From Bernardetiaceae bacterium (GTDB lineage Bacteria > Bacteroidota > Bacteroidia > Cytophagales > Thermoflexibacteraceae), in assembly GCA_025057115.1 (NCBI GenBank), contig JANWWZ010000008.1:1-64000 (forward strand): a stretch of DNA of 64,000 bases, given 5' to 3'. How positions within the stretch are numbered: the stretch's first letter is position 1; each line of letters begins with the position of its first letter. The notes below the pieces were generated by a model. That model searched no databases. It saw nothing but the letters and a program-made list of their open reading frames with translations, and was not told the origin of the DNA. Shown here in pieces: positions 1 to 64,000 of the stretch. The position numbers were made by a program, and so were the translations under genes.

Positions 1-246
1 GAGACTTCAGAAGAGAAGCGGTTGGACATAGTGGTGACCTACTTGCGATGGAAGTACTTGATAGAGTTGAAGTTATGGCGTGGGGAGCGGTCTCATGCAC
101 GGGGGTTAGAGCAGTTGAGTCAGTATTTGGACATATACGGGTTGCGTCAGGGGTGGTTGGTGATATTTGATGACCGCCAACATCCCAGTTGGAAGGAGGA
201 GGTGATTCTGTACAAGGGGAAGGAAATCTTTGCTGTGTGGGTGTGA
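1..246 (+). CDS. C-terminal fragment of a PD-(D/E)XK nuclease-superfamily protein
   Basis: The reading frame is open from the window edge, so only the last 81 residues are seen. They carry the PD-(D/E)XK signature: an Asp in LDIVV (fragment residue 9), then E-L-K in LIELKLW (residues 22-24), followed by a helix (GLEQLSQYLD) and a hydrophobic strand (GWLVIFD). This pattern matches the C-terminal nuclease-like domain often found behind an AAA-ATPase-like domain in Bacteroidota proteins of unknown role. The N-terminal part lies outside the window, so whether an ATPase domain is present cannot be judged. It converges on gpsA with a 41-bp gap. Confidence 0.7.
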   Translation, partial: ETSEEKRLDIVVTYLRWKYLIELKLWRGERSHARGLEQLSQYLDIYGLRQGWLVIFDDRQHPSWKEEVILYKGKEIFAVWV

Positions 247-287
247 AAATGTTTTACTCGAGCTAATTGGGCTTGCAATTGTTTGCA

Positions 288-1280
288 TTATGATAACAAA
301 TCTCTCAAAATTTGAAATTCTACTATCGGCGAAATTTTTTCATACAAAATATTATAAACTGCTTCTGTGATTGGCATTTTAACTTGATATTTTTTCATCA
401 GCGGATAAATACAAGCAACAGCATAATAACCCTCTGCTACCATGCGCATTTCTAATTGTGCTGAGCGAACTGAATAACCGCGCCCAATCATACTCCCAAA
501 GGTTCTGTTGCGGCTAAACTGGGAATACGTAGTAACTAACAAATCTCCTAAATAAGCTGAAGCATGAAGGTCGCGATCAGCGGGGGCTACTGCATCTAAA
601 AATCGCTTGATTTCTTGCATGGCATTGGCTACCAATACTGCTTGAAAATTATCTCCGTAGTTTAAGCCGTGAGCAATACCGCAAGCAATAGCGATGATGT
701 TTTTCATTACTGCGCAATATTCTGCTCCTATCATGTCGCTAATGGCATTGGCTTTTAAATAGCGGCAGCTAAGTAGTCGGGCAAAGGCTTTGGCTTTGGC
801 AAGGTCAGAGCCGCAAATGGTTAGGTAAGAGAGCTTTTCTAAGGCAACTTCCTCGGCATGGCACGGTCCTGCAATAGCCAGTAAGTCGTTTTCACTTACA
901 TTGAATCGCTGAGCTACATAGTCTGTTACTAAAATATTTTCGTGGCGGATCATACCTTTGATAGCAGAAACTACAACTTTATTTTGCAGTGCATGTTGCG
1001 GAAGGCTATCGAGTACATCTCTTACAAAAGCAGAGGGAATAGCCAGAAGTACTACGTCTGCTAAATCAATTGCTTGAGAAAGATCGTATTTAGGTCTGAC
1101 TTTTTTTAGGTTGAGTTGCACATCGCTCAAGTAACGCGGATTATGGGCATAGTGCATGATGTGGCTAATATCGGCGCGGGAACGCAACCACCAGTGAATA
1201 ATGGTCTCATTTTCAGAAAGTAGTTTTATTAACGCAGTTGCCCAACTGCCCCCGCCAATTACTGCCACATGAGTCTCCAT
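288..1280 (-). CDS. gpsA: Glycerol-3-phosphate dehydrogenase [NAD(P)+]
   Basis: 330 aa, the usual length. It should reduce dihydroxyacetone phosphate to sn-glycerol 3-phosphate in the cytoplasm, the entry point of phospholipid synthesis. The N-terminal dinucleotide-binding loop VAVIGGGSWATAL (residues 5-17) is intact. The segment AIAGPCHAEEVA (135-146) replaces the textbook GPSFA form, and the catalytic Lys is in AVMKNIIAIACG (Lys193). The C-terminal substrate loop SRNRTFG is present. It is the last gene of a minus-strand cluster rsmE-DUF4159-gpsA: its ATG directly follows the stop of the DUF4159 gene, which suggests translational coupling. Confidence 0.95.
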   Translation of the reverse strand: METHVAVIGGGSWATALIKLLSENETIIHWWLRSRADISHIMHYAHNPRYLSDVQLNLKKVRPKYDLSQAIDLADVVLLAIPSAFVRDVLDSLPQHALQNKVVVSAIKGMIRHENILVTDYVAQRFNVSENDLLAIAGPCHAEEVALEKLSYLTICGSDLAKAKAFARLLSCRYLKANAISDMIGAEYCAVMKNIIAIACGIAHGLNYGDNFQAVLVANAMQEIKRFLDAVAPADRDLHASAYLGDLLVTTYSQFSRNRTFGSMIGRGYSVRSAQLEMRMVAEGYYAVACIYPLMKKYQVKMPITEAVYNILYEKISPIVEFQILRDLLS

Positions 1281-1943
1281 TTAATTTTGCGTAAATGCGT
1301 ACATGATGATGTTAGCTCCCATTTGTAAAGCTAGCTGCCTGACTTCTTCAGGGTCGTTATAGACGATTTGGTCCTCCCATCCGTTGCCCAAGTCGCATTC
1401 ATAGGTATAAAAAACTACCAGCCTTCCTTCATAGATAAGCCCAAAGCCTTGAGGTGGCTTTCCATCGTGCTCATGTACTTTAGGCAATCCTTTGGTAAAA
1501 ATAAATTTCTGTCGGTAAATAGGATGGTCAAAAGGCAATTCTTTTAGTTGCAGCTCAGGAAAAATTTTTTTCAGCTCTGGTCGAATAAATTTGTCTAGTC
1601 CATAATTGTCGTCGATGTGCAAAAATCCGCCACCTATCAAGTACTTGCGCAGATTTTGCGCTTCAGCAGGGGTAAATACTACATTTCCGTGCCCAGTCAT
1701 GTGAATGAAGGGGTAGGAAAAAATTTCTGGACTGCCAGGCTCTACCACCTCTTCTTCTGGTGCAATGTTAGTGCCTAGATGTTGGTTACAAAAAGCAATC
1801 AAGTTAGGCAATGAAGTTTTATTGGCGTACCAGTCACCACCGCCGCCGTATTTGAGCCGAGCAATTTTTATGGGTCTTTCTTGTGCAAGAGTGTTCAAAG
1901 CAATGCCGACCCATACAACTAGCCATGTCAATATTTTTTTCAT
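1281..1943 (-). CDS. DUF4159 domain-containing exported protein
   Basis: 220 aa with a clear signal peptide (residues 1-20, ending NTLAQ). The rest matches DUF4159: YGGGGDWYANKTSLPNL near residue 32, FIHMTGHGNVVFT (79-91), and GGGFLHIDDNYG (104-115). The fold resembles the glutamine-amidotransferase-like domains of putative membrane proteins. Function is unknown; Bacteroidota DUF4159 proteins are often encoded near aerotolerance or MoxR-type genes, but none is adjacent here. Its ATG overlaps the rsmE stop by 4 nt and its stop abuts gpsA, so the three are probably one transcript. Confidence 0.85.
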   Translation of the reverse strand: MKKILTWLVVWVGIALNTLAQERPIKIARLKYGGGGDWYANKTSLPNLIAFCNQHLGTNIAPEEEVVEPGSPEIFSYPFIHMTGHGNVVFTPAEAQNLRKYLIGGGFLHIDDNYGLDKFIRPELKKIFPELQLKELPFDHPIYRQKFIFTKGLPKVHEHDGKPPQGFGLIYEGRLVVFYTYECDLGNGWEDQIVYNDPEEVRQLALQMGANIIMYAFTQN

Positions 1944-2659
1944 ACTTCTTTGGGACTCAGTTCATTCAGCAAAACTAATGTATGACAAGCTAAGATAGCT
2001 GCTGTTTCTGTGCGAAGTCGCGTATTACCCAGCCCAGCTATTTGAAAGCCATTAGCCTGAGCCATCGCCAATTCTTCAGAGGTAAAATCTCCCTCTGGAC
2101 CAATTAACACGCAGGCTGAAGTGGTAGGTTTTGCCAATTCAAACAAATGCGAAGACGGCTTGTGAGCATCGGCATGGGCAATGAAGCGCATGGTTTGGCT
2201 AAGTGTTTGTAAAAATGTTGGAAATTCCATCGGAGGGGTAATCTGTGGCAACCAGCAATGCAAGGACTGTTTCATTGCTGCAATAGCTTTCTTCTGTAGC
2301 CTTTCCAAGTTAAGGCGAGTTCGCTCAGTGCGCCCTGTAACTACAAAGCTGATCTGACCTATGCCCATTTCAACGCATTTTTCTAACATCCATTCTATTC
2401 TTTCAGCATTTTTAACAGGTGCGACCGCCAGGTGAATGTTGGCTCCTGATGGAGGGGGTTGCCATTGGCGGCGCAGAATGGTTGCCCTACAACCTTTTGC
2501 ATTAGCTTGGGAAATAATGGATTCGGCAAGGCAGCCTTTGCCATCAGTCAAGTAGAGGGTATCACCTTTTTGCATCCGCAACACGCGCAAACAGTGAGCT
2601 GACTCCTCTTCGGAAAGGACGCATTCTTTTTCAAGTTCAGGCACGTAGAACAGCTGCAT
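1940..2659 (-). CDS. rsmE: 16S rRNA (uracil-1498-N3)-methyltransferase
   Basis: 239 aa from the ATG giving MQLFYVPE, the typical family N-terminus; an in-frame ATG 18 nt upstream is also possible. The SPOUT-class enzyme methylates U1498 of 16S rRNA. Visible signatures are HCLRVLR (22-28), the EKCVEMGIG segment (93-101), IGPEGDF (186-192; the family usually has GPEGG, so the second Gly is Asp here) and the knot motif LGNTRLRTETA (210-220) near the C-terminus. It is the first gene of the rsmE-DUF4159-gpsA cluster. The Gly to Asp change sits in the SAM-binding loop and is the only oddity. Confidence 0.93.
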   Translation of the reverse strand: MQLFYVPELEKECVLSEEESAHCLRVLRMQKGDTLYLTDGKGCLAESIISQANAKGCRATILRRQWQPPPSGANIHLAVAPVKNAERIEWMLEKCVEMGIGQISFVVTGRTERTRLNLERLQKKAIAAMKQSLHCWLPQITPPMEFPTFLQTLSQTMRFIAHADAHKPSSHLFELAKPTTSACVLIGPEGDFTSEELAMAQANGFQIAGLGNTRLRTETAAILACHTLVLLNELSPKEV

Positions 2660-2742
2660 AGGTGCAGGGTGTGTCAATATATTTTACTTAGCAAATATTT
2701 AACTCCACAAAGATGATCCAAAAAATAGCGCATTTGTTTGGT

Positions 2743-4446
2743 TTATTTACACATCCAGCTATTTAAATCCGAGCTTGGTTTTCGACGTTTGTAAAAAGCA
2801 AATCCGTTTTGCTCATATAAAAACTGCAAAGTGGAAACGGTGTCTAACTCAGGACGGCTAAAAATTTTGCAAGCGACATAAACGTTCTTTTTAACTGGAC
2901 CGTAGAAAAGGTAGTTTTGCCAAGCGAGCCCGTCTTCGGTAATAGGGCGCGTATCAGGTTTAGTTTTGGCATAAAACCAATGCACGTAGCTTCGGTAACC
3001 ATAGGTGTAAACGTAACAATCCTTTCCCTCCAACTGCCGAAAAAACTCTACAGACGCCCCTTGAGTATATTGAATAATTTTAGGCACATAAAGGTAAACA
3101 GTTAAGGTAACCATGAGTGCTGTGGCGGCAAAAAGGGCAATAACGCCGTGCAAAGGAAATTTTTTTAATGCTCTAACACCTCCCATAGTACCAACCAGAA
3201 ATATAATTCCAGTAATGGCCTCCCAGCCATACCAATGAACGTGGGCTTCTAAGTTAGCTTGTGCAAAAGGGTCGTTGGCAAGCAGTGGCTTTAAGACTTC
3301 GGCGTGTTGGGCTAAGGAAGGCACTACCATTAACACTACTGCCCAAAGGCTGCTAATTGCTACTAATCCTACCTGCATCCAGCTATTTACAACGGTTTTT
3401 CTTTGCAAAATTTCTTCTATTGCACTGGCTGCTAAGTAGGTGAGAGGAAAGTATGCCATTGAAGAATAGTGCACAATTTTAGTTTTCACGATGGAAAATA
3501 AAATGAGCACCACCCAAAACAAAATAGTCATCCAGCGTTGAAAATCAGCAGGGGCAGTGCGCTCGTGGCGGTTGCGCAGCGTCGTCATTGCCTTAATGGC
3601 GAAAATGGAAGCGGGAAAGCAACCTATGAGCAATACAACAAAATGATATCCTATAAAACCTTCATGCCCTGCATCGGGAGTAGTAAATAGCCGATACTGA
3701 TACTTGGTAAATTCTATAGCCAATTGAGGACCATTTTGCAAAGTTTCTATACCATACCAAATTAAAATTGCCGAAAGGCTGAGCAAACCGTAAATAATAA
3801 AATAGCTCACAGGCACATACCAACCAAAACGCTCCCTTACCCAATACACCATTAAGCAAAGCCCCGTTATGATAAGTGCTGCAGGTCCTTTGGCTAGGAG
3901 TGCCAGAGAGAGACACAGTCCGCCGATTGTCAAGTAAATTGGTGCTGGGTAGTTGAGATTTACACCGGTAAAGTTATTTTTTCGCCAATGAGAAAGGATA
4001 AAGAAGTAAAATCCCAAAAAAATTAGCAAATTGAACCAAGGGTCGATAATGCCAGAGCGGAAATAAAAGTGTGGCAAAATGGAACCAAAGTAAGCACCCG
4101 CCCATAGCAATCCAAACCGCCAGTGATGTAAACTCGCTCCTACATGAAAAAGTAGCACTAAAGTAAGCACACCACAAACAGCATTAGGAAAGCGAGCTGC
4201 ATACTCGCCAACGCCAAAGAGGTGCATGCAAATAGCTTGAAGCCAAAAAAATAAAGGCGGCTTTTCCCAGAATGGTAAGTAGTCGATATGCACGCGCAAG
4301 TAGTCTCCTAAAGCTATCATTTCTCGGGCACACTCGGCAAAGTTTACCTCGTCCCAGTCAAACAAAGCTACTCTGCCTAAAAAAGGCATAAAAGTAACTG
4401 CTGCTACAGCCGCAATCAGCCATGAAATTTTGCGATTCAGGGGCAT
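2743..4446 (-). CDS. ArnT/PMT-like membrane glycosyltransferase (GT39-type)
   Basis: 567 aa with about eleven hydrophobic segments. Near the N-terminus is the acidic DWDEVNFAE loop (30-38) after the first membrane helix, then WEKPPLFFW, both typical of ArnT-like transferases that move a sugar from a polyprenyl phosphate carrier to an acceptor on the periplasmic side. The acceptor, perhaps a lipid A or a glycoprotein, cannot be told. The reading frame extends upstream to 4527, but a TAGCTTTG promoter box at 4465-4472 lies inside that extension, so the start at 4446 is preferred. It diverges from the ArsR gene. Confidence 0.85.
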   Translation of the reverse strand: MPLNRKISWLIAAVAAVTFMPFLGRVALFDWDEVNFAECAREMIALGDYLRVHIDYLPFWEKPPLFFWLQAICMHLFGVGEYAARFPNAVCGVLTLVLLFHVGASLHHWRFGLLWAGAYFGSILPHFYFRSGIIDPWFNLLIFLGFYFFILSHWRKNNFTGVNLNYPAPIYLTIGGLCLSLALLAKGPAALIITGLCLMVYWVRERFGWYVPVSYFIIYGLLSLSAILIWYGIETLQNGPQLAIEFTKYQYRLFTTPDAGHEGFIGYHFVVLLIGCFPASIFAIKAMTTLRNRHERTAPADFQRWMTILFWVVLILFSIVKTKIVHYSSMAYFPLTYLAASAIEEILQRKTVVNSWMQVGLVAISSLWAVVLMVVPSLAQHAEVLKPLLANDPFAQANLEAHVHWYGWEAITGIIFLVGTMGGVRALKKFPLHGVIALFAATALMVTLTVYLYVPKIIQYTQGASVEFFRQLEGKDCYVYTYGYRSYVHWFYAKTKPDTRPITEDGLAWQNYLFYGPVKKNVYVACKIFSRPELDTVSTLQFLYEQNGFAFYKRRKPSSDLNSWMCK

Positions 4447-4464
4447 AACAGTTGAATTTTTGGA

Positions 4465-4472
4465 CAAAGCTA
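4465..4472 (-). promoter_or_regulatory. -7 box for the GT39-type glycosyltransferase
   Basis: Read on the minus strand this is TAGCTTTG, a perfect match to the Bacteroidota -7 consensus TAnnTTTG. It lies 18 nt before the ATG at 4446 and inside the two longer possible starts, so it argues for the shorter protein. I see no TTG at the right distance for a -33 element. Confidence 0.45.
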
Positions 4473-4541
4473 ACGCAGAACCCACCCTGAGCATTGATTT
4501 TGTGCTATAAAAGATGTTTATTTGCAAAAACGCATAGCCGA

Positions 4542-4931
4542 ATGAAAGTAAAACACTTCAACCTAAATGTAGGAGAACAACTCTTCAAAGCTTTAGGCGA
4601 TGCTTCAAGGCTAAGAATTCTGTTCCTCATTTACAAGAACAAGGAAATGTGCGTTTCGGACCTAGAGCTGGTGTTAGATTTCACTCAAACTAAAATTTCT
4701 CGCCACTTAGCTTACTTGCGAAATGCAGGCATAGTAAACTATCGCAAAATGGACCAATGGGCATTTTACAGCATCAAAGACGAGCTCAGCGAATTCATCG
4801 ACCAAATTTTTCGCTACTTGAGCAAGGATCCAGACTTACAAAATGACTTAAAAATTTACAATACTTTGCTTTCTAATCGCGAACTGGCTGCAAATCGCTT
4901 GTTGCTTGGGCAAACTAACCGATGGCGGTAG
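4542..4931 (+). CDS. ArsR/SmtB-family winged-helix transcriptional regulator
   Basis: 129 aa from the ATG giving MKVKHFNLN. The residues LFKALGDASRLRIL (about 14-28) and the recognition helix region TQTKISRHLAYLRNAGIV (48-65) followed by a wing (YRKMDQWAFYSI) are classic ArsR. Only one Cys (Cys37) lies near the usual CxC metal site, so metal sensing by the ArsR mode is doubtful. It diverges from the GT39 transferase gene, whose promoter region it could control; no metal-transport gene is nearby. An in-frame ATG 48 nt upstream exists but would overlap the divergent gene's region. Confidence 0.85.
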   Translation: MKVKHFNLNVGEQLFKALGDASRLRILFLIYKNKEMCVSDLELVLDFTQTKISRHLAYLRNAGIVNYRKMDQWAFYSIKDELSEFIDQIFRYLSKDPDLQNDLKIYNTLLSNRELAANRLLLGQTNRWR

Positions 4932-5061
4932 TTTTTGCTGTGATGAAATTTTTACTAGCAAGTGTAGCAAAAAGGTGCAAATTCAGCGTGTAAAGTTTTT
5001 CGCATTTGGCTGGACTTCTCTTGGCACTGATTTTACAACAGTCTAGCCAACAACTTAACCC

Positions 5062-7284
5062 TTAATTAGTTACCCACCATTTTTCTACTGCCGTTTTGCC
5101 ACTTGCTGATACAAACTGTACCAAGTATAACCCATTTCCTACCGAAAGACGTAGCCAATGCTCTCCAGAGGAAATGCTCCAATGTCCTACAACGCGCCCT
5201 GAAACATCAAACAAGGTAATCTGGGCTGGCTCGGAAAGACGCAAATGCATCTTACCTCCATGAACAGGATCAGAACTAAAAAAGTACCAATTGCTCAGCG
5301 AAGGGGCTTCTTTAGGCAACACAGTAGGAAGTTCTTGTCTTAAACGCCATAGCAACAATCCTCCCCCAGCGGTACCTAATATCAAATAGTTTCCTAGCAC
5401 TGTAGGCAAGACTTCCCGCCCCCAATTTTTTTCTTCTAACTGGTTAGTGAGTCGGTTGAAAAGTAACTTGCGCACTGGCTGCGGATTGTTTCCCAGAAAA
5501 TGACTATAAAAAACTACTTCTCCACTGCGGTTAGCGGCTATTAGGTCTAATCTACTATCGCCATTGAGGTCGGCTACGGCAATGCTTAGACCGCGTTTAA
5601 GAGGATCGTTGGCAATGCCAGCTACGGCAGAGCTCCGCAACACAAAATTGAGATTACCCGTATTTTCGTAGTGTTCTAAAGCTCCTTGAAACTTAGCCAC
5701 TAGCAAATCGGCATCTCCATCGGCATCGGTGTCGGCAAAAAGTAGTTCATCCCCGATGGAAAGAGTAGGAAGAGTAATATCAACCGCACTGGCAAGGCTA
5801 AACCGCACAGGTTGATTGCGGTCAGCTGTGTTGAGCAAATAGGCAAATCGACCGCGGTTGTTGTCATTGCGCTGAGCAGAAAAGGCTAGGTCTATCGCGC
5901 CATCGCCATTGAGATCTGCTGCTGTAATTTTGAGCTGTCGCAAGTTAGCAGAGACAAAGCCAGCAAAGTCATCATTGGCTAGCCGAAAAGCAGGTTGTTG
6001 GTTGGAGCCAATATTTTCAAAGTAATAGATGCGACTTAAAATGCGCTCCAATTCCTCAGGACGGGTGTCGCTGCGCTGCCCAGCAGTGCTTACGAGCAAA
6101 TCTAAATCTCCATCAGCATCTACATCTATTGCCACTGGTCGAGTAGTTTCTCCCAACTCAACCATATCAGCTTGGAGAAAATTGCGCTGGCGAAAACGAA
6201 AATCAGGTCTAGAAGCAGTGCCTTGATTTTTGTACAACCACGCCGAGCGAGTAAAATCCAATCCAGGAGCGTTAATAGGTTCATTGAGGAACACATTAGG
6301 AGCAGCTAACAAATCTGGAATCTTATCAAAATCCACATCTTCGTAAAATGCTGCAGGAAAAATTTGAAAATTGATGGGATTTTCTGTAGGGAAAAACTTT
6401 TGAAAGCTGTTGAACTGAGCATTAGTAGGGGTACCGGTGTTGATCATAGCCACCAAGTTGGTACAACCGACATCACCAATGAGTATATCTTTGACATTAT
6501 CGCCGTTGAGATCGATGGTCAGCAAGGTAGAACCCGCATGTTCAGTGGCTTCTATTCGACAAAAATTGTTGCCAAATAGAAACTCGTTGCAGTTAGCACA
6601 TTCTTCAATATTTCCCCAGCGCAAGGTAGCCTTTTCAAATACAAGGCTATCGGCATGACCGAAGCGTTCGCGGCTCATGTTGCGATTCCATTCTATATTG
6701 AAGCCCGTGGCAGGAACAAAGTTGAGAATATCCAAATCGCCATCGTTGTCAATGTCGGCAATAGCAGGGATATCAGTGAGGTCTATTCGCAAGTTGAGCC
6801 GGGTTCCTCCAATTCCGCGCACGCGCAACGGGTCCTGAACAGTTTGAAACTGCAACCTACCATTGGGCAAAGTCACATTGCGAAGTACGCGGATGCCAAA
6901 GTTAGTAGTGGTAAACAAATCCTTGCGACCATCACCGTCGTAATCTGCCAGCAAGCACCATGCGTTAAGGTCAGAAGGGAACAAAGATTCGTAGTCTGGT
7001 GCGTAGTGCCAACGGTTATTGAGATTCAAAAAAGTGCTGACTTTGTTAGTAGTTCGGTCAAAAACAAATAGGTCATTTTGTCCATCGCCGTTGAGGTCAA
7101 TGGTGGAAAACTGGGGAGAGTTGAATCCTCCTGCCCATGCAAGAGTCAAATTAACTCCGTTGAATTGCACTGGAATGGAATCAGAAAAGATAAATACCGG
7201 ATTTTGGGCTACTGAAAGCAAGACAGTTGAATAGGCAAATAAAAGAAGCGCTCCCTCTCTTGCCCTTGTTACAAGTTTTGCCAT
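5062..7284 (-). CDS. FG-GAP/VCBS-repeat protein with type IX secretion sorting domain
   Basis: 740 aa. A signal peptide ends near residue 27 (LLSVAQ). At least eight FG-GAP style Ca-binding loops follow, such as DLNGDGQNDLF, DYDGDGRKDLF, DIDNDGDLDIL, DVDADGDLDLL and DTDADGDADLL, predicting a beta-propeller surface protein. The last ~70 residues form a type A sorting domain (ITLFDVSGRVVGHW, GLYLVQFVS, ending KWWVTN) used by the type IX secretion system to export and anchor proteins at the cell surface. The ligand is unknown. It lies directly downstream of the terminator of the lipoprotein pair and is transcribed in the same direction. Confidence 0.9.
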   Translation of the reverse strand: MAKLVTRAREGALLLFAYSTVLLSVAQNPVFIFSDSIPVQFNGVNLTLAWAGGFNSPQFSTIDLNGDGQNDLFVFDRTTNKVSTFLNLNNRWHYAPDYESLFPSDLNAWCLLADYDGDGRKDLFTTTNFGIRVLRNVTLPNGRLQFQTVQDPLRVRGIGGTRLNLRIDLTDIPAIADIDNDGDLDILNFVPATGFNIEWNRNMSRERFGHADSLVFEKATLRWGNIEECANCNEFLFGNNFCRIEATEHAGSTLLTIDLNGDNVKDILIGDVGCTNLVAMINTGTPTNAQFNSFQKFFPTENPINFQIFPAAFYEDVDFDKIPDLLAAPNVFLNEPINAPGLDFTRSAWLYKNQGTASRPDFRFRQRNFLQADMVELGETTRPVAIDVDADGDLDLLVSTAGQRSDTRPEELERILSRIYYFENIGSNQQPAFRLANDDFAGFVSANLRQLKITAADLNGDGAIDLAFSAQRNDNNRGRFAYLLNTADRNQPVRFSLASAVDITLPTLSIGDELLFADTDADGDADLLVAKFQGALEHYENTGNLNFVLRSSAVAGIANDPLKRGLSIAVADLNGDSRLDLIAANRSGEVVFYSHFLGNNPQPVRKLLFNRLTNQLEEKNWGREVLPTVLGNYLILGTAGGGLLLWRLRQELPTVLPKEAPSLSNWYFFSSDPVHGGKMHLRLSEPAQITLFDVSGRVVGHWSISSGEHWLRLSVGNGLYLVQFVSASGKTAVEKWWVTN

Positions 7285-7305
7285 GCAAGAAAGTTAAAAC
7301 AAAAC

Positions 7306-7334
7306 GCCCTAAAAACCTTGAAGGTTTTCAGGGC
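7306..7334 (-). terminator. Intrinsic terminator after the lipoprotein pair
   Basis: GCCCTAAAAACCTT and AAGGTTTTCAGGGC form a nearly perfect 14-bp stem (one wobble). On the minus strand it is followed by GTTTTGTTTT. It lies 26 bp beyond the stop of the 7360-7845 gene and before the start of the type IX secreted protein gene, so it should separate the two transcription units. Confidence 0.7.
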
Positions 7335-7359
7335 ACAAGGTCGCATAGCTTGCGATAAC

Positions 7360-7845
7360 TCATTGCACCACCTTTGGTGCGGGAGTGGTTTTGATATAAA
7401 AGCCTGTGGAAGGATCTTTTTTAAGTTCGTACAAGGCACTGTCGCCTATTTTGCGGAAATAAAAACCTCCTGCGCGGAAGTTACCCCAGATGGTATCCTT
7501 ATCCTTCACTTGGTAAAGAGTTGTGTCCCATGTAACTGCTACATCCACCAATACCTTGCCTAGCCGTTCTTCTTGCATTTCCACAGGAACGCATGCCATG
7601 TAATCGTTAAAGGGGAACACTTCGCGCAAAGGCTCACCGATGGTAAGAGTTACTACTTGTCGGATTTGGTTGTCAAAGCGCGTAAACTTGCCTGAGTCAC
7701 CGCCTAAAACCTTTAATTCATTTTTTACCTTTGCCATGATGGAATCCATGCGGGTCCAATCCGCTTTGAGTTCGTATTTCTTTTTCTTGCCGCCGCAGGC
7801 ATAGGCTAATAAAATCACAATAAACAGCCAAGTAATCTTTTTCAT
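7360..7845 (-). CDS. Lipoprotein, unknown function (paralogue of upstream gene)
   Basis: 161 aa. The N-terminus MKKITWLFIVILLAYACGG is a signal peptide with a lipobox (AYAC, Cys17) followed by a Lys-rich stretch. No known domain is recognised. The second half resembles the neighbouring 163-aa lipoprotein: both have a beta-rich segment with KDTIWGNF or DTTMGNF and a closing GxYYIK/GFYIK strand, and the two are equally long. They are co-directional with a 36-bp gap and share a terminator (7306-7334), so they look like a tandem duplication transcribed together. Confidence 0.75.
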   Translation of the reverse strand: MKKITWLFIVILLAYACGGKKKKYELKADWTRMDSIMAKVKNELKVLGGDSGKFTRFDNQIRQVVTLTIGEPLREVFPFNDYMACVPVEMQEERLGKVLVDVAVTWDTTLYQVKDKDTIWGNFRAGGFYFRKIGDSALYELKKDPSTGFYIKTTPAPKVVQ

Positions 7846-7881
7846 AGCCTTCTAAGTTTAGGTTTAAACCACTATGGTGAG

Positions 7882-8373
7882 TTACTGTAATAGTTTTGCC
7901 TGTTTAATGTAGTATTCTCCTTGTTTTACCCACTGGTAGCGCTCTTTGCCTTTCATCATGCGGACTTCAGCTGCAATGAGTTTAAAATTGCCCATGGTGG
8001 TATCGTTTACTTTGATATTGGGATCCCACTGCAGTTTGAAATCCACTTTGAGGGTATCGCCTTTTAGTTGGTCGCGCATTAATACGCCCAGCACTGTCAT
8101 GTCGTCGGCAATGGGATAATTTACCGAATCGTATTGCAAGGGGAAGGCAATAATGGGAAATTGCGAAGAAGTATCTATTACGTCAAAACCTGCTTTGCGG
8201 TACTTTACGATGAGCTCGCTAATAAGACCATCTACAAACCGCTGCGTTAATTTATTATCGCTAAGTTTAGCTTTGATTTTGGCTTTTAACTCGGCGCGTT
8301 GTTCTTCTTCTGATTTACCGCAAGCCCACGCTATAGCACAAATAATAGCGCTCAATAAATAAAGCCTTTTCAT
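7882..8373 (-). CDS. Lipoprotein, unknown function
   Basis: 163 aa from the ATG giving MKRLYLLSAIICAIAWACGK, a signal peptide with lipobox (AWAC, Cys18). A charged helix (EEEQRAELKAKIKAKL) follows, then a beta-rich C-terminal half with DTTMGNFKLI. The longer reading frame starting at 8436 is rejected because a complete promoter (8406-8436) lies within it. Function is unknown. It is the upstream partner of the related lipoprotein at 7360-7845. Weak similarity between the two is visible only in spaced motifs, so an old duplication is inferred, not shown. Confidence 0.78.
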   Translation of the reverse strand: MKRLYLLSAIICAIAWACGKSEEEQRAELKAKIKAKLSDNKLTQRFVDGLISELIVKYRKAGFDVIDTSSQFPIIAFPLQYDSVNYPIADDMTVLGVLMRDQLKGDTLKVDFKLQWDPNIKVNDTTMGNFKLIAAEVRMMKGKERYQWVKQGEYYIKQAKLLQ

Positions 8374-8405
8374 ATCTTCAGAAAAAAGCTTGTTCAAAAG
8401 GCGCG

Positions 8406-8436
8406 CAAAATTAGGCCATGCCGTTGTAAATTGCAA
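8406..8436 (-). promoter_or_regulatory. Complete Bacteroidota promoter for the lipoprotein pair
   Basis: On the minus strand there is TTG (8436-8434), a 20-nt spacer, and TAATTTTG (8413-8406), fitting TTG-N17-23-TAnnTTTG exactly. It lies 32 nt before the ATG at 8373, giving a short 5' leader. The rest of the 348-bp divergent gap to nuoI (8374-8721) holds a 7-bp hairpin (AAGAATC/GATTCTT, 8615-8633) and an imperfect TAACTTTA box (8687-8694) that may serve nuoI, but nothing else I can name. Confidence 0.65.
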
Positions 8437-8721
8437 TATGCTGTAAACAAGCTCTTTTAGCTACTTGTGAGTATGTCAAAGAAAAGCCTCGCCCATTGGG
8501 TGGAAAGCAGAAAAAGCAATGGAATAACTATCATGCCACAAGAAAATTCAGTGCAATCCTAATCAAACCTAGCCTGCAAACCGTTTAGCAATAACAACAA
8601 ACCCTTGTTGCAGGAAGAATCAAGGTGATTCTTTTCATCCGACAAAAAAACAACGGAAGCATTCAACAAACTACCAGAACGCGAGTTAACTTTACAAGTA
8701 AATTGCATTTTTAATTTACTC

Positions 8722-9390
8722 GTGGGTTACTTGCAGAATATCGCCGTTGCTATACGCACCCTTTGGCAAGGCATTATGCTCACAGGCAAGCATTTACGCG
8801 AAGCTATTAGCAAGCCACGCCAAGGCAATTTGCCAGTGAGCCACGCTAATTATTTTCATCAACATCAAGGGATTGTTACGCTACAATATCCTAAGGAACA
8901 GTTCCCTGTGCCTGAAATTGGTCGCTACAAACTGCACAACCAAATAGAGGACTGCATTGTATGCGACAAATGCGCTAAAATTTGCCCTGTCAATTGCATT
9001 GAAATAGAGGCTATCAAAGCGCCTCAGCCCATCGGAAAAGCATCAGATGGGACGCCTATTCGCCTCTATGCTGCTCGGTTTGATATCGACATGGCAAAGT
9101 GTTGTTTCTGTGGACTATGTACTACCGTTTGCCCTACCGAATGTCTGACAATGACCCCCGAGTATGACTTTAGCGTTTATCATTTAGAAGAACTCACTTT
9201 CAAGTTTTCCAAAATGACACCAGAGGAAATAGCACAACGCCGTGCAGAAGCTCTTGAACAAGAAACAATGAAAAAGAAGTCCACTAGCGAAAGCCAAACT
9301 GCGGAAAAGCACGGTGCTGAGACGGACGCCTCTACAAAACCTGCTGCTCGTCCCAAATTTGTAGTAAAACGTCCTCCTACGGGAACATAA
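8722..9390 (+). CDS. nuoI: NADH-quinone oxidoreductase subunit I (two [4Fe-4S] ferredoxin domain)
   Basis: 222 aa, starting at GTG. It carries the N2/N6b-type clusters of respiratory complex I that pass electrons from NADH towards quinone on the cytoplasmic arm. Two perfect CxxCxxCxxxCP motifs are present: Cys78/81/84/88 (CIVCDKCAKICP) and Cys127/130/133/137 (CCFCGLCTTVCP). After residue ~170 comes a hydrophilic tail of about 50 residues, rich in Glu, Lys, Ser and Pro, that most NuoI proteins lack. The gene is followed after 1 bp by nuoJ, but no other nuo gene is in the window. Confidence 0.95.
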   Translation: MGYLQNIAVAIRTLWQGIMLTGKHLREAISKPRQGNLPVSHANYFHQHQGIVTLQYPKEQFPVPEIGRYKLHNQIEDCIVCDKCAKICPVNCIEIEAIKAPQPIGKASDGTPIRLYAARFDIDMAKCCFCGLCTTVCPTECLTMTPEYDFSVYHLEELTFKFSKMTPEEIAQRRAEALEQETMKKKSTSESQTAEKHGAETDASTKPAARPKFVVKRPPTGT

Positions 9391-9391
9391 A

Positions 9392-9871
9392 ATGGAAACT
9401 TTGCTGTTTTACTGCTTTGCTTTCATGGCCGTAAGTGCTGCTGTGTATATCTTATTTACTCCCAACTTGATGAGGGCAGCCATTGCCCTGATGGTGGTTT
9501 TTTTATCACTGGCAGGTATTTACGCACTAACAGGGGCGGAATTTGTAGCAGCGGCGCAAATAATGGTATATGCAGGCGGCATTTTGATTTTGTTAGTGTT
9601 TGGGCTTATGTTCACCTCTGAGCCAAACCAACAACCTGCAAGGTCTTCGCATCACTATCGCGGGCTTGCATTATTGCTTTCCCTTGCCTTATTAACTGCT
9701 TTAGTGAGAATAGGAATAGAAATCGATTTTCAAACTCCTCAACCACAATCATCGCCTCTTACTAACTTAGGTACTATGCTGCTTGCTGACTATGCACTAC
9801 CTTTAGAAACATTAGCCATGCTTTTATTACTTGCAATAGTGGCAAGCGTGTACATAGCAGCAAAAGAATGA
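9392..9871 (+). CDS. nuoJ: NADH-quinone oxidoreductase subunit J
   Basis: 159 aa, five hydrophobic helices, matching the membrane subunit NuoJ/ND6 of complex I. The hallmark segment around VYAGGILILLVFGLMF (about residues 56-71), which contains the pi-bulge helix of the proton pathway, is clear. It follows nuoI after one base. In most operons nuoK and nuoL come next; here the plus strand ends and bioD converges 71 bp later, so these two subunits form an isolated cassette and the remaining complex I genes must lie elsewhere. Confidence 0.93.
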   Translation: METLLFYCFAFMAVSAAVYILFTPNLMRAAIALMVVFLSLAGIYALTGAEFVAAAQIMVYAGGILILLVFGLMFTSEPNQQPARSSHHYRGLALLLSLALLTALVRIGIEIDFQTPQPQSSPLTNLGTMLLADYALPLETLAMLLLLAIVASVYIAAKE

Positions 9872-9942
9872 GGTAAATAGCTCTATAGCATTGAGTTACC
9901 TTGCCTTCGACAATACCACTCTTCAAGTATAGCAAGTAGAAA

Positions 9943-10626
9943 TTATCTAACGGAGGCAGTGGGTTGCATTAGGGTTTGTCGCAGTTGAGCAGCGTAGTGC
10001 TTTACGATATCCTTCGTAATGCTTGGGTGAGTATTGATGCGCAACAAGCAGGGCAAACCCGTATGATGAAGAATAATCTCTTCGGAAGATTCTACAGGCG
10101 AATGATTAAACACGATGCCTTTTATAGTCATCTTGCCTGTTGCGGCGCGGCGCTTCAACTCATTTACACTAAGCAAAGTGTGATTAATACTGCCTAAGTA
10201 AAGATTAGCTACTAAAATTACCTCAGCGGCAAATTTATCCGCCAATTCTATCACGAAGTTGGATTGATTCAGGGGTACGAGGATGCCACCAGCTCCCTCC
10301 ATCACTAAGCGATTGTGAGTAACAGGTAGGTGAATTGTATTTAGGTCGATTGTTATGCCGTCTATTGCTGCCGAGGCATGGGGCGAAAGAGGTTGGCTGA
10401 GCAAATAGGCTTCTCGGTGAAACTGAGAAATGGGATTGCTCACTAGCCTTGCTACCGTTTCTGTGTCACGTGGCAAGCCAGACTGAATAGGTTTCCAGTA
10501 ATCGGCTTGAAGAGCTTCCACCAAAATAGCGCTAAATACTGTTTTGCCGCTGTCTGTGCCAATGGCAGTAACGAAAATAGGAGGTGCGGGCTGAGTCATA
10601 TATCTTGCAAAATTGTTAAAAGACAT
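9943..10626 (-). CDS. bioD: ATP-dependent dethiobiotin synthetase
   Basis: 227 aa. It forms the ureido ring of dethiobiotin from 7,8-diaminononanoate, CO2 and ATP, the penultimate step of biotin synthesis. The P-loop GTDSGKT lies at 23-29 and the second ATP/substrate segment VMEGAGGILVPL near 108-119. The ATG at 10626 follows the stop of the preceding gene by 2 bp; an in-frame ATG at 10599 would give the more usual N-terminus. It is the last gene of lepB - small membrane protein - bioD, with no other biotin gene nearby. Confidence 0.93.
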   Translation of the reverse strand: MSFNNFARYMTQPAPPIFVTAIGTDSGKTVFSAILVEALQADYWKPIQSGLPRDTETVARLVSNPISQFHREAYLLSQPLSPHASAAIDGITIDLNTIHLPVTHNRLVMEGAGGILVPLNQSNFVIELADKFAAEVILVANLYLGSINHTLLSVNELKRRAATGKMTIKGIVFNHSPVESSEEIILHHTGLPCLLRINTHPSITKDIVKHYAAQLRQTLMQPTASVR

Positions 10627-10628
10627 AT

Positions 10629-11174
10629 TTACTTAACCGCCAGTGACTTAATCTTTCCCTGCCAATACTTGTTGTAAAAGAAATACTTTCCTGGCAAGGC
10701 AAATTGCAATACACCTGCAGCAGTAAGAGTGATGCCACTGGTAACTGCTAAGGTGTGAGAAAGATTAAAAGATGTAGTTCCTAAAGGAGCATTTCGGTTA
10801 GCATTTTGAATATTAGCAATGCCATAGCTGGTGGCGGCTATCCCGCCGACTATCATTAGCAAGGCTGAGAGCTTGCGGTCCCACCAATCGCGGCGGGCAG
10901 TAATGTAAATTAGTTGGTTTAGTAAAAAAGGCTGATTATTTACTTGCAAAACGCTGTCGTTGAAAATATGAAGTTCACCTTTAAGTTGTAATCGCTTGCC
11001 TTTGGAGTAGCGCACCTTGCAAACTACTTCTTCCCTTTCTGTCATAATTCGCATAACAGAAGGCTTGTCTTTTTTGGTAAACTCGATGTAAAAATACTGT
11101 TGAGCTACTGCCTTTGCTGCAGTAGCAAAGCTCAACCATGCCAAAATGCACAACTTTCGCTGCCAATGATTCAT
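10629..11174 (-). CDS. Small exported membrane protein, unknown function
   Basis: 181 aa. A signal peptide (to about residue 24, AVAQQ) is followed by a beta-rich region (residues 26-95) and two hydrophobic helices (about 102-121 and 141-160), then a basic tail. I recognise no named domain. The protein has the same length and the same order of parts as the product of 29706-30251, so the two may be distant paralogues. Its ATG overlaps the lepB stop by one base (TAATG) and it is followed by bioD after 2 bp, so it is co-transcribed with both. Confidence 0.75.
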   Translation of the reverse strand: MNHWQRKLCILAWLSFATAAKAVAQQYFYIEFTKKDKPSVMRIMTEREEVVCKVRYSKGKRLQLKGELHIFNDSVLQVNNQPFLLNQLIYITARRDWWDRKLSALLMIVGGIAATSYGIANIQNANRNAPLGTTSFNLSHTLAVTSGITLTAAGVLQFALPGKYFFYNKYWQGKIKSLAVK

Positions 11175-12307
11175 TACTCCACTTTTGAGAAAATCCGCTT
11201 CCAGCGTATTTTACTTCCCTCTGCATGTGGGTTGATAGAAAGCCATATAAACAAGGCTTTTCCAATGATATGGTCTTCAGGAACGAACCCCCATGCACGA
11301 GAATCAGAAGAATTGTGGCGATTATCTCCCATCATGAAATAGTAGTTTTGTTTAAATGTGTAAGAGGTAAGCGGCTTGCCATTTTGCAACAGTTGCCCAT
11401 TGGATTCGGTAATGTCTTTGTTATGCTCGTAGTGAAGAATTACTTGCTTATAGAGAGAGATATTTCGCGCATTGAGCTCTATTGTTTCACCTGCTTGAGG
11501 AATGTGCAAAGGTCCAAAATTGTCGATTGTCCAGTCGAAATCGGGGGTGTAAGGGAAAGAGCGCCCGCGCAGGTCTAAGCTATTGCGGCGAAAAATTTCT
11601 TTAGTAACACTACTAACAAATTCGGCTTTGCGCAACTGGGCTGCTTTTTCTTCACTGGTGTGAATTAAATATCCGTTGCCAAACTGTTCTACATTAGTAA
11701 TCTCCAACTCGGTAAATGCTCTTTGGCGCACCACTTGGTTTTGCTTTGTTTCCACTAAATAGCTTTGCTGCACTCCTTTGGGGTCGTCAATGGGTTTGCC
11801 ATTGATGTAAATTTTTTGGTCTTTAATTTCAATAGTTTCTCCAGGCAAGCCGATGCAACGCTTAATATAGTGCGTTTTCATATCTACTGGATAATCAATC
11901 GAAGGATCGACAGGGCAGTTGAAAACCACTGCATCATATCGCTCCACTTTGGAAATGCCTGGTAGGCGATATTGCGGCAAGCGTATCCAATCTACAAACG
12001 AAGGAATATCCGTGCCCCAGATTTTATTAGCTGCCAGCGGAATTTGCAAAGGAGTCATAGGAGTGCGGGCGCCGTAATGCAGTTTGCTCACAAACAAGTA
12101 ATCTCCCACCAGCAGCGATTCTTCCATAGAAGGAGTAGGAATGGTAAAGGGTTCTACCAATAGCCAACGGAAAATAGTAGCGACTACTACGGCAAAGACA
12201 ATAGCGTCAATCCACTCTCTAAGTATGCTTTTTTTAGGTTTTTTAGTGGTAGGAGATTTGTCAGCAGGCTTGGAAATGCTAGTGTTAGACATGATTTTTT
12301 CGGACAT
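11174..12307 (-). CDS. lepB: Signal peptidase I
   Basis: 377 aa. A single N-terminal membrane helix (about 33-50) anchors the periplasmic serine/lysine protease that removes Sec signal peptides. The nucleophile is Ser60 in TIPTPSMEESLLVGD and the general base is Lys149 in HYIKRCIGLPGE; the GDNRHNSSDSR motif is near residue 337. The protein is longer than the E. coli enzyme because of insertions between these motifs, as is usual in Bacteroidota. A second ATG at 12292 is possible. It leads the cluster lepB - membrane protein - bioD and lies 52 bp downstream of aat. Confidence 0.95.
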   Translation of the reverse strand: MSEKIMSNTSISKPADKSPTTKKPKKSILREWIDAIVFAVVVATIFRWLLVEPFTIPTPSMEESLLVGDYLFVSKLHYGARTPMTPLQIPLAANKIWGTDIPSFVDWIRLPQYRLPGISKVERYDAVVFNCPVDPSIDYPVDMKTHYIKRCIGLPGETIEIKDQKIYINGKPIDDPKGVQQSYLVETKQNQVVRQRAFTELEITNVEQFGNGYLIHTSEEKAAQLRKAEFVSSVTKEIFRRNSLDLRGRSFPYTPDFDWTIDNFGPLHIPQAGETIELNARNISLYKQVILHYEHNKDITESNGQLLQNGKPLTSYTFKQNYYFMMGDNRHNSSDSRAWGFVPEDHIIGKALFIWLSINPHAEGSKIRWKRIFSKVE

Positions 12308-12359
12308 GCAATAGCAAAAGAGTTATGCGCAATAATACAATTTTCCTTTGTAAGGTAGG

Positions 12360-13061
12360 TCAAGAAATTTCCCAGCAAAGGGGGTCAAATACAGCTTGGA
12401 GGTCAAATTTGATTCGCCTGCCGTAGCAGCGCAGTAGGTGAATAAACATGCGGCGGGGAATCATCTCGGCTCCTAAACTTTCTAGGTGCTCGGTGTAAAC
12501 TTGGCAGTCAACAAGTACAAAATCGGCTTTTTTTAAGTTAGCCACCAAAGTAATAAATGCTGCTTTAGAGGCGTTACTCACATGGGTAAACATGGATTCA
12601 CCAAAAAAACAGCGTTCAAAGATAAGTCCATAAAGCCCACCCACTAGCTGACCATTTTGCCATGCTTCTACAGAATGAGCCCATCCCTGCCGATGAAGTT
12701 GGTAATAGGCTTGCTCTACTTCTTCAGTAATCCACGTGCCTTCTTGTCCAGGTCGAGGAGTGCATCTGCACTGCCTAATTACTTGCTCAAAAGCATGGTT
12801 TACTGTGATGGTGAAATATCTGCGCCGCAGCACTTGGCGCATGCTTTTGGAAATTTTAATATTCTCAGGAAAAAGTACAAAACGAGGATTAGGTGACCAC
12901 CACAAAGGCGGAGAGCCTTCATTAAACCAGGGGAAAATGCCCTGCTCGTAGGCAGCTAAAATTCGCTCAGGCGAAAGGTCCCCTCCGTAAGCCAGCAAGC
13001 CATTTTCATCTGCCAGTTCGGGAGAGGGAAATTGCAAAGAATCGCTGCGCAACCGGTACAT
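12360..13061 (-). CDS. aat: Leucyl/phenylalanyl-tRNA-protein transferase
   Basis: 233 aa, standard length. It attaches Leu or Phe to proteins with N-terminal Lys or Arg, marking them for ClpS/ClpAP (N-degron pathway). Recognisable blocks are FPSPELADENGLLAYGGDLS near the N-terminus, YEQGIFPWF, PLWWSPNPRFVL, and FFGESMFTHVSNASK with the conserved GESMF core. A perfect -7 box TAACTTTG at 13066-13073 ends only 4 nt before the ATG, so the mRNA is predicted to be leaderless. Confidence 0.95.
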   Translation of the reverse strand: MYRLRSDSLQFPSPELADENGLLAYGGDLSPERILAAYEQGIFPWFNEGSPPLWWSPNPRFVLFPENIKISKSMRQVLRRRYFTITVNHAFEQVIRQCRCTPRPGQEGTWITEEVEQAYYQLHRQGWAHSVEAWQNGQLVGGLYGLIFERCFFGESMFTHVSNASKAAFITLVANLKKADFVLVDCQVYTEHLESLGAEMIPRRMFIHLLRCYGRRIKFDLQAVFDPLCWEIS

Positions 13062-13065
13062 ATTG

Positions 13066-13073
13066 CAAAGTTA
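13066..13073 (-). promoter_or_regulatory. -7 box abutting aat start (possible leaderless mRNA)
   Basis: TAACTTTG on the minus strand, then CAAT, then the aat ATG. With the usual placement of this box, transcription would begin at or next to the start codon. No TTG lies 17-23 nt upstream, so the promoter would be half-consensus. Confidence 0.45.
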
Positions 13074-13114
13074 CAGACTCTTGCGTAGCTTAATTTATTG
13101 GAAAAAATCTTTCT

Positions 13115-14041
13115 ATGCGCAAAGAACTCAAAAAAGTGTTTTCCTTCGCTTATCGACTTATTACCTCCGCCCTGCCTGAACAAAGTCATTTGTTAGTACT
13201 ATACTTTCACAAAGTATACACCAGTAAGTCGGAAGCGTTTAATGGGTGCAGCCATCCGATGGAGGCTACCACTGCCGAAGATTTAAAAATAATTATCGGC
13301 ACTTTGCTGGAAAATGGCTATCAGTTTGTCAATCCTGAATCCATTTTTTCTATCCGTGCCAATTCCAACCCTCGCTTAGCTTTAATTACCTTCGATGATG
13401 GTTATTTCAACAATACCCGCGCTTTACCTATTCTGGAACAGTTTAACGTGCCTTGCCTGTTCCACGTTTCTACTTGGTATATCGCTGAACAACGTCCATT
13501 TTGGGTAGATGTACTTTATCGACAAATGCGCCAATATGGCAAAAAATTAGAGCAGATTGCCGATGCCATCGAATTAATGAAAAAATTATCATTGCCCGAG
13601 ATTATCAGCCGGATAGGAAGGGAAGCCATGTACATCGATTCGGACATATGCCGCCCATTTACATGCCAGGAACTCAAAGACTTTGCACGCCATAAATTAG
13701 TTTACATCGGCAACCATACCCACACCCACGCAGCTCTTGCCTTACAAGATAGGGATGCTATACAAAAAGAATTATCAATCTCTCAAGAATTACTAAAAGA
13801 ATGGCTGGGTAGCTATCCCCAAAGTATTGCGTACCCACACGGCAGCGTAAATGCTTTGGTAATGGAGATGGCAAGGCAAATAGGGTTTCGCGTGGGGTTT
13901 ACGGTAGAACCGATGAAAAACTACCTTCCCTTTAAGAACCCACTTTTTTTGCATCGGTTTAGCTTTTCAGATGATGGTGATCTTGCCACTATCTGCCGAC
14001 GAATAATAAATTATCGCAATTCACATGGCATGTTACATTGA
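13115..14041 (+). CDS. Polysaccharide deacetylase family protein (NodB-like)
   Basis: 308 aa. The NodB core is seen as LITFDDGYFNN (residues 90-100, metal-binding Asp94/Asp95) and the HxxxH motif in GNHTHTHAAL (about 201-210); SIAYPHGSVN supplies the later motif. Such enzymes remove N- or O-acetyl groups from cell-surface polysaccharides. There is no signal peptide, so a cytoplasmic sugar or lipid-linked substrate is likely. Its stop overlaps the next ATG in TGATG, so it is translationally coupled to a formyltransferase. The pair could replace an acetyl group by a formyl group on a surface sugar. Confidence 0.85.
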   Translation: MRKELKKVFSFAYRLITSALPEQSHLLVLYFHKVYTSKSEAFNGCSHPMEATTAEDLKIIIGTLLENGYQFVNPESIFSIRANSNPRLALITFDDGYFNNTRALPILEQFNVPCLFHVSTWYIAEQRPFWVDVLYRQMRQYGKKLEQIADAIELMKKLSLPEIISRIGREAMYIDSDICRPFTCQELKDFARHKLVYIGNHTHTHAALALQDRDAIQKELSISQELLKEWLGSYPQSIAYPHGSVNALVMEMARQIGFRVGFTVEPMKNYLPFKNPLFLHRFSFSDDGDLATICRRIINYRNSHGMLH

Positions 14042-14907
14042 TGAAAGTAGTAGTCATTTCTCAACCTTTACCGCCTCTTATTTACGGTATCAATCGCCTA
14101 TACGTGGAAGGCTACTTAACGGAGGCTATTGTAGAACGAACCGCAGAGTTTGATGCCTTGCCTGAAAAACGCTTGCCATTGTGGAAGTCTATCTTGCGAA
14201 ACTTCCAAGCAGAAGGACTAACGGGCATCATGGCTGGCATTGGTCGCGTAGCTGAACGGCGAAGGCAAGCCCATCAGCAAAGGCTTCAAGCCCTTAAAGA
14301 ACAGCAAATTAGGCGAAAGTACTTTGGTACATGGGGCGATGCATTGCTGCCTGAGGTACCTCACATGGTAGCTCGGTCTGTGAACGATCCTCAAGTGTAT
14401 GAACGCGTCTGCCAGCTTAAACCTGACGTGCTACTTATTCACGGCACTACTATTGTGAAAAAGCCACTCATGCAAGCCGTTCCGCTGGCGCTAAATATTC
14501 ACACGGGTCTTTCTCCATGGTACAAAGGCATGGGAAGCGTGGAATGGGCTCTCCTTAATGGCGATGCACTGAATATTGGCGTTACATTGCATCGACTTTC
14601 TACCAAGATAGATGGAGGAGATATTGTAGGACAAAGGCGCATTGTCTTAGAGCCTCAAGATACTTTATCCAGCATTACAGCTCGCTTGCACATTGCAGGC
14701 ATAGAAATGGCAATTAAAGCCTTCAACATACTCAAGGAAGGCAAACAACTCCATTTTTATCCTCAAAATGAACACCAAGCATTGCTTATCAGAGGCTTCC
14801 TATTTTCTGACCATTTGCATGCTCACATCAAGCAGCTGGAAACTGCAGGAATTATTCAACAAATTTGTCGCTTTCCTTCTCGGAACTATTACTTGCCTAA
14901 TTATTGA
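14041..14907 (+). CDS. Formyltransferase family protein (Fmt/ArnA-like)
   Basis: 288 aa. The formyltransferase core LNIHTGLSPWYKGMGSVEW (about residues 156-174) contains the conserved Asn and His, and KIDGGDIV supplies the catalytic Asp about 40 residues later. It should transfer a formyl group from 10-formyltetrahydrofolate to an amine. It lacks the C-terminal tRNA-binding domain expected of methionyl-tRNA formyltransferase, and a long basic helix (RRQAHQQRLQALKEQQIRRK, about 78-97) precedes the catalytic core. Coupled to the deacetylase (TGATG overlap), a sugar-amine substrate such as an amino-deoxy sugar is more likely than tRNA. Confidence 0.8.
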   Translation: MKVVVISQPLPPLIYGINRLYVEGYLTEAIVERTAEFDALPEKRLPLWKSILRNFQAEGLTGIMAGIGRVAERRRQAHQQRLQALKEQQIRRKYFGTWGDALLPEVPHMVARSVNDPQVYERVCQLKPDVLLIHGTTIVKKPLMQAVPLALNIHTGLSPWYKGMGSVEWALLNGDALNIGVTLHRLSTKIDGGDIVGQRRIVLEPQDTLSSITARLHIAGIEMAIKAFNILKEGKQLHFYPQNEHQALLIRGFLFSDHLHAHIKQLETAGIIQQICRFPSRNYYLPNY

Positions 14908-14984
14908 CCACAAACATTCCTTTTATTGAATTTTAGGAATGATTCCCATCAGGTTTGCCAGCAGTATTTTCTCCCCTGTCTATT

Positions 14985-14992
14985 TAACTTTG
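14985..14992 (+). promoter_or_regulatory. -7 box for asnS
   Basis: TAACTTTG matches TAnnTTTG and lies 25 nt before the ATG at 15018. A TTTG at 14954-14957 is 27 nt upstream, slightly beyond the normal spacer. The box supports the ATG start over the in-frame TTG at 15000. Confidence 0.45.
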
Positions 14993-15017
14993 CGCCCAAT
15001 TGCCAAGTAACATACGT

Positions 15018-16457
15018 ATGCCTACGCATCAACTCATTGCCAAAGTCCTTAAAAACAATGCCCTCAATGAATCAATAACGGTCAAAGGTTGGGTGCGCAC
15101 TAAACGCGCCAATAAAAATGTAGCTTTTATTGCCATCAACGACGGTTCTAGTTTGCAAAGTTTACAAATTGTTGCAGAAGTGGCTAAGTTTGAGGACGTT
15201 TTACGGCGCGTTACCACAGGAGCTTGCATTGCTGTAGAAGGCTTACTAGTGCCTTCTCAAGGCAAGGAGCAGGCCGTTGAAGTTTTAGCAAATCACATTG
15301 CTGTCTTGGGAGAAGCCGATCCAGAAAGTTATCCATTGCAAAAAAAGGCACACTCATTGGAATTTTTGCGAGAAGTAGCCCACCTGCGCATGCGCACTAA
15401 TACGTTTGGTGCTATCTTCCGCATTCGCCATGCGCTTTCCTTTGCCGTGCATCAATATTTTAATGACCGAGGATTTTTTTACTTGCACACTCCCATTATT
15501 ACCGCCTCTGATGCCGAAGGCGCTGGACAAATGTTTCGTGTTACAACTTTAGACCTAGAACATGTTCCTAAAACTGCAGAGGGAAAAGTCGATTATACGC
15601 AGGATTTCTTTGGGCGTTCTACTAACTTGACCGTTTCAGGGCAGCTTGAGGCAGAACTAGGAGCATTGGGCTTAGGACTGGTGTACACTTTTGGACCTAC
15701 CTTCCGCGCAGAAAATTCCAATACTACGCGCCATTTAGCTGAATTCTGGATGATTGAGCCGGAAATGGCTTTTTACGACATTAATGACAATATGGATTTG
15801 GCGGAAGATTTTGTTAAGTACCTCATCAGCTATGTGCTAGAACACTGTCCAGAAGACATGCAATTTTTGGATGAGCGATTTGCCAAAGAAGAAGCCACCA
15901 AAAAAGCTGAAGAACGCAGTGCCATGGGGCTGCTTCAACGGCTGCATTTTGTTACCAAGCATTCCTTTGAACGGATTACTTACAGCCAAGCAATCGAGAT
16001 CTTACTCAATTCTAGTTATCACAAAAAGGGAAAGTTTGTTTTTCCCGTTCAGTGGGGCATGGACCTGCAAAGCGAGCACGAACGCTATTTGGTCGAAAAA
16101 CACTTCGAAAAACCCGTAATTATTACGGGATATCCCAAAGAAATTAAGGCTTTTTACATGAAACAAAACCCTGATGGAAGAACTGTAGCGGCAATGGACG
16201 TTCTTTTTCCAGGCATTGGAGAAATCATCGGCGGTAGCCAGCGGGAAGAAAATCTTGAAAAACTTTCTCAGCGCATGCAAGAAATGCACGTGCCACAAGA
16301 TGTATTATGGTGGTATTTAGAAACGCGTAAATTTGGCACATGTCCTCACTCTGGTTTTGGGCTAGGGTTTGAAAGAATGATGCTTTTCATCACAGGGATG
16401 GGCAATATTCGCGATGTCATTCCTTTTCCACGTACGCCTAAAAATGCAGAATTCTAA
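15018..16457 (+). CDS. asnS: Asparaginyl-tRNA synthetase
   Basis: 479 aa from the ATG giving [10 protein letters not shown] class IIb enzyme: an N-terminal OB-fold anticodon-binding domain ([21 protein letters not shown]) precedes the catalytic domain with motif 2 ([20 protein letters not shown], near residue 220) and motif 3 ([16 protein letters not shown], near 450). [14 protein letters not shown] is characteristic of AsnRS rather than AspRS. The product charges tRNA-Asn in the cytoplasm. Its last 14 nt overlap the start of the cyclase gene. Confidence 0.97.
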
Positions 16458-17661
16458 CCTTGTGCAGTCTATTACCCAACAGTTTGCAGTAACCTACCAA
16501 TATACTACTTACTTTACAGAGCGGGTTTTTGGGTTAGATAATCCCTTGCTAGCCCGTTGTGTCGAATCCAATTGGTTGCCTGCCAAGTGTTTATTTGTCC
16601 TCGACAGCGGTGTAGCCCAAGCAAGGCAGTCCCTGCTAGAAGAAATAGAAAGGTATGCAGAGGCTTACAAACAACAAATAGCATACAAAGGAACGCTAGT
16701 AATACCGGGAGGTGAAGTAGCCAAAAATGATACTGGATTATTCAAACAAGTATTGGAAGCCATTCATCTGAAAGGCATTTGCCGCCATTCTTACTTAATA
16801 GGTATCGGTGGTGGTGCTGTTTTAGATATGGTAGGATTTGCTGCCGCTATTGCCCACCGAGGCATACGCCATATCCGCATCCCTACGACTGTACTTTCAC
16901 AAAATGACTCTGGGGTAGGGGTCAAAAATAGTTTTAATCTATTTGGAAAGAAGAATTTTTTAGGAACCTTTCAGCCGCCTACTGCTGTTATCAACGATTT
17001 TTGTTTTTTGGAAACCCTCTCCCAACGCGATTGGATAGCAGGCATTGCTGAAGCTATCAAAGTAGCTCTTATCAAGGAGAAAACATTCTTTGAGGAAATA
17101 GAACGCAATGCAGACCAGTTAGTAAAGCGCAATCAACAAGCCATGCAAGCAATTATTTACCGCTGCGCTGAATTGCATATGCAACATATTGCTCAAGGTG
17201 GGGATCCCTTTGAACGAGGTTCTGCGCGTCCTTTGGACTTTGGGCACTGGGCTGCTCATAAACTAGAATCCATGAGCCACTATCGGCTAAGGCATGGCGA
17301 AGCAGTAGCTATTGGCATGGCGATAGATTGCCTTTATGCCCACTACCAAGGCTTTTTAGCCAAGCCAACCGTGCAACGAATATTTAATTTGATTCAGCGC
17401 TTGTCCCTGCCGTTGAGGGCGCCAGAGGTATTTTTCAAAGATGCCCAAGGCACCTACCAAGTACTAAAAGGCATTGAAGAGTTTCGCGAGCACTTGGGAG
17501 GGCAACTAACCATCACACTTATCAATGATATCGGCAAATCATTTAACGTGCATGAGATTTGTTTGAAAACTATGCAGGACTCTATCTACAACCTCGAAAA
17601 AATGGAGTTCAACGACCCAGCAGCCGATTTTTTGCAAATTTCTGAGAATAGTTGGCAATAG
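16444..17661 (+). CDS. EboD-like sugar-phosphate cyclase (3-dehydroquinate synthase superfamily)
   Basis: 405 aa, longer than the ~350-aa AroB norm. The NAD-binding [16 protein letters not shown] and [14 protein letters not shown] segments place it in the dehydroquinate synthase superfamily. But the AroB signatures are altered: VGGKTxVN is VGVKNSFN, and NLGHTFGHA is [11 protein letters not shown]. The Glu (GIAEAIK) and His (RLRHGEAV) metal ligands are kept. [10 protein letters not shown] and DFGHWAAHK are what I recall of EboD, the cyclase of ebo gene clusters, so dehydroquinate is probably not its product. No other ebo gene is adjacent. It overlaps asnS by 14 nt. Confidence 0.75.
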
Positions 17662-17752
17662 ATAATCAAATGGCTCTCTGGATTAGCAAGTACTCAGCAA
17701 GGTTAAAAAATATCTCTTTAGTGAAAATTTTAAACACAGTTACAAGCCATCG

Positions 17753-18577
17753 CTAAAACTCGTTTCTTTTGATGCCAAAACTATAGGAGGCCCAAAAACT
17801 TTCCCAGTCAGCTTGAGAAGGCTCAGGGCAAGGGATCATGTGAGTAGCATGAATAAACCATTCTCCTTTTCGATTAAGCCGAAAGCTACATATACCGTTG
17901 TCATCTGTACGCGCTGTTTGTTTAGTAGCTGGCAAGTTACCCGTTCGATTGCGCGCCGTGATAATTTTATTTGCCAACGGTTTACCTTTAAAGAATACTT
18001 GTACCCTTAGTTTATCTCCTTTCTTGAGCAGGTAAGGATTTTCCAACAAAATAAATTCAAATGCATGGCCAAGGCGCGCTCGGTGGAGCGTATCAGTAGA
18101 ATTAACTTTTTGGCTCACTACTAAGCATTTAATATAACGCGAATAACGCTCGCGCTGCTCGGGCTTGCTTTGGTCTATTTTAATGCCTTCGATGTGATCT
18201 TCTTTGAGATATTCTAAAAATTTGTCATTAGTCAAAGTAATTTTTGCATAATCGCGTTCCATATGCACAAGCGCCGTTCCTTCAAAATCCACTTGGCGGT
18301 TCAGGATGGGAAAGGCATTGTCAGCACTTTCTGTGAGCAGATTAGTACTTCCTTTTGAAGTGAGGAGTTCAAATCGACGCGTCATGTTTTTTTGCAAAGG
18401 TCGCTCTAGCTCTATGTTAAATCCATCCGATACAAATAAATGTAGAATAAGCTGGTCGCCCTTTTTGAGTTCATATTGGGGTCCCAGTAACACGTATTCA
18501 TGCGCAAGGATGAAGGTAGTCAATAGGAAAAGTACAGTTGCAATGAAGATTGACTTTTTGCTAATTACAGTCATCAT
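17753..18577 (-). CDS. DUF4198 domain-containing exported protein
   Basis: 274 aa with an N-terminal signal peptide ending at ILAHEY (His at about residue 26). It matches DUF4198: HEYVLLGPQYELKKGDQLILHL at the start and a C-terminal Ig-like section (GKPLANKIITARNRTG, DNGICSFRLNRKGEWFIHATHM). Members often sit beside metal-uptake genes, with the exposed His after cleavage proposed to bind metal; no transporter is adjacent here. It is the last gene of DsrE - glycerate kinase - DUF4198, 9 bp after the kinase stop. Confidence 0.82.
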   Translation of the reverse strand: MMTVISKKSIFIATVLFLLTTFILAHEYVLLGPQYELKKGDQLILHLFVSDGFNIELERPLQKNMTRRFELLTSKGSTNLLTESADNAFPILNRQVDFEGTALVHMERDYAKITLTNDKFLEYLKEDHIEGIKIDQSKPEQRERYSRYIKCLVVSQKVNSTDTLHRARLGHAFEFILLENPYLLKKGDKLRVQVFFKGKPLANKIITARNRTGNLPATKQTARTDDNGICSFRLNRKGEWFIHATHMIPCPEPSQADWESFWASYSFGIKRNEF

Positions 18578-18586
18578 GTTACAATT

Positions 18587-19693
18587 TTAATTAACAGAAT
18601 CCAGAAGTTGCAAAACAGTTTGTTTTAAGTTATTCACTGCCTGTTGGTCAAGATCCAAAGCAGAAAGATCCAAAGGAGGCAAAATGCCCACTTTATCAAA
18701 CCCGCTTTTGGAAAGTTCTTCTTCCTTGCCCGAGCTTATCAGCCAAATGGGCTTGCTGTATTTTTTTGCCAGCAACAATAACTTAAAACATCCTTTTCCG
18801 CTTTCTGACTGCCCGTCGTAGCGTCCTTCGCCGGTAATTATTAAATCGCTCTGAGCAATTTGTTGTTGAATTCCTACTGCGTTGAAAAAATAGTCAGCTC
18901 CGCTGCAAACTTGTACGCGATAAAATGCTGAAAGTCCTAAAGCGATGCCACCTGCAGCTCCTAGACGATTTCCATCGCTCAAAGCAGGTTGATGTAATTT
19001 GAGCAGTTCAAAAATTCGATAAGCATTTTCTGTAAAAAGGTTGCGTTCTTCCGACAAAAGCCCTTTCTGAGGTCCAAACACGGGAATGGCTCCTTTCTGC
19101 CCGAAGAAAAAATTATCTACATCGCAAAGGCAAGTAATGCTTTCAATTTTTTGTAAATTTTTAGGCTCAATAATAGCTAATTTTCTTAGCCATTGCTCTT
19201 CAAAAGGGGGTATGTAATTTCTTGCTGCATCGTATAGGTCTGCTCCTAATGCTTGTAAGATTCCCAGTCCAAAGTCAATGGTAGCGCTGCCACCTAAGCC
19301 TAAGATAATATGCCTTGCGCCCTTTTGCAAAGCATGGCAAATGAGCTGCCCTGTTCCGAAGGTGGAAGCGCTCCACACGTTGCGTTCCTGAAGAGCTAGA
19401 TGGGCAATGCCCGAAGCCGTTGCAACGTCTATACAAGCTGTTGCAGTTGGTAAATTGAGGTAATAAGTGGCAGTAAGAGGTCTTCCGCGAGCATTTTTTA
19501 CTTCAACCACGCAGGGCTGCCATTGAAGATACTGTCCTAGTAAGGCACAAGTATCGTCGCCTCCATCTGCTATGGGGCAGCAAGAAATGGTAGCTTGAGG
19601 ATATTTTTCTCTTAGCCATTGAGCTATCCACCTTGCTGCCTGGTGAGCGGGAATGGTGCCTTTAAAGGCATTTGGTGCAACTAAAATGCGCAA
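18587..19693 (-). CDS. Glycerate kinase (GarK/GlxK family)
   Basis: 368 aa, the usual family length. It phosphorylates D-glycerate, most members giving 2-phosphoglycerate, which would enter glycolysis at the enolase step; gpmI is elsewhere in the window. Motifs: APNAFKGTIPAHQAA at residues 6-20, CPIADGGDDT (about 40-49), LGLGGSATIDFGLGILQALG (about 128-147), and the C-terminal LIITGEGRYDGQSESGKG. DsrE lies 1 bp upstream and DUF4198 9 bp downstream in the same direction. No glyoxylate gene is nearby to indicate the source of glycerate. Confidence 0.92.
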   Translation of the reverse strand: MRILVAPNAFKGTIPAHQAARWIAQWLREKYPQATISCCPIADGGDDTCALLGQYLQWQPCVVEVKNARGRPLTATYYLNLPTATACIDVATASGIAHLALQERNVWSASTFGTGQLICHALQKGARHIILGLGGSATIDFGLGILQALGADLYDAARNYIPPFEEQWLRKLAIIEPKNLQKIESITCLCDVDNFFFGQKGAIPVFGPQKGLLSEERNLFTENAYRIFELLKLHQPALSDGNRLGAAGGIALGLSAFYRVQVCSGADYFFNAVGIQQQIAQSDLIITGEGRYDGQSESGKGCFKLLLLAKKYSKPIWLISSGKEEELSKSGFDKVGILPPLDLSALDLDQQAVNNLKQTVLQLLDSVN

Positions 19694-19694
19694 G

Positions 19695-20150
19695 CTAGAA
19701 ACCTCCTTTTACGTAAGTAAAACCATTTTCTTGCCGCTCAATAATCCACACCAGCCCACGTGGCACGATAGGGCAAGGAATAATATCTTCATCTTTAATA
19801 TTGCGTTGAATCATCGTTTGGCGACAAGCCAGAAATTTGACTCCTTTTCGCTGCAACTCCATCACTTTGGGAGCATAAGGATTGTCTTTTAACAGCACAT
19901 CCATTCCCCTGTTGTGGCATACAATTTCTAACTCTAAGTTTTCCTCTCCAAACCCTTCCAACAAGTTTCTTACTTGATTTATCAATGCCCGATGTGCGGC
20001 CGTATCAGCGTTAGTAAATTGCATAACAACGCGATGCTTTTTGATAGGAAGTCCGCGCTCTTGTGCAACAACTTCCAAATTACTTGCTCCCCAAATAGCA
20101 AGCAAAAGCAAGCTCTGCAAGTAAAGTCGTGCCATTTTCATATCAGACAA
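19695..20150 (-). CDS. DsrE-like exported protein
   Basis: 151 aa with a hydrophobic signal sequence (about residues 8-29, ending VVAQE). The mature part has a DsrE/DsrF-like fold: VVMQFTNADTAAHRALINQVRNL, LEIVCHNRGMDVLL, then VKFLACRQTMIQRNI with one conserved-position Cys. Cytoplasmic DsrE proteins handle persulfide sulfur; exported forms are common in Bacteroidota and have no assigned role. The gene is upstream of glycerate kinase with a 1-bp gap. Alternative ATGs lie 9 and 15 nt downstream. Confidence 0.8.
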   Translation of the reverse strand: MSDMKMARLYLQSLLLLAIWGASNLEVVAQERGLPIKKHRVVMQFTNADTAAHRALINQVRNLLEGFGEENLELEIVCHNRGMDVLLKDNPYAPKVMELQRKGVKFLACRQTMIQRNIKDEDIIPCPIVPRGLVWIIERQENGFTYVKGGF

Positions 20151-20241
20151 ATTTTTTTCTCAAATTAAGTGATTTCTAATGTAATCCACTGCGCTGTAGC
20201 ACATTTACAGGTTGTTAACTCGAGGAGGGCGGGGCTGCAAC

Positions 20242-20973
20242 TTAATAAGTTACTTTTCGCAGGCGAAACACGCTTTGTCCATAGTTATCAGCCACCAGAG
20301 CTGCTACCGGACCCATCATTACAGTACTGTGCCGACTTATTGGTATTACATTAGGTGTATTGAAAATGCCAGAGACTTCAGCCTCTATGTCGATAATGTG
20401 CTGCAAACGGGATTGGGTATCAATTACCGTGTTAAGCGGCAATTTGATTACTCGGTAGTTTTCATCTGTTCCTATGTGGTAAACCAGTCCGCGAGGGTTA
20501 CCAGAAGGAGGAAAAATTTTACCTTCTAGTAACAAAAATTTGTATCCTGTATTCCAGTCCCATGCCATGTTATTAGAAGGGTCTAAATCGCCTACTTGGT
20601 CGGTGGAAAGATTGCGAGCTGGATCTACTCCTACGGCAAATTCCATTTCATTGTACCTTCCCGCAGGCACTTCAAAAGAAAGTTCAAAGAGATGGCTATC
20701 GGGCTTGCGCTCGATCAGATGATAACTATTAGGCACTGCAAATACTTCCCCTGTTTCCTTGTTGCGAAATTTGACATTGCTCATATAAAATTGAAAACGC
20801 TCTATGGTAAATATATCCCCGCTTGCACTGCGGTATCGCTTCTCTGCCAATACTAGGGGCTGTCCTTCATACAAAAGAGATAAACTCACTTTTATTTTAC
20901 TATTAGAGGGCGACTCTGAGGTCCTACATCCACCCACTGCAAGAACTATGAATACCCAAACTAGCTTTTTCAT
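20242..20973 (-). CDS. MbnP-like lipoprotein
   Basis: 243 aa from the ATG giving MKKLVWVFIVLAVGGCRTS, a lipobox signal (VGGC, Cys16). The rest fits the MbnP domain: IERFQFYMSNVKF, YHLIERKP, VPAGRYNEMEFAVGVDPARN and NNMAWDWNTGYKFLLLEG. MbnP proteins are periplasmic or surface partners of di-haem peroxidase-like MbnH in copper handling; no MbnH partner is adjacent. The reading frame extends 39 nt upstream, but only the chosen start gives a proper lipoprotein signal. The gene is separated from DsrE by 91 bp and may be its own unit. Confidence 0.85.
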   Translation of the reverse strand: MKKLVWVFIVLAVGGCRTSESPSNSKIKVSLSLLYEGQPLVLAEKRYRSASGDIFTIERFQFYMSNVKFRNKETGEVFAVPNSYHLIERKPDSHLFELSFEVPAGRYNEMEFAVGVDPARNLSTDQVGDLDPSNNMAWDWNTGYKFLLLEGKIFPPSGNPRGLVYHIGTDENYRVIKLPLNTVIDTQSRLQHIIDIEAEVSGIFNTPNVIPISRHSTVMMGPVAALVADNYGQSVFRLRKVTY

Positions 20974-21142
20974 ATGGAGAAATTGTTCGAAGTACAGCAA
21001 TAAGATAAGCAAGTTTCTTGTTACTTCTGCCTAAATTCTGTCGTTAAAACCGTATCTTTAGGGCAAAACAACGCACCTTGCTACCCCTTTTTTGCAACTC
21101 ATTTGCAAAACACAATTTAGCTAATTAATTGTTCCAAAACTC

Positions 21143-22630
21143 ATGATAGACGAAGCACTCATGGGCACTCGTCAGAAAGCCCTAAAGATCAACTTAGATA
21201 AACGCATCTACGGCTCTTTTGCCGAAATTGGAGCGGGTCAGGAAGTGGCTGCCATTTTCTTTAAGGCAGGAGGAGCCTCTGGCACTATTGCCAAAACCAT
21301 GTCCGCCTACGATATGACGTTTAGCAATGCCATCTACGGCGAGGCTAAGCGGTACGTGTGCCAAGAACGCCTGCTGAAGATGTTTCAACACGAATATGAC
21401 TTGCTAGTAGAACGCTTGGATAAAAAACGCGGTGAATACACTAACTTTTTTGTGTTTGCCAACACGGTAGAAGCTCTGAACTATCAGCGCACTAACCAAG
21501 GACATGGATGGATTGGGGTGCGTTTTCAACTGGCCCCGCGCACCACTCCTAACGATGCAGTGGTTCATGTTAAAATGCATGACAACGATCCCATTCTCCA
21601 GCAGCAAGCCTTGGGCATTATCGGAGTTAATTTGATATACGCTTGCTTTTATCTCCATGATGACCCTGAAGCCATGCTCAAATCTTTAATGGACAACTTG
21701 AGCCGCAACCGGATTGAGGTGGACATGTTTCGCCTTACAGGTCCTAACTTCAAGCACGTAGATAATCGTTTGCTAAGCCTTCAATTGGTACAGCACGGAC
21801 TCACCGAAGCCGCCATGTTTGGTCCTGATGGCAATGTGTTGCAAGCCTCAGAAGCATTTTACAAGAAAAATGTACTGGTGCTTCGCGGTAGATTTCGCCC
21901 CCTTACTCACGTGAACATGGATATGTTGGAGAAAGGCTATAACATGTTTATTCACGAGCAAGGGGTAACACCTGAAAATACTTTGCGCATTGCTGAACTC
22001 ACTTTGCAAGACCTCAAAGCCGCTGACCCAGAAATAGACGAGAAAGACTTCCTAGACCGCGTTGATATTCTCTGCTCACAAGGACTTACTGTGTTGATTT
22101 CTAACTATCAACGTTATCACAAACTCATAGGCTATTTAGCTACCCAGACCAAACAGCAAATTGGAGTAATTCTAGGCATCTTTAATTTGAAAAACATATT
22201 TGATGAATCTCTTTACGAGCAGTTGTCTGGCGGCATTTTAGAAGCCTTCAGTACTTTATTCAAAAAAAATGTCCGACTTTACGTTTATCCTTTTTTGGAC
22301 CAACAAACTAAAACGCTTTACACGTGTGAAAACTTTGAGCTTCCTGAATCACTGCGCTATCTTTTCGTGCACCTGATTACCAACCATCGCATACGCGACA
22401 TTAAGAATGTTAATCTATCTATTTTGCACATCATTTCTGACCGCGTTTTGGAAATGATAAAAGAAGCCAGACCAGGTTGGGAGGAAATGGTGCCAGAGGA
22501 AGTAGCCCGACTTATCAAAGAAAAATGCCTGTTCGGCTATCCTTGCGATAAAATTAAGGGTGGATTTTTCCTAGATGCACCGCGGCCTATAGATGCCTTA
22601 CCCGAGTATGACGAGCCTCCTTTATTGTAA
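21143..22630 (+). CDS. Conserved protein of unknown function (~495 aa family)
   Basis: 495 aa, cytoplasmic in appearance: no signal peptide and no clear membrane helix. I recall the family as widespread in Bacteroidota with the same opening block, here IYGSFAEIGAGQEVAAIFF (residues 23-41), followed by GGASGTIAKTMSAYDMTFSNAIYG and VCQERLL. Automatic names such as nicotinate-nucleotide adenylyltransferase or TonB receptor are attached to it, but neither a nucleotidyltransferase HxGH motif nor a beta-barrel is visible, so no function is claimed. The next gene, glmM, starts 74 bp downstream behind its own TATTTTTG box. Confidence 0.8.
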   Translation: MIDEALMGTRQKALKINLDKRIYGSFAEIGAGQEVAAIFFKAGGASGTIAKTMSAYDMTFSNAIYGEAKRYVCQERLLKMFQHEYDLLVERLDKKRGEYTNFFVFANTVEALNYQRTNQGHGWIGVRFQLAPRTTPNDAVVHVKMHDNDPILQQQALGIIGVNLIYACFYLHDDPEAMLKSLMDNLSRNRIEVDMFRLTGPNFKHVDNRLLSLQLVQHGLTEAAMFGPDGNVLQASEAFYKKNVLVLRGRFRPLTHVNMDMLEKGYNMFIHEQGVTPENTLRIAELTLQDLKAADPEIDEKDFLDRVDILCSQGLTVLISNYQRYHKLIGYLATQTKQQIGVILGIFNLKNIFDESLYEQLSGGILEAFSTLFKKNVRLYVYPFLDQQTKTLYTCENFELPESLRYLFVHLITNHRIRDIKNVNLSILHIISDRVLEMIKEARPGWEEMVPEEVARLIKEKCLFGYPCDKIKGGFFLDAPRPIDALPEYDEPPLL

Positions 22631-22673
22631 AAAATCAATTTGAGCCTTTACTCTACCTAACTGCGCAACTAGT

Positions 22674-22681
22674 TATTTTTG
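22674..22681 (+). promoter_or_regulatory. -7 box for glmM
   Basis: TATTTTTG fits TAnnTTTG and lies 23 nt before the GTG at 22705. The nearest TTTG upstream is 31 nt away, outside the normal spacer range. Confidence 0.4.
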
Positions 22682-22704
22682 CGCTCATATAAGTAGAAAC
22701 TGAA

Positions 22705-24102
22705 GTGGCGCTTATTAAGTCAATCTCAGGTATTCGAGGTGTAATAGGTGGCAAGCAAGGAGAGTCTCTTACTCCTTTTGAGGTGGTGCGTTACACGGCT
22801 GCCTTCGGTAGCTGGGTAATGGCTCATCAAAGGCGGGGCAAGGTAGTCATAGGAAGAGATGCCCGCGCCAGTGGGGAAATGATTAACCGCTTGGTGATAG
22901 GCACTCTTCAAGGACTTAGCATTGATGTAATAGACTTGGGGCTCTCTACTACACCTACTGTAGAAATTGCTGTTCAAGAAGAGCAAGCAAGTGGAGGAAT
23001 CGTCATTTCTGCTAGCCATAATCCAGGCAACTGGAATGCTTTAAAATTGCTCAACAGCAAAGGCGAATTTGTTTCCTCGGCGGAAGGACATGAGATTCTT
23101 TCCATTGCAGAAAAAGGCAACGTAGAGTTTGCTCCTGTGGGAAATCTAGGAAAATATTTTCAAAATCACACCTATTTACAAAAACATGTCGAAAAAATTT
23201 TGCGGCTAGCCCTAGTCGACAAAGCCGCCATTGCTGCTGCTAATTTTTCCATTGTAGTGGACGGGGTCAACTCCACAGGTGGCATCGTAGTGCCTATGTT
23301 GTTGGAGGCTTTAGGCGTGCAGAAAATCGAAAAGCTGTACTGCGAACCCAATGGTATATTTCCTCATAACCCCGAGCCATTGCCCGAACACCTGACTCAC
23401 CTTTGCAGTAAAATCGCTCAAGGCGACTACGACTTAGGTATTGCGGTGGATCCAGACGTGGACCGAGTCGCTTTTATTTGCGAAGATGGAACCCCCTTTG
23501 GAGAAGAATACACACTAGTAGCCGTAGCAGATTATGTGCTAAGCCAAAACAAAGGAGGCAATGCCGTCTCTAATCTTTCCTCTACTCGTGCTTTACAGGA
23601 AATTGCTCTTAAGCGAGGAGGAAATTACTTTGCCTCCGCGGTAGGAGAGGTGAACGTCATAACAGCCATGAAGGCACACGGTGCAGTTATCGGAGGCGAA
23701 GGCAACGGAGGAGTCATTTACCCCGAACTTCACTATGGACGCGATGCCCTGGTAGGAATTGCTTTGTTTCTTACCCACCTTGCAAAGTTTGGCAAATCTG
23801 CTAAAAGGTTGCGAGCTACTTACCCCAACTACTACATCTCGAAAAACAAAATAGAACTTACCGACGGAATGAATGTAGATGAAATCATAGCCAAAATACG
23901 CGAAAGGTATAAAAAGCATCCTATCAACCTTACTGATGGGCTTAAAATAGAGTTTGGACGCGAATGGGTGCATCTGCGCAAGTCCAATACTGAACCCATA
24001 CTGCGCATTTATGCCGAATCGGAATCACAAGTGATGGCTGATTCCTTAGCCAGAAAAATAATCAGCGACATAAAAGAATTCATCACATCAAAAACTTTTT
24101 AA
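22705..24102 (+). CDS. glmM: Phosphoglucosamine mutase
   Basis: 465 aa from a GTG codon. It converts glucosamine-6-phosphate to glucosamine-1-phosphate for peptidoglycan and LPS. The phosphoserine loop reads ISASHNPGNWNALKL with active Ser104; the metal loop is DPDVDRVAF and the sugar loop GGEGNGGVIYPE. The phosphate-binding loop near the C-terminus reads RKSNTEPILRIYAE, where TEP is expected. A phosphomannomutase or phosphoglucomutase role cannot be excluded by motif alone. The cysteine desulfurase gene follows 13 bp downstream. Confidence 0.88.
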   Translation: MALIKSISGIRGVIGGKQGESLTPFEVVRYTAAFGSWVMAHQRRGKVVIGRDARASGEMINRLVIGTLQGLSIDVIDLGLSTTPTVEIAVQEEQASGGIVISASHNPGNWNALKLLNSKGEFVSSAEGHEILSIAEKGNVEFAPVGNLGKYFQNHTYLQKHVEKILRLALVDKAAIAAANFSIVVDGVNSTGGIVVPMLLEALGVQKIEKLYCEPNGIFPHNPEPLPEHLTHLCSKIAQGDYDLGIAVDPDVDRVAFICEDGTPFGEEYTLVAVADYVLSQNKGGNAVSNLSSTRALQEIALKRGGNYFASAVGEVNVITAMKAHGAVIGGEGNGGVIYPELHYGRDALVGIALFLTHLAKFGKSAKRLRATYPNYYISKNKIELTDGMNVDEIIAKIRERYKKHPINLTDGLKIEFGREWVHLRKSNTEPILRIYAESESQVMADSLARKIISDIKEFITSKTF

Positions 24103-24115
24103 GCACCTCACCCCT

Positions 24116-25258
24116 ATGCGCGTGTACTTAGACAATGCCGCCACTACGCCCCTAGACCGAGAAGTTGTTGAAGAAATGCTGCCTTTCATGTTAGAGCATT
24201 TCGGCAATCCTTCCTCCATCCATTGGCATGGAAATAAGGTAAGAGCAGCCATTGAACAAGCACGCAAAAGAATTGCAGCTACCTTTAACACTTCTCCTTC
24301 TGAAATATTTTTCACCTCAGGAGGCACAGAGTCGGATAACACTGCCCTTCGTTGCGCCATCTACACTTATCACATCAGCCATGCTATCACCAGTAAATTA
24401 GAACATCACGCCGTATTGCACACTTTGGAAGAACTAGCCCAGAGGGGAATCATTCAGCTGAGTTTTGTTGCTCATGACGAAAAAGGCAATATCAACTTAA
24501 ATCACTTGGAAGAATTGCTAAAAAAGCAGCCCAACAGCTTAGTTTCGCTCATGCATGGTAACAACGAAATTGGCAATTTGCTGCCTATTGAAACTGTGGG
24601 AGAACTTTGTCGGCAATATGGCGCTTTTTTTCACTCTGATACTGTGCAAACCGTAGGTCATTACCGAATTGACTTGCAAAAAATTAACGTGCACAGCATT
24701 GTGGGAGCACCACATAAATTTCATGGTCCTAAAGGAGTAGGTTTTCTTTATGTGCGCCATGACAAAAAAATTCACCCCTTTGTTACTGGCGGGGCACAAG
24801 AACGCAATATGCGCGGTGGTACAGAAAATGTTTACGGCATCATTGGCATGGCAAAAGCAATAGAGATTGCCTATCGCAACTTGGAAGAAACCACTGCCTA
24901 CATCAAAGGACTGAAAACCTACATGATTGAACGACTGCGCCAAACTTTTGAAGACATACATTTCAACGGCATGTCTGGCGATGTAGAAAACAGCCTTTAT
25001 ACGATCCTTAACGTAAGTTTCCCTCCTTCCGAAGCCAATGACATGCTTCTTTTTAACTTAGATATTCACCAAATTTCAGCTTCGGGAGGCAGTGCTTGCT
25101 CCAGTGGTAGCAACGTAGGTTCCCATGTACTGGCTGCATTGCCCCATACTGCGGGCAGGGGCAATATCAGATTTTCATTTAGCAAGTATAATACGCGCCA
25201 AGAAATAGACTATACCATTGCCAAGCTGGTAGAAATTTTTCACATGCAGCACGCATAA
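24116..25258 (+). CDS. Cysteine desulfurase (NifS/IscS class)
   Basis: 380 aa, PLP enzyme that takes sulfur from cysteine for Fe-S clusters and thiolated tRNA. The N-terminus MRVYLDNAATTPLD and FFTSGGTESDN are class V aminotransferase signatures. The PLP lysine is in VGAPHKFHGPKG (with two residues inserted relative to SGHK forms, as I recall from other Bacteroidota) and the persulfide Cys is in SASGGSACSSGS (about residue 327). GTENV follows the PLP site. It is 13 bp downstream of glmM and probably co-transcribed. No iscU or iscA lies beside it. Confidence 0.93.
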   Translation: MRVYLDNAATTPLDREVVEEMLPFMLEHFGNPSSIHWHGNKVRAAIEQARKRIAATFNTSPSEIFFTSGGTESDNTALRCAIYTYHISHAITSKLEHHAVLHTLEELAQRGIIQLSFVAHDEKGNINLNHLEELLKKQPNSLVSLMHGNNEIGNLLPIETVGELCRQYGAFFHSDTVQTVGHYRIDLQKINVHSIVGAPHKFHGPKGVGFLYVRHDKKIHPFVTGGAQERNMRGGTENVYGIIGMAKAIEIAYRNLEETTAYIKGLKTYMIERLRQTFEDIHFNGMSGDVENSLYTILNVSFPPSEANDMLLFNLDIHQISASGGSACSSGSNVGSHVLAALPHTAGRGNIRFSFSKYNTRQEIDYTIAKLVEIFHMQHA

Positions 25259-25282
25259 GAGGCGAATGCGGGGTTTTTCTTC

Positions 25283-25290
25283 TAACTTTG
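25283..25290 (+). promoter_or_regulatory. -7 box for glyS
   Basis: TAACTTTG, a perfect TAnnTTTG match 46 nt before the glyS ATG. A 7-bp inverted repeat (CCTGAAA/TTTCAGG, 25294-25321) follows in the predicted 5' leader. No -33 TTG is seen. Confidence 0.4.
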
Positions 25291-25336
25291 CCGCCTGAAA
25301 TTTTTCCGTCATTTTTTCAGGTAAATAAGCAAAAGT

Positions 25337-26803
25337 ATGTCAATCGAAAACGCAGGCATTTTTCCCAAAATTATTGCTCATGCTAAAGAGTACGGCTTTG
25401 TATTTCCTTCCAGCGAAATTTACGATGGTTTACAAGCTGTTTACGACTACGGGCAAAACGGCGTAGAATTAAAAAATAACCTCAAGCTGTTGTGGTGGAA
25501 AACCATGACGCAAATTCATGAAAATATTGTGGGCATTGACGCTGCCATTTTTATGCATCCCAATACCTGGGTTGCTTCTGGGCACGTAGCCAGTTTTAAC
25601 GACCCTATGATTGATAATAAAGATTCCAAAAAGCGCTATCGAGTAGATCACCTCATAGAAAGCTATGCTGAACAGTTAGAATCAGAGGGGAAAAGCGACA
25701 AGGCAAAGGCAGTGCTGGAAAAAATGAATCACTTGCTTGTGCTGGAAGATTTCGAGGGGCTTTACCAACTCATTGTCAATGAAGGCATTAAATGCCCTCT
25801 CTCTGGCACGGCTAACTGGACCGAAGTGCGCCAGTTCAATCTGATGTTTGCTACTCAAGTAGGCTCTGTGGCAGAGGAAGCCAACACGATTTACCTGCGT
25901 CCAGAAACTGCCCAAGGCATTTTTGTCAATTTTTTAAACGTGCAGAAAACAGGACGCATGAAAATCCCCTTTGGAATTGCACAAATTGGCAAGGCGTTTC
26001 GCAATGAAATTGTTGCTCGGCAATTTATTTTCCGCATGCGGGAATTTGAGCAAATGGAAATGCAATTTTTTGTCCGCCCAGGCACTGAAATGGAGTGGTA
26101 TCATTACTGGAAGGAAACCCGCATGAAATGGCACAGGGCTTTAGGCATTCCAGAACACAAATTGCGCTATCACGACCATGAAAAGCTAGCCCACTACGCA
26201 AATGCCGCCTTGGATATCGAATTTGAGTTCCCCTTTGGCTTTCGCGAAATCGAAGGCATTCACAGCCGCACCGACTTCGACTTGCGCAACCATCAAGAGC
26301 TTTCCAAGAAAAAAATGCAATATTTTGACAATGAAATTAATCAGAGCTACATTCCCTACGTGGTAGAAACCTCTGTAGGAGCGGACCGCATTTTTCTGAT
26401 GCATCTTTGCCATGCTTATACAGAAGAACTTACCGGCGAAGGCGAGAACCAAAAGGAGCGCGTTTACCTTAAACTGCATCCAGCGATTGCACCTGTAAAA
26501 GCAGCCATTTTCCCGCTGACCAAAAAGGATGGCTTGCCTGAAAAGGCTGAAAAAGTTTACAAAGACCTCAAAACAGAATTTCGCGTAGTGTATGAAGAGA
26601 AAGATAGCATTGGCAAGCGCTACACGCGGCAAGACCTGATCGGCACGCCTTTTTGCATTACTATAGACCATCAAACCCTGGAAGATGACACAGTAACCAT
26701 TCGCGACCGCGATACCGCCCTGCAGCGCCGCTTGCCTATTCACGCCCTAAAAGAGGAAATTGGACAGGCAGTAGCTTTCGCGAGAGTGTTTGAAAAATTG
26801 TAA
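25337..26803 (+). CDS. glyS: Glycyl-tRNA synthetase (dimeric, class IIa type)
   Basis: 488 aa, a single-chain glycyl-tRNA synthetase of the type found in Bacteroidota, eukaryotes and mycoplasmas rather than the alpha2-beta2 bacterial form. The N-terminal FPSSEIYDGLQAVYDYGQNG, motif 2 FGIAQIGKAFRNEIVARQFI and FRMREFEQMEMQFF, and the GADRIFLM motif 3 are clear. The C-terminal ~110 residues form the anticodon-binding domain (APVKAAIFPLTKKDGLPEKA onwards). Promoter box at 25283-25290. The gene is followed by a 292-bp gap with nothing I can name apart from the yebC promoter box. Confidence 0.96.
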   Translation: MSIENAGIFPKIIAHAKEYGFVFPSSEIYDGLQAVYDYGQNGVELKNNLKLLWWKTMTQIHENIVGIDAAIFMHPNTWVASGHVASFNDPMIDNKDSKKRYRVDHLIESYAEQLESEGKSDKAKAVLEKMNHLLVLEDFEGLYQLIVNEGIKCPLSGTANWTEVRQFNLMFATQVGSVAEEANTIYLRPETAQGIFVNFLNVQKTGRMKIPFGIAQIGKAFRNEIVARQFIFRMREFEQMEMQFFVRPGTEMEWYHYWKETRMKWHRALGIPEHKLRYHDHEKLAHYANAALDIEFEFPFGFREIEGIHSRTDFDLRNHQELSKKKMQYFDNEINQSYIPYVVETSVGADRIFLMHLCHAYTEELTGEGENQKERVYLKLHPAIAPVKAAIFPLTKKDGLPEKAEKVYKDLKTEFRVVYEEKDSIGKRYTRQDLIGTPFCITIDHQTLEDDTVTIRDRDTALQRRLPIHALKEEIGQAVAFARVFEKL

Positions 26804-27012
26804 TGAAGCGCCTTCACTCCTGATTTTTTCCGAACCAAAATAAATTGGAAAGAAGGCAACACAACCCCAGGGGAGGGTGGTTAGAAACGTTAAACCTTTG
26901 TTTTGAAGACCAAGAGGGGGGTGCCAAGGCAGGCAAGTAGCAGAAAATTTGTCAGGGAAAATCCATCGGGAAACTAAATTCATACCTGCACACAAGTTAC
27001 TAGAAAGAAATT

Positions 27013-27020
27013 TAGTTTTG
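27013..27020 (+). promoter_or_regulatory. -7 box for yebC-purM
   Basis: TAGTTTTG matches TAnnTTTG and lies 75 nt before the yebC ATG, within the 292-bp glyS-yebC gap. No TTG occurs at the -33 position. Confidence 0.35.
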
Positions 27021-27095
27021 CGGAGAAAGCTAACCCTGAACCTTGTTAGACTCTACTGCAACCGATTCTAGCACCGTTTAAAACACTCTGCACTT

Positions 27096-27803
27096 ATGGG
27101 AAGAGCTTTTGAAGCCAGACGAACTCGGAAAGAAAAGCGCTGGGACTGGATGTCCAAAACATTTACCAAATACGGACGAGAAATTGCCATGGCAGTAAAA
27201 GCTGGCGGACCAGACCCAGCTATTAATACAAGGCTGCGGCTAATTATTCAAAACGCTAAAAACGCCAACATGCCTAAAGACCGCATAGAGGCAGCTATCA
27301 AACGCGCTTCCTCTAAGGAAGAAGGCAACTTTGAAGAAGTAGTGTATGAAGGCTATGGACCTCATGGAGTAGCAATTGTGGTAGAAACCGCTACGGATAA
27401 TCCTACCCGCACTGTGGCTATGGTGCGCATGCATTTCAACCGAGCAGGAGGGTCTTTAGGCAAAACAGGCTCTTTAGACTTTGTTTTTCAGCGAAAAGGC
27501 GTATTCCAGCTCAATCCCGAAGGACTAAATGTAGAAGAACTCGAACTAGAGCTCATCGACTTCGGCGCCGAAGAAATTTTTGAACACGAGGGAAAAATTG
27601 TGGTTCAAACCTCCTTTACCGACTTTGGCGCTATGCAAAGAGCCCTCGAGGAGCGCAACATCCCAATTCTTAAAGCAGAGATTCAACGCATTCCCGTTAC
27701 CTTTGTCCAAGTAACTGACCAACAAGCTGAAGAGGTACTTGAACTCATAGATAAACTCGAGCAAGAAGATGACGTAACAGCAGTGTATCACAATATGAAA
27801 TAA
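27096..27803 (+). CDS. YebC/PmpR/TACO1-family protein
   Basis: 235 aa, matching the YebC family throughout. The N-terminus MGRAFEARRTRKEKRWDWMS differs slightly from the usual MAGHSKW form but retains the basic, Trp-containing start; then KFTKYGREIAMAVKAGGPDP, NARLR-like NTRLRLIIQNAKNANMPKD, YEGYGPHGVAIVVE and DNPTRTVAMVR follow. Members were described as transcription regulators and more recently as factors that help ribosomes through proline-rich stretches. purM starts 4 bp downstream, so the two are one transcript; that linkage is not an obvious functional one. Confidence 0.93.
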   Translation: MGRAFEARRTRKEKRWDWMSKTFTKYGREIAMAVKAGGPDPAINTRLRLIIQNAKNANMPKDRIEAAIKRASSKEEGNFEEVVYEGYGPHGVAIVVETATDNPTRTVAMVRMHFNRAGGSLGKTGSLDFVFQRKGVFQLNPEGLNVEELELELIDFGAEEIFEHEGKIVVQTSFTDFGAMQRALEERNIPILKAEIQRIPVTFVQVTDQQAEEVLELIDKLEQEDDVTAVYHNMK

Positions 27804-27807
27804 CTCT

Positions 27808-28974
27808 ATGCAAGATCGCTATGCCCAGCGTGGCGTTTCTTCCTCTAAGGAAGATGTTCACAACGCTATTAAATCGTTAGATAAGGGTCTGTTTCCCAAA
27901 GCCTTTTGCAAAATTGTTCCCGATGTTTTAGGAGGCGATCCTGCATGGTGCAATGTAATGCATGCCGATGGTGCTGGCACTAAGTCCTCCCTAGCTTATG
28001 TCTATTGGCGCGAAACAGGAGACCTTTCTGTTTGGAAAGGCATTGCTCAAGATGCTATTGTAATGAACTTAGACGATTTGCTTTGCATAGGTGCCACAGA
28101 TGGCATGTTGCTTTCTTCCACTATCGGTAGGAATAAATATTTGATTCCAGGGGAAATCATCGCTGCTATCATCGAAGGCACAGAGATATTCCTTGAAAAA
28201 ATGCGCAGCTATGGCATTGGAATTTATAGCACGGGTGGCGAAACGGCTGACATAGGCGACTTGGTCCGAACCATTGTGATAGACAGCACTGTTGTTGTTA
28301 GATTGAAGCGCAGTCAAGTAATTAGCAACCATCGGATTGCTCCAGGGGATGTCATCGTAGGGTTGGCTTCCTTTGGGCAAGCCACTTACGAAGACACTTA
28401 CAACAGTGGTATCGGCAGTAATGGACTGACCTCAGCAAGGCACGACGTACTTGCCAAATGGATAGGGCAAAAGTATCCAGAAAGCTACGATCCTCAGATG
28501 CCTTCTCAAATGGTCTACAGCGGCAGCCACTATCCAACCGAGATGATTGAAAATTGTCCGCTTAACATCGGGCAATTAATTCTTTCTCCTACGCGTACTT
28601 ATGCCCCTATTATGCGCCAAGTATTTGAGCAGCTTCGTCCCTACATTCATGGCATGGTTCATTGTACAGGCGGAGGGCAGACAAAAGTGCTGCATTTTGT
28701 TGAAAATTTACACATAATCAAAGACAACCTTTTTGAGCCTCCTTTTGTATTTAAGCTCATCAAGCAGGAAAGTGGAACGGATTGGCATGAGATGTATCGC
28801 GTCTTTAACATGGGGCATCGCATGGAAATTTACCTGCCCGAACAATATGCCGATGCCGTCATCGACATTGCGCGCTCTTTTGGCGTGCAAGCACAAATCA
28901 TTGGACATGTAGAGCTTGCCTCACAAGCTACACTTACCATTCGCAGCCCTTGGGGTGAGTTTGTATATAACTAA
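27808..28974 (+). CDS. purM: Phosphoribosylformylglycinamidine cyclo-ligase (AIR synthetase), long form
   Basis: 388 aa, about 40 longer than the E. coli enzyme; this long form is usual in Bacteroidota. It closes the imidazole ring of AIR in purine synthesis using ATP. Evidence is the N-terminal MQDRYAQRGVSSSKEDVHN, the ATP/metal segment CNVMHADGAGTKSSLAY, LDDLLCIGATDGML, GGETADIGD, and VHCTGGGQTKVLHF in the second domain. yebC ends 4 bp upstream. Its last 4 nt overlap the tail of the convergent lectin gene. Confidence 0.93.
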   Translation: MQDRYAQRGVSSSKEDVHNAIKSLDKGLFPKAFCKIVPDVLGGDPAWCNVMHADGAGTKSSLAYVYWRETGDLSVWKGIAQDAIVMNLDDLLCIGATDGMLLSSTIGRNKYLIPGEIIAAIIEGTEIFLEKMRSYGIGIYSTGGETADIGDLVRTIVIDSTVVVRLKRSQVISNHRIAPGDVIVGLASFGQATYEDTYNSGIGSNGLTSARHDVLAKWIGQKYPESYDPQMPSQMVYSGSHYPTEMIENCPLNIGQLILSPTRTYAPIMRQVFEQLRPYIHGMVHCTGGGQTKVLHFVENLHIIKDNLFEPPFVFKLIKQESGTDWHEMYRVFNMGHRMEIYLPEQYADAVIDIARSFGVQAQIIGHVELASQATLTIRSPWGEFVYN

Positions 28975-29672
28975 TTTTTCATTGCCATGTTGCGCAGGCA
29001 AAAGTATTGCAAATTACTTGCCCTACCTGTGGAAGCGGTAAACCCCCAAATAACGTAAGGCTCTCCCTTAAAGACCTCGTTGATCAAGTCCCGCCTGCCT
29101 CGATAGACCATTTGCCCATCTAGCCAAACTGTAATCTGTTGACTGTCGGGCTCCCATCGGAAAACAAAACTGTGGAGCCTATCGTCTTCCAAATTAAAAT
29201 GGGTTTCGTGGAGAGGCCACCATGCTTCGTGGTAGTTAGTGCCGTCTTCTAAATAAGCCACATGGTCATGAAGGGGGTCATTTTGCTGCCAATTTGGGTA
29301 GGTGTCAAACTCAATGGCAATAGAAGGAGCGATGAAAGCACCTGCTCGATAGTATTTACTCCAGCGACCGTAGCCCATGCATTCTCCCCAAGTGCCAAAG
29401 GCTTCAAAGCCACGCCTATCGTTGTGAATGACGAACGTAATTCCGTCAGCTCCTTCTTCTTTATCGCCTAGATAAATGTCAAACTCTACTTGAAAAAAAT
29501 GCCGCAGGTTAAGACGCGTTCTGTAGTATGCAATTCCTTCGCTATAGGCTACATCGGGAGTAAGTTGGATGCAGTCGTTGTTCATATAGGCAGCTTGGCC
29601 GATGAGCACATACTGGGCAGGCAGTTCCTTGAACCAAGCACCAATTAGGGCAAGTAACAAAAGGATTCGCAT
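28971..29672 (-). CDS. Exported L-type (legume-like) lectin-domain protein
   Basis: 233 aa with a signal peptide ending near ELPAQY (about residue 20). The rest is a single legume-lectin-like beta-sandwich: FQVEFDIYLGDKEEGADGITFVIHND with the acidic DGITF strand, IAIEFDTYPNW, DHVAYLEDG and a closing WEPDSQQITVWLDGQMVY and YVIWGFTASTGR. These are the core motifs of bacterial L-type lectins that bind carbohydrate. In Bacteroidota such domains are usually one part of large secreted proteins; here it stands alone, without a type IX sorting domain, so it is probably periplasmic or outer-membrane associated. Confidence 0.85.
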   Translation of the reverse strand: MRILLLLALIGAWFKELPAQYVLIGQAAYMNNDCIQLTPDVAYSEGIAYYRTRLNLRHFFQVEFDIYLGDKEEGADGITFVIHNDRRGFEAFGTWGECMGYGRWSKYYRAGAFIAPSIAIEFDTYPNWQQNDPLHDHVAYLEDGTNYHEAWWPLHETHFNLEDDRLHSFVFRWEPDSQQITVWLDGQMVYRGRRDLINEVFKGEPYVIWGFTASTGRASNLQYFCLRNMAMKN

Positions 29673-29693
29673 AGTTCTACTTAAGTTTTCCGT

Positions 29694-29701
29694 TATTTTT
29701 G
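29694..29701 (+). promoter_or_regulatory. -7 box abutting the 29706 gene start
   Basis: TATTTTTG, then AATT, then the GTG start codon at 29706. As at aat, the box would place the transcription start at the start codon. No -33 TTG is present. Confidence 0.4.
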
Positions 29702-29705
29702 AATT

Positions 29706-30251
29706 GTGAAGCTGTTGCTAAAACTGGGCTTTCTTGTCAGCCATCTCCTCTGGATAGGGGTGGGGCTTTTGTCGTTCCCGCAGATTGTAGCAGGGCAAAA
29801 GCTCACTCCTTTTTCGGGTAAATACCTCATGTTGGACCGCTATGGCATTAAGCGTATACGCTTACCTGAAGGTAGTGAAATTTATTTTAAGTTGTTGGGA
29901 GATAAAGCAAAAAATCGGGACTACATTGGGCAAATTTGGGAGCAAGATTCGGCAGTTTACCTAGTGCAAAGTAAGCGAGCAGTTCCGTTGCATGAATTTT
30001 ATTCCTTTCACTTTCGTAGACCTCATATAGATTTCCTTTCTCGGCAGATGGCTTTTGTAGGGGCGGGATTTTTATTTGCTGCCGCTGTAGCAGAATTAAT
30101 TCCCACTCGGTTATATGAACAGGGCGAGTCTGCAGTTGTTGGGGGCGCTATCCTAGCCAGTTCACAGGCATTAAAGCTATTTCGCTGGAAAAATTTTCGG
30201 ATCAAGCCTGGCAAAAGTCGCATACGAATCATAAATACCTCGTGGAATTAA
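29706..30251 (+). CDS. Small exported membrane protein, unknown function
   Basis: 181 aa starting at GTG. A signal peptide (to about residue 30, IVAGQ) leads to a beta-rich region with YLMLDRYGIKRIRLPEGSEI and YIGQIWEQDSAVYLV, then two hydrophobic helices (about 113-132 and 143-158) and a basic tail. No named domain is recognised. Length, order of parts and a GxI/L...DS...L pattern in the beta region resemble the 10629-11174 product, so distant paralogy is inferred. The gene stands alone between the divergent lectin gene and the aldehyde dehydrogenase gene. Confidence 0.7.
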   Translation: MKLLLKLGFLVSHLLWIGVGLLSFPQIVAGQKLTPFSGKYLMLDRYGIKRIRLPEGSEIYFKLLGDKAKNRDYIGQIWEQDSAVYLVQSKRAVPLHEFYSFHFRRPHIDFLSRQMAFVGAGFLFAAAVAELIPTRLYEQGESAVVGGAILASSQALKLFRWKNFRIKPGKSRIRIINTSWN

Positions 30252-30341
30252 TAAATTTTGCCAGCCAAATTAGAGCTGCGCAGTCAAGTATTCAGCTAAA
30301 AGTTTAAATTGGTTTTGTTTCGATACTTTTTAGGGTAGTAC

Positions 30342-31898
30342 ATGTTACAAGGGGCTCAATTTCTCGGTTTTGGTAGAAGCGGGCAAAGCAATGATACCTT
30401 TTCTTCTTTCAACCCGCGCACAGGGCAACCAACAGGCTATGTATTCTACAGGGCTACTATTGGCGAGTGCCTCTGCGCTTTGGAGTTGGCTCGCAGTGCT
30501 TTTGAACAAATGTGGCATGTAGGCTCGCTGGAGCGTGCAGCATTTTTACGCGCCGTAGCCGATGGCTTAGAAAAAGCAAAAAACGCCCTCCTGCAGGCTA
30601 TCATCATGGAAACGGCTTTGCCTCCTTTGCGCATTCAAACCGAACTGGTCAGAACCCAGTTTCAGCTTACTTCATTTGCCGACCTACTTGAAAAAGACCA
30701 CTGGCAAGAACTCCGCTACGACCCTGCTCAACCTGAGCGCAAACCTACTCCCAAGCCAGCCCTTTACAAAATGCTTGTTCCAGTAGGTCCAGTGGTGGTT
30801 TTTGGCGCGGCTAATTTTCCACTGGCTTACTCGGTAGCAGGAGTAGATACAGCCGCTGCATGGGCGGCAGGTTGTCCGGTGATCGTCAAGGCGCATCCTG
30901 CTCATCCGCGCGTGAGTGAGATCACAGCCGAAGTGATCACGCAAGCTGCTCTGCAAACGCACATGCCTGAAGGAATCTTCTCTATGTTATTTGACGACGG
31001 AACGCAAATAGCCCAATTCCTAGTACAACATCCGTACATAAAGGCGGGAGGTTTTACTGGTTCACTAGCAGGAGGCATGGCTCTTTATCGCCTTGCTCAG
31101 CAACGCCCTGACCCTATTCCTTTTTTTGCTGAAATGAGTAGCTTGAATCCCGTCATATTATTGCCCAAAGCCCTTCAAAACCGTGCAGAAACAATTGCCC
31201 AACAATTAACCCATTCCATTTGCAACAACATGGGGCAATTTTGTACTAAGCCTGGCTTGCTGCTGGCAATAGATGACAACGCTACTGCTCAGTTTTTGGA
31301 ATATCTCAAGGGCTACATTTCCCAAGTAGCGGCGGAAACCATGCTCAATGAAGGCATTTACAGAAATTACCTCCATTGCCGCAATAGAGCCATGGAACAA
31401 CAAGGGGTAGAAATTTTAACGGTATCGGACCGCAAAGCGCATTTGGAAGATCAGCATACAGCTATTCCTACTTTGTTGAAAATCACCAGCGAGCAGTTTT
31501 TGAAAAACCCCGTTTTTGCCCATGAAATTTTCGGACCTTGCAGTATTGTGGTCCTCTGCCCTAAAGAAGCTATCATTTGGCAATGTTTAGAAGAACTTGG
31601 AGGGCAACTCACCTGCTCTATCTTTGGCGAGCCTGAAGAACTTATAAACTGTCGCGACAAAATTTTCACTATGATGGAAAAAGCAGGCAGATTAATTTTC
31701 AATGGCGTGCCTACTGGAGTAGAAGTCTCCCCTGCTATGCAGCATGGAGGACCTTTTCCCGCTACCACTGACTCTCGCTTTGGCTCTGTAGGGGCAGATG
31801 CAATCCGGCGTTTTCTAAGACCTGTGGCTTTTCAAAATTGTCCTACTGATTTACTGCCTCTATCTTTGCAGAATCAGGCAATCACCACCAACCAATAA
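30342..31898 (+). CDS. Aldehyde dehydrogenase (alpha-ketoglutarate-semialdehyde dehydrogenase type)
   Basis: 518 aa. It should oxidise an aldehyde to the acid with NADP+. Instead of the usual family pattern it has the features of the ketoglutaric-semialdehyde branch: PVGPVVVFGAANFPLAYSV, the general-base Glu in PFFAEMSSLNPV and the nucleophile Cys in NNMGQFCTKPGL (about residue 302). That branch serves breakdown of hydroxyproline, glucarate or arabinose; no such pathway gene is nearby. The next gene, hisC, starts 29 bp downstream, so both may be co-transcribed, an unexpected pairing. Confidence 0.88.
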   Translation: MLQGAQFLGFGRSGQSNDTFSSFNPRTGQPTGYVFYRATIGECLCALELARSAFEQMWHVGSLERAAFLRAVADGLEKAKNALLQAIIMETALPPLRIQTELVRTQFQLTSFADLLEKDHWQELRYDPAQPERKPTPKPALYKMLVPVGPVVVFGAANFPLAYSVAGVDTAAAWAAGCPVIVKAHPAHPRVSEITAEVITQAALQTHMPEGIFSMLFDDGTQIAQFLVQHPYIKAGGFTGSLAGGMALYRLAQQRPDPIPFFAEMSSLNPVILLPKALQNRAETIAQQLTHSICNNMGQFCTKPGLLLAIDDNATAQFLEYLKGYISQVAAETMLNEGIYRNYLHCRNRAMEQQGVEILTVSDRKAHLEDQHTAIPTLLKITSEQFLKNPVFAHEIFGPCSIVVLCPKEAIIWQCLEELGGQLTCSIFGEPEELINCRDKIFTMMEKAGRLIFNGVPTGVEVSPAMQHGGPFPATTDSRFGSVGADAIRRFLRPVAFQNCPTDLLPLSLQNQAITTNQ

Positions 31899-31927
31899 TT
31901 TATCGCCAATCTCCTTGGAGCTGACTC

Positions 31928-32986
31928 ATGACTGCTACGCGCACTTTTTCTCTTAGTCGCTTGATGCGACCCCACATTGCTACTCTCAAGCCCTATTCTT
32001 CTGCCCGCGATGAATACAGCGGCAGCGAAGGCATTTTTCTGGATGCTAATGAAAATCCTTGGGGTTCGGTAACTACTCAGTTGCTCAATCGCTACCCCGA
32101 CCCTTATCAACAGGCGCTCAAAAGTCGCATAGCAGAACTCAAACACGTGCCCCAAGAAAAAATTTTTTTAGGCAATGGAAGTGATGAAGCCATCGATTTA
32201 CTCTATCGAGCTTTTTGCGAACCTTATTTAGACAATGTCATTATTTGCCCTCCCACATATGGCATGTATGAAGTAAGCGCTGAAATTAACTGTGTAGAGG
32301 TGCGCCGCATTCCGCTAAGTGCTGATTTTCAACTCCGACCTGATGCTATCATAGAGGCTGCCGATTGGCATACTAAAATGTTATTCATTTGCTCACCTAA
32401 CAATCCCACTGCTAACAGCATGCATTTGGAAGATATTCGCTTTTTGTTAGAGCGCTTTGAAGGTTTGGTAGTAATTGATGAAGCCTATATTGATTTTAGT
32501 CAGCAGCCTAGTTGCATCACTTTGCTGGAGGTTTATCCCAATATAGTTGTTTTGCAAACTTTTTCTAAAGCATGGGGACTTGCAGCCTTGAGGTTGGGCA
32601 TGGCATTTGCCTCTGCCGAGATCATTGGCGTGCTCAATAAGATTAAACCGCCTTACAACGTAAGTGGAGTAGCGCAACGGCTTGCCTTAGAAGGACTTAA
32701 CAACCAGCGGCAATTCCAAGAAATGGTGAGCCAAACCCTCGAGCAGCGTCAGTGGTTAAGCCATGCCCTTGCTTGTTTGCCAGAGGTTTTGCACGTTTAT
32801 CCTTCCGATGCCAATTTTTTGCTCGTCAAAGTAAAACGACCTAAAGAAATGTACGACTTTTTAATAAGCCGCAAAATTATTGTTAGAGATCGCTCTCGGC
32901 TTGCTTTGTGCGAAGGTTGTCTGCGCATTACGGTAGGTACTGCAGAGGAAAATCAGCAACTTGTAGCAGCCATGAGCCAGTTTTAA
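31928..32986 (+). CDS. hisC: Histidinol-phosphate aminotransferase
   Basis: 352 aa, class I/II PLP aminotransferase acting in histidine biosynthesis (imidazole-acetol phosphate to histidinol phosphate). The N-terminal LDANENPWG motif is typical of HisC, followed by RYPDPYQQALKSRIAEL, IFLGNGSDEAIDLL, CSPNNPTAN, VIDEAYIDFS and the PLP lysine motif QTFSKAWGLAALRLGMAF. It is the only his gene visible and follows the aldehyde dehydrogenase by 29 bp. A broader aromatic aminotransferase activity is possible but the motifs favour HisC. Confidence 0.92.
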   Translation: MTATRTFSLSRLMRPHIATLKPYSSARDEYSGSEGIFLDANENPWGSVTTQLLNRYPDPYQQALKSRIAELKHVPQEKIFLGNGSDEAIDLLYRAFCEPYLDNVIICPPTYGMYEVSAEINCVEVRRIPLSADFQLRPDAIIEAADWHTKMLFICSPNNPTANSMHLEDIRFLLERFEGLVVIDEAYIDFSQQPSCITLLEVYPNIVVLQTFSKAWGLAALRLGMAFASAEIIGVLNKIKPPYNVSGVAQRLALEGLNNQRQFQEMVSQTLEQRQWLSHALACLPEVLHVYPSDANFLLVKVKRPKEMYDFLISRKIIVRDRSRLALCEGCLRITVGTAEENQQLVAAMSQF

Positions 32987-33002
32987 AGTGAGGGCATCAA
33001 AT

Positions 33003-33449
33003 TTAGCTGGTGTGGTCTGCTACAATGAACCATTTGCCTTTCTTTTTGCGCCAAAGCAAAGTGAAGTACCCTTGCAACACTTCTTCTTGACCATCGGAGC
33101 CAGTTCGTTTTACTTCCCACTTGCCTACGGTATAAAACACCTTGCGCGTTATTTTCCTGTTTTCGATGATTTCAAAATGAAGCCTTCCCATGCCTTCTTT
33201 GCCTGGATAGTTTTTGCGATAGCGTTCGTAAAGTTTTTGCCAGCCTTTTTGTAGACCGCTTTTGCTTACAAAGAGCAGGTGTTCTGAAGGTTCGTACCAC
33301 GACATAAAGCTTTCCAGATCGGCATTGTTCCATGCCTGTGCCTGCGCTTGTAAGGCTACTCTAATACTTGCTTCGTCTTTGGTTTGTGCCCTAGCGTTGA
33401 AAAAGATCCACCCGCAAAAAGCAATAAGCCAGCATACTGGTCGGTTCAT
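33003..33449 (-). CDS. Exported NTF2/SnoaL-like protein
   Basis: 148 aa with a signal peptide (residues 1-21, ending FNARAQ). The remaining ~125 residues have the NTF2-like cone fold pattern: ASIRVALQAQAQAWNNADLESFMSWY, LQKGWQKLYERYRKNYPG, LHFEIIE, then closing strands VGKWEVKR and GYFTLLWRKKKGKWFIVADHTS. Such SnoaL/DUF4440-type proteins bind small molecules or act as enzymes; no catalytic pattern settles this. Its ATG overlaps the stop of the nucleoside phosphorylase by 4 nt, so it is co-transcribed with it. Confidence 0.85.
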   Translation of the reverse strand: MNRPVCWLIAFCGWIFFNARAQTKDEASIRVALQAQAQAWNNADLESFMSWYEPSEHLLFVSKSGLQKGWQKLYERYRKNYPGKEGMGRLHFEIIENRKITRKVFYTVGKWEVKRTGSDGQEEVLQGYFTLLWRKKKGKWFIVADHTS

Positions 33450-34312
33450 AAGTTAGCAGAGGCAATTTTTTCTAAAGCAAAGCAAATGAGTTGGTTAATT
33501 GTCTTCTCTGGATTGGGGTCAAAAGTTTGGTGTACGCGATTGGCTATAATGGCATTAAGAGAAACGGCGCGATGGCCTAGCAGACGAGCAAAAGCGTAAT
33601 ACGCAGCCGTTTCCATCTCAAAGTTAGTGAGCCTTTCTTGGTAGAAGGCAAATTGCTGGCAGCGGTTGAGAAAATTAGGCAAGGCATGAGGTGCTCTCAA
33701 CTGCCGACCCTGAGGAGCGTAAAAACCTGGCGCTGTGAGAGTGATTCCTTGTAAACTGCCTTCTGCAAAAATATTTATCAAATTTTCATCAGCGCTGACG
33801 CGGTAAGGACAAAAAGGCAAGGCTACAGCTTTTTGAAAAGCAGTGCAAAAAGCTTTTTCCTCTGCCGACTGAGGCAAGTGATAGAAATGCATTAAATTAT
33901 CCAGTCCCATAGCTGCTTGGGATATCAGCCGACTGCCCAAAGGAATGTCCGCTTGTAAAGCTCCAGAAGTACCTAAGCGAATAATGGTCAGCGTTTGGCA
34001 AGTGGGTTTTATGGCTCTGTTTGCAAGGTCGATATTGGCAAGAGCATCTAACTCAGTCATCAGAATCTCTACGTTATCTGGTCCGATTCCTGAAGAAATG
34101 ACTGTAATTCGCTTGTTGCTCACGTAACCCGTATGCGTTACAAATTCGCGTTTGGAAGTGGTGAATTCTATGGAGTCGAAATAACGGCTTACTTTAGGGA
34201 CTCGTTCCGGATCGCCAACGACGATAAGCACAGGGGCGATGTGTTCAGGTTGAAGGCAGAGATGGTATACACTGCCATCGGGATGAAGCAACAGTTCAGC
34301 ACTAGCCAGCAT
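33446..34312 (-). CDS. Nucleoside phosphorylase (uridine phosphorylase-like)
   Basis: 288 aa from the ATG giving MLASAELLLHPDGS. The PNP/UDP superfamily is shown by VLIVVGDPERVPKVSRYF (about 29-46), VISSGIGPDNVEILMTEL, TIIRLGTSGALQADIPLGS and TNFEMETAAYYAFARLLGH (ribose-binding Met-Glu). It cleaves a nucleoside with phosphate to base plus ribose-1-phosphate; pyrimidine preference is inferred from resemblance to Bacteroidota uridine phosphorylases. A complete promoter lies directly upstream with the -7 box 3 nt from the ATG. It is the first gene of a pair with the NTF2-like protein. Confidence 0.87.
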   Translation of the reverse strand: MLASAELLLHPDGSVYHLCLQPEHIAPVLIVVGDPERVPKVSRYFDSIEFTTSKREFVTHTGYVSNKRITVISSGIGPDNVEILMTELDALANIDLANRAIKPTCQTLTIIRLGTSGALQADIPLGSRLISQAAMGLDNLMHFYHLPQSAEEKAFCTAFQKAVALPFCPYRVSADENLINIFAEGSLQGITLTAPGFYAPQGRQLRAPHALPNFLNRCQQFAFYQERLTNFEMETAAYYAFARLLGHRAVSLNAIIANRVHQTFDPNPEKTINQLICFALEKIASANL

Positions 34313-34315
34313 GCT

Positions 34316-34348
34316 CAAAGATAAACGCTAAAGGCTTATTTAAAGCAA
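34316..34348 (-). promoter_or_regulatory. Complete promoter abutting the nucleoside phosphorylase start
   Basis: On the minus strand: TTG (34348-34346), a 22-nt spacer, TATCTTTG (34323-34316), then AGC and ATG. It fits TTG-N17-23-TAnnTTTG. The string TATCTTTGAGCATG is identical at gpmI. The position predicts a leaderless mRNA and selects the ATG at 34312 over the in-frame TTG at 34318. Confidence 0.65.
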
Positions 34349-34480
34349 ATATTTTTGAAAGGATTCTATACTATTTTGTACAATTGGCGATAGTGCCTTG
34401 TTTTCAGCTTGGAAGCTCGCCCGTTAGATTTCAATGCGCATGCACCTTATGCAGCAAAAAGTTGAGTGAAGGCAAATAAA

Positions 34481-34517
34481 AAAATCCCTGCTGTAAGGAG
34501 AAACTGTCAGGGATTTT
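34481..34517 (-). terminator. Intrinsic terminator after the 34588-35958 TPR gene
   Basis: Perfect 10-bp inverted repeat AAAATCCCTG/CAGGGATTTT with a 17-nt loop. On the minus strand the stem is followed by TTTATTT. It lies 71 bp past the TPR gene stop and 133 bp before the nucleoside phosphorylase promoter. Confidence 0.75.
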
Positions 34518-34587
34518 CATGGCTGTGCCGCCTTATGGCTCATTAGCCTTTTTGAACTACTTTTAAAGTGCTTTTGCTAGAGAGATT

Positions 34588-35958
34588 TTATTCTATATCG
34601 GTTTCGATTTCTGATGATTCATCGCCTTTGCGCAGCAAGTCAAGTTCATAGCGCGCTGCTTCGGCAAAGGGGGTACCGTTAAGTCTTCGGAAGTAATTAA
34701 TTGCACTTTTTAGCGATTCACTATCATTTTCCCTATTATCCCTGTGCATAAGTCCTAAAGCAAAAAACATCATGGCTTTGGTTTCAGGAGGCAAAGTAGG
34801 CACTTTAGAGACTTTATCCATTTCATAGATTGCAGTGGCGAGATTGCCACTTTTATACAGTGCAATGGATTTGTAAACAATAATAGGAATGTTCTTTTGG
34901 TTGATGCGTAAGCATTCTTCAGCAGAGGAAGCAGCAGCGCTGTATTCTTTTATCTGAAACTGGTATCTGCACAACTCGCAATGCATTCTAGACTTTTTGT
35001 CTGTGTCTTTTTCTTTGTTGATAGAATCTATCATAGTGCGGATTTTTTTCATCAATTGCGGGTCAAATTGGTTGATTTCTTTTTGCAGACTAATAGCCTC
35101 TTTGTAGTTAGGCTGAATTTTAAGGGATTGTTCAAGGAATTCACTTGCCTTTTGGAAATCGTATACTTTGTAGTAGGCATCTGCCATTTTGAGAAAATAC
35201 TCTGCCGAAAATTTATAGACCCGCGGCTTGAAACTTCCAAAGTCAGCGTGTTTAAATGCTTCGTTAGCTTTGGGGTAGTCCTGTAATTGGTAGTAGGCAA
35301 AGCCTAATTCGTAGTAGAATCTTGCAATATCCTTAGAAGGCAGGGAGGCAATTTTGGGCAAGAAAGCCGTAAGGACTTCAATAGTTTTCTGATATTCTTT
35401 CTGATGGTTGAGTGTTTTGGCTTCCAAATAATTTAAATCGTGATGATCGGGCTGAAGCTCTTTTGCTTTGGCAAGCAATGCAAGTGTTTTGTCATGCTGG
35501 CGCACTTGATTGTAAAGGACGGCGCTTTTCAAAACCATTTCTATGCGTTTGTTGGCATCCTTGTAATGCTCAAAAGCAAATGCATACTGGTCAGCGGCTT
35601 TATCAAACTGCTTGGTAGTTTCAAGAATTTTACCGGCGAATTCATATCCTTTGGCAAAGTCTTTTTTCACTTTTGTAGCTTCGGCTAGCGTTTCTAATGC
35701 TTTATCGGGGTTTTTCATTTCCCACCAGCATTCTGCCATGCCATACCAATAGTCGGCTACCTCAGGTTCTGCTTTTAGTGCACTGCTATATTCTTTTAAA
35801 GCGGCATCGTAGCGTTTGGCTTTGCGCAAATTTTCTGCATTTATAAAGTTTTGCAAGCCACTCCCTTTTTGAGCAAAAGCGGGAAGGTAGAATACTAATG
35901 TGCCACAAAAAAAGGCAACTACGTACAGGCTGTTCATATCCTTTTGAAGCAGTTTCAT
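34588..35958 (-). CDS. Exported TPR-repeat protein
   Basis: 456 aa. The N-terminus MKLLQKDMNSLYVVAFFCG leads into a signal peptide ending LPAFAQ (about residue 29); an internal ATG at 35937 is also possible. The rest consists of at least eight TPR units with typical W/Y-G/A-Y/P spacing, such as ADYWYGMAECWWEMKNPDKA, FARFYYELGFAYYQLQDYPK and ADAYYKVYDFQKASEFLEQS. It is probably a periplasmic scaffold; the partner is unknown. It is a single-gene unit with its own terminator at 34481-34517. Confidence 0.87.
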   Translation of the reverse strand: MKLLQKDMNSLYVVAFFCGTLVFYLPAFAQKGSGLQNFINAENLRKAKRYDAALKEYSSALKAEPEVADYWYGMAECWWEMKNPDKALETLAEATKVKKDFAKGYEFAGKILETTKQFDKAADQYAFAFEHYKDANKRIEMVLKSAVLYNQVRQHDKTLALLAKAKELQPDHHDLNYLEAKTLNHQKEYQKTIEVLTAFLPKIASLPSKDIARFYYELGFAYYQLQDYPKANEAFKHADFGSFKPRVYKFSAEYFLKMADAYYKVYDFQKASEFLEQSLKIQPNYKEAISLQKEINQFDPQLMKKIRTMIDSINKEKDTDKKSRMHCELCRYQFQIKEYSAAASSAEECLRINQKNIPIIVYKSIALYKSGNLATAIYEMDKVSKVPTLPPETKAMMFFALGLMHRDNRENDSESLKSAINYFRRLNGTPFAEAARYELDLLRKGDESSEIETDIE

Positions 35959-35995
35959 CACTGTAATTAAGTAAATTTAGGGCAATTTGCTATGT

Positions 35996-36024
35996 TTGAG
36001 TGCTTTCAAAGCGATTTAATTTTT
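35996..36024 (+). promoter_or_regulatory. Probable promoter of the 44-aa lipoprotein gene
   Basis: TTG (35996-35998), an 18-nt spacer and TAATTTTT (36017-36024; seven of eight positions count, the last G is T). It lies 72 nt before the ATG at 36097. The match is imperfect, so confidence is moderate. Confidence 0.4.
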
Positions 36025-36096
36025 AAATATTCCAAAATCATGCCCTAACCATTCAGCAAAATGAGCGTATATAAAAACAAAAATCATTATCGTTAC

Positions 36097-36231
36097 ATGC
36101 GCAGTTTAGTGATTGTTTGTCTGTTGTTAGTAGGCTTGCTAGCTGCTTCTTGTACCAAATCAGCCTGTGCAGCCAACCGCAAGGGATATAAAAAGAAGTG
36201 GAACTACTATAACCGAATTCAGTATCAATAG
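36097..36231 (+). CDS. Small lipoprotein (44 aa)
   Basis: A short gene below usual size cut-offs. It starts MRSLVIVCLLLVGLLAASCT, a textbook lipoprotein signal with lipobox AASC (Cys19), and continues as a 26-residue, Lys/Tyr-rich mature peptide with a second Cys (TKSACAANRKGYKKKWNYYN). An in-frame ATG at 36061 would add 12 residues that weaken the signal. A promoter-like pair lies upstream (35996-36024) and a strong terminator downstream (36367-36412), so this is a complete single-gene unit. Function unknown; the basic mature part may bind peptidoglycan, DNA or LPS (inference only). Confidence 0.7.
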   Translation: MRSLVIVCLLLVGLLAASCTKSACAANRKGYKKKWNYYNRIQYQ

Positions 36232-36366
36232 TTTAGTGGCAGTTGCCAAGTGGTTGAGAGAGCTTGTAAAGGGTACGCACATTGTTGCAAATGCGTAGTG
36301 GTTGCTTGTTGAGTACATTGGTGTGAGATATGTGAGATAGTTGTTCTGATTGAGGATATAAACTGC

Positions 36367-36412
36367 TGCCTGTTTGCTTCAAAAATCTCTTTGCAAACAG
36401 GCATTTGTTTTT
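36367..36412 (+). terminator. Intrinsic terminator after the small lipoprotein gene
   Basis: Perfect 11-bp stem TGCCTGTTTGC (36367-36377) / GCAAACAGGCA (36393-36403), 15-nt loop, followed by TTTGTTTTT. It lies 135 bp after the small lipoprotein stop and 75 bp before acs. The stretch 36232-36366 holds nothing I can name. Confidence 0.75.
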
Positions 36413-36487
36413 ATAAATTTCGTATATTGCCATGCGCATGAATCAGCCAACCAGCTACCACTTTAAATTTTTTCGTTTTACTTTTTC

Positions 36488-38410
36488 ATGAAAATGAAAC
36501 GCATTCACAACTTTGAGGATTACTTGCAGCAGTATCGCGCAAGCATCGAGAACCCAGAACAATTTTGGGCAGAAGTAGCCGAAAGTTTTCATTGGCGCAA
36601 AAAGTGGGACAAAGTCCTTGAATGGGATTTCAACGATTACCGCGTTCAGTGGTTCATTGGAGGTAAGCTTAACATTTGTGAGAATGCGCTTGATCGCCAC
36701 CTTCCTACTCGAGCCAATCAAACTGCTATTATTTGGGAGGCTAATGATCCTAACCGCCCTTCAGTGATCCTTTCCTACCGAGAGCTATACGAAAAGGTAT
36801 GTCAGTTTGCCAATGTGTTGAAGTCCAACGGGGTTCAAAAAGGGGACCGCGTCTGCATCTACATGCCCATGATTCCCGAAGTAGTAGTAGCCATGCTTGC
36901 CTGTGCTCGCATCGGAGCGGTTCACTCGGTGGTGTTTGCAGGATTTTCTGCCCAATCGCTTGCTGACCGCATTTTAGATGCTGATGCGCGCATTGTAATT
37001 ACTTCTGATATTGGAGAAAGAGGTCCCAAGCAAATTCCCATCAAGGATATTGTAGATGAAGCCCTTGCTAAATGTCCCAACGTACATCGCTGCATTGTCT
37101 ATAAAAAAGGCGAACAACCAGTAAACATGGTAGCAGGGCGCGATCGGTGGTGGCACGAAGAAATGGCTAAAGTAGATGCCCACTGTCCTGCAGAAGAAAT
37201 GGATGCTGAAGACATGTTATTTATCCTCTATACTTCGGGCAGTACGGGCAAACCTAAAGGAGTAGTGCACACCTGTGGCGGCTACATGGTTTACACAGCC
37301 TACACCTTCCAGAATGTTTTCCAATACCGCCAGGGAGAAGTGTATTGGTGTACAGCAGATGTAGGCTGGATTACAGGACACTCCTATATCGTATACGGTC
37401 CACTGCTTTCTGGGGCAACAGTACTCATGTTTGAGGGCATTCCCACCTATCCAGATGCATCGCGTTGTTGGCAAGTATGCGAAAAACACAATGTGAATAT
37501 TTTTTACACTGCTCCCACTGCCATTCGCTCGTTAATGACTTACGGAGAAGCCATTCCTAGTCAATACAACTTGGAATCATTGCGCGTGTTGGGCACCGTA
37601 GGCGAGCCTATCAATGAAGAAGCATGGCACTGGTATCACGAATACGTAGGAAAAAATCGCTGCCCCATTGTAGATACATGGTGGCAAACTGAAACAGGAG
37701 GTATTATGATTTCGCCTCTGGCAGGAATTACTGTGCAAAAACCTACTTTCGCTACCCTGCCTCTGCCAGGTATTCAACCCGTCATAGTGGATGACAAAGG
37801 CAATGAGATTCAGGGCAATCCTGCTGAAGGCAACCTTTGCATCAAATTTCCTTGGCCGAGCATGCTGCGCACTACCTTCGGCGACCACGAGCGGTGTAAG
37901 AAAACTTACTTTAGCACTTACAAAGGCTACTACTTTACAGGCGATGGATGCCGACGCGATGAAGATGGCTACTATCGCATCACTGGAAGGGTAGATGATG
38001 TAATCAATGTATCGGGACACCGCATCGGCACGGCAGAAATAGAAAATGCTATTAATGAACATCCTTTTGTAGTGGAAAGCGCGGTAGTAGGTTATCCCCA
38101 CGAAATCAAAGGACAGGGCATTTACGCTTTTGTGATATGCTCTGATACACCAGAGGATATGGAAGCATTTCGCGTAGCCATCCACAGAGAAGTAACTCGC
38201 GTTATTGGACCTATCGCCAAACCAGACATTATTCAAGTAGTGGATGGGTTGCCTAAGACGCGCTCAGGAAAAATCATGCGCCGCATCCTGCGCAAAATTG
38301 CCGAAGGCGATACTTCTAATCTAGGCGACACTACTACCCTGCTCGATCCTACGGTAGTAGACCGCATTATTGCTGGGGCTGCTGCCTTGCGCGAAAAAGT
38401 CTCCTCTTGA
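36488..38410 (+). CDS. acs: Acetyl-CoA synthetase (AMP-forming)
   Basis: 640 aa, full length for Acs. It activates acetate to acetyl-CoA through acetyl-AMP. The ATP-binding loop YTSGSTGKPKGVVHT begins near residue 247, the motif DTWWQTETGG near 400 carries the Trp that restricts the acyl pocket to acetate, and YFTGDGCRRDEDGYYRITGR follows. The C-terminal PKTRSGKIMRR (about residue 590) holds the Lys acetylated by Pat-type enzymes and needed for adenylation. Single gene bounded by a terminator on each side (36367-36412 and 38440-38473). Confidence 0.97.
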   Translation: MKMKRIHNFEDYLQQYRASIENPEQFWAEVAESFHWRKKWDKVLEWDFNDYRVQWFIGGKLNICENALDRHLPTRANQTAIIWEANDPNRPSVILSYRELYEKVCQFANVLKSNGVQKGDRVCIYMPMIPEVVVAMLACARIGAVHSVVFAGFSAQSLADRILDADARIVITSDIGERGPKQIPIKDIVDEALAKCPNVHRCIVYKKGEQPVNMVAGRDRWWHEEMAKVDAHCPAEEMDAEDMLFILYTSGSTGKPKGVVHTCGGYMVYTAYTFQNVFQYRQGEVYWCTADVGWITGHSYIVYGPLLSGATVLMFEGIPTYPDASRCWQVCEKHNVNIFYTAPTAIRSLMTYGEAIPSQYNLESLRVLGTVGEPINEEAWHWYHEYVGKNRCPIVDTWWQTETGGIMISPLAGITVQKPTFATLPLPGIQPVIVDDKGNEIQGNPAEGNLCIKFPWPSMLRTTFGDHERCKKTYFSTYKGYYFTGDGCRRDEDGYYRITGRVDDVINVSGHRIGTAEIENAINEHPFVVESAVVGYPHEIKGQGIYAFVICSDTPEDMEAFRVAIHREVTRVIGPIAKPDIIQVVDGLPKTRSGKIMRRILRKIAEGDTSNLGDTTTLLDPTVVDRIIAGAAALREKVSS

Positions 38411-38439
38411 GCATTTTACATCTTGGTTAACTATACACC

Positions 38440-38473
38440 GACCTGTCGGGAGAGATTGCAATCCTGACAGGTC
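38440..38473 (+). terminator. Hairpin between acs and gpmI (terminator, overlaps gpmI promoter)
   Basis: GACCTGTCGGG (38440-38450) pairs with CCTGACAGGTC (38463-38473): 11 bp with one G-T wobble and a 12-nt loop. It is followed by TTTGCGT, a weak U tract. The loop contains the TTG -33 element of the gpmI promoter, so formation of the stem and use of the promoter share the same bases. Confidence 0.6.
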
Positions 38474-38487
38474 TTTGCGTATCTTTG
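38456..38487 (+). promoter_or_regulatory. Complete promoter abutting gpmI start
   Basis: TTG (38456-38458), 21-nt spacer, TATCTTTG (38480-38487), then AGC and the ATG at 38491. The consensus is met in full. It predicts a leaderless gpmI mRNA and supports the ATG at 38491 over the in-frame TTG at 38485, which lies inside the box. Confidence 0.65.
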
Positions 38488-38490
38488 AGC

Positions 38491-40017
38491 ATGAACAAAC
38501 GCGTTATTCTCATTATTTTGGACGGGTGGGGAATTGCCATAGATAAATCTGCCTCTGCCATAGATGCTGCCCACACTCCATTTATGGATTACATTTTGCA
38601 ACGGTATCCCAACAGTAAACTAGAAGCCTCTGGACTGGCAGTAGGTCTTCCAGAAGGGCAAATGGGCAATTCCGAAGTAGGGCATATGAACATTGGAGCG
38701 GGACGTGTAGTGGATCAAACCTTGGTCAAGCTCAATAAAGCCGCTGCCAATGGTTCCATGATGGAAAATCCCGTTTTAGTGAAAGCACTTGATTATGCCA
38801 AAACCCATAGCAAAAAAGTCCATTTCATTGGGCTAGTGTCCGACGGAGGAATTCACTCCCATATCAACCATTTAAAAGCTCTTACTACAGCCGCCCAGAA
38901 GCATGGCGTCACAAATGTATATGTTCATGCATTTACCGATGGGCGCGATACAGACCCCCAATCAGGCATTGGATTTATAGAAGATCTACAAGCGCATTTG
39001 CAAAACACCACGGGCAAGATCGCTACTGTCATGGGGCGCTACTACGCTATGGATAGAGACAAACGCTGGGAGCGAATCAAACTTGCATATGATGCCATGA
39101 CGCGCGGTATAGGCAACCGCTTCGCCTCTCCCTTGGAAGGAATACGTGCTTCCTATGCAGAAGGAATTACCGATGAATTTATCAAACCTATTGTGTGCAC
39201 CGACGAAGAGGGAGACCCCATAGCCACTATTTCTGAAGGCGATGTAGTGGTATGTTTTAATTTTCGCACTGACCGAGGCAGAGAAATCACCATCGCTCTT
39301 ACTCAGCAAGATTTTCCCCAGTACGATATGCACCCCATGCGGCTGCACTACGTTACTATGACTCGCTACGACGATACCTTCCGATGCGTTCATGTAATGT
39401 ATGAAGAAGATAACATGCAAAATACTTTAGGTGAAGTACTTGCTGCAGCAGGTAAAACGCAAATCCGCATTGCCGAAACTGAAAAATATCCCCATGTTAC
39501 TTTTTTCTTTTCTGGTGGAAGGGAAGAACCTTTTGCTGGAGAAAAGCGCATCCTTTGCCCTTCTCCCAAAGTGCCTACCTATGATTTGAAACCTGAAATG
39601 AGTGCTGAAGACATCCGCGATGCCATCATGCCAGAATTGAAGGCTCAAAGTGCTGATTTTATCTGCCTCAACTTTGCCAATCCAGATATGGTAGGACACA
39701 CAGGTGTATTTGCAGCAGCGGTAAAAGCCTGCGAAACAGTAGATGCCTGTACACAAAAAGTAGTGGAAGTAGCTCAAGCCAATGGATATACGGCTCTTAT
39801 CATCGCTGACCATGGCAATGCTGATGTAATGATTAACCCCGATGGTACGCCCAATACAGCACATACTACTAATCTCGTACCTTGCATACTAGTAGATGAT
39901 GAATTAGCAGGAAAAATTTTGCTCAAAGATGGCAAATTGGCTGATGTAGCTCCTACTATCCTCAAGCTCATGGGCATTCCACAACCTGCCGAAATGGATG
40001 GCGTTCCATTGTTTTAA
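38491..40017 (+). CDS. gpmI: 2,3-bisphosphoglycerate-independent phosphoglycerate mutase
   Basis: 508 aa, alkaline-phosphatase superfamily. It interconverts 3- and 2-phosphoglycerate in glycolysis and gluconeogenesis. The metal site at the N-terminus ILIILDGWGI and the phosphoserine loop PEGQMGNSEVGHMNIGAGR (Ser near residue 60) are intact, as are HAFTDGRDTDP, FNFRTDRGRE and the C-terminal IADHGNADVM with metal-binding Asp and His. A full promoter lies immediately upstream. The 154-bp gap to the convergent TPR gene contains only a weak, imperfect inverted repeat. Confidence 0.96.
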   Translation: MNKRVILIILDGWGIAIDKSASAIDAAHTPFMDYILQRYPNSKLEASGLAVGLPEGQMGNSEVGHMNIGAGRVVDQTLVKLNKAAANGSMMENPVLVKALDYAKTHSKKVHFIGLVSDGGIHSHINHLKALTTAAQKHGVTNVYVHAFTDGRDTDPQSGIGFIEDLQAHLQNTTGKIATVMGRYYAMDRDKRWERIKLAYDAMTRGIGNRFASPLEGIRASYAEGITDEFIKPIVCTDEEGDPIATISEGDVVVCFNFRTDRGREITIALTQQDFPQYDMHPMRLHYVTMTRYDDTFRCVHVMYEEDNMQNTLGEVLAAAGKTQIRIAETEKYPHVTFFFSGGREEPFAGEKRILCPSPKVPTYDLKPEMSAEDIRDAIMPELKAQSADFICLNFANPDMVGHTGVFAAAVKACETVDACTQKVVEVAQANGYTALIIADHGNADVMINPDGTPNTAHTTNLVPCILVDDELAGKILLKDGKLADVAPTILKLMGIPQPAEMDGVPLF

Positions 40018-40171
40018 AATCTTAGGTGCATGTTGATAGAGCAAGTTACTGCTGGCTCAAATTGGAACGTAGGAATTCTTCGCGCTCTAACAGCTCAAAG
40101 CTGCAGCATGCATGGGTCTGGCTGCTGTTGAGAGTAATTCACAAAGCAAAGGAATGGTAGAGCGCGAGAGG

Positions 40172-41662
40172 TTATTTCTTGGCTTCTTGTAAAGCAGCAG
40201 AAAACTGAGGCTCGTTTGGCTTGAGTTGGTGAGCTTTTTCTAATGCTTGCAAGGCTTCTTGTTTATTTCCTTCTTTAAGGAGGATCAGTCCTAAGGTGTA
40301 GTAGGCATAGGCGTTTTCAGCATCCAGCGCGATGGAGTGAAGAGCATCTTCTCGCGCTTTAGCAGTTTGTCCCAGATGATAGCGAGCAAATGCTCGATTG
40401 CTATAAGCGTAGGCAAAATTAGGGTCTAGTTGAATTGCTCGGTTAAAGTCTTTGATTGCTTCACTATATTTTTGCATTTGGTTGTATAAGTAGCCGCGAT
40501 TGTTGAAAAAATCGGCTTGAGTAGTATCTAAACTAATGGCTTTGTTATAGTCTTTTAACGCTTCTTCAAGCTTTCCCATAGCGCGCAAGGTACGTCCTCG
40601 CAGGTCGTAGGCATACGCATTAGCAGTGTGTACTTCAAGAACTTTGTTAAGGTCAGCAAGGGCTTCGTTGAGCTTGCCAGTAACGCGATAGAGGGCGGCT
40701 CTCTCTAGCATTGCTTGTGCATGTTTGGGCTGTTGAGCTAACACAGCGGTAAAGTCAGCAATAGCAGCTTCGTAGTTTTTATCAGCGCGGTGGGCTTTTG
40801 CACGCGCAAGCAAAGTATGCACTGCTTTAGGCTGGAGGCTTAAAATTTTATTGTAGTCCCTGATTGCCTCTTTATACTGCTCTAAATTCATTAAAATAGC
40901 AGCTCTTGCTTGCAGGGCACTTATATCATTAGGGTCTAATTTTAAATACGCATCATAGTCGGGCAGGGCTTCTTTAGGACCTTTGGCATTAGACTTTAGT
41001 TCAGCGCGGTAATAGTAAGCCATTTTCTCTCGCGGATCGAGGGCAATTGCTTTGTCAAAATCCTGCATAGCCGCATCGTAATCTCCTTCTATGCTGTAAA
41101 TAAAACCGCGACGTACATAAGCCAGCGCATAATTAGGAGTAAGGCTAATTAATTTGGAATAGTTTTGCTTGGCGGCTTCAAAATCTTTAGCGGCTTCCAG
41201 GCAAATCCCGCGATTGATGTAGGCTTTTTTAAGTCCTTCTATATCGCGTTGCGCTGAAGCAACCGAGATAAAGCTATTATAGTGCTTGATGGCTTCTTTG
41301 TAACGCTTAAGTCCAAAATTGGCATTGGCTGCGTTGAAATAGTAAATAGGCTCGTAGTCGGTTTGCAGTTTGCGTTTGGCTTTCTCTTGTTCGTAGTTGA
41401 TGAGGGCTCTGTTGTAGTCAGCAAGGGCTTCTTCGTATTTTCCCAATCGTTCATATGCCATGCCGCGACTGTTGTAAACAATGAAATTTTCTTTCAACTT
41501 GAGCGACTCTGTATAGCTGGCAATAGCAGCTTCGTATTTGCCTGCACGCATTAGGCGTTCGCCTTGTTCGAAAAAAAATTTTGTTTTAAGTTGAGCTTGC
41601 AAACTGAGGGATATTCCTCCTATCACTGCTGATGCTAATATTTTTTGCAAAACACTCTTCAT
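40172..41662 (-). CDS. Exported TPR-repeat protein
   Basis: 496 aa from the ATG giving MKSVLQKILASAVIGGISLS, a signal peptide ending LQAQ (residue 24). About twelve TPR units follow, regular and close to consensus (for example YNRALINYEQEK, FDKAIALDPREKMAYYYRAE, FNRAIQLDPNFAYAYSNRAF), ending near the C-terminus. It is probably a periplasmic protein-interaction scaffold. The reading frame continues upstream to 41722, but that part is leftover parA coding sequence fused by a 1-bp deletion in a duplicated segment, so it is not counted. The first ~73 bases are duplicated at 42277-42349. Confidence 0.87.
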   Translation of the reverse strand: MKSVLQKILASAVIGGISLSLQAQLKTKFFFEQGERLMRAGKYEAAIASYTESLKLKENFIVYNSRGMAYERLGKYEEALADYNRALINYEQEKAKRKLQTDYEPIYYFNAANANFGLKRYKEAIKHYNSFISVASAQRDIEGLKKAYINRGICLEAAKDFEAAKQNYSKLISLTPNYALAYVRRGFIYSIEGDYDAAMQDFDKAIALDPREKMAYYYRAELKSNAKGPKEALPDYDAYLKLDPNDISALQARAAILMNLEQYKEAIRDYNKILSLQPKAVHTLLARAKAHRADKNYEAAIADFTAVLAQQPKHAQAMLERAALYRVTGKLNEALADLNKVLEVHTANAYAYDLRGRTLRAMGKLEEALKDYNKAISLDTTQADFFNNRGYLYNQMQKYSEAIKDFNRAIQLDPNFAYAYSNRAFARYHLGQTAKAREDALHSIALDAENAYAYYTLGLILLKEGNKQEALQALEKAHQLKPNEPQFSAALQEAKK

Positions 41663-41779
41663 GGTGCAAAGTGTCATGGTTTTGGTTTTTGTCATGGATT
41701 TGTCATGAAAATATCGTTCCAACTTAAATAAGCACTTGAGTCGAAACTCATCAAAATAACGGTTGAATTCATCTTTGTT
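41590..41779. repeat. Direct repeat copy A: tpr 5' end plus parA 3' end
   Basis: This 190-bp segment matches 42277-42456 at about 93% by eye: roughly 11 substitutions, an 11-bp insertion here (GTCATG occurs twice) and a 1-bp deletion. It holds the functional start of the TPR gene and a non-functional copy of the last 16 or so codons of parA. The pair brackets the palindromic array 41780-42276; offset between copies is 687 bp. Confidence 0.85.
41722..41779 (-). pseudogene. parA 3'-end fragment
   Basis: Read on the minus strand this gives NKDEFNRYFDEFRLKC, identical to the C-terminus of the ParA protein encoded at 42400-43062. A missing base removes the parA stop, so the frame runs on towards the TPR gene. 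It has no start and is a by-product of the local duplication. Confidence 0.8.
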
Positions 41780-42276
41780 GCCCTTGTTCGTGTCTTCACG
41801 AACAAGACACCTTGCTCATGTTTTGAAAAACAACGCAGTAGCGTGGCAGCAAGTGTCTTTGGAAAGTGTAAAATAAAGCTAAATTTTTTGGCTTTCCTTC
41901 ACTTTTTGCGTTAATCACAAGCCGTTATTCGTGAGGACCGAACAACGGCAAGGATAGTTGTTCGTGGGGACACGAACAACGGCAAGGAAAAAATCCGCTG
42001 CTTTTTCGCCCTTGTTCGTGTCTTCACGAACAAGGCGTCTTGTTCGTGTTTTGAAAAACAACGCAGTAGCGTGGCAGCAAGTGTCTTTGGAAAGTGTAAA
42101 ATAAAGCCAAATTTTTCGGCTTTCCTCCACTTTTTGTGTTAATCACAAGCCGTTATTCGTGAGGACCGAACAACAGCAAGGATAGTTGTTCGTGGGGACA
42201 CGAACAACGGCAGGGAGTGAGGACCGAACAACGGCAGGGGTAGTTGTTTGTGAGGACGCGAACAACGGCAGGGAGG
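41780..42276 (+). repeat. Palindromic repeat array, locus 1
   Basis: Two units of about 200-230 bp (41780-42007 and 42008-42215) plus a partial third. Each unit opens with a hairpin CTTGTTCGTG/CACGAACAAG (41783-41806; 42011-42034), continues with TTGAAAAACAACGCAG, a nested hairpin AAAGTG..AAAGC..GCTTT..CACTTT (41863-41905), TTAATCACAAGCC, and ends in the second hairpin GTTGTTCGTG/CACGAACAAC (41957-41980; 42185-42208) followed by CGGCAAGG or CGGCAGGG. A decayed hairpin with wobble pairs lies at 42243-42266. No gene is present. Confidence 0.85.
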
Positions 42277-42456
42277 GTTGAGCTTACAAACTGGGGGATA
42301 TTCCTCCTACTACTGCTGATGCTAATATTTTTTGCAAAACACTCTTCATAGTGCAAAGTGCCATAGTTTTGGTTTTTGTCATGAAAATATTAATCCAACC
42401 TAAATAAAGCACTTGAGCCGAAACTCATCAAAATAACGGTTGAATTCATCTTTGTT
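42277..42456. repeat. Direct repeat copy B: tpr 5' fragment plus parA 3' end
   Basis: 180-bp partner of 41590-41779. Here the parA end is the functional one and the TPR start is the dead one. The copies join the array exactly on its two sides, so the whole 41590-42456 block has the form A - array - A'. Confidence 0.85.
42284..42349 (-). pseudogene. TPR-protein 5' fragment with nonsense codon
   Basis: On the minus strand it begins at an ATG (42349) and reads MKSVLQKILASAVVGGISPS then Leu, then TAA. In the intact gene at 41662 that stop position is the CAA codon of Gln22 (SLQAQ). It is a 21-codon signal-peptide remnant ended by a C to T change and cannot encode a TPR protein. Confidence 0.8.
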
Positions 42457-43062
42457 ATCTGCTGGGTTGGCAATGTCTTTGTAGGTAGAAACGCCGCGTT
42501 TGTACCGCACAAGGTTAGAAAGGGTAGAATAGAACAACTCCATGCCTCCAATTCCTGCAAGTTTGGAAAGATGTTTGTACTCTATACTTTGGTCTTGTTT
42601 GTTGATGACGCCGTAAACCTCTAAGGGTTTAAAGGGTCTTTCTTTTTTGAGCTCAGGCAGTTGTTCTAAAAAATTCGTAGTAGCATTGATATCCAACTGA
42701 CTGGCTACAATAGGTACAATCAGAATATCAGAAGCTAAAATACTGTAGTAAATTGGAGGATCGGTAATTCTTCCGGGAGGTAGGTCCATGAAAATGATAT
42801 CGTACTTGCGCTTGGCAAGAGTAAGAACGCGGTCAAAATATTCCTGTGGGTTAGGTTGTGCCCAGTTAATGGCAAATACGTCAAACGATTTGGGGTTATT
42901 CTCCTGCAGAAAGATTTGTTTTACAGAAAGTTGAGGGTCGGAGTCTATCACTAGAAGTTTTTTATTAGTGCGGTTGTGAATAGCAGCGGCAGTAAGCATC
43001 AGCAATGTGGTTTTGCCTGAACCGCCTTTCAGGGTTACAAACGAAATAACCTTTACGCTCAT
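42400..43062 (-). CDS. Orphan ParA/MinD-family ATPase
   Basis: 220 aa. Deviant Walker A KGGSGKTTLL (residues 12-21) with the signature Lys, a Walker A' at LLVIDSDPQLS, and Walker B DIIFMDLPPGRITDPP. This is the small ParA form without the N-terminal HTH of plasmid ParA. ParA proteins use ATP-driven DNA or membrane gradients to place cargo such as plasmids, chemosensory arrays or gliding parts. There is no parB, parS or cargo gene next to it, so the partner is unknown. Its 3' end borders the repeat array and is duplicated. Confidence 0.88.
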   Translation of the reverse strand: MSVKVISFVTLKGGSGKTTLLMLTAAAIHNRTNKKLLVIDSDPQLSVKQIFLQENNPKSFDVFAINWAQPNPQEYFDRVLTLAKRKYDIIFMDLPPGRITDPPIYYSILASDILIVPIVASQLDINATTNFLEQLPELKKERPFKPLEVYGVINKQDQSIEYKHLSKLAGIGGMELFYSTLSNLVRYKRGVSTYKDIANPADNKDEFNRYFDEFRLKCFI

Positions 43063-43177
43063 GAGCCGTTGCTTTGTTATTGCAAGGTTACTAACAAAAA
43101 TTTTGATATCATTACGTTATTTGGAAGTAGGTCTACATGGTGTTATATTATCCCTATTATCAATCCAAGATAAGGTT

Positions 43178-44560
43178 ATGAAAGTTCAACTGATAGCAAT
43201 AGTTTGTTGGACAGCTTCATTTTTTTCATTTGCTCAGACCAATACCATTTCTCAGTGGGGGAGGGAATTGCAACAACGATTCCCCGACCAGTACAAAAGA
43301 GCCTACGCTATTTATTATTGGATTACGCAAAATATTACTTACGATTGGGAGGCTTACCATGGCAAAAGAAAAATAGGACAAAGTATAGAAGAAACTCTTA
43401 AGCGCAGAAAGGGCGTTTGTGCAGATTATGCAGCTCTTTACTGCGCAATAGCAGAAGCGGCAGGATTAGTGTGTAAGGAAATAAGTGGTATTGCTAAAGG
43501 GTTTGGTTATGAGCTCGGCGTTCCTTTGCAAGAAACTAACCATGCCTGGAATGCAGTCTATGTCAATAAGAAATGGATACTCTTAGATGCTACCTGGGGA
43601 GCTAAAGATCCGCAACTTAAAAAACCAGCCAACAATTACTACTTTGACCCTCCGCCTGAAAAGTTCATTTTTTCGCATTTTCCTGAAGAGCCGCACTGGC
43701 AGTTACTAAAACCTCCCCTTAGTTTGCATGAGTTTGAACGCAAACCCTTTGTTTATGCTCCCTTCATGAAAACAAGAATAGAACTGCTGCACAATGCCCG
43801 AGAAGTTCGAATACAAGCCCAGCAAGATACGTTAAGTCTATTGTTTCGTTTACCGCCCAATTACCTTCTTTTAGCTAGCCTCACCGATGTAGAAAACAAG
43901 CGCGATCGAGATGTCACTGTATTAAATCCCCATCCAGATGTTTTCCGCGTTTTAGTAAATGGCATATCACAGGGAAAGGTATATCAGTTGCATATATTTG
44001 CTGGTCCTAAAAAGAATGCTTCATTTGGCGCGATAGTAAAGTATTTCATAGTGCGCGGAGACACCCTGCCTTATACCACTACCTCCAAAAGCAAAGTGAT
44101 GCTAGATAGCCTTACCGAAATGCCCAGCAGTTTTTTGAGACAATATGTGCGGCTAAAGCAAAAAGAGGACCACCTAGCTTCTCTTAAATTGTTGTACGAA
44201 TACGTCAATTATTACCCCTCTAATCCATGGTTGCAAACCGCTATCGCCGAAAATTTAGAAGCCCTTGGAAAAACCCAAGAAGCCATCAGAAGTTATCTTA
44301 AAGCCATCTCTCTAAGACCTAACTACTATCGCGCTAACTATGCGCTGGGAATTTTGTACTACAACCAAGCCTTGCGAATCAGGCAGGAACTTCATCAATT
44401 GTCAGAAAGAGAAAGGCATAAAGTGCGACAAAACGCCACTAATAAAGCTAATTACTATTTTGCTATGGCTTTACAATACCTACAAACAGCATGGCAGCAG
44501 CAACCAGATAATGCGTACTTGAAACAAGTAATTTCTTACGTACAAAGCATTTTGCATTAA
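43178..44560 (+). CDS. Exported transglutaminase-like protein with C-terminal TPRs
   Basis: 460 aa from the ATG giving MKVQLIAIVCW, a signal peptide ending SFAQTN (about residue 22). A transglutaminase-core papain-like domain follows with the full triad: Cys in RRKGVCADYAALYCAIAEAA, His in NHAWNAVYVNKKW and Asp in ILLDATWGAKDP. The middle (about 180-340) is beta-rich, and the last ~120 residues form TPR units. Such proteins act as periplasmic proteases or crosslinkers; the substrate is unknown. The frame extends upstream into parA antisense sequence, which is rejected. The gene diverges from parA by 115 bp. Confidence 0.85.
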   Translation: MKVQLIAIVCWTASFFSFAQTNTISQWGRELQQRFPDQYKRAYAIYYWITQNITYDWEAYHGKRKIGQSIEETLKRRKGVCADYAALYCAIAEAAGLVCKEISGIAKGFGYELGVPLQETNHAWNAVYVNKKWILLDATWGAKDPQLKKPANNYYFDPPPEKFIFSHFPEEPHWQLLKPPLSLHEFERKPFVYAPFMKTRIELLHNAREVRIQAQQDTLSLLFRLPPNYLLLASLTDVENKRDRDVTVLNPHPDVFRVLVNGISQGKVYQLHIFAGPKKNASFGAIVKYFIVRGDTLPYTTTSKSKVMLDSLTEMPSSFLRQYVRLKQKEDHLASLKLLYEYVNYYPSNPWLQTAIAENLEALGKTQEAIRSYLKAISLRPNYYRANYALGILYYNQALRIRQELHQLSERERHKVRQNATNKANYYFAMALQYLQTAWQQQPDNAYLKQVISYVQSILH

Positions 44561-44617
44561 TTTCAACCCAAAGTGCGTTCTCTGTACTTGAGTGTATAAA
44601 TTTACCCCGTTTATAGT

Positions 44618-45346
44618 ATGACTTACAGTGCAATTATTACTGGCTCTTCTGGTCGAATTGGTGCTGAAATATGTCGGCTTTTTAAACAAGAAGGTTTTTT
44701 CACCATCGGGCTTGATCGGCAAACCCTGCCCAACACCGACATACACCTGCAAACTGACCTCAATCGCCTTTGCACAGATGAGCACTACCGCTGTCAATTC
44801 TGGGAAGAACTTGACAAAGCCATTGCGCTTCATCCCCTCAAATGCTTGGTGAACAATGCGGCAGAACAATTACTCAACCACACTGACCAAATTTCCCTCC
44901 AAGAATGGCAAACGACGCTTAACGTGAATTTAACAGCACCTTTTCTACTAATTCAACATTGTTTGCCTTACTTGGAAGCTAGTAAAGGATCAGTAATTAA
45001 TGTGGCCAGTATTCACCACCAACTAACAAAGCCGCGCTTTGTAGCCTATGCCACCAGCAAATCCGCTTTAGTGGGGCTTACGAAAGCTTTAGCGGTAGAT
45101 TTAGCAGGACGCATTCGAGTCAATGCCATTAGTCCAGCGGCAATAGAAACCCCTATGCTACTGGCAGGTTTTCCCAACCCAGAGGATTACAAAAAGCTCC
45201 ACCAAATTCACCCTGTGGGACGCATCGGACAGCCCGAAGAAGTAGCTCAAGTGGCTATTTTCCTCGCTTCTGATAAGGCAGGATTTATCAACGGTGCCAA
45301 TATTCAAATCGATGGCGGCATTAGTGGTGTACTTAAGGATTTGTAA
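44618..45346 (+). CDS. SDR-family oxidoreductase
   Basis: 242 aa, classical short-chain dehydrogenase. The dinucleotide loop is ITGSSGRIGAEIC (about 7-19), followed by NNAAEQLL (active-site NNAG variant), VINVASIHHQ (catalytic Ser in the third position) and the YATSKSALVGLTKALAVDL catalytic Tyr-Lys pair. The C-terminal FINGANIQIDGG is typical. It reduces or oxidises an unknown alcohol/ketone, with a preference for sugars or polyols possible. The downstream 141-aa gene starts 15 bp after the stop. Confidence 0.9.
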   Translation: MTYSAIITGSSGRIGAEICRLFKQEGFFTIGLDRQTLPNTDIHLQTDLNRLCTDEHYRCQFWEELDKAIALHPLKCLVNNAAEQLLNHTDQISLQEWQTTLNVNLTAPFLLIQHCLPYLEASKGSVINVASIHHQLTKPRFVAYATSKSALVGLTKALAVDLAGRIRVNAISPAAIETPMLLAGFPNPEDYKKLHQIHPVGRIGQPEEVAQVAIFLASDKAGFINGANIQIDGGISGVLKDL

Positions 45347-45361
45347 CATCAATTTTCCAAT

Positions 45362-45787
45362 ATGATGCAACTAATTGATCAATACGCTCATACGCGTATC
45401 TGGTACGATGAAGATCAAAGCTGGATTTTATGCCAGCGCTTTTGCGAACCTGATGAGTTCATTGAAGATGATCACTACAAAGAGCAAATGCTTCGCCTAA
45501 AAAATATCATCATAGAAAAAGCTCCTCGCATTGTACTGATGGACTTGCGAAACTTTTTCTATACAGTAACTCCTGCTCAGCAAGAGTGGATTCAAAAAGA
45601 GATTTTGCCCCCTTTGTTAAAAATTGTTCAGCGAGCTGCTTTTGTATTGCCTTCAGACCTACCAACAGCCCTCTCTGTGGAACAAATTTACGAGGATGAC
45701 ATAATGCCAGTGTATCCAGTAAGGATGTTTGAAGACTACAACCGCGCACTAAAATGGTTGAAAGTACACCCTCCTGAGCATCTGTAG
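45362..45787 (+). CDS. Small cytoplasmic protein, STAS/SpoIIAA-like fold (tentative)
   Basis: 141 aa, no signal or membrane segment. A strand-helix pattern with RIVLMDLRNFFYTVTPAQQE in the middle and an acidic end (IYEDDIMPVYP) resembles SpoIIAA-like STAS proteins, but the resemblance is structural guesswork from the sequence. No catalytic motif is seen. It lies 15 bp after the SDR gene and is probably co-transcribed with it. The next gene is convergent, 40 bp away. Confidence 0.65.
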   Translation: MMQLIDQYAHTRIWYDEDQSWILCQRFCEPDEFIEDDHYKEQMLRLKNIIIEKAPRIVLMDLRNFFYTVTPAQQEWIQKEILPPLLKIVQRAAFVLPSDLPTALSVEQIYEDDIMPVYPVRMFEDYNRALKWLKVHPPEHL

Positions 45788-45827
45788 TGTGCTTTGTTGA
45801 TAACAAACGCAAACAAGCAAGTACTTT

Positions 45828-47663
45828 TTAATTGCGTTGGCTCATTTTCCGACGCAGCATAGCACGGCGAACGTCTTCCAGCGTTCCTTTGGGAATGGAA
45901 CGAATGAGACGACGCGTGTATTCGTGCTGAGGATGCTCGTAAATGTCTTCCGCAAAGCCACATTCTACAATTTTGCCTTCTTTCATGACCATGATGCGGT
46001 CAGAAATGAACTTGACCACTGAAAGGTCGTGAGAGATGAAAATGTAAGTGAGCCCGAATTTTTCTTTGAGTTGATTGAGCAAGTTGAGCACTTGCGCTTG
46101 CACTGACACATCAAGAGCCGAAACAGACTCATCGCATATGATAAATTTAGGTTGCAAGGCAAGAGTGCGGGCAATGCAAATGCGCTGGCGCTGACCTCCA
46201 GAAAATTCATGCGGAAAGCGGTAAAAGTGAACGCTACTTAAGTTCACGGTCTCCAAAAGGTCGATAGCCACTTCTTTGCGTTTGCGGTCGTTTTCGTAAA
46301 GGTTGTGGAAGCGCATGGGCTCTATAATGGCTTCGCCGATGGTCATGCGAGGATTAAGAGAAGAATAAGGATCCTGAAAAATAATTTGAATTTCGCGCCG
46401 CAGTTGCCGTAGTTGTTTTTTAGGCAGTTGCAAAATGTTCGCGTTGCGGTAATACACTTCTCCGCTTACGTAGGCAGGATCTATTAAATTTAAGATAGCT
46501 CGTCCTAACGTAGTTTTGCCACATCCGCTAGCCCCTACCAAGCCCAGTGTTTCTCCAGGATAGACTTCAAAACTCACTTCGTCCACTGCCTTTTGAAGGC
46601 GTGTTACCTTGCCGAGTAGATTTCTTTCTATGGGAAAGTGTACGCGTAACTTGTTCACTTTCAGTAGTGGCTCTTGGGACAAAAGCGCTTTTCTTCTCTC
46701 TTGAATTTCTTCTTTAGTTTGTACATTTTGCAGCAAGGCTTGCCCTACGGATTTGAATTTATTTTCTTGGCGGTCAATTACATTGCCTTGTGCATCTGTA
46801 TCCATAAAATCAGCAATGACAGGCAAAACTTTCAATTTAATGTCCAATCTAGGACGGCAAGCAAGCAGTCCTTTGGTGTAAGGATGTTGAGGGGAAGAAA
46901 AGATGTTCCACGTACTGCCTTGCTCAACAATTCTGCCGTTGTACATGACAAGTAAGCGGTCTGCTACTTCAGCAATCACGCCTAGATCATGGCTGATGAA
47001 CAAAATGGCAGTGTCTATTTGCTCGCGGAGTTCCTGGAAAAGTTCCAAGATGCGGCTTTGTACAGTTACATCCAAAGCTGTAGTGGGTTCATCGGCAATG
47101 AGCAAAGTAGGGTTGCAGGAGAGAGCCATGGCAATCATCACCCGCTGCTTTTGTCCGCCAGAGAGCTCGTGAGGATAGGCTTTAAAAATCCGTTCTGGGT
47201 GAGGGAGTTTGACCTTTTCAAACATTTCTAAGGCAAGTTGCTTGGCCTCTCTATGGGAAAGACGAGGTTGATGCAACTCAATAGCTTCTACCACTTGGCT
47301 ACCACACGTAAATACAGGATTTAGCGAGGTCATGGGGTCTTGGAATATCATGGTTATTTCCCCACCGCGCAGCATGCGCATCTCTTCATGAGAAAGTCGC
47401 GTGATATCTATTTGCCCAAGGCTGGGAGAGAAAAACAAAATTTTTCCTTCCTCAATGTTGCCTGGCTGTGGAATAAGTCGCATGATAGAAAGAGCAGTAA
47501 TAGATTTACCCGAGCCCGATTCCCCTACAATGCCGATGGTTTCGCGCTTTTTGACTTGAAAGCTGATGTTTTCGATAGCATTGATTTTTCCGTGTTTGGT
47601 ATCGAAACAAACTTTAAGGTCTTGTACAGAAAGAATAGGGGGTTGCTCTTTTTCGGTAGCCAT
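45828..47663 (-). CDS. Fused oligopeptide-type ABC transporter ATPase (DppD-DppF/GsiA-like)
   Basis: 611 aa with two complete nucleotide-binding domains. First domain: Walker [12 protein letters not shown], signature [15 protein letters not shown], Walker [14 protein letters not shown]. Second: Walker [12 protein letters not shown], signature [15 protein letters not shown], Walker [14 protein letters not shown]. Each ends in an oligopeptide-binding tail with HPYTKGLL and HEYTRRLI. This fusion powers import of peptides, glutathione or nickel complexes by one protein instead of the DppD/DppF pair. The permeases and solute-binding protein are not in the window, so the ATPase gene is separated from its partners. 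Confidence 0.92.
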
Positions 47664-47705
47664 ATAGGGTTGAAAAATTCACCGATAATTTAGTAAAGTA
47701 GCTAA

Positions 47706-48374
47706 TTAGTGAGGTGTTGCCAAAATAGGATAAAGTGTTTTCCAAACAGTTTGAGCGATGATTTGATGTCCTTGGGCAGTGGGATGAATGCCATCGGGTA
47801 GGTTTAAAGAGGGTTCCCCCCCTACTTTGTCTAACAGAAAAGGGATTAAGCTCAATTGATTGGCTTGGGCAAGTTCGGGGTAGAGGCGCCGAAAGGCACG
47901 GGTGTACTCTTGACCCATATTAGGCGGGGCTTCCATGCCTGCCAGTACAATGGTGATATGAGGGTAGCGCGCTTTTGCTTTGTCGATAATAGCCTGTAGG
48001 TTTTTGCGCGTTTCTTCTGGATCGATGCCGCGCAATCCGTCATTGCCTCCTAATTCGATGACCAATATATCTACGGGCTGTTTTAGTAGCCAGTCTATAC
48101 GCGCTTTGCCTCCAGCAGAGGTTTCGCCGCTCAATCCAGCATTGACGCAGCGGTAAGGCAATCCCAACGAATCTATTTTTTGCTGTATCAATGCTGGAAA
48201 TGCTTCTTCGGGCTCTACTCCAAAGCCTGCAGTGAGGCTATTGCCAAAAAACAAAATTACTTTGCGCTTGTCGGTATCTTCGGCAATAGGTTTATTAGCA
48301 GCTCTGTTGCTAGAATCTTCTCTAGTTGCTGGTTGACATGCTGCCAAAAGAGCTACTAAACAAATAAATCTCAT
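47706..48374 (-). CDS. SGNH-hydrolase lipoprotein (TesA/arylesterase-like)
   Basis: 222 aa from the ATG giving MRFICLVALLAACQPA, with lipobox LAAC. SGNH blocks: FFGNSLTAGFG (catalytic Ser), GLSGETSAGG (block II Gly), IELGGNDGLRG (block III Asn) and PDGIHPTAQGH (Asp-His). It should hydrolyse esters or thioesters such as acyl-thioesters or lysophospholipids in the periplasm. Its start codon lies inside CATG shared with the divergent start of the 48373-48738 gene; the longer frame starting at 48386 would overlap that gene further and is not favoured. Confidence 0.88.
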   Translation of the reverse strand: MRFICLVALLAACQPATREDSSNRAANKPIAEDTDKRKVILFFGNSLTAGFGVEPEEAFPALIQQKIDSLGLPYRCVNAGLSGETSAGGKARIDWLLKQPVDILVIELGGNDGLRGIDPEETRKNLQAIIDKAKARYPHITIVLAGMEAPPNMGQEYTRAFRRLYPELAQANQLSLIPFLLDKVGGEPSLNLPDGIHPTAQGHQIIAQTVWKTLYPILATPH

Positions 48375-48738
48375 GGGCGCATTCATAAAAGTGTTTGTTT
48401 ACGGTACGCTTCGCGCCGGTGGAAGCAATCACCACTTGATGCGAACAGCAAATTTGGTAATGAAAAACGTTTGCCTTAGCGGCTATATTATGTACGATTT
48501 TGGTCCTTATCCTTTTGTAACTCCCTGCAAGGACGAAAGTCGTTTTATTGTAGGAGAAATTTACGAAATTCCTTCTAATTTGCTTGCCGTGCTAGATGCA
48601 TTAGAAGGAATTGAAGAAGGCCTTTATGAGCGAATTTTTGAGCCACGCATAGGAGCATGGCTCTACATTAGTGGACGGAATGCTCCGCGCAATTTGCCCG
48701 AAATTGCCAGTGGAGACTGGTTTAAACGCCATAGCTAG
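48373..48738 (+). CDS. Gamma-glutamylcyclotransferase-like protein (YtfP/AIG2 family)
   Basis: 121 aa. The family signature KVFVYGTLRAGGSNHHLM (about residues 6-23) opens the protein, and the catalytic-type Glu lies in LDALEGIEEG (about 77-86). Members form 5-oxoproline from gamma-glutamyl peptides or act on gamma-glutamylamines, but YtfP-like forms have no firm substrate. Its ATG (48373) overlaps the ATG of the divergent SGNH gene by two bases, and its stop overlaps the hemA tail by 4 nt. Confidence 0.85.
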   Translation: MGAFIKVFVYGTLRAGGSNHHLMRTANLVMKNVCLSGYIMYDFGPYPFVTPCKDESRFIVGEIYEIPSNLLAVLDALEGIEEGLYERIFEPRIGAWLYISGRNAPRNLPEIASGDWFKRHS

Positions 48739-50000
48739 GATTGAATGGGTACCTTCTCTAAATTGAACAAATCTTGAAGCACATCGGCAAGGGTTTCTGC
48801 TTGCCCGCGCTTACAAGCCGCTTTCAATTGTAGCACGGGCAGTTTGATAATTTTCTGCATGATGTTTTTGGTAATTTGCTCTACTTTTTCCCTTTCCTCC
48901 GTGCTTAAGTGCTTCATGTAACGGGCAATTTCTTCCTTGCGGATTTGCTCAAGCATGTTTTTGAGTTTGTTGATTACAGGAGAGACTACCATTTCCCTTG
49001 TCCAGTTCTCAAACTCTTGCATGGATTGAGCAATAATGCGCTCTACGTGCGGAATGGCAGCGATTCGCCGTTGAATGGCTTCATAAGCGCGGCTGTTGAT
49101 ATGATCTATGTTATAAACGCTGCAGTGGGGCAGTTGTTCTACTTGAGGGTCAATGCTGCGTGGCACTGCTAAATCAAACAAATACATGCCCTTGCTTTTC
49201 ACTTTGCTCAAATGTTCAGGTTGAATAAGGGGAGTAGCCTTTACTACTGCAGAAATCACTACATCAGCCAAAGGTAAATATTCTTGCCAACAAGCAAAGT
49301 CGATCACTTCGAAGCCAGTTTCTTGGGCAAGGGTTTCGGCTTTGGAACCAGTTCGATTGGCAAGCCATACTTTTTTGAAGCGGGATTCTTTCAGATTGCG
49401 CACTACGTCGCTTCCAATCTGTCCCAATCCGATAACCAAAGCTGCAGGTGATGGAATGTCAGCGGTAAGTTCTTCCATCATCTCTACAGCGGCATAGGAG
49501 ACAGAAGCAGCGCCATCGCGGAAGGTCGTTTCTTGTACGACGCGCTTGTTAGTAAAGAAAATAGTGTGCATAAGTCGGTGGAGGAATGGACCTGCCATAC
49601 CTTCATCGGCTGCCCATTGATAAGCCATTTTCATTTGGTGGCTGATTTGCAAGTCGCCTATTACCCTCGACTCCAGCCCTATGCTTACCCGAAACAGATG
49701 TTCAACAGCGGCTTGGTGCGAGTCGATGATAACAAAATAAGGCAATATTTCATGTACCTGCAGCTGGTTGGTTTCAAGGCACAGTTGCCCAATAACTTCT
49801 TTGCCCATCGGAGAGGGTGAGCTGTAGTATACCTCAGTGCGGTTGCAAGTAGAAACCACTAAGGCTTCGCTTATTCCCAAAGTGTCTTTAAGTCTTTGCA
49901 ACAACTGACGGGCTTGTTTTTCGCCGAGAGCCACTTTTTCTCTTATTTCTACAGGGGCAGTTTTGTAAGTAAGTGTAACAGCCTTGAAATTGTCAAACAT
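48735..50000 (-). CDS. hemA: Glutamyl-tRNA reductase
   Basis: 421 aa, full length. It reduces glutamyl-tRNA to glutamate-1-semialdehyde, the first step of the C5 haem pathway. The N-terminal domain ends in VVSTCNRTEVYYS, containing nucleophile Cys52; the NADPH loop is ALVIGLGQIGSDV, and the C-terminal dimerisation helices (residues 320-421) are complete. A -7 box at 50038-50045 lies 37 nt upstream. It converges on the GGCT-like gene with a 4-nt overlap. The absence of hemB or hemL here means the pathway genes are scattered. Confidence 0.95.
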   Translation of the reverse strand: MFDNFKAVTLTYKTAPVEIREKVALGEKQARQLLQRLKDTLGISEALVVSTCNRTEVYYSSPSPMGKEVIGQLCLETNQLQVHEILPYFVIIDSHQAAVEHLFRVSIGLESRVIGDLQISHQMKMAYQWAADEGMAGPFLHRLMHTIFFTNKRVVQETTFRDGAASVSYAAVEMMEELTADIPSPAALVIGLGQIGSDVVRNLKESRFKKVWLANRTGSKAETLAQETGFEVIDFACWQEYLPLADVVISAVVKATPLIQPEHLSKVKSKGMYLFDLAVPRSIDPQVEQLPHCSVYNIDHINSRAYEAIQRRIAAIPHVERIIAQSMQEFENWTREMVVSPVINKLKNMLEQIRKEEIARYMKHLSTEEREKVEQITKNIMQKIIKLPVLQLKAACKRGQAETLADVLQDLFNLEKVPIQS

Positions 50001-50037
50001 GCTGACTTTGTCTTTTTTCTTGACTACATTTATAACA

Positions 50038-50045
50038 CAAAGTTA
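50038..50045 (-). promoter_or_regulatory. -7 box for hemA
   Basis: TAACTTTG on the minus strand, a perfect TAnnTTTG, 37 nt before the hemA ATG. No TTG lies 17-23 nt upstream. Confidence 0.4.
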
Positions 50046-50074
50046 TATGCCACAGTGTTTAAAAATGATGATAT

Positions 50075-50182
50075 AAGTCATTGCCGCGCTCTTGTGCTTG
50101 GTGCCCCAATGATGTGCCACCTTTGAATAGCGAAGGATTGCACTTTGCTGTATTGCCAGGTGGTTGTGGCGGAGAAGGATGA
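50075..50182 (+). pseudogene. Possible remnant of a FISUMP/SUMF1-like coding sequence
   Basis: In this frame the short open stretch reads SEGLHFAVLPGGCGGEG before a stop, reminiscent of the ALPGG(Y/C) turn of Fibrobacter-type major paralogous (FISUMP) domains, which are frequent in Bacteroidota surface proteins. Only about 35 codons remain with no start. The match covers few residues and could be chance. The hemA-pcm gap (50001-50228) has no other content. Confidence 0.25.
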
Positions 50183-50228
50183 TTCATTCATTAAACCAGT
50201 AAGAAGCCAACTTGAGCAACGTTATTGT

Positions 50229-50876
50229 TTATTCTTTCCAGCCAAATTTTCCAGTTAGAGGAACGAAGGCGAAGAAATCGAAGGTTTCTACAACTGGTTT
50301 GCCATTTTTTTTGACAATTCTAAGCATTCTTTGCTGCTCTAAGCTACCTACGGGAATGACTAACCTGCCTCCTTCATCCAATTGTTCGATAAGTGCTGGA
50401 GGAACAGCAGGAGCAGCAGCTGTTACTACAATTCCTTGAAAAGGCGCTTGAGAGGGCAAACCTATGCTACCATCTCCAAAGAGCAAGGTTGGTTTCATAT
50501 TCAGCAGGGCAAGGGTTTTTTTGGCTCGCACTAGCAATTTTCGTTTACATTCTATGCTAAAAACCTTTGCACCCATGTAAACCAAAATAGCAGCTTGGTA
50601 GCCAGAGCCAGTGCCTATTTCTAGAATTTTATCTCCTGGTTTTACCTCTAATAATTCCGTTTGAAAAGCCACTGTGTAAGGCTGCGAAATGGTTTGCCCT
50701 TCACCGATGGCAAAGGCTTTGTCTTGGTAGGCATGTTCTTCGAAGGCACTGTCTAAGAAAAAATGTCTAGGCACTGCACCAATAGCAGCCAGTACGTTCT
50801 CGTCCTTAATGCCCTTTTTTCGCAGGTGTTCTACCAGCGCCATGCGTAGCCCTATGTGTTTGTAACTATCTATCAT
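50229..50876 (-). CDS. pcm: Protein-L-isoaspartate O-methyltransferase
   Basis: 215 aa from the ATG giving MIDSYKHIGLRMALVEHL. It repairs isomerised aspartyl residues by methylating them with SAM. The hallmarks are VPRHFFLDSAFEEHAYQD (with the AYQD motif), GEGQTISQPYTVAFQ, and the SAM loop ILEIGTGSGYQAAIL (about 84-98), then VVTAAAPAVPPALIEQL and GRLVIPVG. The 14-residue longer frame is less likely, because it includes the -33 TTG region of the tRNA-Cys promoter on the other strand. The 228-bp gap upstream of hemA lies beyond its stop. Confidence 0.95.
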   Translation of the reverse strand: MIDSYKHIGLRMALVEHLRKKGIKDENVLAAIGAVPRHFFLDSAFEEHAYQDKAFAIGEGQTISQPYTVAFQTELLEVKPGDKILEIGTGSGYQAAILVYMGAKVFSIECKRKLLVRAKKTLALLNMKPTLLFGDGSIGLPSQAPFQGIVVTAAAPAVPPALIEQLDEGGRLVIPVGSLEQQRMLRIVKKNGKPVVETFDFFAFVPLTGKFGWKE

Positions 50877-50881
50877 AGGTT

Positions 50882-50912
50882 TTGTAAAAAAGAAAACATT
50901 TTCATAGGTTTG
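50882..50912 (+). promoter_or_regulatory. Complete promoter for tRNA-Cys
   Basis: TTG (50882-50884), 20-nt spacer, TAGGTTTG (50905-50912), ending 13 nt before the first base of the tRNA. The consensus is met in full and predicts a very short precursor leader. Confidence 0.65.
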
Positions 50913-50925
50913 CAGCACTTTTTTA

Positions 50926-50996
50926 GGTCACGTGGCCGAGTGGTTAGGCAGAGGTCTGCAAAACCTTTTACAGCGGTTCAAATCCGCTCGTGACCT
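50926..50996 (+). tRNA. tRNA-Cys (anticodon GCA)
   Basis: 71 nt cloverleaf. The acceptor stem GGTCACG pairs with CGTGACC, the discriminator is T (U73, the identity base of tRNA-Cys), the D-arm holds GCC/GGC, the anticodon stem is GAGGT/ACCTT with loop CTGCAAA giving anticodon GCA (50958-50960), and the T arm is AGCGG/CCGCT around TTCAAAT. CCA is not encoded. It diverges from pcm. Confidence 0.95.
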
Positions 50997-51029
50997 CTTT
51001 ACAAAAATAGATTTCTCCTCTTAAAATGT

Positions 51030-51037
51030 TAGCTTTG
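51030..51037 (+). promoter_or_regulatory. -7 box for the endonuclease gene
   Basis: TAGCTTTG, a perfect TAnnTTTG, 21 nt before the ATG at 51059. It lies downstream of an in-frame ATG at 51026, so it argues for the later start. Confidence 0.4.
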
Positions 51038-51058
51038 CATGGTACAATAAACGTTGCC

Positions 51059-51955
51059 ATGCTGCGAATCAGAAATCTAAGCACTATTGCCATCATTGCC
51101 CTGTTTATTATCCTTGCCAAGTGTGGCAAACTCGATTTAGGCGCAGTTTTTACTAAAAACAAAAGTTCTTCCACAGTTGATCCCTCAAAGCCCTCCCGCG
51201 ATCCTCACTTAACATTAGGCAATCCTAGCAACGCAACTCCAGATGAGCGCAATTACGACAACTATCTAATAGAACATCCTCAATTTGTAGTCTCCTATAA
51301 CCGCTCTCGAGCTACTGCAAACTGGGTGGCATGGCATTTAAGCAAAGCATGGCGTGGAAATGCTAAAAGACAAAACAACTTCCGCCCTGACAACGCTTTG
51401 CCTTCCTCTTGGTTTAAAGCTACTACAAGCCATTACACGGGTTCAGGCTTTGACCGTGGCCACCTTTGCCCTTCCGATGACCGCGATGGCAGTGAAGAGG
51501 ATAACTCCGCTACTTTTCTCATGACTAACATCGTTCCACAAGCGCCGCGCAACAACCAAGAAACGTGGCGATTATTTGAAGAATACTGCCGCCGTTTGGC
51601 AGATGATGGCTATGAAATGTATATTTACGCAGGGGTGTATGGCAGAGGAGGCATAGGCAGCAATGGACCTGCTACCACTATTGCTAATGGACAAATTATA
51701 GTACCTGCCCGCTTGTGGAAAGTGGTGGTAGTGCTTCCTGTAGGTACTAATGACTTACAACGCGTTAACACCAACACGCGCATCATTGCAATTGATACTC
51801 CCAATACTCAGGATGTGGACTCCAAACCTTGGGGAGATTACCGCGTAAGCGTGCGCGATATAGAACGCGCTACAGGACTCAACTTCTTTGCTAGCTTACC
51901 TCGTTCAGTGCAAGATGCCATCGAAACAAAGGTAGATAACGGACCTACGCGCTAA
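51059..51955 (+). CDS. Exported DNA/RNA non-specific endonuclease (NUC1-like)
   Basis: 298 aa from the ATG giving MLRIRNLSTIAIIALFII, a signal or lipoprotein-like leader (LAKC, an untypical lipobox). The betabetaalpha-Me catalytic core is seen in YTGSGFDRGHLCPSDDR (the DRGH motif, His catalytic) and TFLMTNIVPQAPRNNQETW with the metal-binding Asn. These enzymes cut DNA and RNA without sequence preference in periplasm or outside the cell, for nutrient scavenging or defence. The adjoining LysM gene lies 57 bp downstream in the same direction. Confidence 0.88.
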   Translation: MLRIRNLSTIAIIALFIILAKCGKLDLGAVFTKNKSSSTVDPSKPSRDPHLTLGNPSNATPDERNYDNYLIEHPQFVVSYNRSRATANWVAWHLSKAWRGNAKRQNNFRPDNALPSSWFKATTSHYTGSGFDRGHLCPSDDRDGSEEDNSATFLMTNIVPQAPRNNQETWRLFEEYCRRLADDGYEMYIYAGVYGRGGIGSNGPATTIANGQIIVPARLWKVVVVLPVGTNDLQRVNTNTRIIAIDTPNTQDVDSKPWGDYRVSVRDIERATGLNFFASLPRSVQDAIETKVDNGPTR

Positions 51956-52012
51956 CTTGGTTTTGTGTTTCCTTCTTTCTAATTTGAGCAAAAGGCAAGC
52001 TAGACTTTTTCT

Positions 52013-53191
52013 ATGATACACACCGTTCAACCAGGCGATACCCTTTTTGGTATTGCGCGCAGGTATGGGGTTTCGGTGGACCATCTTCGGCAGTGGAACG
52101 CTCTAAATAGCGACTCTCTTGCCATCGGTCAGCAATTGCGCGTTGCCGCTGTGGGTTCATCTACTACTAAAACTGCTTCTAAACCACCAGGATTTTACCA
52201 ACCCCCCGTAAGCACAGTAGTTTCTGCCCCCGTTGCTGACATGCAAGCTATTGCCAGTGCGCGCAATGTGTTTCAAGTGCAGGTAATTCCACAAGCTGGT
52301 TTCAATCAATATCGAGTAAGCTATCCTTTGCCTACGGGAGGAACTGACAGGGCTACTTTTCGCGACCATATCAATAGCCCTCACTGCGTCTATAGCGATG
52401 GAATTATGTACGTTGGCAAATCCAGCCCGCGAAACATTCCAGTAGAGGCTTATATACAGGTAGGTCTATCTATGCCACTGGCTCGCGCATTGAAACTGGT
52501 GTCAGAAAACGAAGGAAATTTTGATGCCATCAACAGCTACGACAGAGCTATTTTTTCCTATGGCTTTATTCAGTTTGCAGGCGGGGCTAGTGGAGGGCTA
52601 GGAGCCATGCTCATGATCCTCAAGACCAAACAACCGCAAGTGTTTCACCAAATGTTCGGCAAATTCGGCATTGATGTACAGCATGCCTTGCCTCGCCCAG
52701 TGATCACTTGCCTTTCTCCTGAAGAAAAGCGCGTTTTGGTGGGCGATGAGGCTTGCTTATATCTCAAGTCTAATAAACAGCTTACTGCTGCTTTTATTGC
52801 GGCAGGTTTCCACCCCAGTGTTATTTTGGCTCAAATTGAAAGCGCGGTTCAGGGATATGTTTCTCCTGCTTTAAACATGCGCACCGACTTGGTATTAAGC
52901 GGACAGGTATTTCCAGGCGTGCAACTTTCTAGCCTCATTCGCTCAGAGATAGGAATTGCAGCCATGATTGACTTGACGGTAAATCAATGGATTGTGCGCA
53001 CCGCTCATTTTTTCAAACAGGCTTTAGAACAGGTAGCTGCCATAGAAGGAATTAGTACACCGCCTCAACTGGCAATGGTAGACGAACGCCGCATATTGCA
53101 AACCATTATAGCCCAAACTAGCGATGATAGAATACGCAATCGCATGCAGAAAATACTCAACAGCGGGCTTAGCTTTGCGAAAATATCCTAA
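52013..53191 (+). CDS. LysM-domain protein with uncharacterised C-terminal domain
   Basis: 392 aa. A LysM peptidoglycan-binding repeat covers residues 2-45 (IHTVQPGDTLFGIARRYGVS, then LNSDSLAIGQQLRV). A low-complexity linker (T/S/P/A) follows to about 80. The C-terminal ~300 residues have AFKL-like helices, with ENEGNFDAINSYDRAIFSYG and FIQFAGGASGG resembling the active-site area of lysozyme-like or chitosanase-like enzymes; Glu in SENEG is a candidate catalytic residue. No signal peptide is obvious, which is odd for a cell-wall-binding protein. Confidence 0.75.
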   Translation: MIHTVQPGDTLFGIARRYGVSVDHLRQWNALNSDSLAIGQQLRVAAVGSSTTKTASKPPGFYQPPVSTVVSAPVADMQAIASARNVFQVQVIPQAGFNQYRVSYPLPTGGTDRATFRDHINSPHCVYSDGIMYVGKSSPRNIPVEAYIQVGLSMPLARALKLVSENEGNFDAINSYDRAIFSYGFIQFAGGASGGLGAMLMILKTKQPQVFHQMFGKFGIDVQHALPRPVITCLSPEEKRVLVGDEACLYLKSNKQLTAAFIAAGFHPSVILAQIESAVQGYVSPALNMRTDLVLSGQVFPGVQLSSLIRSEIGIAAMIDLTVNQWIVRTAHFFKQALEQVAAIEGISTPPQLAMVDERRILQTIIAQTSDDRIRNRMQKILNSGLSFAKIS

Positions 53192-53255
53192 CGCAACGCT
53201 AGATTTTTCAATTATTTTCAAAAATACACAACACCAGTACGATGCGTACAGTAAT

Positions 53256-53984
53256 GAAAATCCGTTGCCAAAGTTCTTAAAGTTCCAGCAGCGAATGGGT
53301 GCTTTATGCAAAAATTGCGTAGGTTTTAGTAATTGCTTAGGTTTTTACAAGGTCGTTTTTCGCCCTCGTTCGTGTCTTCACGCTTATCCTTCGCCATTTC
53401 GCCCTTGTTCATGTCTCCACGAACAATGAATGTACTTCGCCATTGTTCGTGTCTCCACGAACAATGTACTTTGTGTCCAAGTGGTTGTTCGTGAGGACAC
53501 GAACAACGGCAAGGAAATGTACTTTGTGTCTTGAAAACAGCCCAGCAGCGGGTATGTTCTTCGCCATTGTTCGTGTCTTTACGCTTATCCTTCGCTTTTT
53601 CGCCATTGTTCGTGTCTCCACGAACAATGTACTTTGTGTCTCACGAGTGGTTGTTCGTGAGGACACGAACAACGGCAAGGAGGTTTTTACAAGGTCGTTT
53701 TTCGCCCTCGTTCGTGTCTTCACGCTTATCCTTCGCTTTTTCGCCATTGTTCGTGTCTCCACGAACAATGTACTTTGTGTCTCACAAGTGGTTGTTCGTG
53801 AGGACACCAACAACGGCAAGGAAATGTACTTTGTGTCTTGAAAACAGCCCAGCAGCGGGTATGTTCTTTTTAATCACAAGTAGTTGTTCGTGAGGACAAC
53901 GGCAAGGAGAAAATCCGCTGCTAGAGTTCTTAAAAACCCCGGCAGCGGATGAGTGTTTTATGGAAAAAATCGCGTAGGTTTTAG
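53256..53984 (+). repeat. Palindromic repeat array, locus 2
   Basis: A 729-bp block between the LysM and fbp genes. Core units repeat with a 342-bp period: TTTTTACAAGGTCGTTTTTC starts at 53342 and 53684. Hairpins CATTGTTCGTG/CACGAACAATG occur at 53441-53466, 53604-53629 and 53745-53770, and GTTGTTCGTG/CACGAACAAC at 53484-53507 and 53650-53673, with one-mismatch and half copies at 53791-53814 and 53882. Similar segments bracket it: 53256-53329 and 53909-53984 (~80%), each able to fold as ATCCGYTGC...GCAGCGRAT. Two open frames across it are repeat artefacts. Confidence 0.85.
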
Positions 53985-55003
53985 AGCGCTACCGTTTCTT
54001 GATGAGCTTCGAGCATCTGTAATACTTTTTCCACCATCGTTTTAGAACCTATGATAAGAGGACAGCGCTGGTGGAGTTCCGTAGGCTGAATTTCTAAAAT
54101 GCGCTGCTTTCCATCGGTTGCTACGCCGCCAGCTTGCTCTATCAAAAAGGCAAGGGCGTTGCATTCAAACATAAGGCGTAATTTGCCCTGAGGAGCTTTT
54201 TTAGTAGGAGGATAAAGAAATATGCCTCCTTTGAGCAAGTTCCTATGAAAATCAGCTACAAGAGCACCTACATAACGAGCCGAAAATTTGTTGCGCCGAC
54301 AGTATTCTATAAAATCTTGAATGCCTTTGGGAAAATCATACAAATTGCCCTCGTTGTAAGAGAAAATATTTCCGTTTTCCTTGCTCTGCATGTTGGGATG
54401 GGAGAGGATGTATTCTCCTATGGAAAAGTCATAAGTAAATCCATTGACGCCGTGGCCAGTAGTATACACCAGCATATTAGAAGAGCCGTAGATTACATAG
54501 CCAGCAGCCACCTGTTCCGTTCCTTTCTGCAATACATCTTCTAAAGTAGGGGGAGTACCTACAGGAGTTTTGCGCCGATAAATGGAAAAGATAGTGCCTA
54601 AGGGCATGTTGACATCAATGTTAGATGAACCGTCTAGAGGATCTATTGCTACTACGTATTTTGCATGGCGGTTGCCCGTGTCAATCATCTCTTCTTCTTC
54701 TTCGGAAATAACGGCACATACCTCGCCGCCGCGGGTTAATGCTCGAATGAAGCGCACATTAGCCACTACATCTAACTTTTGTTGCTCCTCTCCAGAGGAA
54801 TTCTGATAGCCTGCTGGTCCTTCAATGCCGATGAGCCCCGAGTTCATAATGGCTTTATTGACTACCTTGGCAGCCAAGCCAATATCGCGCAATAATTGAG
54901 AGAGTTCCCCTTTGGCATATGGAAAGTCCGACTGCCTTTGAGAAATGAATCTGTCCAGCGTAATACCAATGGACGATACGTATTTTTGAACATCTGCCTT
55001 CAT
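53981..55003 (-). CDS. fbp: Fructose-1,6-bisphosphatase, class I
   Basis: 340 aa, standard length. It hydrolyses fructose-1,6-bisphosphate in gluconeogenesis, opposing pfkA, which is 3.4 kb away on the other strand. Metal-binding motifs are [10 protein letters not shown] and [19 protein letters not shown] (the DPLDGSS site), with [17 protein letters not shown] and [17 protein letters not shown] of the class I family at the C-terminus. Its stop codon lies at the edge of repeat array 2, so the sequence right after the gene is part of that array. Confidence 0.96.
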
Positions 55004-55070
55004 AAAAATGACTTTAAAAAGTTTGGGAGCTGGTTTTTAGCAATGGAAAGTAAAAAATTTAGGCGTAAAT

Positions 55071-55475
55071 TCAAAAATTGTAGGTTACTACTCTTTTGAT
55101 ATTAGGGTCAAGACTAAGGGCGACAGGGCAAGTATTGGCTGCGTTGATTAACATGGTGCGATGTTTTTCGCTGAGGGTTTTGCCAGGCAGTTCAAAAGTG
55201 AGGCGGATTTCAGCAATGCGTCGGGGGTTGGCAGCCATGATTTTTTCCACTTCACAGGTGAGTCCTGTGAGGTCAATTCCTTCACGATTGGCAATAATCC
55301 CCATAATAGTCATTTTGCAACTGGCAAGGGCTGCGCATACCAGATCTGTAGGGGAGAAGGACTCACCTTTGCCGTGATTATCCACAGGAGCATCCGTTAT
55401 AATGCGCGTTCCTGAGCGAAGGTGAATGGATTCTGTGCGCAGATTGCCTAAATAGGTGTTTTTAAAATGTGCCAT
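55071..55475 (-). CDS. OsmC-family protein
   Basis: 134 aa. Peroxiredoxin-like OsmC/Ohr fold: an N-terminal strand pair (LRTESIHLRSGTRIITDAP), the helix with FSPTDLVCAALASCKMTIMG containing the first Cys pair region (Cys at LVCAALASC), and a later NAANTCPVALSL with the second Cys. Such proteins reduce organic hydroperoxides with a Cys-Cys pair; the spacing here is that of the YhfA/OsmC subgroup. A -7 box lies upstream (55493-55500). Divergent from the 55515 gene, 39 bp apart. Confidence 0.85.
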   Translation of the reverse strand: MAHFKNTYLGNLRTESIHLRSGTRIITDAPVDNHGKGESFSPTDLVCAALASCKMTIMGIIANREGIDLTGLTCEVEKIMAANPRRIAEIRLTFELPGKTLSEKHRTMLINAANTCPVALSLDPNIKRVVTYNF

Positions 55476-55492
55476 TTTGCGTTAATTTAGCT

Positions 55493-55500
55493 CAAAAATA
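55493..55500 (-). promoter_or_regulatory. -7 box for the osmC-family gene
   Basis: TATTTTTG on the minus strand, 17 nt before the ATG at 55475. The only candidate promoter in the 39-bp divergent gap. No -33 TTG seen. Confidence 0.35.
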
Positions 55501-55514
55501 ATACGAAAATAACC

Positions 55515-56243
55515 TTGAAAAAATACTGCTTTTTGTTGGCTTTGTCGCTAAGTTCCCTGCAAGGGGGCGCACAAGACATCTCTTTGGACGAAGATCCGCC
55601 GCACCGTTATCAGACCAGTTACGGCATCAATTTTAACAATAATGCAGGTTTGATAGGAGGAGGAATGATAAAACACGTGCGGAGCATCAACTATAAGCAA
55701 TATCATTTGTTTTACTTGGACGTAGTCAATGTAAAGCATCCCAAGGAGCAAAGAACCCAAAGCAGACTGAGCGGAGAGTCTTTTATTCCTGGAAAGCAAA
55801 ACTATTTGATTTTAATCCGTCCGCAGTACGGTCGCGAGTTAATCTTATTTCGTCGGGCTGCCGAACAAGGAGTACAGGTAGCGGCTTCCTTTTCAACAGG
55901 ACCTACCTTTGCCTTAATCGCACCTTATTTGATTGAATACCGCTTCGGCACAGGTAATATTCGCCTTGAACAATACGATCCTAGTCGGCATCCTTCTTTT
56001 GACCAAGTCATACGCACTGCTCGTTTTGGAGAGAGCATTGCCAGGAGCAAACTAGGGCTAGCTGCCTCTTTGCGCGCTGCCATGGGGTTTGAGTTTGGCA
56101 ATTTCCGCTCTAACGTAACGGGGGTAGAAGTAGGAGTGATAGCTGATTTCCTTGCTCAAAAAGTAATTATTATGCCACTTGCTGAAAATAGGCAAAATTA
56201 TTTTTCCATTTTCGTCAACATCTATTATGGAAGCAGGCACTAA
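55515..56243 (+). CDS. Exported beta-rich protein, probable outer membrane protein
   Basis: 242 aa starting at TTG, with the leader KKYCFLLALSLSSLQGGAQ (signal peptide to about residue 20). The body shows alternating hydrophobic strands typical of small outer-membrane barrels, for example YGINFNNNAGLIGGGMIKHV, LFYLDVVNVKHPKE, YLILIRPQYGREL and MGFEFGNFRSNVTGVEVGVI; the end is NYFSIFVNIYYGSRH, with the terminal aromatic-rich strand usual for barrels. No named family is recognised. It is 47 bp upstream of the VWA gene and co-directional. Confidence 0.7.
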   Translation: MKKYCFLLALSLSSLQGGAQDISLDEDPPHRYQTSYGINFNNNAGLIGGGMIKHVRSINYKQYHLFYLDVVNVKHPKEQRTQSRLSGESFIPGKQNYLILIRPQYGRELILFRRAAEQGVQVAASFSTGPTFALIAPYLIEYRFGTGNIRLEQYDPSRHPSFDQVIRTARFGESIARSKLGLAASLRAAMGFEFGNFRSNVTGVEVGVIADFLAQKVIIMPLAENRQNYFSIFVNIYYGSRH

Positions 56244-56290
56244 ACCTTCCTCCTGATTGAACAAAAGTGGTATTTCTTTGTTGCTAGTGC

Positions 56291-57952
56291 ATGACCGCTT
56301 ACGAGCTCGAGCAAGAATTTAGCCATTTTATTGAATTTGGTGGCGTATTTGACAGACCAGTGCGCACCTTCTTAGTACACTACATTCATGCCCGCCTTAC
56401 GGGAACAGGCATCAGCTCTTATCAAATACAACACCTATTGCAAAATCAACAAAGCCAATATTTCGCCTATTTGCAAAAAGCGCTAGATAAAATACTCGGC
56501 TTTCCGCTGCTTCAGGAAGTTTGTGCAAATAATGAGCAACTTACTCAACAAATTATACAAGATGTACTGAAGTGGATGCGCCAAACTGATAAAAAAATCA
56601 ACTCAAAAAACCCTTATCAGAATGAAAATGATATGTTTGGCGCATGGAGTCATAAACCTACGCATCTTTGGGTAGAAACTTGGCACGTATTGATTAATTT
56701 TTTAGCCAATACCTACACGCGAGAGGAGCTTGACAAAGATTTCTATGCCTATAGGTTTAAAACATTGCTCTCTGACAAAGAATTGCTTCAAAAAGCTCGT
56801 CAAATCATTCCCTCCAATGTACCTGCTCAAGAAAAGTCGCTTCTGGATATCCTCATCGATGACCTGCTTGCCCAGTGGAACGCCTTGCTAACTGCTAAGA
56901 ATTTGCGCTACTACATGGAAGAAATGGAGCAAGAACAAGAGCAGTTTGCCGAGTTGTTACATAAAAAAGTAGAAGAATTTCACAAACTGATGACGCTAAT
57001 TAATCCATTTGTAATGGAAATTAGCAATTTCTGGGATTTGAGCCGCGGCTTGTGGAAGGATAAAGGTTTCCATGTACTGGAGCACTACCATCGGCTTTTA
57101 GCTGATGAGAAATCGATTCAGCAACTTGCCGACCTGCTAGGGCGCATGCGCCAAGCTCAAACCGAAGTGGAAGAAGAGATTTTCTGCCAAACCGTAGTGC
57201 AAAAACAATGGCAAACTAATCCCCATTTGCGCAATGAAGTAGCTGGACTGTGGGAGAGCAGCGACCTTTGCCGCGTATTACCTTCGGAACTGGCTCTTTT
57301 GGGGCACAAAGAAACCGAGCCTTTGTTCTTGCAAAAGTATGCCGATAAGAGGTTGCTCACTTATCAATTACAAGGCAAACAACTAGTGCCAAACGACAAA
57401 ATTTCTTTCACAGCTCACCGACGTGAAAAGCGAAAAGAAAAAGGTCCTTTCATCCTTTGCATCGATACCAGCGGCAGCATGGAGGGGTTGCCTTCCCAAA
57501 TTGCCAAAGTGCTTTGCTTTGCAATGATGAAAGTGGCAGCTAAAGAACACCGAAAATGCTACCTAATCTCCTTTTCTATTGGCATCAAAACCATTAACTT
57601 GCTCAATATTGCTGAAAATATTGATAAAATCATAGATTTTTTAAGCATGTCGTTTGATGGCGGCACGGATATTACCCCTGCTTTATCTGAAGCTCTTAAC
57701 ATGTTGCAAACCCGCGACTACAAAGAAGCTGACGTAATGATTGTGTCGGATTTTGTCATGTTTGATATCAACCAGCATTTACTGCGCCGCATTGAGCAAG
57801 AACAAGCGCGCGGCACCAAATTTCATAGCTTGACCCTGTCCAACAAACCCAACTTGCAAGTTATCCGCCAGTTTGATAATTACTGGGTATATGACCCTCA
57901 AGAGCGCAACATCATGCGCTTGCTTTGGGAAGATCTCAAGAATTTGCAATAA
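56291..57952 (+). CDS. VWA-domain protein, ViaA/CoxE-like
   Basis: 553 aa, cytoplasmic. The C-terminal ~200 residues form a von Willebrand A domain with MIDAS motif CIDTSGSMEGLP (about residues 391-402), the second MIDAS Thr in FDGGTDITPAL and the DFVMF Asp. The N-terminal ~380 residues are alpha-helical, as in ViaA, the partner of the MoxR AAA+ ATPase RavA. No ravA is adjacent, so it may be an orphan or pair with a distant gene. Its last codons are duplicated at 58156-58221 beyond a short palindromic array. Confidence 0.82.
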   Translation: MTAYELEQEFSHFIEFGGVFDRPVRTFLVHYIHARLTGTGISSYQIQHLLQNQQSQYFAYLQKALDKILGFPLLQEVCANNEQLTQQIIQDVLKWMRQTDKKINSKNPYQNENDMFGAWSHKPTHLWVETWHVLINFLANTYTREELDKDFYAYRFKTLLSDKELLQKARQIIPSNVPAQEKSLLDILIDDLLAQWNALLTAKNLRYYMEEMEQEQEQFAELLHKKVEEFHKLMTLINPFVMEISNFWDLSRGLWKDKGFHVLEHYHRLLADEKSIQQLADLLGRMRQAQTEVEEEIFCQTVVQKQWQTNPHLRNEVAGLWESSDLCRVLPSELALLGHKETEPLFLQKYADKRLLTYQLQGKQLVPNDKISFTAHRREKRKEKGPFILCIDTSGSMEGLPSQIAKVLCFAMMKVAAKEHRKCYLISFSIGIKTINLLNIAENIDKIIDFLSMSFDGGTDITPALSEALNMLQTRDYKEADVMIVSDFVMFDINQHLLRRIEQEQARGTKFHSLTLSNKPNLQVIRQFDNYWVYDPQERNIMRLLWEDLKNLQ

Positions 57953-57960
57953 AGTTTTTA

Positions 57961-58154
57961 GCAGTGGACTATATTTTTATAAGGTCATTTTTTGCCATTG
58001 TTTGTGTCTTTGGGAAGAATTCGCCATCGTTATTCATTTCTTGAAAAATGACTCAGCAGAGCAGCATAGTTTCTTTGAAAAGCATAAAAAATTATGCTTT
58101 CTCGGTTCATCCTTACTCACAAATGGTTGTTTGTAAAGACACGAACAACGGCAT
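57961..58154 (+). repeat. Palindromic repeat array, locus 3 (degenerate single unit)
   Basis: One decayed unit in the same orientation as the other arrays: TTTTTATAAGGTC opening (as at 53342), GCCATTGTTTGTGTCTT, TTGAAAAATGACTCAGCAG, a perfect 9-bp hairpin AAAGCATAA/TTATGCTTT (58079-58100, loop AAAA) at the site of the nested hairpin of locus 1, and the end hairpin GTTGTTTGTA/CACGAACAAC (58126-58149) followed by CGGCATGG. The 438-bp viaA-pfkA gap otherwise holds only the duplicated viaA end and the pfkA leader. Confidence 0.75.
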
Positions 58155-58155
58155 G

Positions 58156-58221
58156 GTATATGCCCCCCAAGAGCGCAGCATCGTGTGCCTGTTTTGGGAA
58201 AATCTCAAGAAATTACAATAA
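58156..58221 (+). pseudogene. Duplicated 3' end of the VWA gene
   Basis: Encodes VYAPQERSIVCLFWENLKK, Leu, Gln and stop, matching VYDPQERNIMRLLWEDLKN, Leu, Gln and stop at the end of the gene 56291-57952. Copies 57886-57960 and 58155-58229 align without gaps (offset 269 bp, ~84% by eye). The fragment has no start. Most changes are at codon third positions or conservative, but the piece is too short to claim selection. Confidence 0.8.
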
Positions 58222-58390
58222 AGTTCTTAAAATCTCTTCTTAGTTGCAGATTTATTAACAAACTCACTTGATTTTTAAAGTTTTTACAACAAGTGCGATA
58301 AATCTGAGCCCATTCATTCGCTAAAACCGAGAATTTTTTCAATTTTGCACCATTACCATCAGTAAAAAAACCGTGATAGGTAAACCTGTA

Positions 58391-59362
58391 ATGAGTAAAA
58401 TAGCCGTTTTCACCTCTGGCGGCGATGCACCAGGCATGAATGCTTGCATCCGCGCTGTAGTCAGAGGAGCACTGCACTATGATGTGAGTGTGTACGGCAT
58501 ATATCGTGGCTATAGCGGTATGATCAATGGTGATATCAAACCGCTTCACTCCCAATCGGTTAGCAATATTATTCAGCGAGCAGGCACTATTCTCAAGTCT
58601 GCTCGCAGTGAAGAGTTTCGCACCAAAGAAGGACGCCGCAAGGCTTACGAGCAACTGCGCGCTCACGGCATCGAGGGGTTGATAGCTATCGGCGGTAACG
58701 GTACTTTTACCGGGGCACAAATCTTTTACGAAGAATACGGCATTCCTACAGTGGGTGCTCCTGGCACTATCGATAACGACCTATACGGAACAGACTTTAC
58801 TATTGGCTTTGATACTGCTGTCAATACCGCTTTGAATGCTATAGACAAAATTCGCGATACTGCTGACTCCCACGACCGCGTTTTCTTTGTCGAAGTAATG
58901 GGCAGAAATTCGGGGTACATTGCCTTGCGTTCTGCCATTGGAGGAGGTGCTGAAATGGCAATTATTCCCGAAAAGCCTAGCAGTATCGAAGAAATTGTTC
59001 ATAAGCTCAAAGAAGGCTGGCGAACTGCAAAGCGTTCTTTTATTGTCGTGGTAGCGGAAGGCGAACAGCCAGGCAATGCCGCCAAGATTGCTCAGCAAGT
59101 AAAAGAAGCCATTCCAGATTTGGACGTGCGCGTTTCCACTTTGGGGCATATCCAGCGCGGAGGCTCGCCTTCTGCCGTTGATCGAGTAATTGCAAGCCGA
59201 ATAGGACTTGCTGCTGTAGAGGCACTCTTAAGCGGAAAAGCAGGAATTATGGTAGGCATTGTAAACGGTAGAATTCGATACACGCCATTTAAGGATACCT
59301 TTAAGCAAAAAAATGAACAAATTGCCGAAATGATTCGCTTAGTGGATGTGCTGAGTAAGTAA
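58391..59362 (+). CDS. pfkA: ATP-dependent 6-phosphofructokinase
   Basis: 323 aa from the ATG giving MSKIAVFTSGGDAPGMN (an upstream GTG at 58373 is possible). It phosphorylates fructose-6-phosphate to the bisphosphate, opposing fbp. SGGDAPGMN (9-17) is the ATP/substrate loop; GTIDNDLYGTDFT contains catalytic Asp128. At residues 101-105 the sequence is GGNGT: Asn103 replaces the usual Asp, but Gly104 is kept, which favours ATP over pyrophosphate as donor. VEVMGRNSGYIAL and VLGHIQRG-like TLGHIQRGGSPSAVDR complete the substrate site. Confidence 0.95.
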   Translation: MSKIAVFTSGGDAPGMNACIRAVVRGALHYDVSVYGIYRGYSGMINGDIKPLHSQSVSNIIQRAGTILKSARSEEFRTKEGRRKAYEQLRAHGIEGLIAIGGNGTFTGAQIFYEEYGIPTVGAPGTIDNDLYGTDFTIGFDTAVNTALNAIDKIRDTADSHDRVFFVEVMGRNSGYIALRSAIGGGAEMAIIPEKPSSIEEIVHKLKEGWRTAKRSFIVVVAEGEQPGNAAKIAQQVKEAIPDLDVRVSTLGHIQRGGSPSAVDRVIASRIGLAAVEALLSGKAGIMVGIVNGRIRYTPFKDTFKQKNEQIAEMIRLVDVLSK

Positions 59363-59497
59363 AGTTTTATTAATATTGGCAAATATAACTAAAGCTTTGG
59401 CAAAAAATTATGCAAAGCTAACCAAGTAAGTACTTCTGTTTTTTTGGCAGCCTCCCAACGCTACACTATCTTTATTGCTAACATACAAATCTTTGCA

Positions 59498-59710
59498 ATG
59501 ATACTTGGCAAGAAAAAAATTAATCCGAATCGGTTGCCTTTTTTACAAGCCCAGATTTTGCAAAAAATCTATTTCGATATTTCTCAAGACCAGAAAACTA
59601 CTCTTGAAGCACTTGCAGAAATTACAGACTATCCGCAAGAGAGCAAAATTTTGCACAATTGCATAAAAAACGAAAACTTTTGCACTACTGTGGCAAGTTT
59701 TAAAATCTAA
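59498..59710 (+). CDS. Small hypothetical protein
   Basis: 70 aa from the ATG giving MILGKKKINPNRLPFLQAQ. It is charged, helical in appearance, with YFDISQDQKTTLEALAEITD in the middle and two Cys near the end (NCIKNENFC). No family is recognised and there is no promoter box that I can see. The frame extends to 59444 by TTG. It lies between pfkA and the convergent VWA gene; it could be real or a chance frame. Confidence 0.35.
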   Translation: MILGKKKINPNRLPFLQAQILQKIYFDISQDQKTTLEALAEITDYPQESKILHNCIKNENFCTTVASFKI

Positions 59711-59715
59711 CGGCA

Positions 59716-61107
59716 TTACCTAAACACATCCACTGTAGTGTTTTTTCCACTCTGAATAGTAAATCGTTTAAATGCGGTGTAAACTGCGCCTTTGGCTTCG
59801 TGAGCGCGAAAAACAACTTTGTAATTTCCTGGTTGCAAAGGGATGTTGATAACTTTGCCTACTAGCTGATAGTTTTCCACCAATTCTTGTCCGCTATCAG
59901 CAATTCGATAAAGAGAAGCAATGCCATCAAAGTAGTGATTGAGCGTCAATACGCCGGGCTGATCTATTTCCACTTCTGTAGTTTGCCCTTGCTTGATGCT
60001 TACATTGCGAACTATTGTGCGCGGCGTGGTTAATACTTCTATATCGTAATTGCCGACTAAATAGCGTTGCGTAGTGCCTACTTCCTGTATGTGCAAGGTA
60101 GTAGCTTTGCCTGCTTGCCTAATAATAGCCTTTAGATTGCCATATTCTTTAGGAGTTTTCATTTTAAAAGCAAGCGTTCCTTGCGGTACAGCAATGTAAA
60201 TAGTATTGTGCTTGCCTCCTTCAATTTGAATATCTTTCTTCACCACTGGCGGAATGGTACCTACTTCAAGGTCATAGCTGATAATGGGATCAATTACCAA
60301 CGTATCGGTTTGCCCGTTGCTGTTGCGATAGTGAATGAGGTCATAAATTACCTTGCCAGTGACATTATTTATAAATGAAAGATTGACATCTTTTTCCAAA
60401 GGTTTGCCTTTTTCATCAGTGAGTTCTATGGTCACTGTAGTGCGCCCCAAAATTTGCCTTGAAATACTGCCCAAAATAGCTCGAAAGTCCTGTGCACTGC
60501 GGGCATCATATGCCTTGCCAATACAATTAAAGGCAGCAGGAAACTCTTTTCCTACTCCCAAACCAATAATAAAAGGCTTTAAAACGATGCCGTTTTTCTG
60601 CATGCCCAGCGAAATGGCACAAGGATCACCTCCGCAAGCTTCTATGCCGTCGGTTACCATGACAATGACATTGCGGTAATTTTCCTCTGGGGGGAAGTCT
60701 TTGGTAGCTTGTTCAAGAGAATAGGCAATAGGAGTAGTTCCTTTTGGAGCAATGCGAATGAGCGCATTCTTAATTTGAGCGTGATTGTTAGGAGCAAAAC
60801 CTACTTCTAATTTGGAGTCGGTGCAATTTTTTTGCTTGGCTTCAAACTGATGTCCATACACTCGCAACGCCATTTCTACATTGGGGTTGCGGCGCAGTGA
60901 ATCGACAAAAGCCGCAATTTTGTCTTTGGCGATATTAATGCGCAGGTCGTCATCCCATTTAGAAAGCATGCTTCCCGAAGCATCAAGCACCAAGAGCAAG
61001 CGCGTTTTCTCAGGCATGAGCTGTTGAGCTCGTTGGGCTTTCAGGGTATGCACCCCTGTACTTAGAAGCACTAAGACAAGGAGCATTCTCACTGGCTGGA
61101 TTAACAT
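59716..61107 (-). CDS. Exported VWA-domain protein
   Basis: 463 aa from the ATG giving MLIQPVRMLLVLVLLSTG, with a signal peptide ending LKAQR (about residue 25). An N-terminal VWA domain covers about residues 35-220: MIDAS LVLDASGSMLSKWDDD, then PKGTTPIAYSLEQA and VMVTDGIEACGGDPC, the Cys pair being typical of a secreted form. The C-terminal half is beta-rich repeats with PQGTLAFKMKTPKEYG and QPGNYKVVFRA. It resembles periplasmic chloride-channel-regulator-like VWA proteins; the ligand is unknown. It is unrelated in architecture to the ViaA-like gene 1.8 kb away. Confidence 0.83.
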   Translation of the reverse strand: MLIQPVRMLLVLVLLSTGVHTLKAQRAQQLMPEKTRLLLVLDASGSMLSKWDDDLRINIAKDKIAAFVDSLRRNPNVEMALRVYGHQFEAKQKNCTDSKLEVGFAPNNHAQIKNALIRIAPKGTTPIAYSLEQATKDFPPEENYRNVIVMVTDGIEACGGDPCAISLGMQKNGIVLKPFIIGLGVGKEFPAAFNCIGKAYDARSAQDFRAILGSISRQILGRTTVTIELTDEKGKPLEKDVNLSFINNVTGKVIYDLIHYRNSNGQTDTLVIDPIISYDLEVGTIPPVVKKDIQIEGGKHNTIYIAVPQGTLAFKMKTPKEYGNLKAIIRQAGKATTLHIQEVGTTQRYLVGNYDIEVLTTPRTIVRNVSIKQGQTTEVEIDQPGVLTLNHYFDGIASLYRIADSGQELVENYQLVGKVINIPLQPGNYKVVFRAHEAKGAVYTAFKRFTIQSGKNTTVDVFR

Positions 61108-61236
61108 ATGGTAAAAATACAACTTTCAGTGGGTTTTGTAGAGCATTTTAGGGCATTTGATTTTTTTTTCGAGCTTAAGGAACTTTTTTGCAATTATTTC
61201 ACTAACTTAGCCGTTACACTAAAAAACATACAACTG

Positions 61237-64000
61237 ATGGGGCAATTTTTTCAGGAGAATGAAAAATCGGCTTGTGGCGTGGGATTCGTTGCTAGCCGCA
61301 AAGGAGTGTACGATCACAGAATTTTACAACAAGCATTGCATGCCTTAAAATGCGAAGAACATCGTGGAGCCTGTGCCGCTGACCGCATTACAGGAGATGG
61401 AGCAGGAATAATGACCGACATTCCTTTTGACTTGCTCGGATACAAAAAAGGAGAAGTAGCAGTAGCCTCGCTTTTTTTGCCCACTGATGCAGAAAAACAA
61501 CGCATTGCACTAAAAACATTTGAAGAGTCGTTTGCATTGATGGGGCTTGAGGTAATCCAGTATCGCGATGTGCCTATTAATCTCAGCGTACTGGGGCAAC
61601 AAGCAAGAGAATCCATGCCCGATATGCGCCATGCTATCATTGCCCGCCCTAAACACTGCCGCACCGACTATTCTTTTGATAAACTGCTTTATCAGGCAAA
61701 GCAATTTAATCGCATCCGCCAGCGCGATGCACAAGATATGCCTGAGTTCTTTTTTACTTCTCTTTCTGCTAATACCATTATTTACAAAGGACTGCTTCGG
61801 GCTGAAGACTTAGATAAGTTCTATTTAGACCTACAAAATCCCGCTTTTAAAACGCGGTTTGCCATTTTCCACCGACGTTTTAGCACTAACACCATCAGCA
61901 CGTGGGACAAAGCCCAACCCTTCCGCTTCATTAGCCACAACGGAGAAATTAACACCATCCAAGGCAATCGCTCTTGGGCTTTTTCTCGTGAAAAAGCACT
62001 GGGCTTGAAAAAAAACGAATTGCTCAACCACTATAGAATGAGCGATTCAGGTAGCCTTAACGAAATGGTAGAAGCCCTCGCCTTCCGCAGTAGCATTCGC
62101 TACATAGAAGATATTTTAGCCATTATGATCCCTCCAGCGCAAAATGACAAGGATTTCTACCGCTTTTGGAGTCGGGCAATGGAGCCTTGGGATGGTCCCG
62201 CCCTTGTCATTTTTGGCACTGGTACTAAAGTAGGGGCTAGGTTGGACCGCAATGGCTTTCGTCCTTGTCGCTGGGCAATGACAGAAGACTACTTCTATCT
62301 CTCTTCTGAAGCAGGTTCGTTTAATATCGAGGAATCGGAAATTTTGCGCAAAGGAACCCTGAACGCTGGCACAGGCGTTACGATGAACCTGCTTACTGGT
62401 CATATTAGCTTTACCGATCCAGCAGATGCACGGGAGAACATCGGTGCCCACTTTGATGCGCGTTTGCTTCCCATGCAAAGCCTGCGCCTTGATAATGAAG
62501 AGCTGCTTCTAAACAAAAAATATCTTTTTACTTACACGGAAGAAGATATTTCGCGCATCCTCATTCCCATGATGAGCACCGGCAAAGAACCCATCGGATC
62601 AATGGGCGACACAGCCCGGCTGGCAATTTTCTCCGAAGAACCACGCTCGTTCTTTGATTACTTCTACCAAGCCTTTGCCCAAGTTACTAACCCACCTTTG
62701 GATTATTTGAGGGAAAAAAATGTAACCGACATAGTCAATTACTTAGGGAAAAAACCAAATATTTTTGCGCAAAAGGAATTAATCCCTCCTCCTCCTGCTT
62801 ATGAGCTTAAAAGTCCCGTGCTATCGCTGGGGGAAATGGCTTTTATCCGAGAGTTGAAAAAACCTAGCGACAAAATATATCGCCCATTAGCGGCAGAATT
62901 TGACATTACTTTCCCGCGCAAGCACGGAGCGATAGGGCTTCAACGCAGACTCGATGAACTAGGCAAAGCAGTGGTGGAAACAGTCAATAGCAGCGAGGTT
63001 TCCGTCATTATTCTCTCAGACCGCAAGGCTAGTTATGAACAAGCTCCTATCCCTTCTCTGTTAGCCTTGCGCGCTGTAATTGTAGCCCTCACCGATGCTG
63101 GCTTGCGGCTGGAGGCTTCTATCGTGGTGGACTCGGGCGAAGTTCGCACTACCCATCACGTGGCTTGCTTAATCGGCTTTGGTGCAACTGCCGTTTGTCC
63201 CTACCTTGCTTTGCAACTAGCTCGTTATGAAACCGCTCACAAAATGAGCAAGGTAGAACTTTCCCCCGATGAAAAAGAACGCAACGTAATTAAAGCCCTC
63301 AACGAAGGCTTGCTCAAGGTAATGTCCAAAATGGGCATTTCTGTCTTGCGCAGCTACCAAAGTTCAAAGCTGTTTAGCATCGTAGGGTTGCATAAAGAGG
63401 TAGTACAGCGCTATTTTCCACGTGTTCACAATGTACTTGGAGGACTTACCATCAGCAACATTGCAGATGAAATCATTAGAAAGTTAGACATAGCGCGCAA
63501 GTGCGAAGAAAAACAAGAACTGGTTAATAATTATCTCTTCCGAGAAGATACCATTGGCAACCAAGGCGAAAAACACTACATGACCTTTGCCCGCTCTAAG
63601 ATTATTCATCAATTGGTGCGCTCCACAGGCAAAGGGCTAGATAACATGGAACTCTATGACGAGTACCTCAGGCTAGGTGTTCAAAGTGCACCAGTGAGTG
63701 TAAGGCACTTGTTCACTTTGAAGAAGTCGCCTACGCCTACGCCGATGGAACAAGTAGAAGCAAGAAGTGCCATCATGCGTCGGTTTGGCTCGGGAGCAAT
63801 GAGCTTCGGAGCCATTAGTGCAGAAGCTCAACGCGATATCATCCTTGCCATGCGGGAAATCGGCGGACGCAGCAACAGCGGCGAAGGAGGGGAAAATCCC
63901 TACTACTTCACAGAAGGCATTACTGCTTCTACTAAACAGGTGGCTTCTGCTCGTTTTGGCGTCACTGCCTTGTATTTGGTCTCAGGGAATGAATTGCAAA
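61237..64000 (+). CDS. gltB: Glutamate synthase, large subunit (partial, 3' end outside window)
   Basis: The first 921 codons are visible and open to the window edge. It transfers the amide of glutamine to 2-oxoglutarate, giving two glutamates. The propeptide is 12 residues (MGQFFQENEKSA), followed by the N-terminal nucleophile CGVGFVAS that must be freed by cleavage. The class II glutaminase domain shows HRRFSTNTISTW and SHNGEINTIQGN; the central domain has GSMGDTARLAIF, and the FMN domain begins in the last ~80 residues with FGSGAMSFGAISAEA. The 114-bp gap to the VWA start has no consensus promoter box. Confidence 0.96.
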   Translation, partial: MGQFFQENEKSACGVGFVASRKGVYDHRILQQALHALKCEEHRGACAADRITGDGAGIMTDIPFDLLGYKKGEVAVASLFLPTDAEKQRIALKTFEESFALMGLEVIQYRDVPINLSVLGQQARESMPDMRHAIIARPKHCRTDYSFDKLLYQAKQFNRIRQRDAQDMPEFFFTSLSANTIIYKGLLRAEDLDKFYLDLQNPAFKTRFAIFHRRFSTNTISTWDKAQPFRFISHNGEINTIQGNRSWAFSREKALGLKKNELLNHYRMSDSGSLNEMVEALAFRSSIRYIEDILAIMIPPAQNDKDFYRFWSRAMEPWDGPALVIFGTGTKVGARLDRNGFRPCRWAMTEDYFYLSSEAGSFNIEESEILRKGTLNAGTGVTMNLLTGHISFTDPADARENIGAHFDARLLPMQSLRLDNEELLLNKKYLFTYTEEDISRILIPMMSTGKEPIGSMGDTARLAIFSEEPRSFFDYFYQAFAQVTNPPLDYLREKNVTDIVNYLGKKPNIFAQKELIPPPPAYELKSPVLSLGEMAFIRELKKPSDKIYRPLAAEFDITFPRKHGAIGLQRRLDELGKAVVETVNSSEVSVIILSDRKASYEQAPIPSLLALRAVIVALTDAGLRLEASIVVDSGEVRTTHHVACLIGFGATAVCPYLALQLARYETAHKMSKVELSPDEKERNVIKALNEGLLKVMSKMGISVLRSYQSSKLFSIVGLHKEVVQRYFPRVHNVLGGLTISNIADEIIRKLDIARKCEEKQELVNNYLFREDTIGNQGEKHYMTFARSKIIHQLVRSTGKGLDNMELYDEYLRLGVQSAPVSVRHLFTLKKSPTPTPMEQVEARSAIMRRFGSGAMSFGAISAEAQRDIILAMREIGGRSNSGEGGENPYYFTEGITASTKQVASARFGVTALYLVSGNELQ

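Follow-up and report, generated by a model that had tools for sequence, protein, structure and literature searches.

A dispersed foldback element with long, variable flanking duplications in a Bernardetiaceae genome

A short, hairpin-rich repeat is dispersed through the source genome (G000; 3.0 Mb, 86 contigs), and 15 of its 36 testable copies are enclosed by locus-specific direct duplications of 26–190 bp. The ends of these duplications coincide with the ends of the element, and empty sites are present in congeners at two loci. The best explanation, which we consider probable, is the insertion of a foldback element by staggered joining and fill-in that leaves a long target-site duplication of variable length. 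The repeat arrays are, as part of the same probable explanation, insertions of a non-autonomous, protein-less element of ~150–215 bp whose units often lie in tandem. The length of a target-site duplication tells how an element integrates. Repeated duplications of 26–190 bp without detected RVT_1, Y1, rve, or Ku point to an enzyme or to replication errors driven by the element.

The duplicated parA/TPR junction and its empty site

The window, i.e., the whole stretch of 64,000 nucleotides analyzed, comprises the first 64 kb of contig C85 and contains three element loci. The first one lies at the junction of two genes that encode a ParA/MinD-type ATPase and a TPR protein.

40172–41662, minus strand: TPR-repeat protein gene, start MKSVLQ..., with a presumed signal peptide
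41590–41779, no strand: left target-site duplication copy of locus 1, 190 bp, with the functional TPR 5' end and a frameshifted parA 3' end
41780–42276, plus strand: inserted element of locus 1, 497 bp, two tandem ~228-bp units and extra 3' hairpin units
42277–42456, no strand: right duplication copy of locus 1, 180 bp, with a dead TPR 5' end (stop) and the functional parA 3' end
42400–43062, minus strand: ParA/MinD-type ATPase gene, domains AAA_31 and CbiA

The 190 bp at 41590–41779 occur again as 180 bp at 42277–42456, 687 bp away from start to start, and the 497 bp between them are rich in hairpins and palindromes. A single gapped alignment of the two copies spans 191 columns with 87% identity. 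By substitutions only, 167 of 179 aligned positions are identical (93.3%), in addition to 12 gapped columns, which agrees with the ~93% over a 190-bp segment given by an earlier, sequence-only reading. The core of the array is a repeat pair at 41773–41988 and 42001–42216 that is 94% alike. The duplication is not a chance occurrence, since the segment has only two matches genome-wide, both at locus 1 (BLAST, 86 contigs, E ≤ 0.01), and the 10 short-range direct repeats of the window (≥26 bp, gap <1500, ≥36 bits) all fall within the three element loci or flank them.

The duplicated segment holds the 5' end of the TPR gene and the 3' end of parA. The left copy carries the working TPR start and a frameshifted parA end (...FRLKCLFK vs ...FRLKCFI*). 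The working parA end is found in the right copy, next to a dead TPR start that reads MKSVLQKILASAVVGGISPSL* and stops within the presumed signal peptide; the dead halves are thus those that had been described from the sequence.

Three genomes of the same genus (G001, G002, and G003) were compared at their parA loci (L002, L004, and L003, respectively). All three show the TPR gene directly after parA, without array or duplication, which is the unduplicated arrangement that had been expected in relatives. The last parA codon and TPR residue 16 are separated by 41 bp in L002 and L003 vs 726 bp at locus 1. This extra length of 685 bp is within 2 bp of the 687 bp (497 + 190) expected from an insertion with duplication. 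In G002, the match begins at TPR residue 26, and an extrapolated distance of 35 bp gives a length difference of 691 bp. Each congener has one parA match of this type in the loci around parA, with the TPR gene beside it and no space for an array, and this single adjacent pair rules out two separate gene pairs as the source of the dead halves. The ancestral TPR start had been placed about 30 bp past the parA stop, a distance that applies only to an upstream in-frame ATG, whereas the start matching the congeners (MK...) lies ~50–60 bp away (52 bp in L002).

The comparison supports one ancestral parA–TPR junction that was duplicated, with the array between the copies, as had been proposed. A one-off tandem duplication that later received an array is not supported, since 14 further copies of the element show the same arrangement with other flanks and with coinciding ends. 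The sequence-only picture is right yet too local, as the array belongs to a dispersed foldback-element family.

A second empty site was found for L065, where a sigma-54 response regulator gene and a DUF2480 gene form a divergent pair that is adjacent in all three congeners. The duplication at this locus spans the starts of both genes, and the extra length of 298 bp (vs G002 and G003) is 14 bp short of the 312 bp (236 + 76) expected. For L058, the left neighbor is absent from the congener loci fetched, and the comparison is uninformative.

The other two element loci of the window are composed as follows.

53256–53329, no strand: left duplication copy of the second locus, 74 bp
53330–53908, plus strand: inserted array of the second locus, 579 bp
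53909–53984, no strand: right duplication copy of the second locus, 76 bp, 83.8% identity by substitutions
57886–57960, no strand: left duplication copy of the third locus, 75 bp, with the 3' end of the upstream gene (...NIMRLLWEDLKNLQ*)
57961–58154, plus strand: single element of the third locus, 194 bp, the cleanest insertion of the window
58155–58229, no strand: right duplication copy of the third locus, 75 bp, 85.3% identity

Thirteen bases of the array spacer of locus 1 (41990–42002, AAAATCCGCTGCT) recur close to where the right copy of the second locus begins (53910–53922), as if array DNA had been copied over along with some flank.

Anatomy of the element and duplications across the genome

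Genome-wide, at least 63 + 61 palindrome sites (at least 124, with up to 3 mismatches) were counted, and the reversed control pattern occurred 0 times. The typed consensus unit received at least 183 BLAST matches, many of them within the same arrays. Aligned units measure roughly 150–190 nt and lack the leader in most cases, and no genes were recognized by eye in the inserts. In one orientation, the more complete copies consist of a leader like GTAGTTGCTTAGGTTTTTATAAGGTCATTTTT, a palindrome starting with TGCC (like TGCCATTGTTCGTGTCTTCACGAACAAT), a middle that varies in length, and a complementary palindrome that ends near AACAACGGCA (the end is also given as AACAACGGCAAGGA). The palindromes are inverted. 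In these copies, the leader (~32 bp) is external to the 5' palindrome, and several others have lost one end. A gene-bearing transposon between two arrays on contig C25 was considered and rejected, as its ORFs resemble ordinary host genes by eye. Contigs C11, C12, C15, C25, and C86 end in or near arrays, so more copies may hide in assembly gaps. Direct repeats with a period of ~126 bp and ~70% identity were observed at L136 (4–1061), at a distance of about 1 kb from a degenerate copy of the element, and possibly belong to a repeat-protein gene.

One 228-bp unit folds at −88.5 kcal/mol vs −57.0 kcal/mol (sd 3.9) for shuffled sequences (z −8.0). Covariation is nearly absent, with both sides changed at 1 of 29 pairs in an alignment of 15 units, and no RNA function is claimed on this account, despite the strong fold of the single unit. 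Among Rfam covariance models searched in the window, only a tRNA reached the gathering threshold, with no match for the repeat. The short palindrome stems vary pairwise (CCGTG/CACGG, TTGTG/CACAA), and two-sided changes exceeded independence at 3 of 9 pairs (41 own loci, 229 sites); such paired changes could also stem from gene conversion or palindrome correction.

Flanking duplications were scored for 41 loci, comprising the 3 clusters of the window, 27 clusters among the matches listed, and 11 single or partial copies obtained with the typed consensus. Both flanks were available for 36 of them, as L059, L062, L063, L069, and L077 lacked one flank and were dropped. For each of the 15 duplications, 2 or fewer of the 1446 mismatched-flank controls scored as high. 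Scores of at least 42 were obtained for 14 of the 36 copies and for none of 2000 pseudo-insertions placed at random in the window; the fifteenth duplication, at L055, scored 39, a value reached by 5 of 2000 pseudo-insertions. L072, with a score of 36 that 7 of 1446 controls attained, is not among the 15, and 21 of the 36 copies in G000 show no significant flanking duplication. A first flank pass with stricter scoring had yielded 11 clusters with duplications out of 30 (BLAST) and 9 clear cases out of 26.

The 15 duplications are 73.5–97.9% identical by substitutions, and their lengths fall into no clear classes. Given this range of identity, the insertions seem to be of different ages and spread over time. 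The identity at locus 1 had been read as a sign of a recent event; at 93%, it is mid-range among the 15, with K of ~0.07 vs 0.02–0.33 over all of them, and does not single out this insertion as recent. An assembly artefact is unlikely, since the copies differ by 2–27% substitutions and the 15 loci lie inside contigs. According to mechanical ORF calls, the duplications reach gene ends at W1, W3, L056, L058, L065, and L068. The 3' end of a single ORF is included in the duplication at W3, L056, and L068, and both neighbors are touched at L058.

The ends of the element were called per locus from matches to other loci only (leave-one-out, with L069 outside the comparison set), which corrects for the presence of inserts from 7 tested loci in the element library of the duplication scoring. 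In 13 of the 15 loci, the element ends lie no more than 15 bp from the duplication ends on both sides, with L058 (27 bp) and L143 (51 and 16 bp) as exceptions. Matches to other loci averaged 0–2.2 in the duplication copies and 7.5–23.4 in the inserts. Flanks that differ between loci around a common insert are the signature of insertion with target-site duplication. Element-like letters extend up to 14 bp into some duplications. A leader-like 5' end was recognized by eye in 8 of the 15 insertions, of which 4 terminate precisely at YTA in the target, and another 2 only with a boundary shift of one base. YTA makes up 3.2% of the trinucleotides of the window, which gives a chance of 6e-5 for at least 4 of 8 with a motif picked after looking, and the apparent junction motif is weak.

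Integration of the element and alternative explanations

Duplication and insertion look like one event, because the arrangement of locus 1 recurs at the 14 further copies and the duplications end where the element ends. We infer a staggered joining by an enzyme that acts on the element in trans. The element would be joined to the two target strands at points 26–190 nt apart, and fill-in between the staggered joins would leave the element flanked by long direct duplications of variable length. At locus 1, the stretch between the joins would have spanned the parA end and the TPR start, so that each gene would keep a whole copy and the spare halves would decay. Long duplications of this kind show how both genes can stay intact when an insertion lands between closely packed neighbors or in a divergent promoter region.

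A mobilizing enzyme was sought with domain searches at E ≤ 0.001. No matches were obtained in G000 for RVT_1 (control positive in 3 of 14 known genomes) or Y1_Tnp (5 of 14), none for rve in G000 (E ≤ 0.001; control positive in 6 of 14) or the three congeners, and none for Ku in any of these four genomes (1 of 14). No mobilizer was thus found among RVT_1, Y1, and rve, the transposition families searched. The missing mobilizer and the 21 copies that lack a duplication count against the proposed event. The position of the leader outside the inverted repeats and the truncation of several copies at one end would also be odd for an ordinary transposon. A mobile repeat with its own, undescribed integration is tentatively conceivable, in which joins spaced by tens of nucleotides up to almost 200 nt, possibly with a preference for YTA at one junction only, produce long duplications that keep the neighbors whole and let the element spread in a compact genome, and in which arrays may grow by self-landing.

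The main rival is template switching during replication, which gives the same products and is judged rather unlikely. A stalled fork would copy an ectopic element and return upstream of its exit point, yielding a duplication and a templated insert with no dedicated transposition enzyme. This agrees with the duplication lengths lacking clear classes, with the missing RVT_1, Y1, and rve genes, and with the strong single-strand fold of the repeat (z −8.0). The truncations of some copies at one end and the element-like letters at the edges of some duplications may also reflect microhomology. However, every short-range duplication detected in the window lies around the element, and a leader end common to several copies suggests defined ends. 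An enzyme and a replication error would be distinguishable at the junctions of new insertions.

Target-primed retrotransposition, in which the element, as an RNA, would be copied into a nick of the target in a non-LTR-like manner, is improbable. It would yield the variable long duplications, the truncated ends, tandem units at one end, and a possible motif at one junction only, but no RVT_1 was detected in the genome at E ≤ 0.001; a lost or borrowed enzyme is still conceivable. Still more doubtful is an ordinary tandem duplication followed by a later, independent insertion of the array at the copy junction. The order of events at one locus is unreadable from one genome, yet the junction would need to have been hit at 15 loci with different flanks, no comparable short-range duplication free of an array was found in the window, and the two 228-bp units (94%) have diverged to a similar extent as the duplication (93.3%). 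The least credible explanation is non-homologous end joining in which a staggered break would be filled in and joined with repeat DNA captured as filler, since Ku is missing at E ≤ 0.001 from G000 and the three congeners and the choice of this element as filler stays unexplained, even though fill-in at staggered breaks in mammalian cells yields small, Ku80-dependent tandem duplications according to the available part of PMC8355091.

Comparison with known systems and occurrence in other genomes

Compared with known systems, the element resembles a MITE in being short, without coding capacity, and present in many dispersed copies. The target-site duplications of MITEs are generally short and fixed, whereas those found here measure 26–190 bp at 15 of 36 copies. 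Inverted palindromes are present, but the ~32-bp leader lies outside the 5' one, and no parent insertion sequence was found with the RVT_1, Y1_Tnp, and rve searches. The element works like a MITE, yet departs from its short fixed duplication, and there is a real chance of a new integration mechanism. REP and REPIN sequences are paired palindromes that are dispersed, non-autonomous, and associated with RAYT transposases. The element shares the first three of these features, but G000 gave 0 matches for a Y1 (HUH) RAYT transposase. Non-LTR retrotransposons and SINEs show duplications of variable length and end truncation. Both are seen in the element, with 0 RVT_1 matches in G000 as the difference. 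Cardinium is a member of the Cytophagales and carries MITECca01.

MITECca01 is a MITE of IS982 origin and is similar in its length (~200–240 bp), absence of genes, inverted repeats with palindromic letters, and many dispersed copies; the accessible part of that source makes no mention of duplications (PMC9769881). For REP and REPIN sequences, long duplications are likewise not mentioned in the part of PMC3116915 that was available. Fungal mitochondrial double-hairpin elements are short, potentially mobile two-hairpin units as well, but are mitochondrial, and the available text gives no mention of long duplications (PMC10085805). The IS1202/IS481 group is comparable in its longer-than-usual, variable duplications, which for IS1202 fall into classes of 5–6, 15–17, and 24–29 bp in the accessible part of PMC10045372. 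The duplications described here (26–190 bp) form no clear classes, and no rve domain was found in the genome. They exceed the documented bacterial range, the longest documented DDE duplications being those of 24–29 bp of IS1202, as far as the accessible text goes (PMC10045372). A literature search that covered titles and the openings of abstracts, with subscription journals mostly outside, returned no bacterial element with such long duplications, and none of four palindrome strings was found in the literature searched.

Among 59 genomes, with up to 15 candidates scored per genome, the middle pattern occurred in G000 (27 matches) and G002 (7 matches). Under the flank scoring applied to G000, none of 25 testable loci from other genomes reached 42, with a best score of 34 (5 of 30 loci lacked a flank), and the evidence for long duplications therefore comes from one genome. 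A direct repeat at L158 of G002 (33 bp, 85%), which overlaps the element itself, was excluded from the count. At L115, L120, L121, and L166 of G002, units like GCGTGCAACGGC form short tandem runs next to the same palindromes, a different form of array growth.

The 228-bp unit had no match among plasmids and phages at E 1e-5, and the exact middle pattern was in none of the viral contigs. Exact occurrences of the short palindrome GTTCGTGNNGACACGAACAAYGGC were found in Arcicella rosea, Pedobacter zeae, a Flavobacterium MAG, and Chitinophagales and Cytophagales MAGs (L101, L103, L105, L110, and others). At the loci of other Bacteroidota that were compared, the match to the consensus is mostly limited to the palindromes. 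The palindrome was also found in one viral contig, L156 (IMGVR_UViG_3300020045_017019), which carries two opposite palindrome sites 36 bp apart from start to start.
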